Of a stretch of DNA of 64,000 nt, positions 1 through 64,000 are shown piece by piece. The translations under genes were made by a program, and so were the position numbers. Below the pieces are notes generated by a model. That model did no database searches and was not told the origin of the DNA. It saw nothing but the letters and a program-made list of their open reading frames with translations. Positions within the stretch are counted from its first letter, which is position 1, and every line of letters begins with the position of its first letter. Source of the stretch: Streptomonospora nanhaiensis (GTDB taxonomy: Bacteria; Actinomycetota; Actinomycetes; Streptosporangiales; Streptosporangiaceae); contig NZ_JACCFO010000001.1 in NCBI RefSeq assembly GCF_013410565.1, positions 1 to 64,000 on the forward strand, read 5' to 3'.

Positions 1-682
1 CGGCGACGCCGCGTTCGCCGTCGCCGACGTCGACTGGCGGCGGTTCGTCACCGCCTTCACCGCCGCCCGGCCCACCACCCTGCTCGACGACCTTCCCGAG
101 GCGCGCCGCGCCGCCGAGGAGGCCGCGGGAGCGGCGCCCCCGGCCGGGACCGACCCGGCCGCCGACCTGCGGCGCCGCCTGGCCGCGGTCCCGCCGCCCG
201 AGCGCGACCGCCTCACCCGCGCGCTGGTGCGCGAGCACACGGCGGCGGTGCTCGGCCACGCCGCGCCCGAGGCGGTGGACGAGGCGCGGCCCTTCACCGA
301 CCTCGGCCTGGACTCGGTGATGGCCGTGGAACTGCGCAACCGCCTCGGGGCGGCGACCGGGCTGGCGCTGCCGGTCTCGCTGGCGTTCGACCACCCCACC
401 GTGGCGGCCGTCGCGGCGCACCTGCGCACCGGGCTGGGCGCGGAGGGCGGCGCCGAGGAGCCTCCCGGGTCGGCCGAACTCGCCGCCCTGGAGGCCGTGC
501 TCCCGGGCCTGGACCCCGCCGCCCTGCGGGCCGCCGGCGCCGCCGCGCGGCTGCGCGCGCTGCTGCGGGCCTGCGAGCCCGAGCCCGCCGGCCGCCCGGA
601 CGCCGACGTCTCCCTGGAGGACGCCACGCCCGACGAGGTGTTCGCCCTGATCGACGACGAACTCGACGACCGCCGAACCTGA
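1..682 (+). CDS. Type I polyketide synthase, 3' end (KR tail, ACP, docking domain)
   Basis: This is the last 226 codons of a modular PKS gene that begins before the window; the frame is open from base 2. It starts with a VADVDW segment typical of the end of a ketoreductase domain. An acyl carrier protein follows, with the phosphopantetheine motif LGLDSVMAVELRNRL; the attachment serine codon is at 314-316. The tail is a linker plus an acidic helix (EDATPDEVFALIDDEL) of the kind that forms a C-terminal docking domain. The next gene starts about 50 bases downstream on the same strand with a matching coiled-coil N-terminus, so this protein probably hands its chain to that one. Everything upstream of the KR tail lies outside the window. 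Confidence 0.93.
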   Translation, partial: GDAAFAVADVDWRRFVTAFTAARPTTLLDDLPEARRAAEEAAGAAPPAGTDPAADLRRRLAAVPPPERDRLTRALVREHTAAVLGHAAPEAVDEARPFTDLGLDSVMAVELRNRLGAATGLALPVSLAFDHPTVAAVAAHLRTGLGAEGGAEEPPGSAELAALEAVLPGLDPAALRAAGAAARLRALLRACEPEPAGRPDADVSLEDATPDEVFALIDDELDDRRT

Positions 683-733
683 CCGCACGCCGCGCCGCCG
701 TCCGCGCGGCCACTCCGCAGTTATGGGGCCTTG

Positions 734-9463
<8,730 letters not shown>

Positions 9464-9473
9464 GCTGTGCGCC

Positions 9474-10100
9474 ATGACGCGCTTGGTCTGGGACATGGAC
9501 GGCACGCTGCTCGACTCCACGGAGGTGGTGCCGGACGCGTTCGTCGCGACCGTCCGCGACCTCGGCGGTACGGACGTGGACCGCGAGAAGGTCGTCGCGG
9601 CCTACTCGCTCGGCGTGCCCGAGGTGATGCTCCGGCACCTGCTCGGCCGGCCCCTCGACGACGGCGAGGCCGACCTCTACTACGACCGCCTGCTCGACAG
9701 CAGCGTCGCGCCCTACGACGGCGTGCCGGACACCCTGGCCGCGCTCCGCGAGCACGGCCTCCCGGTGGCCGTCTTCACCGGCGCCAGCAGCCGTGCGGCG
9801 CGGACGATGCTGGCCTCCGCAGGCATCCGCCACGACATCCTGGTCGGCGGGGACCACATCGCCCGCCCCAAGCCCGCCCCGGACGGTGTCCTGGAGGCGG
9901 CGAAACGGCTGGCGGCCGATCCGGCCGAGGTCGTCTACATCGGCGACGCGCCCACCGACCTCCAGGCGGCGCGCTCGGCCGGAGCGCGCGGCGCGGCGGC
10001 CACCTGGGGGCACCTCTACCGCGCCGACGAGCCCGCCCACGTGCGCCTGTCCCGGCCGGAGGACGCGTTGGCGCTGCTGGCCGCACGGGACGACCGCTAG
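9474..10100 (+). CDS. HAD-superfamily phosphatase
   Basis: A 208-residue hydrolase of the phosphoglycolate-phosphatase-like HAD group. Motif I is DMDGT (residues 7-11) with both catalytic aspartates. A helical cap follows (about 15-80). Motif II is the Thr in FTGAS, motif III the Lys in RPKPAPDG, and motif IV is GDAPTD. The substrate cannot be read from the sequence. ATG at 9474 lies 10 bases after the PKS stop, so it is probably cotranscribed with the PKS, but nothing ties its activity to the polyketide. A strong hairpin follows the stop. Confidence 0.85.
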   Translation: MTRLVWDMDGTLLDSTEVVPDAFVATVRDLGGTDVDREKVVAAYSLGVPEVMLRHLLGRPLDDGEADLYYDRLLDSSVAPYDGVPDTLAALREHGLPVAVFTGASSRAARTMLASAGIRHDILVGGDHIARPKPAPDGVLEAAKRLAADPAEVVYIGDAPTDLQAARSAGARGAAATWGHLYRADEPAHVRLSRPEDALALLAARDDR

Positions 10101-10132
10101 GCCCGCGGAAGGGGCGCGGCGCGGCGGCGAGC

Positions 10133-10163
10133 GGGCCGCCGGTGCCCACCGCACCGGCGGCCC
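10133..10163. terminator. Hairpin between convergent genes
   Basis: A perfect 13-bp stem (10133-10145 with 10151-10163) around a 5-base loop lies between the HAD gene (plus) and nrdB (minus). There is no U-tract, as is common in actinomycetes. Its position suits a bidirectional terminator. Confidence 0.7.
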
Positions 10164-10212
10164 TCCAGCGCCCGGCGGCTCCCGGCCGGGTCGGCGGGTG
10201 CCGGTCCCGGTG

Positions 10213-11286
10213 TCAGTCCCAGTCCAGGCCGCCGCCCGACTGGTACTCGATCACCCGCGTCTCGAAGAAGTTCTTCTCCTTCTTCAGGTCCATCAGCTCC
10301 GACATCCACGGGAACGGGTTCTCCGCCTGGTCGAACAGCGGCGCCAGGCCGATCTGCTCGGCGCGGCGGTCGGTGATGAACCGCATGTACTCCTCGCACA
10401 GCGCGGCGTTGAGCCCCAGAATCCCGCGCGGCATGGTCTCGCGGCCGTAGGCCACCTCCAGTTCGCACGCCTCGGCGAGCATGGTGCGCACCTCGTCCTG
10501 GAACTCCGGGGTCCACAGGTGCGGGTTCTCGATCTTGATCTGGTTGATCACGTCGATGCCGAAGTTCAGGTGGATCGACTCGTCGCGCAGGATGTACTGG
10601 TACTGCTCGGCGATCCCCACCATCTTGTTGCGCCGCCCCAGCGACAGGATCTGGGCGAACCCGGTGTAGAACCACATCCCCTCGAACACCACGTAGAAGG
10701 CCACCAGGTCGCGCAGGAACGCCTGGTCGGCCTCCGGCGTGCCGGTGGCGAAGTCGGGGTCCTCCAGGTTGCGGGTGTAGCGCAGCGCCCAGGCGTCCTT
10801 CTCGGTGATCGAGGGGACCTCCCGGTACATGTTGAACAGCTCGCCCTCGTCCAGCCCCAGGCTCTCGCAGATGTACTGGAAGGTGTGGGTGTGCACCGCC
10901 TCCTCGAACGCCTGGCGCAGCAGGTACTGGCGGCACTCGGGGTTGGTGAGGTGGCGGTAGACCGCCAGGACGACGTTGTTGGCCACCAGCGACTCCGCCG
11001 TGGCGAAGAACCCCAGGTTGCGCTTGATCATCAGCCGCTCGTCGGCGCTGAGCCCGTCGGGGGACTTCCACAGCGCGATGTCGGCCTGCATGGCCACCTC
11101 GCTGGGCATCCAGTGGTTGTTGCAGCCGGCCAGGTACTTCTCCCACGCCCAGTGGTACTTCAGCGGCAGCAGTTGGTTGACGTCGGCGCGGGCGTTGATC
11201 ATCGCCTTGTCGCCGACGCTGACCCGCGCGGCGGCGCGGTCGATCTCGCCCAGGCCGGTGGCGGGGGTCTCGTGCGTGCTCGTCAT
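10213..11286 (-). CDS. nrdB: Ribonucleotide reductase small subunit, class Ic type
   Basis: The 357-residue R2 subunit that generates the oxidising equivalent for NrdA. All six expected metal ligands are visible: Glu98, Glu129, His132, Glu202, Glu236 and His239. The position four after His132, where class Ia/Ib enzymes carry the radical tyrosine, is Phe136 (EEAVHTHTF). From memory the Chlamydia trachomatis class Ic protein has Phe127, and every ligand here is offset from it by exactly nine residues. The enzyme is therefore expected to use a tyrosine-free Mn/Fe cofactor. It is encoded 85 bases downstream of nrdA and should be governed by the same B12 riboswitch. The C-terminus ([14 protein letters not shown]...) resembles the R1-docking tail. 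No third gene such as nrdS follows. Confidence 0.96.
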
Positions 11287-11336
11287 CGGTCGGTGTCTTC
11301 CTCGGTCGGACTGTGAGTCGGTGGTCGGACGGCGGG

Positions 11337-11366
11337 GCGGGGGTGCGGCGCGCGCCGCACCCCCGC
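11337..11366. repeat. Perfect 30-bp palindrome in the nrdA-nrdB gap
   Basis: The two 15-base arms (11337-11351 and 11352-11366) are exactly self-complementary with no spacer. It lies 5 bases past the nrdA stop, between nrdA and nrdB. In RNA it would form a strong hairpin that could attenuate nrdB or protect the nrdA 3' end; this role is inferred. Confidence 0.75.
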
Positions 11367-11371
11367 GCGGG

Positions 11372-13837
11372 CTACTGGCAGGCCTCGCACTCGGGGTCGT
11401 CGATCGCGCAGGCCGCGCCCTCGGCCGGCACCGGGCCGGGGGAGGGCGCGGGCGCGGCGGCGGGCGCGGCCGACACCGCGTTCAGCCGCCCGTCGGTGCC
11501 CTTGAGCGTGCTCTTCTCCACGTGCGTGGCGCTCTGCGACCGCAGGTAGTAGGTGGTCTTCAGGCCCGAGCGCCAGGCGCGCCGGTACAGCGCGTCGAGG
11601 CGGCGCCCGCTGGGCTCGGCCATGTAGAGGTTGAGCGACTGCGCCTGGTCGATCCACTTCTGCCGCCGCGACGCCGCGTCCACCAGCCACTCCGGGGCGA
11701 TCTCGAACGCGGTGGCGTACAGCTCCTTGAGGTCGGCCGGCACCCGGTCGATCCGGCCCAGGCTGCCGTCGTGCAGCTTCAGCGCGGCCACCATCTCCTC
11801 GTCCCACAGCCCGCGCTCCTTGAGGTCGCGCACCAGGAACGGGTTGACCACGGTGAAGTCGCCCGACATGTTCGACTTCACATACAGGTTGCGGTACAGC
11901 GGCTCGATGGACTGCCCCACGCCGGTGATGTTGGCGATGGTGGCGGTGGGCGCGATCGCCATCACGTTGGAGTTGCGCATCCCGGCCCGGACCCGCTCGC
12001 GCAGCCCCGACCAGTCCAGCCGCGCGGTGCGGTCGACGTCGAGGTCGCCCCCGCGCGCCTCCTCCAGTTCGGCCAGCGAGTCGATCGGCAGCACGCCCCG
12101 GCTCCACAGCGAGCCCTCGAAGGTGGCGTAGGCGCCGCGCTCGGCGGCCAGGTCGGCCGAGGCGCTGATGGCGTGGTAGGAGATCAGCTCCATGCTCTCG
12201 TCGGCGAACTCCACGGCCTCGGGCGAGGCCACCGGCAGCCGCAGCGTGAACAGGGCGTCCTGGTAGCCCATCAGGCCCAGCCCGATCGGGCGGTGGCGCA
12301 TGTTGGCCCGCTCGGCCTCGGGGATGGTGTAGAGGTTCACGTCGATGACGTTGTCCAGCATCCGCACCGCCGTGCGCACCGTGCGCTCCAGCCGCGCGGT
12401 GTCCAGCCCCTCGGGCGTGACGTGCCGGGCCAGGTTGACCGACCCCAGGTTGCACACCGCCACCTCCTCGGCGCTGGTGTTCAGGGTGATCTCGGTGCAC
12501 AGGTTGGAGGAGTGCACCACCCCGGTGTGGCGCTGCGGCGAGCGCAGGTTGCAGGGGTCCTTGAAGGTGATCCAGGGGTGGCCGGTCTCGAACAGCATCG
12601 TCAGCATCCGCCGCCACAGGTCGACGGCGCGCACCCGCCGCCACACCGCGATCTGCCCGGCCTGCGCCGCGCGCTCGTAGTGCTCGTAGCGCTCGGCGAA
12701 CTCCGCGCCGTAGAGGTCGTGCAGGTCGGGCACCTCGTCGGGGGAGAACAGCGTCCACTCCGCGTCGGCCTCCACCCGGCGCAGGAACAGGTCGGGCACC
12801 CAGTTGGCGGTGTTCATGTCGTGGGTGCGGCGCCGCTCGTCGCCGGTGTTCTTGCGCAGGTCGAGGAACTCCTCGATGTCGATGTGCCAGGTCTCCAGGT
12901 AGGCGCACACCGCGCCCTTGCGCTTGCCGCCCTGGTTGACCGCCACGGCGGTGTCGTTGGCGATCTTGAGGAACGGCACCACGCCCTGGCTGGAGCCGTT
13001 GGTGCCGCGGATGTGGGCGCCGATCCCGCGCACCGGGGTCCAGTCGTTGCCCAGGCCGCCGGAGTACTTCGACAGCAGCGCGTTGTTGCTGATGGAGTGG
13101 AAGATCGACTTCAGGTCGTCCTCCACCGTCGTCAGGAAGCACGACGACAGCTGCGGCCGGGGCGTGCCGGAGTTGAACAGGGTCGGCGTGGAGCACATGA
13201 AGTCGAACGAGGACAGCAGGTCGTAGAACTCCACCGCGCGCGCCTCGCGGTCGTCCTCGCCCAGGGCCAGCCCCATGGCGATCCGCATGAAGAACGCCTG
13301 CGGCAGCTCGTAGCGGGTGCCCCGGTGGTGCAGGAAGTAGCGGTCGTAGAGGGTCTGCAACCCCAGCAGCGTGAACTCCAGGTCGCGCTCGGGCCGCAGC
13401 GCGGCGCCCAGCCGCTCCAGGTCGAAGTCGGCCAGGCGCGGGTCGAGCTGGCCCAGCTCCACCCCGCGCGCCACGTAGGCCGCCAGGTAGCCCGGGTAGC
13501 GCGCGGGCATGTCGTCCTGCCCGGCGGTGTCGGGGTGCCCGGAGACGAAGCTCAGCGCCTCGCGGCGCAGGGTGTCCAGCAGCAGCCGCGCCGCCACCCG
13601 CGAGTACACCGGGTCGGCCTCAACGAACGCGCGGGCGGCCATCACCAGCGCCTCGTCCACCTCGGCCGCGCTGATGCCGGGGTAGAGGGCGCGCCGCGCC
13701 TCGGCTACCACCGGTCCGGGATCGGCCCCGGGCAGACCGGCGCACGCCATCGCCACGGCCGCCGCCACCCGCTGACCGGGCTCGGCCCGGTCGGCGGCGG
13801 CGGAGGATGCGGCGGGCAGTGCGGTGTCGAGGGTCAT
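11372..13837 (-). CDS. nrdA: Ribonucleotide reductase large subunit
   Basis: An 821-residue catalytic R1 subunit that reduces ribonucleoside diphosphates. The N-terminal ~100 residues look like an ATP-cone allosteric domain. The core has the SSCFL cysteine, a NLCTEI motif with the thiyl Cys flanked by Asn and Glu, and the paired-Tyr region near the end. The C-terminus has the redox cysteines ([12 protein letters not shown]) for thioredoxin-type re-reduction. I chose ATG 13837, preceded by a TTGGAGCC ribosome site; longer frames upstream run through the riboswitch and have no coding character. nrdB follows on the same strand. Transcription should depend on the cobalamin riboswitch in the leader. 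Confidence 0.95.
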
Positions 13838-13996
13838 GGATGGCTCCAACCTGGTTAGACGCTGATCCGGTGGGACCGGCGGGGGTCGGAGCGCACGCGT
13901 CCGCACGGCCGCCCGGGAAGGGAGACCCGCCCAGGGCACGGCGGACGAGCACGGCGGCCCGCCCGCGAGGCCCCGTTGCGGTGCGCGCCGGTTTGC

Positions 13997-14222
13997 GCGC
14001 ACACCGGTGGCAGGTCTTCGGACTCGCGGGCTCAGGGCGGACAGTCCAGCGCCCCTCCTACGGCCGCCGCTTCCCAGCGCGCGAGGCGCCAGTGCGTCAT
14101 GGCGGCGTTCGGCGGCGTCCGCCCGCCCCCGTGGGGTGCGCGCGGCGCCGTTTCCCGCATACCGCTGCGGGGCAGTCCCGGATTCGCACCGGGTTCCCTC
14201 TTGCCTCACCGGGGTGTGCGCC
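13997..14222 (-). promoter_or_regulatory. Cobalamin (AdoCbl) riboswitch upstream of nrdA
   Basis: On the minus strand this stretch shows the conserved core GGTGCGAATCCGGGACTGCC followed by CCGCAGCGGTAT, and near its 3' end a B12-box-like GAGTCCGAAGACCTGCC. Its ends pair (GCGCACACC near 14222 with the complement at 13997-14005) to close a P1 stem. It lies 160 bases before the nrdA start. Known Streptomyces biology: such a riboswitch turns off the oxygen-dependent reductase when B12 is available for the class II enzyme NrdJ. The expression platform in 13838-13996 was not resolved. Confidence 0.93.
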
Positions 14223-14245
14223 CCGATGAACCACCAGCGCCCGAG

Positions 14246-14261
14246 ATACTACATGTTGTGC
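14246..14261. promoter_or_regulatory. Candidate NrdR box
   Basis: The 16-mer ATACTACATGTTGTGC resembles the palindromic NrdR box of ribonucleotide reductase promoters (consensus roughly ACACTAnATnTTGTGT, from memory). It lies just upstream of the riboswitch, where the nrdAB promoter should be. NrdR boxes usually come in pairs about 31-32 bp apart; the only candidate partner (around 14280-14295) is weak and offset by 34 bp. Confidence 0.4.
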
Positions 14262-14383
14262 CTGGGGTTCGCGACAACCGCAATCCATGGAGTGTCGGGG
14301 TGGAATCCGGGGGCGGGGGAGTGGTAGGAGGGCAGCCCGAAGGCGCGGACGGCGGCCCCGCCCGCGCCCGTGCCCGCGCGCAC

Positions 14384-15382
14384 CTAGTCGGGGTCCGGGG
14401 CCTCCCCGCCGCGGGCGGCCGCCGCGCCGCCGGAGGCCTCCGGGCCGGAGGGCGCCTCGGCGGCGCGGGGGGCGCCCGGCCGCCGGGTGGCCCCGGCGCT
14501 GGCCGCCACCACGCAGCCGATCGCCAGCCACTGCCAGCCCGACAGCCACTGGCCCAGCAGCACCATGCCCACCAGCGCCGCCACCGCCGGCTCCAGGCTC
14601 ATCAGGATTCCGAACACCCGGGGCGGCATCCGGCGCAGCGCCTGCAACTCCAGCGTGTAGGGCACCACCGACGACAGCAGCCCGATCGCCAGCCCCAGCA
14701 GCAGCATCCCGGGGTCCAGCAGGGCGGTGCCGCCCTCGGCGATCCCGGCCGGGGCCACCAGCACCGCGGCCACCACGCCGGCCACGGCCAGCCCCGACAT
14801 GCCGGAGAACCTGCGCCCGGTCGCGGCGCTGAGCAGGATGTAGGCCGCCCACATGGCCCCGGCCAGCAGCGCGAACAGCACTCCGGCCGGCGAGACCGCG
14901 CCGTCGCTGCGGCCCAGCAGCAGCACGCCGGTCCCGGCCAGCGCCACCCACACCAGGTCCACGCGCCGCCGCGACCCCGCCACGGCCACCGCCAGCGGGC
15001 CCAGGAACTCGATGGTGACCGCGATCCCCATGGGGATGCGCGCGAACGCCTGGTAGATGGCGAAGTTCATCACGCCCAGGCTGACCCCGAAGCCCGCGGC
15101 CACCAGCCAGTCGCTCCGGCTGCGCCCGCGCAGCGACGGCCGCGCCAGCGCCAGCAGCACCAGCCCGGAGGCCAGCAGCCGCAGCCACACCACGGCGCTG
15201 GGCGGCAGCACCTCGAACATCCGCCCGGCCAGCCCGGCACCGGCCTGCAGCGACACGATCCCCACCAGCACCAGCCAGGTGGGCGGCACGGAGTCCCCGG
15301 CGGTCCTCAGCAGGGCCGCCCAGCCGGGCGCCCCCCGCCACATCGGATCATTGGATGAACCCACCGCCGCGCTCGTGCTCAC
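14384..15382 (-). CDS. EamA/RhtA-type drug-metabolite exporter
   Basis: A 332-residue inner-membrane protein with about ten hydrophobic segments in the two five-helix repeats of the DMT superfamily. [19 protein letters not shown] and [15 protein letters not shown] are close to the RhtA (threonine/homoserine exporter) subgroup, so amino-acid or metabolite efflux is likely but the substrate is unknown. The C-terminus is a low-complexity Ala/Gly/Glu tail. GTG 15382 is used; a Met 13 codons inside is an alternative. It is a stand-alone gene divergent from the arginine deiminase gene. Confidence 0.85.
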
Positions 15383-15504
15383 GGCCGCCCATCCTACGCA
15401 CGCGGTTCCGCCGCAACCACGAGGTTTGCGCCCCCGGAAGCGACGGAATGCTCACATTCGCCACCCGCCGCCCGGCGCGTGGCCCCAGCGAACGGAGGGC
15501 GCCC

Positions 15505-16725
15505 ATGGTGTTCTCGGTGACCTCCGAGACCGGCCCGCTCAAGCAGGTGATCGTGCACCGGCCCGACCTGGAGCTGAGCCGGCTCACACCGTCCAACAAC
15601 GACGCGCTGCTGTTCGACGACGTGCTGTGGGCCCAGCGCGCCCGCGAGGAGCACGACGCCTTCACCGACCTCCTGCGCCGCAGGGGCGTGCGCGTGCACT
15701 GGTTCGGCGACCTCCTGGAGGAGGCGCTGGCCCTGCCCGAGGCCCGCGCCCACGTCCTCGACAGCGTCCTGGACGAGCGGTTCTTCGGCCCGATGGCGGT
15801 GGACTCCCTGCGCGCGGCGTTCGAGGCCATGGACACCGCCACCCTGCGCCGGTTCCTCATCGGCGGCATCACCAAGGCCGAGCTCCTGGAGCGCATGGCC
15901 GAGCCCAAGTCGGTGTGGTTCCACACCCTCGACCCCCACGACTTCGTGCTCACCCCGCTGCCCAACCACATGTTCACCCGCGACACCTCCTGCTGGATCG
16001 CCAACGGGGTGTCGATCAACGTCATGCGCAAGAAGGCCCGCCGCCGCGAGACCATCCACTACGAGGCGGTGTACCGCTGGCACCCCATGTTCGCCGGCGA
16101 GCCGTTCGAGCTGTGGAACCCCGGCCGGGCGTGGGGCCCGGCCACCATCGAGGGCGGCGACATCATGCCCATCGGCAACGGCTCGGTGCTGGTGGGCCTG
16201 AGCGAGCGCACCCGCCCCCAGGCGGTGGAGCTGCTGGCCCACGAGCTGTTCGCGCGCGGCGGCGCCCGGCGCCTGCTGGGCCTGTGGATGCCCAAGGCGC
16301 GCGCCATCATGCACCTGGACACCGTCATGACCTGCGTGGACGAGGGCGTGTTCACCAAGTACGCCGGGCTGGGCATGCTGCCGTCCTACACCATCGAGCC
16401 CGGCGACACCGACAAGGAGCTGAAGGTCACCGACCACCCGCCCGAGGACATGCACCGCGCCATCGCCGCCGCGGCCGGCCTGGACGACATCCGGGTGCTC
16501 ACCCCCACCCAGGACGTGTTCAGCTCCGAGCGCGAGCAGTGGGACGACGGCTGCAACGTCTTCGCGCTGGAGCCCGGCGTGGTGGTCGCCTACGAGCGCA
16601 ACGCCACCTCCAACGCCTTCCTCAGCGCCAACGGGGTGGAGGTGCTGCCCATCATGGGCAGCGAGCTGGGCCGGGGCCGCGGCGGACCGCACTGCATGAC
16701 CTGCCCGCTGGAGCGCGCCGACTGA
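15505..16725 (+). CDS. arcA: Arginine deiminase
   Basis: A 406-residue amidinotransferase-fold enzyme that hydrolyses L-arginine to citrulline and ammonia. Family motifs are present in order: [14 protein letters not shown] at the N-terminus, [12 protein letters not shown] (guanidinium-binding Asp region), the catalytic His region around residue 270 ([13 protein letters not shown]), and the nucleophilic Cys near the C-terminus in [17 protein letters not shown] 15505 follows a GGAGGG ribosome site and matches the usual family start. No arcB, arcC or arcD genes are nearby, so it is not part of a full arginine fermentation operon here. Confidence 0.95.
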
Positions 16726-16755
16726 GCCCGCCCGCGCCGCAGCGGTGGGCGGCGC

Positions 16756-17136
16756 TCAGCGCGGGGGAGCGGCGGTGCGGTGGGCCGGGTCCTGCGCCGC
16801 ATCGGTGCCCACGCCGGGCCGGGTGCCCGGGCGGCTCGCGACCGCGCCGGTCACCGCCGCGATTGCCATCAGCCACGCCAGCGCCTCCACGGCCGGCTGG
16901 AGCAGGATCATCACCACGCCCACGGAGGAGTGCCCGCCAACCCCCGCGCCGACCTGCACCAGCAGCCACACCACCGGCAGCGCCGCCGCCGCGAGCTGCG
17001 CGGCCAGGGCGCCCCACATCAGCCGCGCCCCCGCCGGGCGGCGGCGCGCCAGCACCACGGCGCCCACCGCGCACACCAGCAGCGGCGGCCCCAGCGTGCG
17101 GACGACGCTCACCCACGGCATCCCGATCAGCTCCAC
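16756..17136 (-). CDS. Small predicted membrane protein
   Basis: A 126-residue protein with three or four hydrophobic segments (about 13-30, 42-62, 70-95) and a polar C-terminal tail. I do not recognise a family. It is convergent with the arginine deiminase gene and lies about 50 bases after the ABC permease end on the same strand. Codon use matches neighbouring genes. Function unknown. Confidence 0.6.
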   Translation of the reverse strand: MELIGMPWVSVVRTLGPPLLVCAVGAVVLARRRPAGARLMWGALAAQLAAAALPVVWLLVQVGAGVGGHSSVGVVMILLQPAVEALAWLMAIAAVTGAVASRPGTRPGVGTDAAQDPAHRTAAPPR

Positions 17137-17187
17137 GGGGCGATGCTAGCGCCGCGGGGCCACTGCCGCGCCCGCCCGCGCGGGCGG

Positions 17188-18039
17188 TCACTCCCAGCGG
17201 AAGAACCGCCCGGCCAGCGCGGCGCCCGCCGCGGCCCACACCGCCAGCACCGCCACGGGCCACAGGGCCGGCGGCGCGCCCTCGGCCAGCACCGACCGCA
17301 GGCCGTCGGCCAGCGCGGTGATGGGCAGCGCCTCCAGGACCGGGCGCACCGCCTCGGGCAGCCGGTCCAGGGGGAACACCACCCCGCCGGCGCCCAGCAG
17401 CACCACGTAGACGAGGTTGGCGGCGGCCAGGGTGGCCTCGGCGCGCAGCGTCCCGGCCATCAGCAGCGCCAGCGCGCTGAAGGCGGCGGTGGCCAGCAGC
17501 ACCAGCAGCACCGCGTAGCCCGCGGTCACCGCGCTCAGCTCCGGCCGCCAGCCCAGCGCGGCGGCGGTCGCGCAGATCAGCACCGCCTGCAGCGCCTGCA
17601 CGGCCAGCACCGCCAGCGTCTTGGCCGCCAGCAGCCCGGCGCGCGGCAGCGGGGTGGCGCCCAGGCGCTTGAGCACCCCGTAGCGGCGCTCGAACCCGGT
17701 GCCGATCGCCTGGCCGGTGAAGGCGGTGGACAGCACCGCCAGCGCCAGCACGCCCGGCGCCAGGAAGTCCACGCGCGGCCCCGGCCCCAGGTCCAGCACG
17801 GGCGTGGCGCTGAAGCCCACGAGCAGCAGCAGCGGAATGACCATGGTCAGCAGCAGCTGCTCGCCGTTGCGCAGCATGATGCGCAGCTCCATGCCGGCCT
17901 GCGCCGCCACCATGCGGTGCAGCGGGGCCGCCCTCGGTGCGGGGGCGAACACGCCCTCGGCCGGGGCGGCCGAGGGGGGTGTGCCGGCGGTGCCGGCGGT
18001 GCCGGAGGTGTCGGTTCTCAGGGTTGGCTGTTCGCTCAT
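17188..18039 (-). CDS. ABC-2 type transporter permease
   Basis: A 283-residue membrane subunit with six hydrophobic spans after a ~55-residue cytoplasmic N-terminus. LRNGEQLLLTMVIPLLLL and FERRYGVLKRLGATPLPR are typical ABC2_membrane features. Its ATG shares one base with the TGA of the upstream ATPase gene (TGATG), so the two are translationally coupled and should form one exporter. The substrate is unknown; this architecture is common for drug or lipid efflux. Confidence 0.88.
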   Translation of the reverse strand: MSEQPTLRTDTSGTAGTAGTPPSAAPAEGVFAPAPRAAPLHRMVAAQAGMELRIMLRNGEQLLLTMVIPLLLLVGFSATPVLDLGPGPRVDFLAPGVLALAVLSTAFTGQAIGTGFERRYGVLKRLGATPLPRAGLLAAKTLAVLAVQALQAVLICATAAALGWRPELSAVTAGYAVLLVLLATAAFSALALLMAGTLRAEATLAAANLVYVVLLGAGGVVFPLDRLPEAVRPVLEALPITALADGLRSVLAEGAPPALWPVAVLAVWAAAGAALAGRFFRWE

Positions 18040-18977
18040 CAGTCGCGCAGATCCCGGCCGGTGAGTTCGAGGAAGACGTCCTCCAGGCCGCGCCGGCGCA
18101 CCCGCAGCCCTTCGGGAAGCACGCCGTTGGCGGCGCACCAGGTGCTGACGGCGGCGACGACCTCGGGGCCCACGCCCGCCGGGGACTCGCCGGCCACGGC
18201 GTACTCGGCCGCCGCGCCCTCGCCGCGCCGCTCCACCGAGGCTCCGGGCGGCAGCGCCGCCGCCAGGGCGGCGGTGTCCAGCGGCCCGGCCCAGGTGAAG
18301 ACCAGTTCCTGGCGGGAGTCGGTCAGCTCGGCCACGCCGCCCTGGGCGACGACGCGGCCGTGGTCGATGATCACCACGTGGTCGGCCAGGTGCTCGGCCT
18401 CGTCCATGTGGTGGGTCGTCAGCACGACGCCCACGCCGCTGCGCCGCAGTTCGGCGATCAGGTCCCAGGTGGCGCGGCGCGCCTGGGGGTCGAGCCCGGC
18501 GGTGGGCTCGTCGAGGAACACCAGTTCGGGGCGTCCCACCACGGCGGCGGCCAGGGACAGCCGCTGCTGCTGGCCGCCGGAGAGCCGGCGGAACGGCGTG
18601 GCGGCGGCCGAGACCAGGCCCAGGCGCTCCAGCAGCAGGTCGGGCGGCACCGGGCGGGCGTGGAAGGCGGCGACCAGGCGCAGCCACTCGCCGGCGCGGG
18701 CGCCCGTGGGCACCCCGCCCGACTGCGGCATCACGCCCACGCGGGGTTTGAGCGCGGCGGCGTCGGCCACGGGGTCCAGGCCCAGCACCCGCACGCGGCC
18801 GGAGTCGGCGCGGCGGAAGCCCTCGCAGGTCTCGACCGTGCTGGTCTTGCCCGCGCCGTTGGGGCCCAGCAGCGCGGTGACCGCGCCGCGCGCGGCGGAG
18901 AACGACAGGCCGGCCACGGCCGTGGTGGGGCCGTAGCGCTTGACCAGATCGACTACCTCGACCGCGGGCGACTCCAT
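18039..18977 (-). CDS. ABC transporter ATP-binding protein (DrrA-like)
   Basis: A 312-residue ATPase of the DrrA/CcmA group. Walker A is GPNGAGKTS, the signature is LSGGQQQRLS, Walker B is LVFLDEPTAGLDP and the switch His is in TTHHMDEAEHL. The C-terminal ~80 residues form the accessory domain seen in drug-export ATPases, ending RRGLEDVFLELTGRDLRD. I chose ATG 18977 (MESPAVEVVDLVKRYG); the frame upstream has no family similarity. It pairs with the overlapping permease. Confidence 0.92.
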   Translation of the reverse strand: MESPAVEVVDLVKRYGPTTAVAGLSFSAARGAVTALLGPNGAGKTSTVETCEGFRRADSGRVRVLGLDPVADAAALKPRVGVMPQSGGVPTGARAGEWLRLVAAFHARPVPPDLLLERLGLVSAAATPFRRLSGGQQQRLSLAAAVVGRPELVFLDEPTAGLDPQARRATWDLIAELRRSGVGVVLTTHHMDEAEHLADHVVIIDHGRVVAQGGVAELTDSRQELVFTWAGPLDTAALAAALPPGASVERRGEGAAAEYAVAGESPAGVGPEVVAAVSTWCAANGVLPEGLRVRRRGLEDVFLELTGRDLRD

Positions 18978-19081
18978 GTCCACCGAGTCTAGGGCGGCCC
19001 CGGCGCGCCCCCGCACCGGCTCGGCCCACCGGTGCGCCGCGCGGCCGGCGCCGGCCGCGCGGCGCACCGGACTCCCCACGC

Positions 19082-19100
19082 TAAGGCGAGCCTTCCCTGG
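19082..19100. promoter_or_regulatory. DtxR/IdeR-like iron box upstream of sufR
   Basis: TAAGGCGAGCCTTCCCTGG matches the 19-bp DtxR/IdeR consensus (TWAGGTWAGSCTWACCTWA, from memory) at 14 of 19 positions and contains a perfect AAGGC/GCCTT dyad. It is about 60 bp upstream of the sufR start, so iron-dependent control of the suf operon is plausible. Not tested against background frequency. Confidence 0.45.
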
Positions 19101-19149
19101 GTGATCAAGGGCATCATGTGGCGTTTGCCCACCGGGACTTATTTACGCC

Positions 19150-19164
19150 ACACTGATGTTGTGA
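19150..19164. promoter_or_regulatory. SufR-type operator at the suf promoter
   Basis: ACACTGATGTTGTGA fits ACACT-N5-TGTGA, the inverted repeat I recall as the mycobacterial SufR site. It overlaps the GTG candidate start of sufR (19161) and follows a TATTTA hexamer at 19141-19146 that could be a -10 element, so autorepression is the simplest reading. Confidence 0.7.
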
Positions 19165-20015
19165 AAAACATGGGAAACCCACAGCCGGTCGAGGACGGCG
19201 CCCAGCCGGGCGCCCCGCGGCCGTCGGCGGGTCCCGAACGGGGTGCCGAGCAGGGCACGCGCGCGCGTGTGGCGCGGCTCATCCTCGAGCACGGCCCCAT
19301 CACCGCCACCACTCTAGGGGAGCGGCTGGGGCTCACCCCGGCGGCCATCCGCCGCCACCTCGACAACTTGATGAGTGAGGGCATGGTCGAGGCCCGCGAG
19401 CACCGCGCGCGCGGGCGCCGCGGCCGGGGCCGTCCGGCCCGGGTCTTCGTCATCACCGAGGCCGGGCGCGACGCCTTCGTGCACGGCTACGACGACCTCG
19501 CCGCCAGCGCGCTGCGCTTCCTCGCCGAGAAGGCCGGCCCGCAGGCGGTCGCCGAGTTCGCCCGCCGCCAGGTGTCCGACCTCGAACGCCGCTACCGGCC
19601 CCTGCTGGCCGAGGTCCCGGCCCAGCAGCGCGTCCGGCTGCTGGCCGAGGCCCTGTCCAACGACGGCTACGCCGCCTCGGCGGGCGAGGCCCCGGCACCC
19701 GGCGGCGGCGACCAGCTGTGCCAGCACCACTGCCCGGTGGCCCACGTCGCCACGGAGTTCCCCGAACTGTGCGAGGCCGAGGTCGAGGTCTTCGCGCGGC
19801 TGCTGGGCACCCCGGTGCGGCGGCTGGCCACCATCGCCCACGGCGACGGCGTGTGCACCACGCACGTCACCCCGCGCGACCTCGCCGCGGCCGACCCCCG
19901 TCCCGCCGGGGCCGCCGCGAGTCCGCACGGCACCGAGAAGAACACCCGCACCGCCTCGCACCGGGAGCGGGCCACATCCGAAGAAGGACGTCTGAGTCCA
20001 GGAGGATCCGCGTAA
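19161..20015 (+). CDS. sufR: SufR-type iron-sulfur-sensing repressor of the suf operon
   Basis: A 284-residue protein with an N-terminal winged helix-turn-helix ([30 protein letters not shown]), a basic RGRRGRGRP wing and a C-terminal cysteine-rich sensor region ([21 protein letters not shown] plus a later Cys) that should ligate an Fe-S cluster. It heads the suf operon, and its stop TAA shares one base with the sufB ATG. The start is uncertain: GTG 19161 (VKNMGNP...) overlaps the operator and would be nearly leaderless, while ATG 19170 is nine bases inside. Confidence 0.9.
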
Positions 20016-21427
20016 TGACGTCTACCGCGCACCCCGAGCTCGAAGGGCTCGGCACCTACGAGTACGGCTGGTCCGACCCCGACGAGGCCGGTGCCTCCGC
20101 TCGGCGCGGCCTGAACGAAGAGGTCGTCCGCGACATCTCCGGCAAGAAGAACGAGCCGGAGTGGATGGAGAAGCTCCGCCTGAAGTCGCTGCGGCTGTTC
20201 GAGAAGAAGCCGCTGCCCGACTGGGGCGCCGACCTCTCCGGAATCGACTTCGACAACATCAAGTACTTCGTGCGGTCCACCGAGCAGCAGGCCACCTCCT
20301 GGGAGGAGCTGCCCGAGGACATCAAGAACACCTACGACAAGCTCGGCATCCCCGAGGCCGAGAAGCAGCGCCTGGTCGCCGGTGTCGCCGCGCAGTACGA
20401 GTCCGAGGTCGTCTACCACCAGATCCGCGAGGACCTGGAGGAGCAGGGCGTCATCTTCCTGGACACCGACACCGCGCTCAAGGAGCACCCCGAGCTGTTC
20501 CAGGAGTACTTCGGCACGGTGATCCCGCCCGGCGACAACAAGTTCGCCGCGCTCAACACCGCGGTGTGGAGCGGCGGGTCCTTCATCTACGTGCCGCCGA
20601 ACGTGCACGTCGAGATCCCGCTCCAGGCCTACTTCCGCATCAACACCGAGAACATGGGCCAGTTCGAGCGGACCCTGATCATCGTCGACGAGGGCGCCTA
20701 CGTCCACTACGTCGAGGGCTGCACGGCGCCGATCTACAAGTCCGACTCCCTGCACTCGGCCGTCGTCGAGATCATCGTCAAGAAGAACGCCCGCTGCCGG
20801 TACACGACCATCCAGAACTGGTCGAACAACGTCTTCAACCTGGTCACCAAGCGCGCCGTCGCCTACGAGGGCGCCACCATGGAGTGGATCGACGGCAACA
20901 TCGGCTCCCAGGTGACCATGAAGTACCCCGCCGTCTACCTCATGGGCGAGCACGCCAAGGGCGAGACCCTGTCGATCGCCTTCGCCGGCGAGGGCCAGCA
21001 CCAGGACACCGGCTCCAAGATGGTGCACTGCGCCCCCAACACCTCCTCGACCATCGTGTCGAAGTCGGTGGCCCGGGGCGGCGGGCGCGCGTCCTACCGC
21101 GGCCTGGTGCAGGTCCAGGAGGGCGCCGACCACTCCAAGTCCACGGTCAAGTGCGACGCCCTGCTCATCGACACCATGAGCCGGTCGGACACCTACCCCT
21201 ACAACGACATCCGCGAGGACGACGTGGAGATGGGCCACGAGGCCACCGTCTCCAAGGTCAGCGAGGACCAGCTCTTCTACCTGATGAGCCGGGGGCTCGA
21301 CGAGGACGAGGCCATGGCCATGATCGTCCGCGGGTTCGTGGAGCCCATCGCGCGCGAACTCCCCATGGAGTACGCGCTGGAACTCAACCGGCTGATCGAG
21401 CTGCAGATGGAAGGAGCGGTTGGTTAA
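20015..21427 (+). CDS. sufB: Fe-S cluster assembly protein SufB
   Basis: A 470-residue scaffold subunit of the SufBCD complex. The sequence is strongly family-like from the N-terminal [20 protein letters not shown] to the C-terminal [19 protein letters not shown]. Cysteines in VEGCTAPIY and VKCDALL are candidate cluster or sulfur-relay residues. Start ATG 20015 has a clear AGGAGG site. It is translationally coupled to sufR and followed two bases later by sufD. Confidence 0.97.
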
Positions 21428-21429
21428 GC

Positions 21430-22602
21430 ATGGCCAGCCCCAACCTCGGAATCCGAGAGCACTCCCACGGCGCCGGGGAGATCCCGATCTCGCGCCTTGA
21501 CGTGCACGGGTCCTTCGACCCGCAGAGCTTCCCCGTGCCCACCGGGCGCGAGGAGGAGTGGCGGTTCACCCCGCTGCGCCGCCTGCGGGGCCTGCACGAC
21601 GGCCGCACCATCGCCGACGGCGTCGTGGGCGTCGAGGTCCAGGCCCCCGCCGAGGTCCGCGTGGAGCAGGTCGACCGCGACGACCCCCGGGTCGGCGCGT
21701 CCTTCCTGCCCAACGACCGCGTCAGCGCCCTGGCCTGGGACAGCTTCCCCCAGTTCGGCCGGGCCAACCTCGTCACGGTGCCCAAGGGCACCGAGGCCGG
21801 CGCGCCGGTGTTCATCAAGGCCACCGGCACCACCCACGGCGACGCCTACGGCCACACCGTGGTCCGGGCCGAGCCGCAGTCGGCGGCCACCGTCGTGCTG
21901 GAGTACGCCGGCTCGGCCGTCTACGCCGACAACGTCGAGTTCGTGGTCGAGGACGGCGCCAGCCTGACCGTCATCAGCCTGCAGGACTGGGACCGCGACG
22001 CCGTCCACGTGTCGCACCAGTTCGCCACCGTCGGCCGCGACGCCCGCTTCCGCAGCTTCGTGGTCACCCTGGGCGGCGACCTCGTCCGGCTCTCGCCCAG
22101 CGTGCGCTACGTGGGCACCGGCGGCGACGCCGAGCTGCACGGGCTGTACTACACCGGCAAGGGCCAGCACCACGAGCACCGCTCGCTGATCGACCACAAC
22201 GAGTCCAACACCCGCAGCCGGGTGGAGTACAAGGGCGCGCTCAGCGGCGAGGACGCCCACGCGGTGTGGATCGGCGACGTCATCATCGGCGAGGGCACCT
22301 CGGGCACCGACTCCTACGAGCACAACCGCAACCTCGTGCTCACCGACGGCACCCGGGTCGACTCCGTGCCCAACCTGGAGATCTTCACCGGCGAGGTCGA
22401 GGGCGCGGGCCACGCCAGCGCCAGCGGCCGGCTCGACGACATCCACCTGTTCTACCTGCAGTCGCGCGGCATCCCCGCCGACGAGGCCAGGCGGCTGGTC
22501 ATCCGCGGCTTCTTCCAAGAGCTGATCAACCGCATCGAGGTCCCCGAGCTGCGGGAGCGGATCATGACCGAGGTCGAGGAGAAGCTGGGCCTGCATGAGT
22601 AG
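21430..22602 (+). CDS. sufD: Fe-S cluster assembly protein SufD
   Basis: A 390-residue beta-helix paralogue of SufB. Family features include REEEWRFTPLRRL near the N-terminus, HHEHRSLIDHNESNTRSRVEYKG in the core (a conserved His for cluster assembly) and SRGIPADEARRLVIRGFFQ near the C-terminus. It starts two bases after sufB and overlaps the Rieske gene by 8 bases, so the genes are coupled. Confidence 0.96.
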   Translation: MASPNLGIREHSHGAGEIPISRLDVHGSFDPQSFPVPTGREEEWRFTPLRRLRGLHDGRTIADGVVGVEVQAPAEVRVEQVDRDDPRVGASFLPNDRVSALAWDSFPQFGRANLVTVPKGTEAGAPVFIKATGTTHGDAYGHTVVRAEPQSAATVVLEYAGSAVYADNVEFVVEDGASLTVISLQDWDRDAVHVSHQFATVGRDARFRSFVVTLGGDLVRLSPSVRYVGTGGDAELHGLYYTGKGQHHEHRSLIDHNESNTRSRVEYKGALSGEDAHAVWIGDVIIGEGTSGTDSYEHNRNLVLTDGTRVDSVPNLEIFTGEVEGAGHASASGRLDDIHLFYLQSRGIPADEARRLVIRGFFQELINRIEVPELRERIMTEVEEKLGLHE

Positions 22603-22913
22603 CGGATTCACCAAGGTGTGCCGCCTGAGCGACCTGCCCGAGGAGGGCGCGCTGGGCGTGGAGGTCGGCGAGACCCCGGTGGCCGTGGTGCGCAGCCAGG
22701 GCGAGGTCTACGCCATCAGCGACATCTGCTCCCACGCCGAGGTCAACCTCTCCGAGGGCGAGGTCGAGGACGGCACCATCGAGTGCTGGCTGCACGGCTC
22801 CTGCTTCGAGCTGGCCTCCGGCAAACCGATCAACCCGCCGGCCACGCGCCCGGTGGCCACCTACGCAGTGCAGATCGACGGCGACGACGTGCTCGTCTCG
22901 CTCGAAACCGAGA

Positions 22914-22921
<8 letters not shown>
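22595..22921 (+). CDS. Rieske [2Fe-2S] ferredoxin in the suf operon
   Basis: A 108-residue soluble NirD/biphenyl-dioxygenase-type ferredoxin. Cluster ligands are visible as DICSH and ECWLH (Cys-X-His and Cys-X2-His). It overlaps sufD upstream and sufC downstream by 8 bases each. This position is usual in actinobacterial suf operons. An electron-transfer role in cluster assembly, or simply being a client, is inferred. Confidence 0.93.
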
Positions 22922-24982
<2,061 letters not shown>

Positions 24983-24999
24983 AAGGGCACGAGGTCGCC

Positions 25000-25479
25000 A
25001 TGCAGCTTGAGGCCATGTACCAGGAGATCATCCTGGACCACTACCGCAACCCCCACAACAAGGGGCTGCGGGAGCCGCACGACGGCGAGGCCCACCACAT
25101 CAACCCCACCTGCGGCGACGAGGTCACCCTCCGGGTGCGCCTCGAACCCGCCGGGGAGGGCCTCGACGGCTCGGCCACCGTCGCCGACATCTCCTACGAC
25201 AGCATGGGCTGCTCGATCAGCCAGGCCAGCGCCTCGGTGCTGACCGACCTGCTGATCGGGCGGACCGTCGACGACGGCATGCGGGTCCTGGCGGAGTTCA
25301 CCGAGCTGATGCACTCCAAGGGCCAGGGCGAGCCCGACGAGGACGTCCTGGAGGACGCGGTGGCCTTCGCCGGGGTCTCCAAATACCCTGCCCGTATCAA
25401 GTGCGCCCTGCTCGCCTGGATGGCGTGGAAGGACGCGACCGCCCAGTCCCTGGAAACGGAGAAGGAGGGCGCCTCATGA
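25000..25479 (+). CDS. sufU: SufU sulfur-transfer protein
   Basis: A 159-residue zinc-dependent sulfurtransferase that takes persulfide sulfur from SufS. The three zinc-site cysteines are in NPTCGDEV, MGCSISQAS and RIKCALLAW, with the Asp of CGDE as the fourth ligand. The SufU-specific insertion before the last Cys (EDVLEDAVAFAGVSKYPARIK) separates it from IscU. It overlaps sufT by ATGA. Confidence 0.95.
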   Translation: MQLEAMYQEIILDHYRNPHNKGLREPHDGEAHHINPTCGDEVTLRVRLEPAGEGLDGSATVADISYDSMGCSISQASASVLTDLLIGRTVDDGMRVLAEFTELMHSKGQGEPDEDVLEDAVAFAGVSKYPARIKCALLAWMAWKDATAQSLETEKEGAS

Positions 25480-25829
25480 CCGAGCAGGACTCCACCGCCA
25501 CCGCGCCGGAGCCCACCGGCGACGAGGCGCTGATCGAGGAGATCAGCGAGGCGTTGAAGGACGTCATCGACCCCGAGCTGGGGGTCAACGTGGTCGACCT
25601 CGGCCTGCTCTACGGGGTCAACGTCGACGGCGGCACCATCACCCTGGACATGACGCTGACCAGCGCGGCCTGCCCGCTGACCGACGTCATCGAGGACCAG
25701 GCCAACTCCGCGCTGGACGAGTTCGAGCGCGACGTCAAGATCAACTGGGTCTGGATGCCGCCGTGGGGTCCGGACAAGATCACCGACGACGGCCGCGACC
25801 AGCTGCGGATGCTCGGCTTCAACGTCTGA
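25476..25829 (+). CDS. sufT: SufT/DUF59 (MIP18-like) Fe-S maturation factor
   Basis: A 117-residue protein: a short acidic N-terminus, then the DUF59 domain with DVIDPELGVNVVDLGLLYGV and the conserved Cys in TSAACPLTD. It is the last gene of the suf operon, overlapping sufU by four bases; the perfect hairpin at 25867 closes the unit. The likely role is delivering clusters to particular apo-proteins (family knowledge). Confidence 0.93.
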   Translation: MTEQDSTATAPEPTGDEALIEEISEALKDVIDPELGVNVVDLGLLYGVNVDGGTITLDMTLTSAACPLTDVIEDQANSALDEFERDVKINWVWMPPWGPDKITDDGRDQLRMLGFNV

Positions 25830-25866
25830 GCCGCACCGCCCGGCGGCCGCCGGGCGCCAAACCGCC

Positions 25867-25900
25867 ACGGGGGCCGGAGCGCACGCGCTCCGGCCCCCGT
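25867..25900. terminator. Perfect hairpin ending the suf operon
   Basis: A 15-bp perfect stem with a 4-base loop lies 37 bases after the sufT stop and before the convergent minus-strand gene ending at 25949. It probably acts in both directions. Confidence 0.85.
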
Positions 25901-25948
25901 CGGCGTTTCCCGGGAGGGGCGGGGCCGCGCGGCCCCGCGGAACCCCGG

Positions 25949-28033
25949 TCAGGACGTGGTCATCAGCACCGGGCGCAGCTCCTGGGCGATGTCGGTGTCG
26001 CCGCGCCGGGTCAGCGCCTCCAGCAGCGCGTGCGGGTCGCCGGCCTGGGAGTCGTCGCCGTCCTCGCTGATGCGCCGCGCCAGGATCTTCAGCGCCTCGT
26101 CGGTGGGCGCCGGCGCGGTGTAGCCGATCAGGTGCAGTGCCCGGCCGGTGGGGGAGTGCCCGCTCATGTCGGCGGCCGGCAGCCGGCGGGCGTCGAGCCG
26201 GTCGCCGTTGACGGTGATGAACACCCGGTCGCCCGGCTGCACCGACAGCCGCCGCAGCAGCGGGCGCAGGGAGTCGAACGCCGGCTGGTCGCGCCAGACC
26301 AGCACCAGCAGGTCGGCCCCGGGCGCGGTCAGGCACAGCAGGCGGCCCGGCTGCAGCCCCAGGTGGGTGGCGTAGCCGGGCGGCACGGTCACCGGCGCGC
26401 CGTTGAGGTGGTCGGCGGTGACGTCCACCCGGTGCCACCAGCGGCCGTCGGGCGCGCGGAAGCAGCGCGCCGAGGCGGCCACGCGCGGCGGCTCGGGCGG
26501 GGCCGGCCGGTCCTCGTGCTCGGGCCGGGGCGCCTCGGTGCCCGGGCGGCGCCGGATGGGCAGCCCGTTGGCGGTGGTGGTGCCCCCGGCCTCGAGGACG
26601 GGGTCGGAGTGGCTGCCGTAGGAGCCGCCCGAGCCCGGCGGCGGGGCCTCCACGGGGATGGTGGGGTCCACCAGCACATGGCCGTCGCGGATGGACACCC
26701 CCGGCGTGCTCAGCAGCCAGGCCCGCACCGCCTGCTGGCGGATGCCGATCCGGCCCAGCCGCAGGGTGGCGTCGGTGAGGCTGGGGGCGTCGCCCAGCAG
26801 CTCGCGGGTCTGCCAGCGCATCCGGTGGGGGTCGTCGGCCACCAGCCAGCCGTTGTGCAGGCGGCGGTCGGTGAACAGGGTGATCACCACCCGCCACAGC
26901 GGGGCGCCCAGCGAGGGCACCTCGACGGGGTGGTCGGGGTGGGCGCTGATGACGTGGTCCACGGTGGTGGCCGCGCCCAGCTGCTCCGACAGTTCGCGCA
27001 TGTGCTTGGTCAGCGGCGCGCCGCCGGGCGAGCTGAGCCACTGCAGCAGCCGCTCCTCGACCGTGCGCTGGGCGTTGCGGATGTCGCGCAGGTCCACGTT
27101 GATCTGGTCGGCCAGCAGCCGGATGCTGATGGGGTCGGTGGCGAACAGCCGCTCGGCGGCCACCGTGCGCTCCACCTCGGTCCAGGTGCGCAGCAGCTCC
27201 TCCAGCAGGTCCACCAGCGGGTGGCGGCCCAGTTCGCGCTCGGCCGGGCCGCGCGCCCCCTTGGGCGGGCCGAAGGCCGGGCGGCGCAGCGCGCGGGCGG
27301 CGCCCGCGGCGGGGGCGGCCGGCTCGGACGCGGCGGCGGCATCGGCCTCGGCGGCGGCGCGGGCCTCCTCGTCGCGCTGGGCGCGCAGCGCCCGCAGCGT
27401 GCGGATGGCCCGGGTGGCCGGACTCTGCGGCGGCGGGGGCTCGGCGGCGGTGTCGGCCTCGTCGGCGTCGGCGCCGGTGGCCGAGGTCAGGTAGGCCAGG
27501 GCGCTGTGCACGTGCTCGGGCGCCGAGGCGGGCAGCCAGTTGGCCAGCGTGCGCACGGCCTCGACCATCAGGGCGGGCGAGGGCGCGGGCATGCGGCCCT
27601 GCTCGCGGGCGAAGGGGTTCACCGCGCGCCAGGTGGCGGTGCTGATGACGTCGATCGGCCCGCAGGACTCGGGCAGGCCCCAGGCGGCGACGGCGGCGGG
27701 GGTGGCCGACACCAGGCGCTCCCAGCTGCCGGCTGTGGCCAGCAGCGCGCCGCGCACGGGTTCGGCGATGTCGTCGAGGTCGACGTCCTCGGCGCGCAGC
27801 GTGGGCAGGAACTCGCCCAGTTCCAGGTGGCCCCACTGCTCGGCGGCCAGGCGGGCCAGGGAGTGCGCCAGCCACGTGGCGCCGGCGATGTCGAGCACGC
27901 GGGTCAGCGGCAGGGAGTTCCACCAGCCCTCGATGAGCCGGGCATGGCGCAGGACGGGGCCCACGGCCGCGGGATCGCTCCACCGCAGGGCGGGGACGAG
28001 GTCGGTGAGGCAGATCGGGGAGACGGCGTTCAT
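25949..28033 (-). CDS. Uncharacterised 694-residue protein
   Basis: I do not recognise a family. The N-terminal ~200 residues look mostly helical. Residues ~215-320 are an Ala/Glu/Arg-rich, coiled-coil-prone linker. Residues ~330-480 are rich in helix-turn-helix-like segments (SIRLLADQINVDLRDIRNAQ; TDATLRLGRIGIRQQAVRAW) that resemble repeated sigma/region-4-like or winged helices. After a Pro/Gly-rich linker, residues ~545-650 look like a beta-barrel (VTVPPGYATHLGLQPGRLL; VQPGDRVFITVNGD). No signal peptide or membrane segment is seen. ATG 28033 is preferred; an ATG nine codons upstream is possible. The layout suggests a large DNA-binding or regulatory protein, which is inference only. It is monocistronic. 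Confidence 0.75.
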   Translation of the reverse strand: MNAVSPICLTDLVPALRWSDPAAVGPVLRHARLIEGWWNSLPLTRVLDIAGATWLAHSLARLAAEQWGHLELGEFLPTLRAEDVDLDDIAEPVRGALLATAGSWERLVSATPAAVAAWGLPESCGPIDVISTATWRAVNPFAREQGRMPAPSPALMVEAVRTLANWLPASAPEHVHSALAYLTSATGADADEADTAAEPPPPQSPATRAIRTLRALRAQRDEEARAAAEADAAAASEPAAPAAGAARALRRPAFGPPKGARGPAERELGRHPLVDLLEELLRTWTEVERTVAAERLFATDPISIRLLADQINVDLRDIRNAQRTVEERLLQWLSSPGGAPLTKHMRELSEQLGAATTVDHVISAHPDHPVEVPSLGAPLWRVVITLFTDRRLHNGWLVADDPHRMRWQTRELLGDAPSLTDATLRLGRIGIRQQAVRAWLLSTPGVSIRDGHVLVDPTIPVEAPPPGSGGSYGSHSDPVLEAGGTTTANGLPIRRRPGTEAPRPEHEDRPAPPEPPRVAASARCFRAPDGRWWHRVDVTADHLNGAPVTVPPGYATHLGLQPGRLLCLTAPGADLLVLVWRDQPAFDSLRPLLRRLSVQPGDRVFITVNGDRLDARRLPAADMSGHSPTGRALHLIGYTAPAPTDEALKILARRISEDGDDSQAGDPHALLEALTRRGDTDIAQELRPVLMTTS

Positions 28034-28418
28034 CTGCGGCAGACCTCGACCTCCGGGCATCCGGCCCGCGGGTGGGGCGACCGCACGGGCATGTCGTTCG
28101 CTTAACACTACGTGTACTTCTCGGGGGCCGGGCGCCCGGCCGCCGGGCGCCGGGGAGGCTGCGGCGGCGCGGAGCGCCGTACTCCCCGGTGATCGTACGT
28201 GCGGGCGGCCCGGTTGGATAGTGCCGACTCCGGTGAACACCGAGCGTACGCGCAGCGGACCGGTGCCGGATGCCCCGCCCCGCCCGGAGTGTCGAACGCG
28301 TCGTTTGCCGGAAAAGCAGAAAAAAGTGAGCTGGATTACCTTTTCCGGCCGCTTCCGGCCGCCCTCCCGGACTGGCCGGAGGCGCGCGCCTGTGCTATCC
28401 GGGCGGGGTCCGAGGCGC
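28034..28418. other. Intergenic region with an A/T-rich inverted repeat
   Basis: No gene is supported here. CCGGAAAAG at 28308-28316 is exactly complementary to CTTTTCCGG at 28340-28348 across a 23-base A/T-rich stretch, unusually low in GC for this window. It may be the terminator of the sseB-like gene or part of the promoter of the 694-residue protein. Confidence 0.5.
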
Positions 28419-28859
28419 TCACCGCGCCAGCACGGCCACCGTGGCGGGGTACAGCGGCACGCTGGCCTCGTTGCCCGGGTTCAGCGCCAGGCCGACCCCC
28501 TCGGGCATCGCGCCGGCCAGTTCGCGCGCCGCCAGCACCGTGTAGGGCAGGTCGCCGCTGCGCGCCCCCAACTGCTCCATCGAGGTGAACACCGGGATGA
28601 ACGGCGCCCCCTCGACCTCCAGCGTGGGCAGCGCCACCGAGCCGTCCTCCTGGGTGCCCGAGCCCTGCGGCAGCGGGATCCACACCTGGGCCTCGCGCAG
28701 CGCCGCCAGGAAGTCGGTGATCGGCGCGGGGTCGACCGGTCCGCTGTCGCCCTCGGCGGCCCGCGAGTGCTCCAGCGCCCGCTGCAGGGCCGACTCGACC
28801 TCGTTGGCCGGGAAGGCCGGCTGCGCGGCGGGCGCGGGGTTCTCGTTGCCGGTGCTCAT
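28419..28859 (-). CDS. SseB-family protein
   Basis: A 146-residue soluble protein. The central pattern (VESALQRALEH, DFLAALREAQVWIPLP, FIPVFTSMEQL, and GLALNPGNEASVPL near the end) fits the SseB N-terminal domain family that is widespread in actinobacteria. No enzymatic role is known to me. ATG 28859 follows a GAGGAGC ribosome site. Confidence 0.8.
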   Translation of the reverse strand: MSTGNENPAPAAQPAFPANEVESALQRALEHSRAAEGDSGPVDPAPITDFLAALREAQVWIPLPQGSGTQEDGSVALPTLEVEGAPFIPVFTSMEQLGARSGDLPYTVLAARELAGAMPEGVGLALNPGNEASVPLYPATVAVLAR

Positions 28860-29129
28860 CGAAAAACGCTCCTCAACGGGATGGCGCGGCCTCCGGGCCG
28901 CCGGCGCGCGGACCGGGTCCCGGCCTGCGGCGGGCGTGCCGACGGGTGCGGAGGTATGCTTGTCGGGCACGCTCTACCCTCGCACCTGCCTGTTGACACC
29001 TGCCGGGCCCCCTGGACCCGCCGGTCCCTCCGCACCCTGGCGAGGGCCCCACCCCGCACCGAGGCTCCCCGCGCGCCGCCGCCACCCCGGCCCGCCGGCG
29101 CGGCGGGTGAAGCCGCATGATTGGTAGAT

Positions 29130-30071
29130 GTGACTGACCTGGAGACTACTCCCCCGGGGACCGGCCAGGCGGAGCCGGCGGTCATACGCTCCTACGTCGC
29201 CATCGGCGACAGCCTGACCGAGGGACTGGACGACCCCGCGCCCGACGGCGGCTACCGGGGCTTCGCCGACCGACTGGCCGAACACCTCGGCGCCGCCGCG
29301 CCCGGCTTTTGCTACGCCAACCTCGCCGTGCGGGGGCGGCGCGTGCGGCACATCTTCGGCGAGCAGCTGGAGCAGACCCTGCGCTTCGCCCCCGACCTGG
29401 TCACCGTGCACGCGGGCGGCAACGACGTCCTGCGCCCCACGACCAACCTCGACACCCTGGCCGCCGAGTTCGAGGCGGGGGTGCGGCGGCTGCGCGACGC
29501 CGGGATCCGGGTCGTCATCCTGTCCGGCCACGACACCGGCTGGGTGCCGGTCCTGCGGGTCTACCGGGGCCGCATCGCGGTCTTCAGCATGCACCTGCGC
29601 GCCATCGCCGAGCGCACCGCCAGCGACATCGTCGACCTGTGGTCGCTGGGCGCCCTCAACGACCCCCGCGCCTGGAGCGTGGACCGGCTGCACTTCAACG
29701 CCGCCGGCCACGGGATCGTCGCCGCCCGCATCGCCGAACTGCTGGGGTGCCCCATGGGCCCCCGCGAACTGTGGGCGCGGCCCTGGGAGACCCCGCCGGA
29801 GCGGCTGCCGCGCATCCTGCGCCGCCGCGAGAACTGGCGCTGGGCCCGCCACCACCTGGTGCCCTGGCTGGGCCGGCGCGCCCTGGGCCGCTCCTCGGGC
29901 GACGGGCGGCTGCCCAAGCGCCCGGAGCTGGCCGAACTGGCGGGGCCCGCCGCCGGCCCCGAGGGAGCCGGGGCGGCGGAGGCCCTGGACGTCCCCGACA
30001 CGGTCGAGGCCCCCGAGGCGTTCACGGCCGCCGCCGAGCAGCGCCAGGCCGACCGGCTCGATCCGCGCTGA
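29130..30071 (+). CDS. SGNH/GDSL hydrolase
   Basis: A 313-residue esterase-fold protein. Block I is AIGDSLTEG (nucleophile Ser), block III is HAGGNDVLRP, and block V is VDRLHFNAAGH (Asp and His of the triad). No signal peptide, so it is probably cytoplasmic. The last ~80 residues are low-complexity. GTG 29130 (VTDLETTP) is chosen; TTG 29121 is a possible alternative. The substrate is unknown. Confidence 0.88.
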   Translation: MTDLETTPPGTGQAEPAVIRSYVAIGDSLTEGLDDPAPDGGYRGFADRLAEHLGAAAPGFCYANLAVRGRRVRHIFGEQLEQTLRFAPDLVTVHAGGNDVLRPTTNLDTLAAEFEAGVRRLRDAGIRVVILSGHDTGWVPVLRVYRGRIAVFSMHLRAIAERTASDIVDLWSLGALNDPRAWSVDRLHFNAAGHGIVAARIAELLGCPMGPRELWARPWETPPERLPRILRRRENWRWARHHLVPWLGRRALGRSSGDGRLPKRPELAELAGPAAGPEGAGAAEALDVPDTVEAPEAFTAAAEQRQADRLDPR

Positions 30072-30120
30072 GGCGAGCGGCGCGGCGCCCGCGGGCGGGC
30101 GGGGCCGTGCAGGGCCGGGG

Positions 30121-31389
30121 CTAGGCGGGGGAGTCGCCCGCGGCCAGGCTGCGGATCAGGTCGCCCACGTGCACGATCCCCGTGCACTGCCCGAACTCGT
30201 TGACCGTGATGAGGTCGTCGTAGACCCGGTCGCGCTCGGCGCCGGCCACCCGCAGCGCCGCCATCGCGCGGAAGGTGCGCGGGACCGTGCGCGGAGGGTC
30301 GGCCAGGCGGTGCGCCGGCCGCTTGGCGTGCAGCGCGTGGCCGTAGGGCCCGGTGACCGCCAGCAGGAACCGCGCGCGGTCGATCAGCGCGATCGGGCGC
30401 TCGCGGTGGTCGATCAGCACCACGCTGTTGAGGGCGGTGTCGGCGCTGAACGCCTCCAGCACCTCCTCGGCGGTGGCCTCCTTGGTCATGGCCACCGGCG
30501 GCAGCATGAACTCGGTGACGTAGGGTCCGGCGTCGTGGCCGGCGAACGCCGACTCCACCGAGGAGTCGGGCACCACGGCCACCCGGTCGCCCGGCGCCCA
30601 GCCGTCGTCGGCGAACAGCGGCCCCTGCGCCAGCCGCACCCCCGACTCCCGCAGCCGGTGCACCTGGCCGGGCGAGCGCACCCCGGCGGCCATCGGGAAC
30701 ACCCCGCTGCCGTGGCCGATGCGCGCCAGGCCGTCGATCAGCGCGGCGCGGCGCTGGTCGGAGGGCAGCCCGTCGACGATCTCGGGATCGATGCGCACCA
30801 GGAACGGGCGCGCCTCAAGCAGCAGGTCGGGCGCCACCGATGCGGTGCCGAACGCGCAGCGGAACCCCTGCTCGCGCAGCCGGGCCACCCCGCGCACCAG
30901 GTCGCCGCGGTGCGCCCGGGGCAGGTCGGCGCCCAGCATCAGGGTGACGTCGCGCGGGCGGCGGCCGCAGCGGCGCAGCGTCTCCTCGAACAGCTGGAAG
31001 GTCTCGGGGGAGGAGGCCACCGCCCACGCCGGGAGCGGCAGCACCAGCGGAAGCAGGGTCTCGTGCGCGGTGGCGCGGCGCACGAGCCGCGCCAGGCCGG
31101 CCGCCAGAATGGCGGGGTCGCGCGCCGCGGGGTCGTCGCCGTAGCGCACATGGGCGTCGACGGCCAGCACGGCGCCGGAGTCGAGGTCGACAATCGGGCG
31201 GAAGATCAGCACGTCGTCCGGTGCGCCACCTGGAGTGGGGGTCCAGCCGCCACCGCTGCTCACATGTGCTCCGGTCGACGCCACAGACGGAACAGACACA
31301 TGCACCATCATCACCGAGGCGGCGGCTGCTGTCAGTGACGAAGGCCCGGAATTAACAGGGTTTTCGCTGACATGAATGAGCGCGTTCAT
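30121..31389 (-). CDS. Degenerate EAL-domain protein with CBS-like C-terminus
   Basis: A 422-residue protein. After a ~55-residue unstructured N-terminus, residues ~60-290 follow the EAL barrel (FRPIVDLDSGAVLAVDAHVRYGD; later VRIDPEIVDGL and RLAQGPLFADDG), but the signature EAL is DAH and the DDFG-like motif is missing, so c-di-GMP hydrolysis is unlikely. Residues ~300-420 look like a CBS pair (MTKEATAEEVLEAF; SVVLIDHRERPIALIDR). It may bind a nucleotide as a sensor (inference). ATG 31389 has a poor ribosome site; METs ~27 codons inside are alternatives. Confidence 0.75.
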   Translation of the reverse strand: MNALIHVSENPVNSGPSSLTAAAASVMMVHVSVPSVASTGAHVSSGGGWTPTPGGAPDDVLIFRPIVDLDSGAVLAVDAHVRYGDDPAARDPAILAAGLARLVRRATAHETLLPLVLPLPAWAVASSPETFQLFEETLRRCGRRPRDVTLMLGADLPRAHRGDLVRGVARLREQGFRCAFGTASVAPDLLLEARPFLVRIDPEIVDGLPSDQRRAALIDGLARIGHGSGVFPMAAGVRSPGQVHRLRESGVRLAQGPLFADDGWAPGDRVAVVPDSSVESAFAGHDAGPYVTEFMLPPVAMTKEATAEEVLEAFSADTALNSVVLIDHRERPIALIDRARFLLAVTGPYGHALHAKRPAHRLADPPRTVPRTFRAMAALRVAGAERDRVYDDLITVNEFGQCTGIVHVGDLIRSLAAGDSPA

Positions 31390-31546
31390 TTTTCGTGACC
31401 GCTTCGGCGGTGCGGCGGCACGGTGCGTATCAAAGCGCGCGGCGCTGATCAGCGGAGAAGCCGGGGCCCCGACCGGGCCGGGGGAGGGGCCGGGCGATCC
31501 TACATCCGAGACGCCTCGGCGCGCACCCCCTGGCCTGGGGCGCCGC

Positions 31547-31623
31547 ACACGGGGCGCACACGGCGCGACCGCCGTCGCGCGCGGCGACGGCGGTCGCGCC
31601 GTGTGCGGTGTGTCCCCCCGTGT
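31547..31623. terminator. Very long hairpin, probably the displaced fab operon terminator
   Basis: A perfect 24-bp stem (31555-31578 with 31584-31607) with a 5-base loop, extended by an outer 8-bp stem (31547-31554 with 31616-31623). It lies just outside the IS982-like element. If both insertion sequences were removed it would sit about 25 bases after the fabF stop codon, so it most likely terminated the fabD-H-acpP-fabF transcript. Confidence 0.7.
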
Positions 31624-31650
31624 CGAGCTGTGTCGTGCCCTCGCGCCTAG

Positions 31651-32645
31651 ATCGTTGATGGGGAATTGGTGCCCTGGTCAGTGGTCGTAAGCGATCAATG
31701 ACCGCTTGACCGGGGCCCCGATCAGCCAGTTGTGCCAGATCGCGGCGTTGAGCGCGCACACCCGCTGGCAGGTGCGCGCCCACAGGCCCTCGGTGGTGCG
31801 GGCGGCGTGGCGCTCCAGGCCGAGCTGGTTCTTCAGCGTCCAGATGACGGCCTCGATCCGCTGGCGCAGCCGGGAGGGGAACACCTTCACCTCGGGTTCG
31901 GGCTCGTCCTGGCGGACCGGGCGGATGAGCAGATGGCCCACCTCCTCCGCGGCGGTCTCGATGCCGGCTCCGGCGAAGCCCTTGTCACATACGATCGGCA
32001 CTGGCCCTGGGCCGGGGGCGCAGTCGTGGACGTGGAGCAGGTGCAGGGCCTGCTTGCGTTCGTCCAGCTCCTTGGGGTGGGCCAGGGAGAAGGCGGTGAC
32101 GGCCCCCTCAGCGGTGGTGATGAGCATGAGCTTGGCGCCCCAGTAGAAGGCGTGGTGGGACTTGTCCATCCCGTACCCGGCGATCTCACCCAGGCCGGAG
32201 CGGTTGACGGTGACGCGGGAGGCGCCGCAGCGCACCGGGGTGCCGTCCATCAGCCGCAGGCGCTCCCACCAGGTGGGCACGGCCCGGGCCAGCCACCTCG
32301 CTGCTGTGAGCAGGGCCGGTCCCAGATCGCGCAGGTGGCGGTTGTACTCGGACTGGCCGGGCAAGCGGGGGAAGAGGTGGCCGATACGGGCGGGGGCAGC
32401 GCGCATCCAGTGACGTTCGGAGTCATGGCGCAGCAGGACCTGGGCCACCGCGACGCAGACGAGTTCGGCGTCGGTGAGAAGCCGGTTGGGGCCGCGTTTG
32501 ACGGGTTGTTCGCGCGAAGGCAGGACGTGGTCGTCCAGGTGGACGTAGAGTGCGGTCAGAAGGGCGTCAAGGTTGGTCGTCACACACCGATCCTCGACGC
32601 CCTTCGCCATGTCCGCAGGAGATTCAGAAAACCCCCATCAACGAT
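31651..32645 (-). mobile_element. IS982-family insertion sequence
   Basis: A 995-bp element with perfect 13-bp terminal inverted repeats (ATCGTTGATGGGG at 31651-31663 and its complement at 32633-32645). CTAG flanks it on both sides (31647-31650 and 32646-32649); if CTAG is target duplication, 13 bp is the true repeat length. It carries one intact transposase gene and abuts the next element. Confidence 0.88.
31678..32610 (-). CDS. IS982-family transposase
   Basis: A 310-residue DDE transposase, apparently intact. Family features: GQSEYNRHLRDLGP, the first Asp in LMDGTPVRCGASR, SHHAFYWGAKLMLITT, the second Asp in IVCDKGFAGAG, and the C-terminal ERHAARTTEGLW ... RSLIAYDH. It nearly fills the element. 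The start ATG 32610 could also be a GTG nine codons inside. Confidence 0.9.
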   Translation of the reverse strand: MAKGVEDRCVTTNLDALLTALYVHLDDHVLPSREQPVKRGPNRLLTDAELVCVAVAQVLLRHDSERHWMRAAPARIGHLFPRLPGQSEYNRHLRDLGPALLTAARWLARAVPTWWERLRLMDGTPVRCGASRVTVNRSGLGEIAGYGMDKSHHAFYWGAKLMLITTAEGAVTAFSLAHPKELDERKQALHLLHVHDCAPGPGPVPIVCDKGFAGAGIETAAEEVGHLLIRPVRQDEPEPEVKVFPSRLRQRIEAVIWTLKNQLGLERHAARTTEGLWARTCQRVCALNAAIWHNWLIGAPVKRSLIAYDH

Positions 32646-32649
32646 CTAG

Positions 32650-33576
32650 GGCGTGTTTTGTGGAATGGCTGCGGGCAGCAGCGAGGCACTGATACTCCTC
32701 ATAGCGTGGTTCGACGACACGAGATCACCGACACCGCCTGGGAGCAGATCGCCCCGCTGCTGCCCGCAAACCGCGGACGCGGCGGCCGCTGGGCCGACCA
32801 CCGCACCATGCTCAACGGCATGCTCTACAAACTCGCCACCGGATGCCCCTGGCGCGACCTGCCCCAACGCTACGGCCCCTGGCAAAGCGTCTACGGCCGC
32901 TACCGCCGCTGGGCCGCCGACGGCACCTTCGACGCGATCTGGTCCCACGTCCAGACACGCCAGGACGCCGTGGGCCGCATCCACTGGCAGGTCAGCATCG
33001 ACTCCACCGCCGTGCGCGCCCACGCCCACGCCGCCGGCGCCCGAAAAAAGGGACCTCGGCCCAGACAAAGGCCGCACAAGCCCTGGGACGCTCGCGGGGC
33101 GGGCTGACCACCAAGATCCACCTGGCCGCCGACGGGCGGGGCCTGCCCCTGGCCCTCCTGCTCAGCCCGGGCAACGTCAACGACTGCACCATGGCCCCCC
33201 TGCTGCTGGCCGCGATCAGGGTGCCCCGCAGCGGGCGGGGGCGCCCCCGCACCCGCCCCGACGGGCTGATCGCCGACAAGGCCTACTCCCTGCGGGCTCT
33301 GCGGCGGCTTCTGCGCCGGCGCAGGATCAGGTGCACGATCCCCCAGCGGGCCGACCAGAAGGCCAACCGCGCGGCGCGCGGCGGTCGGGGCGGGCGGCCG
33401 CCGGCCTTTGACCGGGGGCTCTACCGGCAGCGCAACGTGGTCGAGCGCTGCATCGGCCGGTTGAAGCACTACCGGGCGATCGCGACACGCTTCGACAAGC
33501 TCGCCGCCCACTACCGGGCCGGGATCGTGCTGGTCAGCGTGATGCTCTGGCTCAACCACGACCCACAAAACACGCC
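32650..33576 (+). mobile_element. IS5-family insertion sequence (IS427-like)
   Basis: A 927-bp element with perfect 14-bp inverted repeats (GGCGTGTTTTGTGG at 32650-32663 and its complement at 33563-33576). CTAG lies at both outer edges (32646-32649; 33577-33580), the left copy being shared with the IS982-like element. The transposase is split over two frames joined by a slippery site. Confidence 0.88.
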
Positions 33577-33580
33577 CTAG
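32706..33580 (+). CDS. IS5-family transposase made by -1 frameshifting
   Basis: The first frame starts at GTG 32706 (VVRRHEITDTAWEQIAPLLP, zinc-less HTH domain, CPWRDLPQRYGPWQSVYGRY) and on its own ends at 33107; it includes the first catalytic Asp (SIDSTAVRAH). The second frame, entered at 33044-33050, gives TKIHLAADGRGLP, the second Asp (LIADKAY) and the catalytic Glu (NVVERCIGRLKHYRAIATR), ending at TAG 33578-33580. A -1 shift on A_AAA_AAG joins them into one DDE transposase of about 291 residues. The final stop codon lies in the CTAG target site. Confidence 0.85.
33044..33050 (+). promoter_or_regulatory. Slippery heptamer for -1 ribosomal frameshifting
   Basis: AAAAAAG reads as A_AAA_AAG in the first transposase frame, the classic -1 slippery sequence. 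After the shift the next codon is GGG at 33050, which enters the second transposase frame exactly. GC-rich sequence downstream could supply a stimulatory stem. Confidence 0.85.
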
Positions 33581-34815
33581 GGGCGGCGGAACGCCACGGC
33601 GATGTTGTGGCCGCCGAACCCGAAGGACTCGTTGATGGCCGCCACCGCGTCGGCGGGCAGGTCGCGCGGCTTGTCGCGCACGATGTCCACCTGGACCGCG
33701 GGGTCCAGCTCCTCGATGTTGATGGTCGGCGGGATCCGGCCCTCGTGCAGGGCGAGCACGGTCGCGATGGACTCCACGGCCCCGGCGCCGCCCAGCAGGT
33801 GGCCGGTCATCGACTTGGTCGAGGTGACCGCCACGCGGTCGGCGGCGGAGTCGCCCAGCGCCGCCCGGATGGCCACGGTCTCGCCGACGTCGCCGGCCGG
33901 GGTGGAGGTGGCGTGCGCGTTGACGTGGGCGATGTCGGAGGGGCGCAGCCCCGCGTCGGCCAGCACCGAGGTGATGGCGCGGGCCTGCCCGGTGCCCTCG
34001 GGGTCGGGCAGCACGATGTCGTGGGCGTCGTCGGAGTAGCCCGCCCCGGCGGCAACGGCGTAGACCCGGGCGCCGCGGGCGGCCGCGTGCTCGGCGGACT
34101 CCAGCACGACCATGCCGGCGCCCTCGCTCATGACGAAGCCGTCGCGGTTGGCGTCCCAGGGCCGCGAGGCGGTCTTGGGGTCGTCGTTGCGGGTCGACAG
34201 CGCCCGCATCGAGGCGAACGCGGCGATGTTGAGCGGGTGGATGGCGGCCTCGACGCCGCCGGCGATCACCATGTCGGCGCGGCCGCTGCGGATCATGTCG
34301 ATGGCGTCGGCGATCGCCTCGGCGCTGGAGGCGCAGGCGCTCACCGGCGCGTGCGCGCCGGCGCGGGCGGTGAACTCCAGCGCGACGGCGGCGGCCGGGC
34401 CGTTGGGCATCAGCATCGGCACGGTGAACGGCGACACCCGCTTCCAGCCGCGTTCGCGGAAGGTGTCGTACTGCTCCAGCACGGTCAGGATGCCGCCGAT
34501 GCCGCTGGAGACGACCGCGCCCAGGCGGACGGGGTCGACCTCGGGGGCGCCGGCGTCCTGCCAAGCCTCCTGGGCGGCGATCAGCGCGAACTGCTGGGTG
34601 CGGTCCAGGCGGCGCAGCCGCTGGCGCGGCAGCAGCTCGCTGGGCTCCACCGCGATGCGGCCGGCGAAGTGGACCGGCAGGTCGGCGACCCAGTCCTCCT
34701 GCAGCGTGTCGATACCGGACCGGCCTTCGAGGAGTGCGGACCAGGTCGTGGCGACGTCACCTCCCAGGGGGGTGGTGGCGCCGAGTCCCGTGACGACGAC
34801 TTCGGTGGTACTCAT
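33577..34815 (-). CDS. fabF: Beta-ketoacyl-ACP synthase II
   Basis: The 412-residue condensing enzyme for fatty acid elongation. The active Cys is in VSACASSAEAIADA; the two histidines are in NAHATSTPAGD and SMTGHLLGGAG; the C-terminal NESFGFGGHNIAVAFRRP is complete. It is last in fabD-fabH-acpP-fabF. Its TAG stop lies in the CTAG at the edge of the IS5-like element; the protein looks full length, so the insertions spared the coding sequence but separated the gene from its terminator. Confidence 0.96.
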   Translation of the reverse strand: MSTTEVVVTGLGATTPLGGDVATTWSALLEGRSGIDTLQEDWVADLPVHFAGRIAVEPSELLPRQRLRRLDRTQQFALIAAQEAWQDAGAPEVDPVRLGAVVSSGIGGILTVLEQYDTFRERGWKRVSPFTVPMLMPNGPAAAVALEFTARAGAHAPVSACASSAEAIADAIDMIRSGRADMVIAGGVEAAIHPLNIAAFASMRALSTRNDDPKTASRPWDANRDGFVMSEGAGMVVLESAEHAAARGARVYAVAAGAGYSDDAHDIVLPDPEGTGQARAITSVLADAGLRPSDIAHVNAHATSTPAGDVGETVAIRAALGDSAADRVAVTSTKSMTGHLLGGAGAVESIATVLALHEGRIPPTINIEELDPAVQVDIVRDKPRDLPADAVAAINESFGFGGHNIAVAFRRP

Positions 34816-34906
34816 CGGCCTGATCGCCCTTCTCTCGGATGAGTCGAACCCCCGTCCGGATCGCGGACGGGGAAGGTCGGGTGGACGCGCGGTTCGCGCT
34901 GGGGAG

Positions 34907-34931
34907 GCCCGCCGGCGCCCGGCCGGCGGGC
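34907..34931. terminator. Hairpin between acpP and fabF
   Basis: A perfect 10-bp stem with a 5-base loop lies 8 bases after the acpP stop. It could partly stop or stabilise transcripts so that acpP RNA exceeds fabF RNA, fitting the high demand for ACP (inference). Confidence 0.55.
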
Positions 34932-34938
34932 GCCCGGC

Positions 34939-35181
34939 CTACTTCTGGATGAAGTTGACGACGTCCTGGACCGTCTTGAGGTCTTTGAGCTGGTCGTCGG
35001 GGATCTCGACCCCGAACTTGTCCTGGGCGGCGACCGCGATCTCGACCATGGACAGGGAGTCGATGTCGAGGTCGTCCACGAAGCTCTTCTCCGGGGTGAC
35101 CTCGGCGGCCGGGACACCGGCGATCTCGTCGATGATCTCGCCGAGGCCGTCGAGGATCTCCTGCTCGGTGTGCTGCGCCAT
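34939..35181 (-). CDS. acpP: Acyl carrier protein
   Basis: An 80-residue type II ACP. The phosphopantetheine serine is Ser42 in DIDSLSMVEIA. Acidic helices II-III (VDDLDIDSLSMVE; VEIPDDQLKDL) are typical. It lies between fabH and fabF, and ATG 35181 has an AAAGGAG-type ribosome site. Confidence 0.97.
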   Translation of the reverse strand: MAQHTEQEILDGLGEIIDEIAGVPAAEVTPEKSFVDDLDIDSLSMVEIAVAAQDKFGVEIPDDQLKDLKTVQDVVNFIQK

Positions 35182-35261
35182 GTCGGGCTTTCTCCTTTGA
35201 GGTGGAACGTTGTCGGTCAGGGGCCGCGGGCACGCCGGTGGCGCCGGCGCACCGCGGGTGT

Positions 35262-36215
35262 CTAGGGGATCTCCAGCACCTGGGCCGAGTAGCTCAGGCC
35301 GGCGCCGAAGCCCATAACGAGCACGAGGCTCCCCGAGGGCAGCTCGCCGCGCCCGGCCATGCGCGCAAGGGCGAGGGGGATCGACGCGGACGAGGTGTTG
35401 CCCGCGGTGACAATATCGCGGGCGATGATCGCCTGCGGCGCGCCCAGCTTGCGCGCGATGGACTCGATGATGCGCAGGTTGGCCTGGTGCGGGACGAACG
35501 CGTGGAGGTCGGTGGGCGCCACGCCCGCGCGGCGCAGGGCCTCCTCGGCCACCTTGTTCAGCTCGGTGGTGGCCCACCGGAAGACCGCCTGGCCCTCCTG
35601 GTAGAGGTACTTGCCCTCGCGCAGGTGGATGTTCTCGGCGCGCTCGCCGGAGCTGCCCCACACCACCGGGCCGATGCCGGGGGTCTCGGCCGCCGACACC
35701 ACCGCCGCGCCCGCGCCGTCGGCGAAGATCACGCAGGTGGAGCGGTCGTCCCAGTCGATCCACTCCGAGAGCTTCTCCGAGCCGATGACCAGGGCGTTGC
35801 GCGAGGACCCGCTGCGGATGGCGTCGTTGGCCAGGCCCAGGGCGTAGCTGAACCCCGCGCAGGCGGCGTTGACGTCGAAGGCGCCGGGCGCGGTGACCCC
35901 CAGGCGCGCGGCCACCCGCGCCGCCGCGTTGGGGATCTGCTCGGTCAGCGTGCACGTGGCGACGATCACCAGGTCGATGTCGTCGGGGGAGAGGCCGGCG
36001 TCGGCCAGCGCCTTGCCGCCCGCCGCGACCGCCATGCTCACCACGGTGTCCTCGGGGCCCGCGATGCGGCGCTCCTTGATGCCGACGCGGGTCTGGATCC
36101 ACTCGTCGGAGGTGTCCACCCGCTTGGCGAGGTCGTCGTTGGTGACCACGTTGCTGGGCTGGTACTCGCCGAGGCCGACGATGCGCGCGCCGGCGGCCGA
36201 GGGGGCGATGTTCAT
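35262..36215 (-). CDS. fabH: Beta-ketoacyl-ACP synthase III
   Basis: A 317-residue initiator of fatty acid synthesis that condenses a short acyl-CoA with malonyl-ACP. The catalytic Cys is in NAACAGFSYAL, His in FVPHQANLRIIE and Asn in TAGNTSSASIPLAL. The TSDEWIQTRVGIKERRI start is typical. Its ATG shares a base with the fabD stop (TGATG). Actinomycete FabH often accepts branched starters; specificity was not deduced here. Confidence 0.96.
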   Translation of the reverse strand: MNIAPSAAGARIVGLGEYQPSNVVTNDDLAKRVDTSDEWIQTRVGIKERRIAGPEDTVVSMAVAAGGKALADAGLSPDDIDLVIVATCTLTEQIPNAAARVAARLGVTAPGAFDVNAACAGFSYALGLANDAIRSGSSRNALVIGSEKLSEWIDWDDRSTCVIFADGAGAAVVSAAETPGIGPVVWGSSGERAENIHLREGKYLYQEGQAVFRWATTELNKVAEEALRRAGVAPTDLHAFVPHQANLRIIESIARKLGAPQAIIARDIVTAGNTSSASIPLALARMAGRGELPSGSLVLVMGFGAGLSYSAQVLEIP

Positions 36216-37174
36216 CAGGAGCGGCCTTCCGGTTCGGGTGCGGGGGTCCCGGCGTGCTCGGCGACGAGTTCGCGGGCGCGGTCGAGGTCCTCGGGGGTCT
36301 TGACCGCCAGGCGCTCCACGCCGGGCAGGGCCCGCTTGGCCAGGCCGGTCAGCGTGCCGGCGGGGGGCAGTTCGATCAGTGCGGTCACGCCCAGGCCGGC
36401 GAGGGTCTCGGTGACGGAGTCCCAGCGCACGGGGGCGCTGATCTGGGCCACCAGGCGGTCCAGGTACTCGGCGCCGCCGGAGACCACCGCGCCGTCGCGC
36501 ACCGACAGCAGCCGGGTGCGGGGGTCGGCGGGGGTGATGGTCTTGGCCAGGCGCGCCACCCGCTCCACGGCCGGGGCCATGTGGTGGGTGTGGAAGGCGC
36601 CGGCCACCGACAGCGGGCGCAGCCGGGTGCGCGCGGGCGGGTCGGCCGCCAGCGCGGCCAGCTGCTCCAGCGTGCCCGCGGCCACGATCTGCCCGGAGCC
36701 GTTGTCGTTGGCGGGGGTCAGCCCGTGGGACTCGATGGCGGCCAGCACCTCGGCGCGGTCGCCGCCCAGCACCGCGGTCATGCCGGTGGCGGTCTGGGCC
36801 GCCGCGTCGGCCATGGCCCGGCCGCGCTCGGCGACCAGCGCCAGCGCGTCCTCGGGGCGCAACACGCCGGCGACGCCGGCCGCGACCAGTTCGCCGACGC
36901 TGTGGCCGGCCACGGCGTCGATGGACTCGGGGGCGGCCGCGAGGTCGCCGAAGAGCGCGACGGTCGCCGCCAGGCCCGCGCCGACCAGCAGCGGCTGGGC
37001 GACGGCGGTGTCGCGGATCTCGTCGGCGTCGGCCGTGGTGCCGTAGCGCTTCAGGTCCAGTCCGACGACGTCGGACCAGCTCTCGAAGCGCTCGGACATG
37101 CCGGGGAGTTCGAGCCACGGGGCGAGGAATCCGGGGACCTGCGCGCCCTGGCCGGGAGCAACGATGACAAGCAC
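36215..37174 (-). CDS. fabD: Malonyl-CoA:ACP transacylase
   Basis: A 319-residue acyltransferase loading malonate onto ACP. The N-terminus is VLVIVAPGQGAQVPGFL, the nucleophile Ser is in GHSVGELVAAG, and the malonyl-type AFHTHHM carries the catalytic His. GTG 37174 follows AAGGTGG; longer frames upstream are noncoding. First gene of the fab operon; the divergent fasR-like gene starts 258 bases away. Confidence 0.95.
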   Translation of the reverse strand: MLVIVAPGQGAQVPGFLAPWLELPGMSERFESWSDVVGLDLKRYGTTADADEIRDTAVAQPLLVGAGLAATVALFGDLAAAPESIDAVAGHSVGELVAAGVAGVLRPEDALALVAERGRAMADAAAQTATGMTAVLGGDRAEVLAAIESHGLTPANDNGSGQIVAAGTLEQLAALAADPPARTRLRPLSVAGAFHTHHMAPAVERVARLAKTITPADPRTRLLSVRDGAVVSGGAEYLDRLVAQISAPVRWDSVTETLAGLGVTALIELPPAGTLTGLAKRALPGVERLAVKTPEDLDRARELVAEHAGTPAPEPEGRS

Positions 37175-37432
37175 GTCATCCACCTTGCCCTGTAGATCCC
37201 CACCAGCCGGATGAGGACCCGGACGAAAAAACAGGGCCTCGGTTTGTTGCCGTCCTACAATTTTGGGCAAACGAGCGGTGAAAAGCGCGATACACGTCAC
37301 ATCCGGGGCGCCCGGCGGCCGCGCGCGGCCCCGCGGGGCCGCGCCCCCGGCGCCGGGGCCGGTGCGGCCGGGCGGAGCTCCGGGCCGCCCCGGCGGCGCC
37401 CGCGCGCGCCGAGTGGTGCCACCCTAGGGAGC

Positions 37433-38653
37433 GTGACCACGGAATCCGCTGAGCAGACCCCGCCCGAGCCGCACGGCGGCGACGACGCCGTACGCGCCGC
37501 GACCGTGCGCCGCCTGGAGCGCGCCATGGGCACCCTGGGCACCGCCGCGGTGGCGCGGATGGAGCAGCGGCTGTCGTGGTTCCGCCGGATGTCGGCCGAG
37601 GACCGCTCCTGGGTGGGCCTGGTGGCCCAGTCGGGCGTGGCGGCGTTCGTCGACTGGTTCAAGAACCCCGCGCGGGGCCGGCCCGCCATCACCGTCGAGG
37701 TGTTCGGCACCGCCCCGCGCGAGCTGACCCGCTCGGTCACCCTCCAGCAGACCGTCGACATGATCCGCGTGGTCATCGACGTCGTGGAGAACCAGGTCGA
37801 GGACCTGGCCGCGCCGGGCGGCGAGCAGCAGCTGCGCGAGGCGGTGCTGCGCTACACCCGCGAGGTCGCCTTCAGCTCGGCCAAGATCTACGCGCGGGCC
37901 GCCGAGGCGCGCGGCGCCTGGGACGAGCGGCTGGAGGCCCTGGTGGTCGACGCGCTGCTGCACGGCGACCGCGAGGAGGGGCTGGAGACCTGGGGCTCGG
38001 CGCTGGGGTGGTCGCGCACACCGGTGCTCGCGATGGCGGGCGGCCTGGGGGAGGACTCCGACAGCACGCTGGAGGACCTGCGCGCGGCGGCGCGGCGGGC
38101 CGGGCACGACGTGCTGGCCGGCGTGCAGGGCGAGCGGGTGATCGCGGTGATCGGCATCAGCGAGAAGCTGACCGGCGACTCCGCTCCGCTGCAGGCCGCC
38201 GAGCCGCTGGCCGGGCTGTTCGGGCCGGGCCCGATCGTGCTCGGGCCGGCCGTGGGCGACCTGCGGGTGGCCGGGCACTCGGTGCGCGCGGCGGTCAACG
38301 GCCTGCGCGCGGCCATCGCCTGGCCCGACGCGCCCCGGCCGGTGCGCGCCGAGGACCTGCTGCCCGAGCGGGCCCTGGAGGGCGACACCGCGGCGCGCCG
38401 CCAGCTGGTCGAGGAGGTCTACCTGCCGCTGCGCAAGGCGGGCTCGCCGCTGCTGGACACCCTGTCGGTCTACCTCGAGCACGCCTCGTCGCTGGAGGCC
38501 ACCGCGCGGATGCTCTTCGTGCACCCCAACACGGTGCGCTACCGCCTCAACCGGATCACCGAGCTGACCGGCCACGCCCCCGCCGACGGCCGGGGCTCCT
38601 TCGTGCTGCGGATCGCGGTGACCCTGGGGCGGCTGTCGGAGCGCGGCACCTGA
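37433..38653 (+). CDS. fasR: FasR-like PucR/CdaR-family regulator
   Basis: A 406-residue regulator. The N-terminal ~150 residues resemble the FasR-type domain (WFRRMSAEDRSWVGLVAQSGVAAFVDWF); a GGDEF-like middle follows; the C-terminal PucR HTH is clear (YLEHASSLEATARMLFVHPN ... TVRYRLNRITELTG). It is divergent from fabD, the arrangement known for the Streptomyces activator FasR of the fab operon. GTG 37433 has a GGGAG site. Confidence 0.9.
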   Translation: MTTESAEQTPPEPHGGDDAVRAATVRRLERAMGTLGTAAVARMEQRLSWFRRMSAEDRSWVGLVAQSGVAAFVDWFKNPARGRPAITVEVFGTAPRELTRSVTLQQTVDMIRVVIDVVENQVEDLAAPGGEQQLREAVLRYTREVAFSSAKIYARAAEARGAWDERLEALVVDALLHGDREEGLETWGSALGWSRTPVLAMAGGLGEDSDSTLEDLRAAARRAGHDVLAGVQGERVIAVIGISEKLTGDSAPLQAAEPLAGLFGPGPIVLGPAVGDLRVAGHSVRAAVNGLRAAIAWPDAPRPVRAEDLLPERALEGDTAARRQLVEEVYLPLRKAGSPLLDTLSVYLEHASSLEATARMLFVHPNTVRYRLNRITELTGHAPADGRGSFVLRIAVTLGRLSERGT

Positions 38654-39098
38654 GCAAGGCCCCGCGCCCCGGGGCCGGCGGATGCGCGGCGGCGCGGTGG
38701 GCCGCCCGTCACGATCGGTGGGCGCGGCGGGGATTGAGGCCCGCGGCAGGGGGGAGGAAGGGGGACGATCGTCCATGCGGCGGGACCTTCCCCTCCGGCC
38801 GCGGCCGCCGCCCGGTGGCCGCCGGTGCGACAGTGACCGAACCGCCGGCCAAAGTCGGCCCAACAGTGTGAACCGGTGGACCCCCTCCCGCGTCCACACC
38901 TGCGGGAAGTCCGCGACAAGCGGGCACGGGGCCACCGAAAAGCGGATACCTTATTCGGCGGGTGGTAGGTCACGATTTCCGGGCCCGCGCGGCACGGCCC
39001 GTGGGCCGTGCGCGCCGGGGGCGCGCACCCCCGTGAGGCGCCGAGGGGACTCCCACTCGCACGCATGGTGGAGCACGAGTATTGGGGGGTGTTGGGCA
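38654..39098. other. Intergenic region, no gene seen
   Basis: The plus-strand frame leading into the next gene stays open through most of this region, but the translated residues look noncoding (Arg/Pro/Gly-rich, no family). A GATACCTTATT stretch near 38945 is A/T-rich and may hold the promoter of the next gene. Confidence 0.5.
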
Positions 39099-39980
39099 GT
39101 GGTCATCGGTCGGGTCAGAACGCTGTACTCCAGGTTGTCGGCGGCTGTGAGACGGCCGACGGAATCCGGGCAGCTGTGGCGCCAGGTCCTCTTCTTCCTT
39201 CCGGCGCCCATCCCGATCCTCGCCGTGGTCGCGCTCATGGTGGGCGGGCGGTTCTCGGCGCCGGGCGTGACCATCCTCCTCTCCGGCTCGGTGGCCGTGG
39301 CCTCGCTGCTGCTGGCCGTCATGGTGCAGCCCACCCCCCTGCCCGAGGGGCTGTCGGCCGAGGCGTCGGTGCGGCGCTCGCTGCACCGCTTCCGCCAGAT
39401 CACCGCACTGCGCATCGCCCTGGCGCTGACCCCCGTCGTCGTGGGCGCGGGCTCCTCCATCGCCGGCGGCGGCATGTTCCCCCTGCTCGCCGCGCTGGTG
39501 CTGGCCTGGCCGCAGTTGGTGCTGGCCTCCCCGACCTTCTTCACCATCACCCGCGCCCGCCGCGCCATGGAGGGCTGGGGCACCAAGGCCTACCTGTGGG
39601 CGGCGCTGGCCCAGCCCGCGCCCGTGGAGTGGCCGATCGTCACGCCGCTGGCCGCGCGCTACCGCGCCTGGCGGGCGGGGCGCGGCCCGGTGCGGGGCGC
39701 CGGCTCCGCCGACTCCGGCAGCGCGGCGGAGTCCGCCGACTCCGACCACGGCACCGATGACGACGACTCCCGCCTGCTCAGCGACTCCGGCCTGCCCGAG
39801 CGCCTCGCGGTCACCAGCGCCTACCCCAAGGCCGAGCCCAGCCACGTGATCCCCGGGTTCGCGGTGTCGTCGATGCCGGCCCAGGCGCGGCGCATCCTGC
39901 GCTCCACGCGGCCCCAGCGGCGCAAGAACGGCCCCGGCCGCGGCAGCCCTCGGCCCAAGGCGCCCCAGACCAAGAACTGA
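39099..39980 (+). CDS. Predicted membrane protein with charged C-terminal tail
   Basis: A 293-residue protein of unrecognised family. Hydrophobic spans lie at about 30-50, 58-76, 103-122 and 124-142; the rest (about 175-293) is polar, with a Ser/Asp-rich stretch and a basic end. GTG 39099 is chosen because of the preceding GGGGGG site; the open frame continues upstream. It ends at a strong hairpin. Function unknown. Confidence 0.65.
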   Translation: MVIGRVRTLYSRLSAAVRRPTESGQLWRQVLFFLPAPIPILAVVALMVGGRFSAPGVTILLSGSVAVASLLLAVMVQPTPLPEGLSAEASVRRSLHRFRQITALRIALALTPVVVGAGSSIAGGGMFPLLAALVLAWPQLVLASPTFFTITRARRAMEGWGTKAYLWAALAQPAPVEWPIVTPLAARYRAWRAGRGPVRGAGSADSGSAAESADSDHGTDDDDSRLLSDSGLPERLAVTSAYPKAEPSHVIPGFAVSSMPAQARRILRSTRPQRRKNGPGRGSPRPKAPQTKN

Positions 39981-39986
39981 CCACCG

Positions 39987-40025
39987 GGCGCGGCCCGGCC
40001 CCGGCACGCGGGGCCGGGCCGCGCC
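39987..40025. terminator. Hairpin between convergent genes
   Basis: A perfect 16-bp stem (39987-40002 with 40010-40025) with a 7-base loop, ending two bases before the stop codon of the minus-strand oxidoreductase. Likely a shared terminator. Confidence 0.8.
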
Positions 40026-40026
40026 G

Positions 40027-41010
40027 TCAGACGGTGACGACCACCTTGCCCGGTGCGTGGCCCGCCTCCTGGTAGGCCACGGCGGCCGGTATCTCGGAGA
40101 ACGGGTAGGTGCGGTCGATCACCGGGGCGATCCGGCCCTCGGCCAGCAGCCCGGCCAGTTCGCGCAGCCGCCGGGCCGTGCGCGGCGGTGTGAACACGTC
40201 GGCGGCCACCATGCGCTGCGGCACGAACGCGTTGAGCGCGGCCGCGCCGAGCACGTGCCCGGCGGGCTGCACCCACCGGCCGGCCGGGCCGCCCACGGCC
40301 GCCAGGGTGCCCCCGGGGCTCAGCGCCCGGCGGCAGGCCCACGCCGAGCGGCTGCCGGCGATGTCCACCAGCAGGTCGAATCGGGCGCCGCCGCGGGTGA
40401 AGTCGGAGCGGGTGTAGTCGATGACCTCCGCGGCGCCCAGGGAGCGGACCAGGCCGGCGTTGTGCGGGCCGCAGACGCCGGTGACCCGGCCGCCGTAGAC
40501 GGCGGCGAGTTGGACGGCGAACGTGCCCACTCCGCCGGTGGCGCCGTTGACGCAGACCCGCCGGCCGGGACCCACGGCCGCGCCGTCGTCCAGGGCGGCC
40601 AGGGCGGTGCAGGCGGCCAGGGGCACCGCGGCGGCCTGCTCGAAGGTGAGGCCGGCCGGCTTGGGTGCGAGTTCGTCGACGCGGACACGGGCGTACTCGG
40701 CGAACCCGCCGCCCCGCGTGAGCGCGTAGACCTCGTCGCCCACGGCCACGCCGGTGGCGCCGGGACCGAGCGCCTCGACGCGGCCGGCGATGTCGGCGCC
40801 GAGCACGCGCACGGCGGGGCGGCGCAGTCCGACGGTGCCCATCAGGCGCGCCACGCGGGGCTCGCCGCGCATGAGGTGCCAGTCGTAGGGGTTGACGGAG
40901 GTCGCGTGGACGCGGACGAGGACCTCGCCCTCCCCGGGGACCGGGGTGTCGAGGTCGGTGAGGTCGAGGGATCGGGGCGGGCCGAACGAGTGAAGGACGA
41001 ACGCCTTCAT
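40027..41010 (-). CDS. NAD(P)H:quinone oxidoreductase-like MDR protein
   Basis: A 327-residue zinc-free medium-chain dehydrogenase/reductase. VNPYDWHLMRGEP, VLGADIAGRVEALG and the nucleotide-binding VNGATGGVGTFAVQLA are typical; the structural-zinc cysteines are absent. It should reduce quinones or enals using NADPH. ATG 41010 follows AGGGGACACC. Its promoter carries four copies of a TetR-type operator, and the tetR gene lies directly upstream. Confidence 0.9.
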   Translation of the reverse strand: MKAFVLHSFGPPRSLDLTDLDTPVPGEGEVLVRVHATSVNPYDWHLMRGEPRVARLMGTVGLRRPAVRVLGADIAGRVEALGPGATGVAVGDEVYALTRGGGFAEYARVRVDELAPKPAGLTFEQAAAVPLAACTALAALDDGAAVGPGRRVCVNGATGGVGTFAVQLAAVYGGRVTGVCGPHNAGLVRSLGAAEVIDYTRSDFTRGGARFDLLVDIAGSRSAWACRRALSPGGTLAAVGGPAGRWVQPAGHVLGAAALNAFVPQRMVAADVFTPPRTARRLRELAGLLAEGRIAPVIDRTYPFSEIPAAVAYQEAGHAPGKVVVTV

Positions 41011-41047
41011 GGTGTCCCCTGTCCGCCGCGCGGGGCGCGACTGGTTC

Positions 41048-41113
41048 GTACGCCGCAAGAGGATCTTACCGCGTAAGGGTGTCTTACGGCGTAAGTTAGT
41101 CGTACGCCGTAAG
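41048..41113. promoter_or_regulatory. Operator array of four related dyads
   Basis: CTTACCGCGTAAG (41065-41077) and CTTACGGCGTAAG (41083-41095) are palindromes, flanked by related half-type copies GTACGCCGCAAG (41048-41059) and GTACGCCGTAAG (41102-41113). Copies recur every 17-19 bp. They lie in the promoter of the oxidoreductase gene and after the end of tetR, so they are likely binding sites of that TetR protein. Confidence 0.8.
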
Positions 41114-41193
41114 GCTGTCAAGGGGTGCGGTGCGCACGCCTCCGGGAGGTAAGGGAAGGGATGGCCGCCGCACGGCGGCGGCGCGGTCGGCCG

Positions 41194-41895
41194 CTACCGC
41201 GAGCCGCGCAGCCGGTCCAGGCCGTCGAGGATGAGGTCGAGCCCGAACTCGAACTCCGCCTGGTCGTCGCACCAGCCCAGGGTGGAGTCGGGGTCGTCGT
41301 GGGCGATCTCGGCGATCATCCCGGTGAGGTGCGGCAGCTGCTCGGCCATCTCGGGCGGGACCTCGGCGCCGGAGCCGCCGCCGGCGGCGGGGTCGAACAG
41401 CTCCTGGGCGAACCCCAGTGCCCGGCTGCCCAGGGCGTGCAGCGCGTGGTGGCCGAGGTCGTAGGAGAACCCGCCCTGGCGCATGAGCCCCAGCAGGCCG
41501 TCGTAGTAGCGGATGACCGCGGGGCCTGCGGCCGAGCGCGTCTGGAACAGGGCGGGCGCCCAGGGGTGGCGCAGCAGCACCTCGCGGGCGGTCAGGATGC
41601 GCCGCCGCACGGCCTGCTTCCAGGCGGCCCCGGCGGCGGGGGTGTCCAGCGCCTCGACGGTCTCGTGGATCTCGGTGGCCACCAGGTCCAGGATGCCGTC
41701 GAGGACGTCGCCCTTGTTGGCGACGTGGTGGTAGAGCGACATGGCCTCGGCGCCGAGGTCCTCGGCCAGGCGGCGCATGGTCAGCGCCTCGACGCCGTGC
41801 TCGTCGGCGAGCCGGACCGCCGCCCGCAGGACCCGGTCGCGGCTCAGCGGGATCCGGTACCGGGCTTCGGGCTCGGCGTGCGCGGACACGGGCAC
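41194..41895 (-). CDS. TetR-family repressor
   Basis: A 233-residue regulator. The N-terminal HTH reads LSRDRVLRAAVRLADEHG with RRLAEDLGAEAMSLYHHVANK; the C-terminal domain (about 80-225) is of the TetR_C type with VLLRHPWAPALFQTR. It lies upstream of the oxidoreductase on the same strand with the operator array between them. GTG 41895 follows GAGAGGGGTG. Confidence 0.9.
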   Translation of the reverse strand: MPVSAHAEPEARYRIPLSRDRVLRAAVRLADEHGVEALTMRRLAEDLGAEAMSLYHHVANKGDVLDGILDLVATEIHETVEALDTPAAGAAWKQAVRRRILTAREVLLRHPWAPALFQTRSAAGPAVIRYYDGLLGLMRQGGFSYDLGHHALHALGSRALGFAQELFDPAAGGGSGAEVPPEMAEQLPHLTGMIAEIAHDDPDSTLGWCDDQAEFEFGLDLILDGLDRLRGSR

Positions 41896-41972
41896 CACCC
41901 CTCTCTGCCGGTCATCGTATCCAGGCGCCCGCGCCGTGGGCGGGCGGCGGCCGCGGGCGCCGGGGGTGCGGG

Positions 41973-42677
41973 TCAGCCGCGTTTGGCCGGAGCGGTGAAC
42001 GCGTCGAGGAGCTGGCGCTCGGCGATGTCGAAGTAGCCGGACAGCTCGGCGGCGGCGGTGTCGAAGGCGCCCGCGGCCATCAGTTCGTAGATGGCGCGGT
42101 TGCGGTCGAGGTAGGGCTCGTAGAAGTCGCGCGGCGCCGCCATGACGTGGAAGACCAGCCGCAGCTCGGCCAGGATCTGGCGCATCATCTCGTCGATGCG
42201 CGGGCTGCCCACCAGGCCGCTGACGGCGCGGTGGAAGGCCATGTTGGCGGTGCCGATGCCCTCCCAGTCGCCGCGCTCGCGGGCGCGCTCGCCCTGCTCC
42301 ACGGCCGCGCCGATGGCCGCGACGGCCTCGGGCGGGGCGTCGGCGCCGGCGCGCACCGCGCCCAGCTCCACGGTGCGGCGCACCCGGAAGAGGTCGACGA
42401 CGTCGGCGGCGTCGGGCTTGGCGACGAACACGCCGCGGTTGAACTCGTGGACCAGGAGGCGCTCGTGGCCCAGCAGCCGGAACGCCTCGCGCAGGGTGTT
42501 GCGGGAGACCCGGAACTTCTTGCCGATGCGCTCCTCGGACAGGCGCGCGCCCGGCGCGAGGACGCCGTCGATGATGTGGCCGCGCAGGAGGTCGGCCACC
42601 CGTTCGGCGGTACTGGACCGTTCCAGCTCCCCTCCGACGTCGGGGAGGTTGTCGATCCAGTCGCCGGTGGCGGTCAC
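41973..42677 (-). CDS. GntR-family (FadR subgroup) regulator
   Basis: A 234-residue repressor-type protein. The winged helix spans residues 23-88 (VADLLRGHIIDGVLAPGARL; RVSRNTLREAFRLL). The all-helical FCD ligand domain follows, with metal-site histidines such as MAFHRAVS and VFHVM. It is divergent from the 5-oxoproline cluster; a FadR-type operator lies between. GTG 42677 has a GAGGAGC site. It probably replaces the IclR-type KipR of B. subtilis as local regulator (inference). Confidence 0.9.
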   Translation of the reverse strand: MTATGDWIDNLPDVGGELERSSTAERVADLLRGHIIDGVLAPGARLSEERIGKKFRVSRNTLREAFRLLGHERLLVHEFNRGVFVAKPDAADVVDLFRVRRTVELGAVRAGADAPPEAVAAIGAAVEQGERARERGDWEGIGTANMAFHRAVSGLVGSPRIDEMMRQILAELRLVFHVMAAPRDFYEPYLDRNRAIYELMAAGAFDTAAAELSGYFDIAERQLLDAFTAPAKRG

Positions 42678-42812
42678 GCGCGCTCCTCATCTGCGGGGGG
42701 ACGTACGCCTTCATTGTCGCGGATGGCGGTGGAGCGGCGCACGGGGATCGGCCCAAGCGCGGTAACAGGGAGTTTACCGGCGCGCCCATGGCCAACATTG
42801 AAGTATTGGAGT

Positions 42813-42825
42813 ATTGTTCAACAAT
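42813..42825. promoter_or_regulatory. FadR/GntR-type operator
   Basis: ATTGTTCAACAAT is a perfect 13-bp palindrome fitting the FadR-subgroup consensus TNGTNNNACNA (TTGTTCAACAA). It lies 73 bases before the Nramp-like gene and 136 before the divergent gntR, in an unusually A/T-rich stretch. The adjacent GntR protein is the obvious ligand. Confidence 0.8.
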
Positions 42826-42897
42826 CAAAGTGGTGGCCGTCTCACGTCGCCGTGGCCGTCTCACCGCTTCGGCACATCCATCCCCTGGAGGCTTTGC

Positions 42898-44142
42898 ATG
42901 AGCGAAACCCCCGAGGCCACGCGGCGGCCGCCCCGGGCGCGCCGTGTCGTCATCAGCAGCGGCCTGCTCGGTGCCATGTTCCTGATGGCCACCAGCGCCA
43001 TCGGGCCCGGCTTCATCACCCAGACCACCGACTTCACCGCGCGGCTGGGCGCCACCTTCGCCTTCGCCATCCTCGTGTCGATCTTCGTGGACATCGCGGT
43101 CCAGTTGAACATCTGGCGGGTCATCGGCGTGGCCGGGATGCGCGCCCAGGACCTCGCCAACAAGGTCCTGCCGGGCGTCGGCTTCGTCCTGGCCGCGCTG
43201 GTGGTGTTCGGCGGCGCGGTGTTCAACGTCGGCAACATCGCCGGCACCGCGCTGGGCCTGGACGCGCTGGCCGGCGTCGACCTGCGGGTGGGCGCCACGG
43301 TGTCGGCCCTCATCGCCATCGCCGTGTTCGTCATGCGCGGCGCCGGTGCGGCCCTGGACCGCATCCTCGTGGTGCTGGGCGTGGTGATGATCGGGCTGAC
43401 CCTCTACGTCGCCCTGGTCTCCGACCCGCCCGTGGGCGAGGCGCTGCGCCAGTCGGTGATGCCCGACCGGCTCGACGGCGACCTGTTCCTGGCCACGGTC
43501 ACCATCATCGGCGGCACGGTCGGCGGCTACATCACCTACGCCGGGGCGCACCGCCTCATCGACAGCGGCCAGACCGGAGTCGACAACGTCGAGGCGGTCA
43601 GCCGGTCCTCGGTCATCGGCGTGCTGGTCACCGGCCTGATGCGGGTGCTGCTGTTCCTGGCGGTGCTGGGCGTGGTGACCGGCGGCGCGGCCATCCTCGA
43701 CTCGCCCAACGCACCCGCCGAGGCGTTCGCGCACGCGGCGGGCGACCTGGGGCGGCGGCTGTTCGGCGTGATCATGTGGGCGGCGGCCATCAGCTCGGTC
43801 ATCGGCGCCTCCTACACCTCGGTGTCGTTCGTGGCCACCTTCACCCCGTGGACGAGCCGCAACCGCAACTGGCTGGTCGCCGGGTTCATCGCCGTCTGCC
43901 TGGTGCTGTTTTTGACCCTGGGCCAGGCGCCGCAGACCCTGCTCATCATGGCCGGGGCGCTCAACGGCCTGATCCTGCCGGTAGGCATGGGGATCATGCT
44001 CTGGATCGCGGCGCGCCGTCGCGACCTGCTGAACGGCTACCGCTACCCGAAGTGGCTGCTGGTGATCGGCGTGCTGGCCTGGCTGCTGACCGTCTACATC
44101 GCGGTCAACTCGCTGAGCGGCATCGCCGCCCTGTGGCAGTGA
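42898..44142 (+). CDS. Nramp-family transporter (YcsG-like)
   Basis: A 414-residue membrane protein with about eleven spans. The Nramp core is recognisable (SAIGPGFITQTTDFTARLG), but the DPGN metal-binding motif of true manganese transporters is altered, so a different substrate is likely. In B. subtilis an Nramp-like gene (ycsG) sits in the ycsF-ycsG-ycsI-kipIAR cluster, matched here. Uptake of oxoproline or a related acid is inferred. ATG 42898 follows CTGGAGG. Confidence 0.88.
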   Translation: MSETPEATRRPPRARRVVISSGLLGAMFLMATSAIGPGFITQTTDFTARLGATFAFAILVSIFVDIAVQLNIWRVIGVAGMRAQDLANKVLPGVGFVLAALVVFGGAVFNVGNIAGTALGLDALAGVDLRVGATVSALIAIAVFVMRGAGAALDRILVVLGVVMIGLTLYVALVSDPPVGEALRQSVMPDRLDGDLFLATVTIIGGTVGGYITYAGAHRLIDSGQTGVDNVEAVSRSSVIGVLVTGLMRVLLFLAVLGVVTGGAAILDSPNAPAEAFAHAAGDLGRRLFGVIMWAAAISSVIGASYTSVSFVATFTPWTSRNRNWLVAGFIAVCLVLFLTLGQAPQTLLIMAGALNGLILPVGMGIMLWIAARRRDLLNGYRYPKWLLVIGVLAWLLTVYIAVNSLSGIAALWQ

Positions 44143-44243
44143 CCGGCGCGCCGACGGCGCGATAGGCGGCGGACGGTGCGGTTACCCCGCGCCGTCCGCC
44201 TGGTATGAGCCTGTATGGGGCAACTGAGAGGAGAGACCGCCAG

Positions 44244-45005
44244 GTGCGCATCGACCTCAACTCCGACCTCGGCGAGAGCTTCGGCCGCTGGGAGCTGGGC
44301 GACGACACCGCCCTGCTGGGAATCGTCACCAGCGCCAACGTCGCCTGCGGGTTCCACGCCGGCGACCCCACCGTGCTGCGCGAGACGTGCGAGCGCGCCG
44401 CCGAGCGCGGCGTGGCCATCGGCGCCCAGGTGGGCTACCGCGACCTCGCCGGGTTCGGGCGGCGCTTCATCGACGTCCCGCCGCGCGAGCTGACCAACGA
44501 CGTCCTCTACCAGCTGGGCGCGCTGGAGGCCATGGCGCGCGTGGCCGGGGAGCGCGTGCGCTACGTCAAGCCGCACGGCGCGCTGTACAACGCCATCGTC
44601 CACCACGAGGACCAGGCGGCGGCCGTGGCCGAGGCCGTGGCGCGCTACGACGCCGCGCTGCCGGTGCTGGGCCTGCCCGGCTCGGTGTGGCTGCACCGCG
44701 CCGAGCAGGCGGGGCTGCGCACCGTGCGCGAGGCGTTCGCCGACCGCGCCTACACCCCCGAGGGGACCCTGGTGTCGCGCCGCGAGCGCGGCGCGGTGCT
44801 GCACGACCCCGACGAGATCGCCGAGCGGTGCCTGCGCATGGTGCGCGGCGAGCCGGTGGAGGCGGTCGACGGCACCCCGATCCGCATCGAGGCCGACTCG
44901 CTGTGCGTGCACGGCGACAGCCCCGGCGCGGTCCGCATCGCCCAGGCTGTCGCCGACCGGCTGCGCGGCGCGGGGGTGCAGATCACGCCGTTCACGGCCG
45001 CCTAG
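44244..45005 (+). CDS. pxpA: 5-oxoprolinase subunit A (LamB/YcsF)
   Basis: A 253-residue subunit of the ATP-dependent 5-oxoprolinase that opens 5-oxoproline to glutamate. Family motifs: [33 protein letters not shown] and SLCVHGD. GTG 44244 matches the family start and follows GAGGAGAG. pxpB and pxpC follow. Confidence 0.95.
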
Positions 45006-45055
45006 CGGCGGCGAAGCAGACCGGGGGCGGGGCCGATGCGAAGGGGGACGGGGCG

Positions 45056-45667
45056 TTGCGCGTGCTGAACTGCGCCGACTGGGGGGTGCTCGTCGAGGTC
45101 GGGGGCCTCGACGAGGCGCTGGCCCTCCAGGCGGCGCTGGAGGAGCGGCGGCCGGACGGCGTCACCGACGTCGTCCCGGCCGCCCGCACCGTGCTGCTGC
45201 GGGTCGAGCCCGGGCGCACCGACCCGGCCGCCGTGGCCGAGGCGGTGCGCCGCCTGCGGCCCCGGCCCGGCCGCCGCGCCGACGCCGGCGAGCTGGAGGT
45301 GCCCGTGCACTACGACGGCGCCGACCTCGCCGACATCGCCGCCCACCTGGGCATGTCCGAGCGCGAGGTCGTCGCCGCCCACACCGCCGCCACCTGGACC
45401 GTCGCCTTCTGCGGCTTCGCCCCCGGGTTCGGCTACATGGTCAGCGACGACCCCCGGTTCCGCCTGCCGCGCCGTTCGGAGGCCCGCACCCGCGTCCCCG
45501 CGGGTGCGGTGGCGCTGGCGGGCGAGTTCACCGGGGTCTACCCGCGCAGCTCGCCGGGCGGCTGGCAGCTCCTGGGCCGCACCGAGCTGGTGGTGTGGGA
45601 CACCGACCGCGACCCGCCCGCGCTGCTGCGGCCGGGCGTGCGGGTGCGGTTCCGGGAGGCGCCGTGA
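45056..45667 (+). CDS. pxpB: 5-oxoprolinase subunit B (KipI-like)
   Basis: A 203-residue subunit with the carboxyltransferase domain C/D fold: [31 protein letters not shown] and [20 protein letters not shown]. The start is uncertain: TTG 45056 has an AAGGGGG site at good spacing, GTG 45062 is the alternative. It overlaps pxpC by GTGA. Confidence 0.93.
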
Positions 45668-46575
45668 GCACGCTGGCCGCGCCGGCCGAACCGACGACAC
45701 CCGAGGAGGCGAGCGCCCCGATGGCGGCGGTCGAGGTGCTGCGCACCGGAATGGGCACCACCGTGCAGGACGCGGGCCGCCACGGCCACGCCCACCTGGG
45801 CATCGGCCGCTCGGGGGCGGCCGACGCCGCCTCCTACGCGCTGGCCAACCGGCTGGTGGCCAACCCCGACGGCGCCGCCGCCCTGGAGGTCGTCCTCGGC
45901 GGGCTGCGGCTGCGCGCGCGGGGCGCGGTCACCGTCGCGGTGACCGGCGCGCCCTGCCCGGTCACGGTCGACGGCCGGGGCGCGGCCGTCGACACCGTGC
46001 TGCACCTGCCCGACGGCGCCGAACTGGAGTTGGGGATACCCGCCACCGGGCTGCGCAGCTACGTGGCGGTGCGCGGCGGCATCGACGTCGCACCCGTGCT
46101 GGGCTCGCGCAGCACCGACACCCTGGCCGGGCTGGGGCCGCCCGTGCCGCGCCCGGGGGCGGTGCTGCCCGTGGGGCCGCCGCCCCGCGCCCTGCCCGCG
46201 GCCGACTGGGTGGCGCACCCGCCGGTGGGGGCCGCCCGGATGGACCTGCGGGTGGTGCTGGGGCCGCGCGCCGACTGGTTCACCGACGCGGCCGTGGAGG
46301 TGCTGCTGCACGCCGAGTACGAGGTCACCGCGCGCAGCGACCGGGTCGGCGCGCGGCTGGCCGGGCCCGCCCTGGAGCGCCGCGAGCACGGCGAACTGCC
46401 CAGCGAGGGGATGGTGCCGGGGTCGCTGCAGATCCCGCCGGACGGCGACCCGGTGCTGTTCCTCACCGACCATCCGGTGACCGGCGGCTACCCGGTCATC
46501 GCCGTGGTGGTGGCCGCCGACGTGGCGCGGGCGGCGCAGGCGCGCCCCGGCACGCGGCTGCGCTTCCACCTGTGA
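45664..46575 (+). CDS. pxpC: 5-oxoprolinase subunit C (KipA-like)
   Basis: A 303-residue partner of Pxp[48 protein letters not shown] and the C-terminal [16 protein letters not shown] are typical of the carboxyltransferase A/B-like family. It starts at GTG 45664 inside the pxpB stop, so the subunits are coupled. Confidence 0.94.
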
Positions 46576-46652
46576 GCGCCGCGGACCGACCGGCCCGCAC
46601 CGCGCTCGGCACCCGTTCCGGCCACCGGCCGCGCACGAAAGGACCGACCGCC

Positions 46653-47477
46653 ATGGCAGACACCGACACCGTCCACGTACCCGCCCCGACCGCTCCGGCC
46701 GACCCCGCCGCACTGAGCCCCCAGGAGGCGCGGGCGCTGTTCCGCGCCGGACTGCGGGTCCCCACGGCGGGCTACGCGGCCGGGTACGCCCAGGCCAACC
46801 TCATCGCGCTGCCGCGCGACCTGGCGTTCGACTTCCTGCTGTTCGCCCAGCGCAACCCCAAGGCGTGCCCGGTCCTGGACGTCACCGAGCCCGGCGAGGC
46901 CGCGGCGTCCGTCTTCGCCGGCGACCTGCGCACCGACCTGCCCGCCTACCGGGTCTACCGCCACGGGGAACTGGAGGGGGAGTACACCGACGTGCGGGAG
47001 CTGTGGCGGCCGGACCTGGTGGCGTTCCTCATCGGGTGCAGCTTCACGTTCGAGGCGCCGATGCTCCAGGCGGACATCCCGGTGCGCCACATCGAGGCCG
47101 GCACCAACGTCGCGATGTTCCGCACCAACCGGCCCTGCCGCCCGGCGGGGCGGCTGGCGGGGCCCATGGTGGTGTCGATGCGGCCCATCCCGGCCGACCA
47201 GGTGGCCGACGCGGTGCGGATCACCTCGCGCTACCCCTCGGTGCACGGCGCGCCCGTGCACGTGGGCGACCCCGCCACCCTGGGGATCGCCGACCTGGAC
47301 CGGCCCGACTTCGGCGACCCGGTCGAGGTGCTGCCGGGCGAGGTGCCGGTGTTCTGGGCCTGCGGGGTGACCCCGCAGGCGGCGGTGATGGCCTCCAAGC
47401 CGGAGTTCGCGATCGGGCACGCCCCCGGCCACATGGCGATCACCGACGCACGCGACAGCGACTACCAGGTGCCCTAG
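46653..47477 (+). CDS. DUF1445 family protein (YcsI-like putative hydro-lyase)
   Basis: A 274-residue protein. Family features: [43 protein letters not shown], and [14 protein letters not shown] with [12 protein letters not shown]. The mammalian relative is a D-glutamate cyclase, so it may interconvert D-glutamate and 5-oxo-D-proline and feed the Pxp enzyme (family knowledge plus context). ATG 46653 has an AAAGGA site. Last gene of the cluster. Confidence 0.9.
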
Positions 47478-47533
47478 ACCGGCACCGGGCCGCCCGCGCG
47501 GCCGACACGGACCCCGGCCGCACGGCCGGAGGA

Positions 47534-47592
47534 GGGGCGGCGCCGGTCCGGCCGCGCGGCGTGGGGGCGCGCGGCCGGACCGGCGCCGCCCC
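47534..47592. terminator. 24-bp perfect hairpin between convergent operons
   Basis: 47534-47557 pairs exactly with 47569-47592 around an 11-base loop, between the DUF1445 gene (plus) and the PhoD-like gene (minus). Confidence 0.85.
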
Positions 47593-47599
47593 CACACGA

Positions 47600-50521
47600 T
47601 CAGTCGGTGAGCCGGTGGCGCGCCAGTTCGCGCACCTTGGGGCGCGGCGACTCGTTGGGCGTCAGCCGCTTCACCGTGGCCTTGACGATGGGGGAGTGCG
47701 ACCACACGACCTCGGCCCGGCGGCCGTCGAGCGACAGGGTGGCCAGGGAGTTGTCGTACCAGGGGCCGCCGTCGAGGCGCCAGTCGACCGCGGGCGGGCG
47801 CACCCCGGCCGCCCGCGCCATCCACCCGCCGATCACCCCGGTGATGCCGCGCACGCTCAACCAGGTCATGCGGCGCAGCATCGGCGGCATCCAGTTGCAC
47901 GTGGGCGAGCACACCAGTTGCGCGATGCGGGTGCCCCCGGGCCGGTCGCCGTCGGGCGTGCGGGCGCGCGCCAGGTAGGAGAAGTGGACGTCGCCGCCGA
48001 GGAACAGCACGCTGGCGGGCGGCGCGCCGCGCTCACCGGCGGCCACGCGCAGCACGGAGTCGGTGATGGAGCGGAAGGAGTTCTGGAAGGCGGCCCAGTG
48101 CTCCAGGTCGACGCCCTGGCGGAGGGTCTCGCCGGGGCCGCGCAGGGCCGAGCCCCACGCGCCCGCGCACACGGCCTCGTTCCAGGCTTCGAGGTGGTGC
48201 ACGCCCTTGGGCAGCAGGAACGGCAGGGTGCTGGCGATGACCAGGTGGTCGACGTCGCCGGTGAGCTGGTCGTCGAGCCAGGCGGCGCTGCGGGGGTCGA
48301 GCATGCTGCGGTCGGTGTCGTCCTCGACGACGCGGCCGCAGCGGGTGTCGACCATCAGCAGGCGGTTGCGGCCGATGTCGAAGCGGAAGCTCCAGCGGTA
48401 GCTGTCGGGTTCGCGGTGGGCGCGCCAGGCGAAGTCGTCCACGACCGGGGCGGCGTCCCCGCCGGCGGGCGCGGCGGCGGGGCTTTGGGCCGCCCGCGCT
48501 CCCTCCGGCGCCGGCGCGGGGGCGGCAGAGGCGGGGCGGTCGGCGGGCACGGCCTCCTGGACGCCCGCGCCGCCGTCGTCGGCGACGCGCTCCTCGGCGC
48601 GCGCGTCCCCGCCGGAGGTCGGCGCGCCCGGTGCCGGCGCCACCTGGGGGACGGGCGCGGTGGGGTCGTCGGGCGCGGCCACGGCGCCGGCGGGAACGCC
48701 ACCAAGCGGCTCCTCAGCGTCCCCGGCGCCCGGGGCCTCGGGCAGGTGGGGGAGGAGGGCCGTGGGCGCGTCGTCGCCGCCCTCGGCGGCGGGCGGCGCG
48801 CCCACGCCTCCGGGGACCTGCGGGAGAGGAGCGGCCGGCGGGACGGGACCGCCCGGACCGGGTTCGGCGGCGCCGTCGGCGGCCGGGGCACCGGCGGCCG
48901 GTTCCTCCGGGGCCTCCTGGGGCTCTACGATCTCCGCGCCGTCCTCACCCTCGGGAAGCCGGGGGAGCGCCGCGGTCGGCGGAACGGCGCCGGCGGCGCC
49001 GTCGTCAGCGGCGGGAACGTCAGGGGTGTCAGGGGCGTCAGGGGAAGCGGTGTCGGGGCCGGGTGCGGCCGAGGGGGCGGCCTGCTCGTCGGGGCTCCCG
49101 GGCGCGGTCTCGACGCGTTCGCCGGTGTCGCCGGTGTCGCGTTCGTGGGGGAGCGGCGGGACGAGGGCGGTCGGTTCGTCGTCGGCGGACTCGGCGCCGC
49201 CCCCGCTGTCGGCGGGAGGGCTGTCCGGTTCGTCCGCCAGGTGGGGGATGAGCGCGGTGGGCTGGTCGTCGGAGTCGGAGTCGGGGCCGGCGGCGTCGGC
49301 CGCGGCCCTGCGGGCGGCGTCCGCGTCGTCGGTTCCGCCGGTACGGCTCTCACTGCCGCCGCCCTCACCACGGGCACCGCCGGCACCGCTTGCGTCGTCC
49401 ACCCGCGTTCCCGGGACTTCCGACGACACGGGGGCCGCGGCAGCGGCCGTGCCCTCGGCTCCGGACGGCCGGCCGTCCACCGGTGCGCCGGCGACCGCCG
49501 CCGCTCCCGGCGCCGACTCCACCGCCGCCGCGCCGCCCGACTGAAGGACCTGGCGCAGGACGGGATCGGCCGCGCGCAGCTCCGGCGAGAGGTTGCCCAG
49601 ATGCTGGTAGATCCAGTAGGCGCCCAGCCCGGCGGTGATGCGGCGCTGCCACCAGGGGTTGCCGGCCATCTTGCGGCGCCACGCGCCCGAGGTGTTCCAG
49701 TCGTCGCGGATGTCGTGGTCGTCGAACAGCATCAGGGTGGGCACGGTCGACAGCAGCCACCGGATGTCGGGGTCCGACCACGCCTGGCGGTACAGCTCGG
49801 CGTACTCCTCGAACGACACGACCTCGCCGTCGGGCGGGGTGGGGCCGGTGTCGCGCACGCGCGCGTCGGCGCGGCGGCGGCGCAGGTAGTCCTTCATCTC
49901 GGGCTGGAGTTCGTCGGCGTAGACCTGGTCGCCGATGAGCAGCAGCAGCGAGGGCTCGGCCTCCTCGTCGCCGGGTGCCTGGGCGGTCATGGCGCCCCGC
50001 ACGGTCCGCTCCATGCTCTGCGCGGCCCGGCCCCTGGCGGTGCCCGGGGAATCGGCGGCCGCCGAGGGGCCGGCCGCGGCCCGCCGGGCGGCGGCCAGCC
50101 GCAGCGCGTAGGCGCGCAGCATGTCGACCCCGTAGCGCAGCACCGCCCGCTTGGAGTGGTCGGTGGGGGTGTGGCAGGAGCCGAACAGCATGCGGGTGGG
50201 CGACCCGGGGTCCAGGGTGGTGACCAGACTCGGCGGATGGGCGGCCCCGGGTGCGGTGGCGCGGTCGGTCCGCGCCAGGGGCCACACCACCTCGCCGTCG
50301 AGCCGCACGGTGTAGGGCAGCGCGGCGCCGCGCGGCAGGCCGCGCAGGTCGCACAGCGCGTAGTGGTGGCCGTGCACGGTGAACGTGCGGGCGTGGGCGG
50401 TGTGCTCTCCGGCCGCGACCGTGACGCGGCAGGGCGCATCGGTCTCGACCCAGATGGTCGCCGTCGTGTCCGTGACGTGCCGCAGCATCGGGCCGAGACG
50501 CAGACCGGTGGCCACTGTCAC
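47600..50521 (-). CDS. PhoD-like metallophosphatase with a large repeat-bearing insert
   Basis: A 973-residue protein; a normal member is ~550-600. An N-terminal Ig-like domain (~1-105) precedes the catalytic core, whose halves are separated: residues ~110-325 carry GSCHTPTDHS, LLIGDQVYADE and FDDHDIRDDWN, and ~690-973 carry FRFDIGRNRLLMVDTR, FLGGDVHFSY and a final strand region. Between them, about 350 residues are Pro/Ala/Asp/Glu-rich and disordered-looking, holding six PTALxPxLP-type repeats. No Tat or Sec signal is visible, so unlike classical PhoD it appears cytoplasmic. GTG 50521 is chosen; GTG 50515 is possible. Confidence 0.9.
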   Translation of the reverse strand: MTVATGLRLGPMLRHVTDTTATIWVETDAPCRVTVAAGEHTAHARTFTVHGHHYALCDLRGLPRGAALPYTVRLDGEVVWPLARTDRATAPGAAHPPSLVTTLDPGSPTRMLFGSCHTPTDHSKRAVLRYGVDMLRAYALRLAAARRAAAGPSAAADSPGTARGRAAQSMERTVRGAMTAQAPGDEEAEPSLLLLIGDQVYADELQPEMKDYLRRRRADARVRDTGPTPPDGEVVSFEEYAELYRQAWSDPDIRWLLSTVPTLMLFDDHDIRDDWNTSGAWRRKMAGNPWWQRRITAGLGAYWIYQHLGNLSPELRAADPVLRQVLQSGGAAAVESAPGAAAVAGAPVDGRPSGAEGTAAAAAPVSSEVPGTRVDDASGAGGARGEGGGSESRTGGTDDADAARRAAADAAGPDSDSDDQPTALIPHLADEPDSPPADSGGGAESADDEPTALVPPLPHERDTGDTGERVETAPGSPDEQAAPSAAPGPDTASPDAPDTPDVPAADDGAAGAVPPTAALPRLPEGEDGAEIVEPQEAPEEPAAGAPAADGAAEPGPGGPVPPAAPLPQVPGGVGAPPAAEGGDDAPTALLPHLPEAPGAGDAEEPLGGVPAGAVAAPDDPTAPVPQVAPAPGAPTSGGDARAEERVADDGGAGVQEAVPADRPASAAPAPAPEGARAAQSPAAAPAGGDAAPVVDDFAWRAHREPDSYRWSFRFDIGRNRLLMVDTRCGRVVEDDTDRSMLDPRSAAWLDDQLTGDVDHLVIASTLPFLLPKGVHHLEAWNEAVCAGAWGSALRGPGETLRQGVDLEHWAAFQNSFRSITDSVLRVAAGERGAPPASVLFLGGDVHFSYLARARTPDGDRPGGTRIAQLVCSPTCNWMPPMLRRMTWLSVRGITGVIGGWMARAAGVRPPAVDWRLDGGPWYDNSLATLSLDGRRAEVVWSHSPIVKATVKRLTPNESPRPKVRELARHRLTD
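48640..49275 (-). repeat. Six degenerate (D/E)-x-PTALxPxLP repeats inside the PhoD-like protein
   Basis: Reading along the protein: DDQPTALIPHL, DDEPTALVPPLP, PPTAALPRLP, PPAAPLPQVP, DDAPTALLPHLP and DDPTAPVPQV, spaced by 30-70 acidic, Pro/Ala-rich residues. The acidic residues before a Thr resemble phospho-threonine peptide sites bound by FHA domains; that comparison is speculative. Confidence 0.75.
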
Positions 50522-50780
50522 CCCCTGGTAGCCGTGGTGCCGGGGCGGGTGCTCCCGCTTCCGGCCTTACGCACTGAGTATGGCCGCCGGACGTTACGGG
50601 ACGCACCTTCGATACGGGGCCTGTGGACGGCGGCCGGGCGACCCGCCGGGCCGCGGGCCGGGCGGCCGGCCGGTGGCCCGGAGGGTCGCCGGTGGGCCCG
50701 GCCACCGGGCCGGCCACGGCGCGGACGGTCGGCACCTGCGGATGGTTGAAGGGCACGGCAACGTGGGTAATCGTTGCCGC

Positions 50781-51194
50781 ATGCGGACAAAACTTCTCGA
50801 CCTGCACACGGGCGGGTCGGAGAGCATCACGGACCTGACCGGCATGTGCCGCGACTTCGTCGCCGAGACGGGCGGCGACGGCCTGCTGCACGTCTTCGTG
50901 CCGCACGCCACAGCCGGTGTGGCCATCATCGAGCTGGGGGCCGGGTCCGACGACGACCTCCTGGCGGCCCTGCGCGACCTGCTGCCGCCCGACGACCGGT
51001 GGCGGCACAAGCACGGCTCGCGCGGACACGGCCGCGACCACGTGATGCCGGCGTTCATCCCGCCCTACGCCACCGTTCCGGTGGTGGGCGGCCGTGTCGA
51101 GCTGGGCACCTGGCAGTCGATCGCCCTGGTGGACCTCAACGGTGACAATCCGGACCGCCAAGTCCGCCTCTCGTTCTTGACGGGCGCCGCATAG
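50781..51194 (+). CDS. yjbQ: YjbQ/UPF0047 family protein
   Basis: A 137-residue protein of the YjbQ family. HATAGVAIIE, the KHGSRGHGRDH histidine stretch and TWQSIALVDLNG are diagnostic. Family members have weak thiamine-phosphate synthase activity; the physiological role is unclear. ATG 50781 is supported by the family start (TKLLDLHT). Confidence 0.9.
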   Translation: MRTKLLDLHTGGSESITDLTGMCRDFVAETGGDGLLHVFVPHATAGVAIIELGAGSDDDLLAALRDLLPPDDRWRHKHGSRGHGRDHVMPAFIPPYATVPVVGGRVELGTWQSIALVDLNGDNPDRQVRLSFLTGAA

Positions 51195-51377
51195 CGGCCA
51201 GGATGGTAGGAGCGGTACACAGCAGGGCACATGCGCGTTGACGGATCAGGTCCCCAGCGTGTGAACTTAGCCCTCAACAGCGGGTCGCCCCGGTGGACGG
51301 GACCGCGCCCGGCCGGTCCGCCGCTGTACAGAAGCGCGGACGGCCAGAGATTGAAGAACTTGTGGAGGAGGACTTTC

Positions 51378-51809
51378 GTGAGCGCGACCGCGGGTCAGGC
51401 ACAAAGTGAACGTGGCCTGGCCGATCGACTCGGGTTCAAACCGGGTCAGGTGGTGCAGGAGTTCAGGTTCGACGACGACGTGGACGAGAAGCTCCGTGCG
51501 TCGATCGTCGAGTGCACCGGCGAAGAGTTGGCCGATGAGGACTACGACGGCGTCGTGGACGCCGCGCTGCTGTGGTGGCGCAGCGACGAGGAGGACGACC
51601 TCACCGACGTCCTCGTCGACGTGCTCGGCGCGGTCGAGGGCGGCGGCATCATCCTGGTGCTGACCCCCAAGCCGGGCCGGGAGGGACACGTCGCGCCGAG
51701 CGACGTCGCCGAGGCGGCCACCACCGCGGGCCTGTCCCAGACCAGCGCCGTCAGTGCCGGCCCTGACTGGTCGGGCACCCGGCTCGTCGCACCGAAGATG
51801 CAGCGCTAG
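51378..51809 (+). CDS. DUF3052 family protein
   Basis: A 143-residue acidic protein matching the actinobacterial DUF3052 pattern: LADRLGFKPGQVVQEFRFDD, WWRSDEEDDLTDVLVD, VLTPKPGREGHV and WSGTRLVAPK. Function unknown. GTG 51378 has a strong GGAGGAGGA site. The peroxiredoxin gene follows on the same strand. Confidence 0.88.
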   Translation: MSATAGQAQSERGLADRLGFKPGQVVQEFRFDDDVDEKLRASIVECTGEELADEDYDGVVDAALLWWRSDEEDDLTDVLVDVLGAVEGGGIILVLTPKPGREGHVAPSDVAEAATTAGLSQTSAVSAGPDWSGTRLVAPKMQR

Positions 51810-51955
51810 CCCGCACCGTCCGACCCTGGACGGCCTTGCCGTGAGCGGTCTTGCCCTAGGGTGGACCGCGGTGGGAGTGCCGTCCGCTGGCAGAGGCGGG
51901 CGGCACCCGTGGAATGCCCGCAAGCCGACCGCCCGCAGGCAGGGAAGGAAGCCGC

Positions 51956-52417
51956 ATGCCGATCGAACCCGGCCAGCCCGCGCCCGACTTCGAACTCGCC
52001 GACCAGCACGGCCAGACCGTGCGGCTCGCGGACTTCCGCGGCCGCAAGAACGTCGTGCTGGTGTTCTACCCCCTGGCGTTCTCGGGCGTGTGCGAGGGCG
52101 AGATGTGCGCGCTGCGCGACAACATCTCCGAACTGGAGAACGAGGACGTGCAGCTGCTCACGGTGTCGGTGGACTCCATGTTCACCCACCGCGCCTGGGC
52201 CGACCGCGAAAACCTCACCTACCCCCTCCTGTCGGACTTCTGGCCGCACGGCGCGACCGCGCAGGCCTACGGCGTCTTCGACGACAAGCGCGGCGTGGCG
52301 GTGCGCGGCACCTTCCTCATCGACAAGGAAGGCGTGGTCCGCTGGTCGGTCGTCAACCCGATCTCGCAGCCCCGCGACATCGACGACTACCGCAAGGCCT
52401 TGGCCGCCCTCGCCTGA
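51956..52417 (+). CDS. AhpE-like peroxiredoxin
   Basis: A 153-residue thioredoxin-fold peroxidase. The peroxidatic Cys is in YPLAFSGVCEGEMC, with a second Cys five residues on; Mycobacterium AhpE has a similar site. LADFRGRKNVVLVF and the C-terminal RGTFLIDKEGVVRWSVVNP are typical. ATG 51956 has a GGAAGGAAG site. It should reduce peroxides with thiol or mycothiol partners. Confidence 0.9.
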   Translation: MPIEPGQPAPDFELADQHGQTVRLADFRGRKNVVLVFYPLAFSGVCEGEMCALRDNISELENEDVQLLTVSVDSMFTHRAWADRENLTYPLLSDFWPHGATAQAYGVFDDKRGVAVRGTFLIDKEGVVRWSVVNPISQPRDIDDYRKALAALA

Positions 52418-52485
52418 CCCGCCGCCACCGCCACCCACCGAAGACCCGGTACAATCTCCGTTCACCGGGTCTCACCACGACATCC

Positions 52486-52559
52486 GGGCGTGTAGCTCAG
52501 TTGGTCAGAGCCCCCGCCTTACAAGCGGGTGGTCGGAGGTTCGAGTCCTCTCGCGCCCA
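52486..52559 (+). tRNA. tRNA-Val (anticodon TAC)
   Basis: A 74-base cloverleaf: acceptor GGGCGTG pairs with CGCGCCC (one G-U), the D arm is TAGCTCAGTTGGTCAGAGC, the anticodon stem CCCGC/GCGGG holds CTTACAA (anticodon TAC), and the T arm has GGTTCGAGTCC. CCA is not encoded. Confidence 0.95.
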
Positions 52560-52609
52560 CGCTTCCTGAACACAGAAGACGCCCCCCGGCCTGCGGACTC
52601 ACCTTCTAG

Positions 52610-53897
52610 CGGTCGTCGCAACACCCTGAGCCAGGGGATGCGATGGGGTTCGAGATCCGCAAGGACAGAGGGCCACAGGGCCGCAAGAAGCTAGAGCGGG
52701 AGCGGGCGGAATACTTCCGGCTCATGGAGTCGGGGTACAGCAGTCAGGCAGCTTGCCGGATCGTCGGCGTCAATCGGCGAACCGGCAAGCGGTGGAGGAA
52801 CGGGACCAACCCGACCAGCGGCCGTCCAGGGGCGCCTCCGGTTACGGAGGCGCCCCGACCTTCGCTTTTGTCGGGGCGGTACCTGAACGAGTCCGACCGA
52901 ATCCACATCGCCGACCGACTCCGCGAGGGCGCGTCGTTGCGGACGATCGCTGCTGAACTGGGCCGCAGTCCCTCGACGATCAGCCGGGAGGTTCGCCGCA
53001 ACCGCACCGAGGGCGCCCGCAACGACTGGCACTACCGGCCGCACGCCGCCCAGGCCCGCGCCAACCAGCGTCGAGCCCGGCCCAAGCCCGGCAAGCTGGT
53101 GGCCAACCCCGAACTGCGCGGCATAGTCCAGTCCTGGCTGGAGATGAAATGGAGCCCAGAGCAGATCAGCCAGATGCTGCGGCGCCGCTTCCCCGACCGA
53201 CCGGACCTGCGCGTGTGCCACGAGACCATCTACCAAGCCCTCTACGTCCAGGGCCGCGGTGAGCTGCGCCGCGAACTCATCCGAGCGCTGCGCACCGGCC
53301 GCGCCTACCGCAAGCCGCGCCGCCAGGCGCAACAGCGGCAACCGCGCTATGCCACCCCGATGGTAATGATCAGCGAGCGGCCGGCCGAAGTCGCCGACCG
53401 CGCCGTCCCGGGCCACTGGGAGGGCGACTTGATCATCGGCAAGAACCATCTGTCGCAGATAGGCACCCTGGTAGAGCGCACCACCCGCTACGTCTTGCTG
53501 GTCCACCTGCCCACCGACCGGACCGCCGAGACCGTCCGCGACGCCCTGGTCACCACCATGCGCACCCTGCCCACCCAGCTGAAACGTTCGCTCACCTGGG
53601 ACCAGGGGTCAGAGCTGGGCCTGCACTACGAGTTCACCATGGCCACCGACATGCCCGTCTACTTCTGCGATCCTCACTCGCCTTGGCAGCGCGGCAGCAA
53701 CGAGAACACCAACGGCCTGCTGCGCCAGTACTTCCCACGCGGCACCGACCTGTCCGTCCTCACCCGCGATGACCTGGACACCGTTGCTGCCGAACTCAAC
53801 GCCAGACCGCGAAAAACGCTCGGCTGGGAGACCCCGGCCGAGCGTCTCGCTAGGCTCCTAGCGACAGCCAATTGATCAACCGGTGTTGCGACGACCG
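52610..53897 (+). mobile_element. IS30-family insertion sequence
   Basis: A 1288-bp element bounded by perfect 16-bp inverted repeats (CGGTCGTCGCAACACC at 52610-52625 and its complement at 53882-53897). No target duplication is obvious. Left flank: 50 bases to tRNA-Val. Right flank: a truncated regulator, so the insertion or a later IS-linked deletion removed the end of that gene. Confidence 0.88.
52643..53875 (+). CDS. IS30-family transposase
   Basis: A 410-residue, apparently intact DDE transposase. N-terminal HTH regions include RLREGASLRTIAAELGRSPS followed by TISREVRRN; the catalytic triad is in GHWEGDLIIGK, LTWDQGSELG and NENTNGLLRQYFP. LMESGYSSQAACRIVGVNRRT at the start is an extra HTH typical of actinobacterial members. 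ATG 52643 is used; an in-frame ATG lies six bases upstream at 52637. Confidence 0.93.
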   Translation: MGFEIRKDRGPQGRKKLERERAEYFRLMESGYSSQAACRIVGVNRRTGKRWRNGTNPTSGRPGAPPVTEAPRPSLLSGRYLNESDRIHIADRLREGASLRTIAAELGRSPSTISREVRRNRTEGARNDWHYRPHAAQARANQRRARPKPGKLVANPELRGIVQSWLEMKWSPEQISQMLRRRFPDRPDLRVCHETIYQALYVQGRGELRRELIRALRTGRAYRKPRRQAQQRQPRYATPMVMISERPAEVADRAVPGHWEGDLIIGKNHLSQIGTLVERTTRYVLLVHLPTDRTAETVRDALVTTMRTLPTQLKRSLTWDQGSELGLHYEFTMATDMPVYFCDPHSPWQRGSNENTNGLLRQYFPRGTDLSVLTRDDLDTVAAELNARPRKTLGWETPAERLARLLATAN

Positions 53898-54278
53898 GTC
53901 GAATACGCCCCGCACACGGTGCCGCAGCCGGGCGGGCAGCACCCGTTCCAGCTTGGCCAGCGCGCGCACCGAGGTCTCGGCGATCCCGGCCACCGTGCCG
54001 GTCGCGGCGGTGCGCAGGCCGACGGCGACGGCCACGGCCTCCTCGTCGTCCAGCAGGAGGGGCGGCAGATCGGAGCCGGGGCCCAGCCGGTACCCCGGGG
54101 CGCCGGCCCTGGCGTGCACCGGGTAGCCCAGGGCGCGCAGCCGCTCCACGTCCCGGCGCACGGTACGCGGGGTCACGCCCAGGCGTTCGGCGAGTTCGGG
54201 GCCTGACCAGTCGCGGTGGGCCTGGAGCAGGGAGAGCAGACGCAGCAGGCGGGCGGAGGTTTCCAGCATGAGTTTCAT
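53898..54278 (-). pseudogene. Truncated DeoR/YafY-type (HTH-WYL) regulator
   Basis: About 127 codons remain: a winged HTH ([20 protein letters not shown]) and the following AVGLRTAATGTVAGIAE helix region. The WYL domain expected after LPARLRHRVRGVFD is absent; from 53897 on the frame runs into the IS30 inverted repeat and stops at 53850. No remnant of the WYL part is seen beyond the element. It is divergent from the epoxide hydrolase gene, which it presumably controlled. Translation may start at 54278 or three codons later. Confidence 0.85.
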
Positions 54279-54332
54279 TCTGCGCCAGAGCTAGGACTGG
54301 ACCTGACCTAACGGCTGCCTAGCGTTGCCGCC

Positions 54333-55438
54333 ATGACGAACGAGATCCGTCCCTTCCGCATCGATGTCCCCCAGGCAGACCTGGACGACCTGCGCGACCG
54401 GCTGGCCCGCACCCGGTGGCCGCGGGGAGCGGGGAGCGCGACGAGAAGGACTGGAGCCGCGGTGTGCCCGTCTCCTACCTGCGCGAGCTGGCCGCCTACT
54501 GGGCCGACGGCTACGACTGGCGCGCGTGGGAGGCCCGCCTCAACGCCTACCCGCAGTTCACAACCGAGATCGACGGGCAGCGCGTGCACTTCCTGCACGT
54601 CCGTTCGCAGTCCCCGGACCTCACCCACGGCTGGCCCGGCTCGGTCGTGGAGTTCCTCGACCTGATCGAGCCGCTGTCGCGCGACTTCCACCTGGTCATC
54701 CCGTCGATACCCGGGTTCGGATTCTCCGGGCCCACCACGGAGGCGGGCTGGACGAGCAGGCGGATCGCCCGAGCGTGGGCCGAGCTGATGCGTCGGCTGG
54801 GCTACGAGCGGTTCGGCGCGCAGGGCGGCGACTTCGGCGGCGGCATCTCCCGCGCCCTGGGCCTGCTCGCTCCGGACAACGTGGTCGCGGTGCACGTCAA
54901 CGGCGGCACGACGTACCCCAGCGCGGCCGAGGACGACCCCACCCTGACCGACCGCGAACGGGCCCGGGTGCGGCGGATGGCCGAGTTCATGAACGAGGCC
55001 GGCGGCTACATCGCCATCCAGTCCACCCGCCCCCGCACCCTGGCCTACGGCCTCACCGACTCGCCCGCCGGGCAACTGGCCTGGATCGTCGACAAGATCC
55101 GCGACATGACCGACCTCGCCAAGGAACTGCCGCACGAGGCGGTCGACCGCGACCTCCTGCTCAGCGACGTCTCGGTCTACTGGTTCACCGGCACGGCCGC
55201 CTCCTCGGCGGAGTTGTACTACGAGGACGGACAGGCCTGGGACGAGGAGGAGTCCTCACCGGTCCCCACGGGGGTCAGCCTGTTCACCGTCCAGGACATC
55301 GCCCTGCGCCGCGACGAGGAGCGCGTCAACAACATCACCTTCTGGGCCGACCACGACCGAGGCGGCCACTTCGCGGCCATGGAGGCCCCCGACCTGCTCC
55401 TCGCCGACATCCGGGAGTTCTTCGGCCGCTACCGCTGA
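54333..55438 (+). pseudogene. Epoxide hydrolase with a frameshift near its start
   Basis: The first ~30 codons (MTNEIRPFRIDVPQADLDD, then LRDRLARTRWP) give the start of an EHN-type epoxide hydrolase lid. The rest (GERDEKDWSRGVPVSYLREL onward) is in another frame; the switch falls near 54420-54440 in the repeated CGGGGAG sequence. The downstream part is otherwise intact: nucleophile Asp in QGGDFGGG, PGFGFSGP oxyanion region and late His in DRGGHFAAME. A 340-residue fragment could start at GTG 54416 but lacks the N-terminal lid. A sequencing error in the repeat is possible. Confidence 0.8.
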
Positions 55439-55450
55439 CGCGTGCAAGGC

Positions 55451-55475
55451 GCCGGGCGGTGTGTCGCCGCCCGGC
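55451..55475 (+). terminator. Hairpin after the epoxide hydrolase gene
   Basis: A perfect 9-bp stem (GCCGGGCGG and its complement) with a 7-base loop, 13 bases after the stop codon and before the convergent VUT gene. Confidence 0.65.
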
Positions 55476-55511
55476 CGCAGGTGGTGTGGCGCAACCGGGG
55501 GTCGGCGGCGG

Positions 55512-56030
55512 TCAGCGGGCCTCCTCCAGGCGGGCTCGGCGGATGGCCAGGAGGGCGACGATGGCGGCGGCGGTCATCCAGGTCTTGCCGAGGACCTGGC
55601 CCGGCAGGTAGGCGAGGTCGCCGAACGCGAGCCACAGGAACAGGACGCTGTCGAGCAGCAGCCCGACGGCGTTGGACGCCGCCACCGCGATGATCAGGCC
55701 GCGGCGCCGCATTGGCGTATACACAGCGAGGTCCGCCAGTTCCGACAGCAGGAAGGCGGCAGCGGACGCGAGGGCGAGTTCGGGCGAGAACAGCGCGGAC
55801 AGCGCGGCCCCCATGGCGACAGCGGCCACCGACCAACGCCATGAGGTGGCGTCCTGCAGCAGATCGCGCAGAACCAGCGCGAGCCCGACAAGGTACACGC
55901 CGGCGGGCGCGGTGATGCCCGGCCACACCGGCAGCATGCCGACGTAGGCGACGGCGAGGTTCGACGCGACGACCGTCAAAGCGTAGGCGGACGCCAGAAC
56001 AAGCGGCCGGGCGGCTGAGCGGGGCGTCAT
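55512..56030 (-). CDS. VUT/YhhQ-family membrane transporter
   Basis: A 172-residue protein with five or six hydrophobic spans. VVASNLAVAYV, TAPAGVYLVGLALVLRDLLQD and SELADLAVYTPMRRRG fit the VUT (DUF165) family, whose YhhQ member imports queuosine precursors in E. coli. No queuosine genes are visible here, so the substrate is open. ATG 56030 has an AGAAGGAG site. Confidence 0.87.
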   Translation of the reverse strand: MTPRSAARPLVLASAYALTVVASNLAVAYVGMLPVWPGITAPAGVYLVGLALVLRDLLQDATSWRWSVAAVAMGAALSALFSPELALASAAAFLLSELADLAVYTPMRRRGLIIAVAASNAVGLLLDSVLFLWLAFGDLAYLPGQVLGKTWMTAAAIVALLAIRRARLEEAR

Positions 56031-56308
56031 GGGGCTCCTTCTGCGACTTCGGGCAAGCGCTAATGATAGGCAGCGCGGCGGCGGGCGGCGCGCGGGAAAG
56101 GGTGTGATTCCGGCGCCTGCCGCGTCGGCGCGGTCGGCCCCTGCGCCGGTGCGGGAGATCGTCCGGGGGTTCTCGAAGCCCTGGGCTGGGCCCCCGCTGC
56201 CGTTTCTGTCGTCCCCGCACTGGGCGGACTACCGGAAAAGGATGTGAGGCCCCGGTCGGCCGGCTGCTGGGAGTTGGCATTCCAGGGCTCCTCCGCCTCC
56301 GCGAGCAT

Positions 56309-56348
56309 GTAAAGCATTATTGACACCGTGTCGGGAACGCTTTACCTT
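56309..56348 (+). promoter_or_regulatory. Sigma70-type promoter with an overlapping dyad
   Basis: TTGACA at 56320-56325 and TACCTT at 56343-56348 are separated by 17 bp. GTAAAGC (56309-56315) and GCTTTAC (56339-56345) form an inverted repeat spanning the promoter, so a regulator bound there should block it. The XRE protein at 56789 is the likely ligand. The rest of 56031-56308 shows no gene. Confidence 0.65.
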
Positions 56349-56386
56349 CAAGGATGTCAGGTTTGTTTGACATGGAGGAGGCGGCG

Positions 56387-56785
56387 GTGTCGTACGAGGA
56401 GCGGCGGGTGTGGGTGTACGGCCTGGTCGCGTTGGTTGTGCCGGTGGGGTACTTCGGGCTGGTGATGGCGCAGGTGCCGGGGACGGCTGTCGCCGACATC
56501 GGGTATGTGGTGCCGATGCTGGTCGCCATCGGGGTGGCCCTGCCGCTGAACATGCTGTTCGGGCCCAGGCAGCGCGCTCGACTCGACGAGCGCGACGCCG
56601 CCATCAACCGGCACGGGGAGCACATCGGCTTCTACGTCCTGGCCGCCGTCACCGCCGCCGCGCTCGGGCTCACCATGGCCGGGGTGCCGCACTTCTGGAT
56701 CGCCAACGTCCTCTACCTGGGGTTCGTGCTCAACGCGCTGACCGCCTCGGCCGCCAAGATCGTCGCCTACCGCCGGGGCCTGTGA
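56387..56785 (+). CDS. Four-span membrane protein paired with an XRE regulator
   Basis: A 132-residue protein with hydrophobic spans at about 8-26, 35-55, 77-98 and 102-124 and a cytoplasmic RQRARLDERDAAINRHGE segment between the pairs, resembling small DUF2178-type proteins encoded next to XRE regulators. GTG 56387 is preferred because GGAGGAG lies 8 bases before it; ATG 56354 and 56372 are alternatives. Function unknown. Confidence 0.75.
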   Translation: MSYEERRVWVYGLVALVVPVGYFGLVMAQVPGTAVADIGYVVPMLVAIGVALPLNMLFGPRQRARLDERDAAINRHGEHIGFYVLAAVTAAALGLTMAGVPHFWIANVLYLGFVLNALTASAAKIVAYRRGL

Positions 56786-56788
56786 CCC

Positions 56789-57034
56789 ATGCCCAAGCCC
56801 ACCCGGATCACCAACTCCATCCGCGCGCTCCGCTTCGCCCACGGCGAGATGACGCAGGCCGCCCTGGCCGACCGCGTCGGGGTGACGCGCCAGACCATCA
56901 TCGCCATCGAGCAGGGGCGCTACTCGCCCTCCCTGGAGACGGCGTTCCAGATCGCCCGCGTGTTCGGCGTCCCGGTGGACGAGGTGTTCCACTACCCCGA
57001 TCCCGTCGACACCGGCACCGGCACCCCCACCTAG
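56789..57034 (+). CDS. XRE-family HTH regulator
   Basis: An 81-residue single-domain regulator of the YozG/Cro type: [20 protein letters not shown], then [20 protein letters not shown] and VPVDEVFHY. It starts three bases after the membrane-protein gene, so the two form an operon and the regulator probably controls the promoter dyad upstream. Confidence 0.92.
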
Positions 57035-57060
57035 GCCGCCACCGGCCGGAAAGGCGCCCC

Positions 57061-58086
57061 GTGTCGCATTCCACCCCCGCCCCCTCCGCCCGCTCCCCCC
57101 TTCCCGCCACGATGCGCGCCGCCGTCTGCCGCAGGTACGGCCCGCCCGACGTGCTCGGCGTGGAGCAGGTGCCCGTGCCCCGTCCCGGCGACACCGGCGT
57201 CCTGGTGCGCGTCGAGGCGACCACGGTCGACCGGGCCGACTCCGCCGCGCGCATGGGCGCCCCCGCCCTCGCCCGCCTGGCCTTCGGGCTGCGCAGGCCG
57301 CGCAACCCCGTGCTCGGCAGCGCCGCCGCCGGCGTGGTCGCCGCCCGCGGGGCCGGGGTCGAGGACCTGCGCGTCGGCGACCCGGTCGTCGGCGTCACCG
57401 GCACCTCCTTCGGCGCCCACGCCGAGTACGTCGTCCTGGCGCGCGCCGGCGTGACGGCGCTGCCCGCCGGCATCAGCCCCGAGACCGCGGTCGCGCTCGC
57501 CGACGGCGGCCTCACCGCCCTGCCCTTCCTGCGCGACCACGCCCGTCTGCGCCGCGGCCGGCGCGTCCTCGTCAACGGGGCCTCCGGCTCGGTGGGCTCG
57601 GCCGCGGTGCAGCTCGCCAAGCACCTCGGCGCGACCGTCACCGGCGTCTGCGGCACCGCCAACACCGAACTGGTGGCCGGCCTCGGCGCCGACGAGGTCA
57701 TCGACCGCACGACCGCCGACTTCACCCGCACCGCGCCCCACGGCGCCTACGACCTCGTGTTCGACGCGGTGGGCACCAGCGGCTTCGCCCGCTGTCGCCC
57801 CCTGCTCAAGCAGGGCGGCGCCTACCTCACCCCCGTGCCGAGCCCGGCCGTCCTGCTCCAGACGGCCTGGACCGCGCGCTTCGGCCGCCACCGGGCCGCC
57901 GTCGCCTTCACCGGCCTGCGCCCCGCCGAGGCCCGCGCCGCCGACCTGGCCCACCTGCTCGCCCTCGCCGCAGCCGGCGACATGCGGCCCGTGATCGACA
58001 GCCGCTACCCCCTGCAGCAGGCGGTGCAGGCCCACCGGCGCGTCGACACCGGCCACAAGACCGAGGTCGTGGTCCTCACGGCCTGA
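57061..58086 (+). CDS. NAD(P)-dependent MDR oxidoreductase
   Basis: A 341-residue zinc-free medium-chain dehydrogenase/reductase. ATTVDRADSAARMG, VLGSAAAGVVAARG and VNGASGSVGSAAVQLAKHLG (nucleotide site) are typical, with VIDSRYPLQQAVQAHRRVD at the end. GTG 57061 has a GGAAAGG site. It follows the XRE gene by 26 bases and may share its transcript. It resembles the oxidoreductase at 40027. Confidence 0.9.
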   Translation: MSHSTPAPSARSPLPATMRAAVCRRYGPPDVLGVEQVPVPRPGDTGVLVRVEATTVDRADSAARMGAPALARLAFGLRRPRNPVLGSAAAGVVAARGAGVEDLRVGDPVVGVTGTSFGAHAEYVVLARAGVTALPAGISPETAVALADGGLTALPFLRDHARLRRGRRVLVNGASGSVGSAAVQLAKHLGATVTGVCGTANTELVAGLGADEVIDRTTADFTRTAPHGAYDLVFDAVGTSGFARCRPLLKQGGAYLTPVPSPAVLLQTAWTARFGRHRAAVAFTGLRPAEARAADLAHLLALAAAGDMRPVIDSRYPLQQAVQAHRRVDTGHKTEVVVLTA

Positions 58087-58093
58087 GCCCGAC

Positions 58094-58132
58094 GGGTTTC
58101 GGGCGGCACCGCCACGGCGCCGCCCGAAACCC
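58094..58132 (+). terminator. Hairpin after the MDR gene
   Basis: A perfect 14-bp stem (58094-58107 with 58119-58132) begins 7 bases after the stop codon. Confidence 0.8.
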
Positions 58133-58225
58133 CTTCCGCTCCCGCGGAAAACCGGTGGCCGCCCGCACGGGCGGGTCGCTAGGGTGCTGGGCTGCTCGTG
58201 TTGACGCAGGTGGGAAGAGGGGGCC

Positions 58226-59104
58226 ATGGGAGAGCGGTGGGTCGCGGAGCCCGAGCGGGTCGGGACTGAGGCGCTGCCCGACGGGCGGCTGCTCGGGTGG
58301 GCCGAGTGGGGGCCGCTTGACGGGGTGCCCGTGGTGTTCTCTCCGGGCGCCGGCACCGGTCGGCGGCTGGGTTTCGGGCCCGACGTCGTCGGCCCGCTCG
58401 GGGTGCGGCTCGTCGCCGTCGACCGCCCCGGGCTCGGCGCCTCAACGCCCGCCCCCGGGCGCGGGTTCGGCGACTTCGCCCACGACATCGCCCGCCTCGC
58501 CGAGCGGCGCGGACTCGGGCGGCCCGCCATGGTGGGCAACTCGCAAGGGGCGCCGTTCGCGCTGGCGTGTGCGGCGGCCGGAGTGGTGAGCGCCCTGGCG
58601 CTGGTCTCGGCCGCCGACGAGGCCGCGCATCCGGCGGTGCGGCCGGGCCTGCCCGAGGAGTTCGGGCGGCTGGTCGACGCGGTCCTCGCCGACCCCGAGG
58701 GGGCCGAGGCGGGGTTCGCCGGGTTCACCGCCGAGGCGATGCGCGACATGGTGATGGCGGGAAGCCCTGAGTCCGACCTCGCGGTCTACGCCGAACCCGG
58801 TTTCGCCGCGGCCTACCGGGCGGCACTGCAGGAGGGGTTCTCCCAGGGCGCCGCCGCCGGGTACGCGCGTGACACGGTTCTGGCCATGGCGCGCTGGGAG
58901 ATCGCCCTCGACGCCGTCGCGGTGCCCGTCGACGTCTGGTACGGCGAGGACGACCGCAGCCACTCGCCCGACCTGGGCGCCACGCTCGCCGACCGCATCC
59001 CCGGTGCCGTCCGGCACCTGGTGCCCGGGGTCGGGGGAGCGGTGCTGTGGACCCACGCCGAGGCCGTCCTGCGGCGGCTCCTCGACCGGCTGGGCGAGGG
59101 CTGA
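58226..59104 (+). CDS. Alpha/beta-hydrolase
   Basis: A 292-residue protein. The oxyanion region is SPGAGTGRRLG, the nucleophile elbow is GNSQG, the acid residue is probably in WYGEDDRSHSPDL and the His in LWTHAEAVL. VDRPGLGAS is the usual strand-4 turn. The substrate is unknown. ATG 58226 follows GAGGGGGCC. Monocistronic. Confidence 0.87.
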   Translation: MGERWVAEPERVGTEALPDGRLLGWAEWGPLDGVPVVFSPGAGTGRRLGFGPDVVGPLGVRLVAVDRPGLGASTPAPGRGFGDFAHDIARLAERRGLGRPAMVGNSQGAPFALACAAAGVVSALALVSAADEAAHPAVRPGLPEEFGRLVDAVLADPEGAEAGFAGFTAEAMRDMVMAGSPESDLAVYAEPGFAAAYRAALQEGFSQGAAAGYARDTVLAMARWEIALDAVAVPVDVWYGEDDRSHSPDLGATLADRIPGAVRHLVPGVGGAVLWTHAEAVLRRLLDRLGEG

Positions 59105-59529
59105 GGCCGACGGCGGGGCGGCGGGCCTACCGGGCGGCCGCTGGCAGATTGCGCCTGTGCCCGGTGGGCCAGGCGGAGGGCTGCGTGTGCCCCGCCCCGG
59201 CCGGGCGGCTGCCGGGCCCAGGCGGGCGGCAGGTGCGGGGGTGCTCGCGGGGCCGCGCCGGCGCCCTTGCCGGGCGGCTCCCTTGGGACGGGCCTGACCC
59301 CGGTCGGCCTGGTGGCGCGCGGCCTGTCCCGGTCGTACGCCCGGCGGTGGCGGGGAGCGGCCGGACATCGCGGCGGTTGGTGTTTTCGCAGGTCAACGCG
59401 GCTGTGGTGGGCGGTTCGCCGGGTCCCGGAGAGGGCGTGGGCGGTTTGCGCATTACGGAACGGGTAGCCCGGTGACGCGAGGCAAAGAGCCGATCAGGTG
59501 ACCGCAAGGACACCGGAAAGAAGGTCGGA
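59105..59529. other. Intergenic region, nothing recognised
   Basis: No frame here has family similarity. The last ~70 bases become less GC-rich (GCATTACGG; GAGGCAAAGAG) and may carry the promoter of the next small gene. Confidence 0.5.
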
Positions 59530-59769
59530 ATGGTTGTCGGGATCGTCATCGCCGCGGCGGTGCTGTTCGTCCTGGCGTTCCTGTTCCCCATGCTCTCGCG
59601 CTGGCCGGAGCGGGGCAGCAAGGACGTGCTGGGCGCGGGCCGACGCGGGGCGAGCAAGGCCCCCGGGCCGCTGGGCCGCTGGGCGGCCAAGCCGTTCTCC
59701 AGTTCGCAGCGGCTGCTCGGCAAGAGCGCCCGCGCCGGGCGGCGGGGCCGCGGCAAGACGCCCCTGTAG
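59530..59769 (+). CDS. Small single-span membrane protein with basic tail
   Basis: A 79-residue protein: one hydrophobic span (residues 2-20, VVGIVIAAAVLFVLAFLF), then a basic, Gly/Ser/Arg-rich cytoplasmic tail. ATG 59530 has an AAGAAGG site. The family is not recognised. A hairpin follows about 110 bases later. Confidence 0.65.
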   Translation: MVVGIVIAAAVLFVLAFLFPMLSRWPERGSKDVLGAGRRGASKAPGPLGRWAAKPFSSSQRLLGKSARAGRRGRGKTPL

Positions 59770-59881
59770 GCACCCCCACGCCGAGAACGCTCGGGCGGCC
59801 CCCGGCCCCCTGCCGGCCTTGACGGGCGGCGCGCTCGGGACCGCACCGCCGCACACGAACGCACAACCGAACACGCGGACA

Positions 59882-59917
59882 ACCGGAGGGCCGCCGGGCG
59901 ACCGGCGGCCCTCCGGT
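59882..59917 (+). terminator. Perfect 16-bp hairpin
   Basis: 59882-59897 pairs exactly with 59902-59917 around GCGA, after the small membrane-protein gene and before the methyltransferase gene. Confidence 0.75.
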
Positions 59918-60043
59918 GTGCCGGGAGCAAGCCGGAGGAATCAGGACCGAATGCCCCTTCCGGCGCGCATGATCGGTACTACGATGCCGGAGGATCGACG
60001 GCGGTCCGCGGTCGCCGCCACCCCCGAACGGGCAGGAGAACCG

Positions 60044-60874
60044 ATGAACCGGTCACCGGATTGGATGCGCGTGCGGGCCCCCGGCACGCCGCCGCGCGAG
60101 ATCGACTCCAGCGTGGCCCACCCCGCCCGCATCTGGGACTACTGGCTGGGCGGCCAGGACAACTTCGCCGCCGACCGCGAGACCGGCGACCAGATCCTCG
60201 CCGCCTTCCCCGACATGGTGGCCAACGCCCGCGCCGACCGCGCGTTCCTCGGTCGCGCCGTGCGCTACCTCGCCGGCGAGGCCGGGATGCGGCAGTTCCT
60301 CGACATCGGCACCGGGATACCGGCCGCCGGCAACACCCACGAGATCGCCCAGGAGGTCGCCCCCGGATCGCGGGTGGTCTACGTCGACAACGACCCGGTG
60401 GTGCTGGCCCACGCCCGCGCGCTGCTGGTGGGCGACGGCTCGGTCATGACCGACTACGTCGACGCCGACCTGCGCCGGCCCGAAGCGGTCCTGGAGGCGG
60501 CCGCCCGCACGCTCGACTTCGACCGCCCGGTGGCGGTCCTGCTCCTGGGCATCCTGGAGTTCATCCCCGACGACAACCAGGCCCGGACCATCGTCAAGCG
60601 CCTGGTGGACGCCGTGCCCAGCGGCAGCCACCTGGCGATCGCGCACTCCACCACCGAGGTCAACCGCACCGCCATGGAGGAGGCCGCGCGGCTGTGGAAC
60701 GACGGCGGGTCCACGCCCCTGACGCTGCGCGACGCCGCCGGGCTGGAGCGGTTCCTCGCCGGCCTGGACCTGGTGGAGCCGGGTGTGGTGTCGTGCGCGC
60801 TGTGGCGCCCGGACCCCGCCGATGAGGAGGTGCGTCCGGTGGCGCAGTTCTGCGCGGTGGGCCGCAAGCCCTGA
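60044..60874 (+). CDS. SAM-dependent methyltransferase, DUF574 type
   Basis: A 276-residue protein of an actinomycete-specific methyltransferase-like family. HPARIWDYWLGGQDNFAADR is the family signature, QFLDIGTGIPAAGN the SAM-binding motif I, VVYVDNDPVVLAHARALL motif II, and AVLLLGILEFIPDD the post-motif. The substrate is unknown for the family. ATG 60044 has a GCAGGAG site. It is convergent with two micro-ORFs on the other strand. Confidence 0.9.
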   Translation: MNRSPDWMRVRAPGTPPREIDSSVAHPARIWDYWLGGQDNFAADRETGDQILAAFPDMVANARADRAFLGRAVRYLAGEAGMRQFLDIGTGIPAAGNTHEIAQEVAPGSRVVYVDNDPVVLAHARALLVGDGSVMTDYVDADLRRPEAVLEAAARTLDFDRPVAVLLLGILEFIPDDNQARTIVKRLVDAVPSGSHLAIAHSTTEVNRTAMEEAARLWNDGGSTPLTLRDAAGLERFLAGLDLVEPGVVSCALWRPDPADEEVRPVAQFCAVGRKP

Positions 60875-60957
60875 CCGGCCCGGTCGGCGACGCCGCCCGG
60901 CACAAGGGCGACCCCCCGGGGAGTCCCGGAGGGCCGTCGCGGAGCGGGGACGCGGGC

Positions 60958-61056
60958 TCAGCCCTGGTCGCCCTCCAGCAGTTCGAGGCGCCAGCCCTCG
61001 ACGACCATGACCTCGTCGCTCAGCAGGTCGAGGGCAAGGCCGGGAAGCTCACTTAT
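60958..61056 (-). pseudogene. Micro-ORF copy 1 (32 codons, ATA in the start position)
   Basis: Reads (I)SELPGLALDLLSDE, then VMVVEGWRLELLEGDQG and TGA. It is paralogous to the micro-ORF at 61146 (22 of 32 residues identical without gaps) and has the same AAAGG ribosome site at the same distance, but its first codon is ATA. Either the start has been lost or a rare start is used. A hairpin-prone GC stretch (60908-60941) follows. Not a recognised family. Confidence 0.5.
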
Positions 61057-61096
61057 GGATGTCTACCTTTCACGTGCGGATACGGGGTCGTGGGCG

Positions 61097-61124
61097 GGGC
61101 CCTCCCACGGGTCCGGGAGGGCCC
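61097..61124 (-). terminator. Hairpin after micro-ORF copy 2
   Basis: A perfect 10-bp stem (61097-61106 with 61115-61124) with an 8-base loop, 22 bases past the stop of copy 2 and upstream of copy 1. It suggests that each copy is a separate transcription unit or that copy 1 is attenuated. Confidence 0.65.
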
Positions 61125-61145
61125 TCGTGCTCAGGTGGCGAGGGC

Positions 61146-61244
61146 TCAGCCCTGGTCGCCGTCCAGCAGTTCGAGGCGCCAGCCCTCGATCCACATGGAC
61201 TCGTCGCTGAGCACGAGGTCGAGAAGGCCGGGAAGATCGCTCAT
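61146..61244 (-). CDS. Micro-ORF copy 2, 32-residue acidic peptide
   Basis: ATG 61244 with a GAAAGG ribosome site eight bases upstream; reads MSDLPGLLDLVLSDE, then SMWIEGWRLELLDGDQG and TGA. It is highly acidic with a single Arg, two Trp, no Cys and no membrane span. The tandem paralogue at 60958 shares the SxLPGL start, an SDE centre and the EGWRLELL(D/E)GDQG end, which argues that this is a real selected peptide. Downstream of the phosphoribosyltransferase on the same strand but 300 bases away. I do not recognise the family; a RiPP-type precursor or a signalling or leader peptide are possibilities only. Confidence 0.6.
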   Translation of the reverse strand: MSDLPGLLDLVLSDESMWIEGWRLELLDGDQG

Positions 61245-61543
61245 GGGTCACGCCTTTCACTTTGGGTAATCGGACGGACACATGCTGGCACAGTCCCAGG
61301 TGAGTACGCGAGTGGTTGCGGCGGATCCGTGGACAACCGGTTTGCGCCGTCCCGCGCGGGTGCGGCGACCGCCGTGCACCCGCGAACCCGGCCGAACCCC
61401 CTCCGGCCTGCGGCGATACGGCCCGCGACGACGTATGCCCCGACCCCGGCGGGCGTCCCCCGCCCCGGCCTGGAATTCCAGGTCCCGGGCGTGTCGCCCT
61501 CCGGTGCGGCTCCCGCAGCTCCTGCGGCTCCCGCTGCGCCAGG

Positions 61544-62182
61544 CTACCCCCGCGCCCGCTCCAGGACCTCCCGCACCTCGTCGTCGTCCACCTGCGGGAA
61601 GGACGCGTACCACAGGCTCACCGCGCGGAAGTCCGGCGGGCTGTGCACGCACACCACGCGGTCGCAGACGTCGCCCAGCGCCCGCGCGGCGTCCGGCGCG
61701 CACACCGGCACCGCCAGCGTGAGCGACGCCGGCTCATCCTCCCGCAGGGAGAGCAGGGCCGCCCGGGCGCTCATCCCCGTCGCCAGGCCGTCGTCGACCA
61801 CCACCGCGTCGCGCCCCGCCACCTCCGGCGCGGGCCGCCCGCCCCGGTAGGCCCGCACCCGGCGCCGCGCCTCGTCCTGCTCGGCCGCCGCCGTCCGCGC
61901 CAGCTCCACCGTGTCGGCCCCGGCCATCCGGCACAGGTGGGGATCGATCACGGGCGCGCCCTCGGCGGTGACCGCGCCCACCGCCGTCTCCGGGTTGCGC
62001 TCCGTGGCGATCTTGCGCACCACCAGCACGTCCAGCGCCACTCCCAGCCGCTCCGCCACCGCCCGGCCCACGGGGACGCCCCCGCGCGGCAGCGCCAGGA
62101 CCACCGGATCGGCCAGGTCCAGGTGCGCCACGCGCTCCGCCAGCAGTGCCCCGGCCTCGGCCCGGTCGCGAAAGACCCGCAC
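61544..62182 (-). CDS. Phosphoribosyltransferase-domain protein
   Basis: A 212-residue type I PRTase fold: VVLALPRGGVPVGRAVAERL (N-terminal loop) and VVVDDGLATGMSARAAL (PRPP-binding loop). The C-terminal CDRVVCVHSPPDFRAVSLWY with YASFPQVDDDEVREVL is typical of the stand-alone family often encoded with alpha/beta-hydrolases. The reaction is unknown. GTG 62182 fits a GAGGGG site; GTG 62191 is an alternative. Confidence 0.85.
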   Translation of the reverse strand: MRVFRDRAEAGALLAERVAHLDLADPVVLALPRGGVPVGRAVAERLGVALDVLVVRKIATERNPETAVGAVTAEGAPVIDPHLCRMAGADTVELARTAAAEQDEARRRVRAYRGGRPAPEVAGRDAVVVDDGLATGMSARAALLSLREDEPASLTLAVPVCAPDAARALGDVCDRVVCVHSPPDFRAVSLWYASFPQVDDDEVREVLERARG

Positions 62183-62534
62183 GCCACTCACCCCTCGCGT
62201 GTCGTCGGCGCGTCCTCGGGCCGCACCGCTACCCCCGCGCGCCCGCCGCCATGCGCCCGCCGCGCCGCCCTCCCGCGCTCCCACGCTCCCGGCGCACCCC
62301 GGCGCCGTCGGCGGTTAACCGGCGCGGCGGGCGGGGTAGCCCATGGGGACAGCCACCTCGAATCACCACGAACCGACACAAGAACCGCACACACGCCGAC
62401 GTGCGGCGGCACGTCCTCCGCCGCCAACCCCGCGGCGGGCCGCACCCGCCCTGGGACGCGACCGCGGCCGAGCCCGCTGCTCCGCCCGCCGGCGTCCGTC
62501 AACCACCCCACGACAGCGGAAACGGCGGTGATCC
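62183..62534. other. Divergent intergenic region
   Basis: It separates the phosphoribosyltransferase (minus) from the carboxylate-amine ligase (plus). CGGTTAACCG near 62313 is a short palindrome; the stretch 62340-62400 is less GC-rich and may contain promoters. No gene seen. Confidence 0.5.
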
Positions 62535-63722
62535 ATGGCACGGGCACCACAGGGCGGCCCCCCGGCGGCGGAGGCCCCCACCATGGGCGTCGAGGAGGAG
62601 TTCCTGCTCGTCGGCGGCGACGGCCGCCTCGCCCACGAGGGCCAGGAGGTGATCGCCGAGGCCGGCGAGGGCCCGGCCCAGTTGGTCGGCGAGTTCGCCC
62701 GCTGCCAGGTCGAGGCCGCCGGCCCCGTCTGCACCACCGGCGGCGAACTCCTCGCCGAGTTGCGCGCGTCCCGGCGCCGCCTGGGCGCCGCGGCGGCCCG
62801 GCGCGGGCTGCGCCTGCTCGCCGCGGGGGCCCCCGTCCTGGCCGAGCCGCAGGCCCCGCCCCTCAACCCCGCGCCCCGCTACACGCGCATCGCCGAGCAC
62901 TTCGGCGGCCTGGCCCACCTGGCCGCCAGCAGCTGCGGCTGCCATGTCCACGTCGCGGTCCCCGACCCGGAGACCGCCACCCGCGTCATCAACCACCTCC
63001 GCCCCTGGCTGCCGTTCCTGCTCGCCCTCAGCGCCAACTCGCCCTACTGCGAGGGCGCCGACACCGGTTACGCCAGCTGGCGCCACCAGCGCTGGTCCAG
63101 TTGGCCCTCGGCCGGCCCGCCGCCCCACCTGGCCTCGGCCGCCCACTACGACTCCTGCGTCACCGAGCTGCTGCACACCGGCGCCGCCCTGGACCCCGGC
63201 ATGCTCTACTGGGACATCCGCCGCTCGGTCCACCAGCCCACCGTCGAGGTGCGCATCTGCGACATCCCGCAGACGGCCGAGGAGGCCGCGCTCATCGCCG
63301 TGCTGGTGCGCGCCCTGGTGCGCGCCGCCCTCGACGACATCGCCGCCGACCGCCCGCCGCTGCCCCGCGAGCACACCACCCTGCGCGCCGACCTGTGGCA
63401 CGCCGCCCGCGAGGGGTTCGCCGGCCGCTGCGCCGACCCGCTGGCGGGCGGCGCCGCACGCCCCGCCCGCGACGTCGCCGAACGCGCCCTGCGGCGGCTG
63501 CGGCCCTACCTCGCCGACACCGGCGACCTCACGCTGGCCGAGGAGGTGCTGGGCGCCCTGAGCGGCCCCGGCGGGGGCGCCGCCCGCCAGCGCGCCGTCT
63601 ACGCCGCCCACGGCAGGCTCACCGACGTGGTCGACCACCTGGCCGCCGCCACCCTCGACGGCCTGGGGCTCGCGCCCGCCCCCCAGGCGCCTCCGGCGCA
63701 TGCCCGCCCGGCCGGCGGGTAG
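62535..63722 (+). CDS. GCS2-family carboxylate-amine ligase (YbdK-like)
   Basis: A 395-residue ATP-dependent ligase of the glutamate-cysteine ligase type 2 group. MGVEEEFLLV (metal-binding glutamates), HVHVAVPDPETATRVINHL, LALSANSPYCEG and HQPTVEVRICDIPQTAEE are characteristic. It probably makes a gamma-glutamyl amide, but its natural amine is unknown. ATG 62535 is used; family similarity begins at residue 16, so a Met at 17 (62583) is possible. Confidence 0.9.
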   Translation: MARAPQGGPPAAEAPTMGVEEEFLLVGGDGRLAHEGQEVIAEAGEGPAQLVGEFARCQVEAAGPVCTTGGELLAELRASRRRLGAAAARRGLRLLAAGAPVLAEPQAPPLNPAPRYTRIAEHFGGLAHLAASSCGCHVHVAVPDPETATRVINHLRPWLPFLLALSANSPYCEGADTGYASWRHQRWSSWPSAGPPPHLASAAHYDSCVTELLHTGAALDPGMLYWDIRRSVHQPTVEVRICDIPQTAEEAALIAVLVRALVRAALDDIAADRPPLPREHTTLRADLWHAAREGFAGRCADPLAGGAARPARDVAERALRRLRPYLADTGDLTLAEEVLGALSGPGGGAARQRAVYAAHGRLTDVVDHLAAATLDGLGLAPAPQAPPAHARPAGG

Positions 63723-63778
63723 GCGCACAGCGAGTTCGCCGACCCACGGCGTATTCGCCACACGAGAGGAGGACGCCG

Positions 63779-64000
63779 ATGACCGACCAGCACCGGCTCA
63801 CGGAACTGGCACAGCAGCTGCGCGTCGACGCCGTGCGCGCCGCCGACGCCGCGGGCTCGGGACACCCGACCTCGTCCATGTCGGCGGCGGACCTGATCGC
63901 GGTGCTCGCCGCCGATCACCTGCGCTACGACTTCGACGCCCCCGACCACTCCGGCAACGACCACCTGATCTTCTCCAAGGGCCACGCCTCGCCCCTGCTG
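63779..64000 (+). CDS. Transketolase, N-terminal part (runs off the window)
   Basis: The first 74 codons: LRVDAVRAADAAGSGHPTSS, then MSAADLIAVL and the TPP-domain FSKGHASPLL, typical of the transketolase N-terminal subunit or full-length enzyme. ATG 63779 has a GAGAGGAGG site, 56 bases after the ligase gene. Whether it is the full or split form cannot be told. Confidence 0.92.
   Translation, partial: MTDQHRLTELAQQLRVDAVRAADAAGSGHPTSSMSAADLIAVLAADHLRYDFDAPDHSGNDHLIFSKGHASPLL

What the first reader, a model, noticed from the sequence alone, without database searches (positions are those of the whole stretch)
60958..61244. Tandem paralogous 32-codon micro-ORFs sharing EGWRLELL(D/E)GDQG
Two minus-strand micro-ORFs of identical length sit ~90 bases apart and are 22/32 identical, with conserved ribosome sites and a hairpin after each. 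The protein-level conservation (D/E swap at one position, synonymous differences elsewhere) suggests selection on a peptide. Copy 1 has ATA where copy 2 has ATG, so it may be decaying or use an unusual start. They fit no family I recognise and lie opposite a DUF574 methyltransferase whose substrates are unknown.
Basis: partly seen in the sequence, partly recalled or inferred. Interest (0 to 1): 0.85.

Follow-up and report, generated by a model that had tools for sequence, protein, structure and literature searches.

The report
Bacterial mini-peptides with their own protease
The two tiny genes belong to a so far unnamed family of 31-35 residue peptides whose other members sit beside a special prolyl-cutting enzyme, an arrangement like the one mushrooms and plants use to make small ring-shaped peptides, which would be new for bacteria if confirmed.

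Summary
Both 32-codon ORFs are present and 22/32 identical; one starts with ATG, the other has ATA. They belong to a sharply defined family: 23 peptides in 18 of 341 genomes of the host's family. Each has a 5-residue head ending in Pro, a variable hydrophobic stretch of 7-11 residues and a 19-residue tail DE....E.WR.....G....

In each of the 18 genomes one copy lies beside, and on the strand of, a prolyl oligopeptidase (POP; broken in one genome). The linked POPs form a separate clade with SHSG at the nucleophile (17 of 18) where 99 of 100 other POPs have SNGG. No other ORF of 80+ residues is shared by the 18 loci. The window's pair are orphans; their genome has the POP with a third copy at 4.19 Mb.

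Best reading: a minimal RiPP system. The POP cuts after Pro5 and at A/S|DE and releases, perhaps cyclises, a hydrophobic 7-11-mer, as POPB does with MSDIN precursors. Processing is inferred, cyclisation has even odds; neither was tested. The DUF574 link is not supported.

The parts
61146..61244 (-). upstream peptide gene (orphan copy U), 32 codons, ATG start
   Evidence: profile E 7.5e-16; counterpart in G003 84% identical
61230..61244 (-). copy U leader MSDLP ending in the invariant Pro5
   Evidence: P5 invariant in 23 of 23 peptides
61206..61229 (-). copy U variable core GLLDLVLS (predicted released product)
   Evidence: segment that holds all length variation of the family
61149..61205 (-). 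copy U 19-residue follower DESMWIEGWRLELLDGDQG
   Evidence: follower is 19 residues in 23 of 23 peptides; D, E, E, W, R, G invariant
60958..61056 (-). downstream peptide gene (orphan copy D), 32 codons, ATA at the start position: weakly translated or decaying
   Evidence: profile E 1.0e-15; syntenic copy in G003 has ATG
61018..61041 (-). copy D variable core GLALDLLS
61097..61124 (-). GC-rich hairpin after copy U, between the two copies
   Evidence: read by eye
60908..60940 (-). GC-rich hairpin after copy D, before the convergent methyltransferase gene (likely terminator)
   Evidence: read by eye
61245..61345 (-). conserved upstream region of the pair (presumed promoter and ribosome site GAAAGG)
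   Evidence: 85.1% identical to G003 against 70.6% for 61346-61543

Best explanation
The two micro-ORFs are orphan precursor-peptide genes of a minimal ribosomal-peptide (RiPP) system that consists of a 31-35 residue precursor and one dedicated prolyl oligopeptidase (POP). The 19-residue tail (DE....E.WR.....G...) is the docking follower. The POP cuts after the invariant Pro5 and again at the junction A/S|DE, and so releases a 7-11 residue hydrophobic core (window: GLLDLVLS and, if translated, GLALDLLS). The POP that would act in trans is encoded at 4.19 Mb of the same contig beside a third precursor. Shown: peptide family, architecture, linkage, distinct POP clade with an intact triad. Inferred: cleavage at both sites and processing in trans. 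Inferred with about even odds: head-to-tail cyclisation of the core. Not known: biological role of the product.
For: 23 peptides in 18 of 341 family genomes; in 394 genomes drawn from the class only this family hit. In each of the 18 genomes one copy is beside a POP on the same strand, 17 upstream and 1 downstream, one of the POPs being broken; the POP is the only protein (ORFs of 80 residues or more, 14-20 kb stretches) shared by the 18 loci. Of 80 distant POP loci none has the peptide at E <= 0.07 within the flanks held. The 17 partner POPs put in the tree are one side of a branch with support 100; SHSG in 17 of 18 against SNGG in 99 of 100 other POPs. Leader 5, follower 19 and core 7-11 residues in 23 of 23; the core ends in A 15, S 7, G 1 and begins with G in 17; 88% of core residues are A, V, I, L, M, F, W, P or G. 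In six species-pair comparisons 20 of 54 core codons changed the residue against 11 of 114 follower codons, Fisher p 6.7e-5. Ser551, Asp634, His672 and Trp592 are invariant in 38 aligned POPs; the model is a POP fold, pLDDT 91, best match 2bkl.
Against: No product, transcript or protein was seen. The second cut would follow Ala, Ser or Gly, not Pro, and POPs act on such residues less well (recalled). The follower is not an amphipathic helix as MSDIN followers are said to be: its moment lies below that of shuffles. The window's copies have no POP beside them and one has ATA for a start codon. The POP is not near the known macrocyclases in sequence; ordinary bacterial POPs score higher. 8 of 23 cores hold Pro that a plain POP might cut. 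By synonymous counts the follower codons do not show strong purifying selection (11 replacements against 8 synonymous in the six pairs), and two species share an identical core while their tails differ.
Confidence: 0.77

Rival explanations
1. The POP only hydrolyses: it cuts the precursor and releases a linear hydrophobic peptide or the long C-terminal part, perhaps a secreted signal. This shares the precursor-and-POP part of the best explanation.
For: Pro5 is invariant and fits plain POP cleavage; the two bacterial RiPP POPs that a 2026 paper calls characterised, FlaP and MpcP, remove leaders (PMC12951456, passages).
Against: The tail of fixed length with invariant W, R and G is hard to explain as mere waste, and an unmodified linear 8-mer would be open to peptidases (inference); no transporter or receptor gene is shared by the 18 loci.
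Confidence: 0.35
2. The peptide is a dedicated inhibitor or chaperone of the neighbouring POP, not its substrate.
For: Pairing in 18 of 18 genomes, fixed tail length and short size.
Against: The middle segment varies in length and sequence while both flanks are of fixed length; extra copies exist away from the POP with cores of their own.
Confidence: 0.1
3. A leader ORF or attenuator that controls the downstream POP gene in cis.
For: Short ORF upstream of the POP in 17 of 18 linked loci, with GC-rich sequence that can fold after it (no shuffled control for the folding).
Against: 5 of 23 copies have no POP within the stretch fetched, the window's two among them; in G191 the peptide follows the POP.
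Confidence: 0.04
4. Chance ORFs in a GC-rich repeat.
For: The pair sits in a 147-base duplicated segment, 78% identical.
Against: Homologues in 18 genomes with E <= 8.5e-8; ORFs conserved above the spacer.
Confidence: 0.01

Closest known systems
MSDIN precursors with POPB (fungal cycloamanides and related cyclic peptides)
   Same: Short precursor (33-37 residues there, 31-35 here), leader ending in Pro, variable core with mode 8 residues (6-10 there, 7-11 here), conserved follower (17 there, 19 here), a dedicated POP beside a housekeeping POP (PMC5159998, passages).
   Different: Bacterial; leader 5 not 10 residues; the core ends in Ala, Ser or Gly, not Pro; follower not an amphipathic helix; one precursor next to the POP; POP with SHSG and nearer to ordinary bacterial POPs.
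Orbitide precursors with PCY1 (plants)
   Same: POP-fold enzyme that depends on a C-terminal follower (PMC12235650, passages); cores that begin with Gly and end in Ala or Pro occur there (recalled).
   Different: PCY1 needs prior leader removal by another peptidase; PCY1 is only 26% identical to the partner POP in the structural alignment.
Bacterial RiPP POPs: FlaP, MpcP and the POP ProTM32 used with myxarylin
   Same: Bacterial POPs tied to a ribosomal precursor; FlaP cuts after a leader Pro; some biarylitide-like clusters have a POP gene beside them (PMC10885120, passages; PMC12951456, passages).
   Different: They trim leaders of precursors modified by other enzymes; here no other gene is shared by the loci and the peptides have no Cys. 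Their sequences were not compared with this clade.
Bacterial housekeeping prolyl oligopeptidase (2bkl, Myxococcus)
   Same: Fold, triad and P1-pocket Trp.
   Different: SHSG in place of SNGG at the nucleophile; separate clade; tied to the peptide.

Membership tests
RiPP (general) | ribosomal precursor with conserved recognition part and variable core | tested here: met
   23 of 23 peptides: 5 + (7-11) + 19 residues, replacements concentrated in the core
RiPP (general) | dedicated processing enzyme beside the precursor | tested here: met
   POP beside one copy in 18 of 18 genomes (one POP broken), no other ORF of 80+ residues shared; not beside the window's own two copies
RiPP (general) | mature product chemically shown | not testable with these tools
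   needs mass spectrometry
MSDIN/POPB cyclic peptides | leader of 10 residues ending in Pro | tested here: not met
   ends in Pro in 23 of 23 but is 5 residues long
MSDIN/POPB cyclic peptides | second Pro at the core C-terminus | tested here: not met
   A 15, S 7, G 1 of 23; L041 and L048 have Pro as last but one residue
MSDIN/POPB cyclic peptides | amphipathic helical follower | tested here: not met
   hydrophobic moment at 100 degrees 0.088 against 0.255 in shuffles; the helix 5-29 predicted for the lone peptide has pTM 0.37
MSDIN/POPB cyclic peptides | POP of the POPB clade | tested here: not met
   by score, not by tree: GmPOPB 170 bits, bacterial POPs up to 355 bits with the partner POP
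Orbitide/PCY1 | follower-dependent POP cyclase of plant type | tested here: inconclusive
   same fold, 26% identity; follower dependence not testable here
class III lanthipeptides (FlaP context) | Ser/Cys pairs in the core and a LanKC enzyme in the cluster | tested here: not met
   no Cys in any of the 23 peptides; no shared gene but the POP in 18 loci
S9 prolyl oligopeptidase | propeller plus hydrolase domain, triad, P1-pocket Trp | tested here: met
   PF02897 and PF00326 in 3 of 3 POPs scanned; Ser551, Asp634, His672 and Trp592 invariant in 38 POPs
S9 prolyl oligopeptidase | SNGG nucleophile motif (usual, not strictly defining) | tested here: not met
   SHSG in 17 of 18 partner POPs, SNGG in 99 of 100 others

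The most novel reading that the evidence does not exclude
A bacterial class of ribosomal, head-to-tail cyclic, hydrophobic 7-11-mers made by two genes only: a 31-35 residue precursor and one prolyl oligopeptidase of an SHSG clade that both removes the leader and cyclises the core at Ala or Ser. It would have arisen independently of the fungal and plant POP cyclases. One POP would serve orphan precursors elsewhere in the genome, so a strain makes two or three different rings.
Probability: 0.45. Interest if true: 0.88.

Novelty: new variant of a known kind. Interest (0 to 1): 0.74.

Why it matters
[quoted passage not shown] A bacterial two-gene POP system with a core flanked on both sides would be a new RiPP kind, easily missed by annotation because its precursors are 31-35 codons long, and a possible compact cyclase that accepts Ala or Ser at the joining site. 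The masses are predicted, so it can be tested at once. No description of it was seen in the listings of nine literature searches, which cover open-licence PMC papers only; one search asked only about clavusporin and MpcP.

Tried and rejected
Pfam and NCBIfam gave no family for the four peptides scanned, but for one chance-level Pfam match below its cut-off. A functional link to the PF04672 methyltransferase, the PRTase (PF00156) or the GCS2 ligase (PF04107) of the window was rejected: such neighbours are not shared by the other loci. Cis leader ORF, POP inhibitor, lanthipeptide and chance ORF were weighed and rejected or ranked low (see rivals). An amphipathic follower helix was tested and failed. 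FlaP and MpcP were not compared, as their sequences were not at hand. A slip: the Fisher test used 55 core codons; the right total is 54, redone (p 6.7e-5). The six pairs are not fully independent (two are from the same two species), and a seventh pair, with cores of 8 and 10 residues, was left out. The hairpin energies have no shuffled control. The ribosome-site pattern was chosen after seeing the sequences. The A2 profile was built from 9 of the partner POPs, so its score gap is partly circular; the tree does not rest on that profile, but it was built by the quick method, is rooted at the midpoint, and its output warns of long branches (L101 with the partner clade).

Full report
WHAT IS THERE. 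The finding is correct in its coordinates. Two minus-strand ORFs of 32 codons lie at 61146-61244 and 60958-61056, with GAAAGG ahead of each start and a GC-rich hairpin after each. The upstream copy starts with ATG. The downstream copy has ATA at the same place and no ATG, GTG or TTG in frame before codon 17; the syntenic copy in the sister species G003 has ATG. The two peptides share 22 of 32 residues. Against G003 the ORFs are 89.9% and 82.8% identical, the spacer between them 63.5%, the hundred bases upstream 85.1% and the PRTase gene 91.5%.

A PEPTIDE FAMILY. One peptide used as a query already found relatives in other genera. A profile of 17 peptides separated members cleanly: in the order search (249 genomes) members had E at most 2.6e-13 and the next hit 0.005. 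In the 341 genomes held of the host's family, 18 genomes have 23 peptides at E at most 8.5e-8, with nothing else at E <= 0.001. In 394 genomes drawn from the class, 6 genomes hit at E <= 0.001, all of this same family (up to 20 first-look candidates per genome were scored). The family is unnamed here; since named Planobispora, Nonomuraea, Microbispora, Actinomadura and Nocardiopsis POPs fall among its POPs in the tree, I infer Streptosporangiaceae in the GTDB sense.

ARCHITECTURE. Each of the 23 peptides has a 5-residue head (M, x, E or D, L or I, P; one has I for M, the ATA copy), a middle of 7-11 residues and a tail of exactly 19. Invariant are Pro5 and, in the tail, D1, E2, E7, W9, R10 and G16. 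The middle is 88% A, V, I, L, M, F, W, P or G, begins with Gly in 17 of 23, and ends in Ala in 15, Ser in 7 and Gly in 1. All length variation lies in the middle. In six species-pair comparisons with equal core length, 20 of 54 core codons changed the residue against 11 of 114 tail codons (Fisher p 6.7e-5); a seventh pair was left out because its cores differ in length (3 of 19 tail codons changed there). Synonymous changes were 9 in cores and 8 in tails, so this shows contrast between the parts, not strong purifying selection by ratio; one pair (L047, L185) goes the other way, with an identical core. A purine-rich ribosome-site pattern, chosen after seeing the sequences, is met by 23 of 23.

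THE PARTNER. In the relatives the peptide gene has beside it a gene of about 700 codons, a prolyl oligopeptidase with PF02897 and PF00326 (3 scanned). Each of the 18 genomes has one peptide beside such a POP on the same strand: 17 upstream of it, 1 downstream (L048); the POP of L189 is broken. The other five peptides are orphans with no POP at E <= 1e-30 in the 20 kb fetched: two in the window, two in G003 and one in G064; each of these genomes also has a linked pair. Leaving aside antisense frames of the POP, the POP is the only ORF family (80 residues or more, stretches of 14-20 kb) shared by the 18 linked loci; the next families join four loci of one genus. The DPYRWLE-type motif near the POP's N-terminus starts 132-206 bases after the peptide stop in 14 of the 17 upstream cases. 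In the window's own genome the pair lies at 4,188,441-4,188,545 (peptide) and 4,185,916-4,187,997 (POP) on the minus strand.

THE POP CLADE. In 200 family genomes the ten best POP matches score 1170-1283 bits and fall in ten genomes that carry the peptide; the next POP scores 778, and 189 of 200 genomes have some POP at E <= 1e-100. The profile was built from nine of the ten, so the gap is partly circular; the POPs of G191 and G195, also linked to the peptide, were not among the ten. A tree of 69 POPs puts the 17 linked POPs used on one side of a branch with support 100, apart from 20 other POPs of the same family and 32 from named genomes (quick method, long-branch warning; the broken L189 POP and one sparse row were left out). 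The nucleophile motif is G-x-S-H-S-G in 17 of 18 (the eighteenth is the broken one, which reads SHAG), and G-x-S-N-G-G in 99 of 100 others, the last not matched by the pattern. In 38 aligned POPs Ser551, Asp634, Arg636, His672 and Trp592 are invariant; the match of Trp592 to the P1-proline pocket rests on the alignment to 2bkl and on recalled porcine numbering. Among 80 POP loci from named genomes, 45% identical or less and the best 80 of a capped scan, none has the peptide at E <= 0.07 within the flanks held. In 396 genomes across the phylum no POP outside the family scored above 682 bits (only two candidates per genome were scored). AlphaFold gives a POP fold, pLDDT 91.3, pTM 0.92; best Foldseek match 2bkl, with PCY1 chains at TM about 0.88 and 26% identity. 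The lone peptide is predicted as one helix, 5-29, pLDDT 80, pTM 0.37, which I give little weight.

HOW IT MOST LIKELY WORKS. A conserved short head that ends in Pro, a variable hydrophobic core and a conserved tail, paired with one specialised POP, is the layout of POP-made cyclic peptides in fungi and plants. MSDIN precursors have 33-37 residues, a 10-residue leader, a 17-residue follower and cores of 6-10 with mode 8; POPB cuts at the leader Pro and joins at a second Pro, beside a housekeeping POPA (PMC5159998, passages). PCY1 and GmPOPB depend on their follower, while OphP does not (PMC12235650, passages). I infer that the bacterial POP binds the tail, cuts after Pro5 and cuts or joins at A/S|DE. 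The change from Asn to His next to the nucleophile lies where the backbone amide serves the oxyanion hole in OphP; that it shifts the enzyme from hydrolysis to joining is speculation. The orphan copies would be processed in trans. I give 0.77 to the whole statement; cyclisation is about even.

WHAT SPEAKS AGAINST. No product is known. The joining residue would be Ala or Ser. The tail is not an amphipathic helix, unlike MSDIN followers as described. The POP is not close to the known cyclases. One orphan has a poor start codon and may be dying. The member with PG before DE (L041) leaves its junction open, and 8 of 23 cores hold Pro.

NOVELTY. A 2026 paper says that only FlaP and MpcP had been characterised among bacterial RiPP POPs, for leader removal, and itself describes a POP as likely leader peptidase for myxarylin, with POP genes beside some biarylitide-like clusters (PMC12951456, passages; FlaP also in PMC10885120, passages). 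The listings of nine searches of open-licence papers showed no bacterial two-gene POP system; subscription papers are mostly outside that library, so this is not proof of absence. It works like the MSDIN/POPB system; it is not a member of that family, since several defining features were tested and not met.

Noticed in passing
L048:6631-9921: The POP beside the peptide in G191 carries about 400 residues of low-complexity sequence between propeller and hydrolase domain, and here the peptide follows the POP.
   Followed up: partly
L189:7145-9258: The POP beside the peptide in G679 lies in pieces in different frames, while the peptide is intact; the assembly is marked 6% contaminated, so error or decay are both possible.
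   Followed up: no
L190:8882-8983: The most divergent member (G656) has a tail that departs at several conserved places (ends EATSGELN) yet keeps W, R and the POP neighbour.
   Followed up: no
L047:9938-10036 and L185:8661-8759: Two species share an identical core, LDVMSILA, while their tails differ at two residues, against the trend of fast cores.
   Followed up: no
window 62535-63722: A glutamate-cysteine ligase family 2 gene (PF04107) lies divergently upstream of the PRTase gene; no link to the peptides seen.
   Followed up: no
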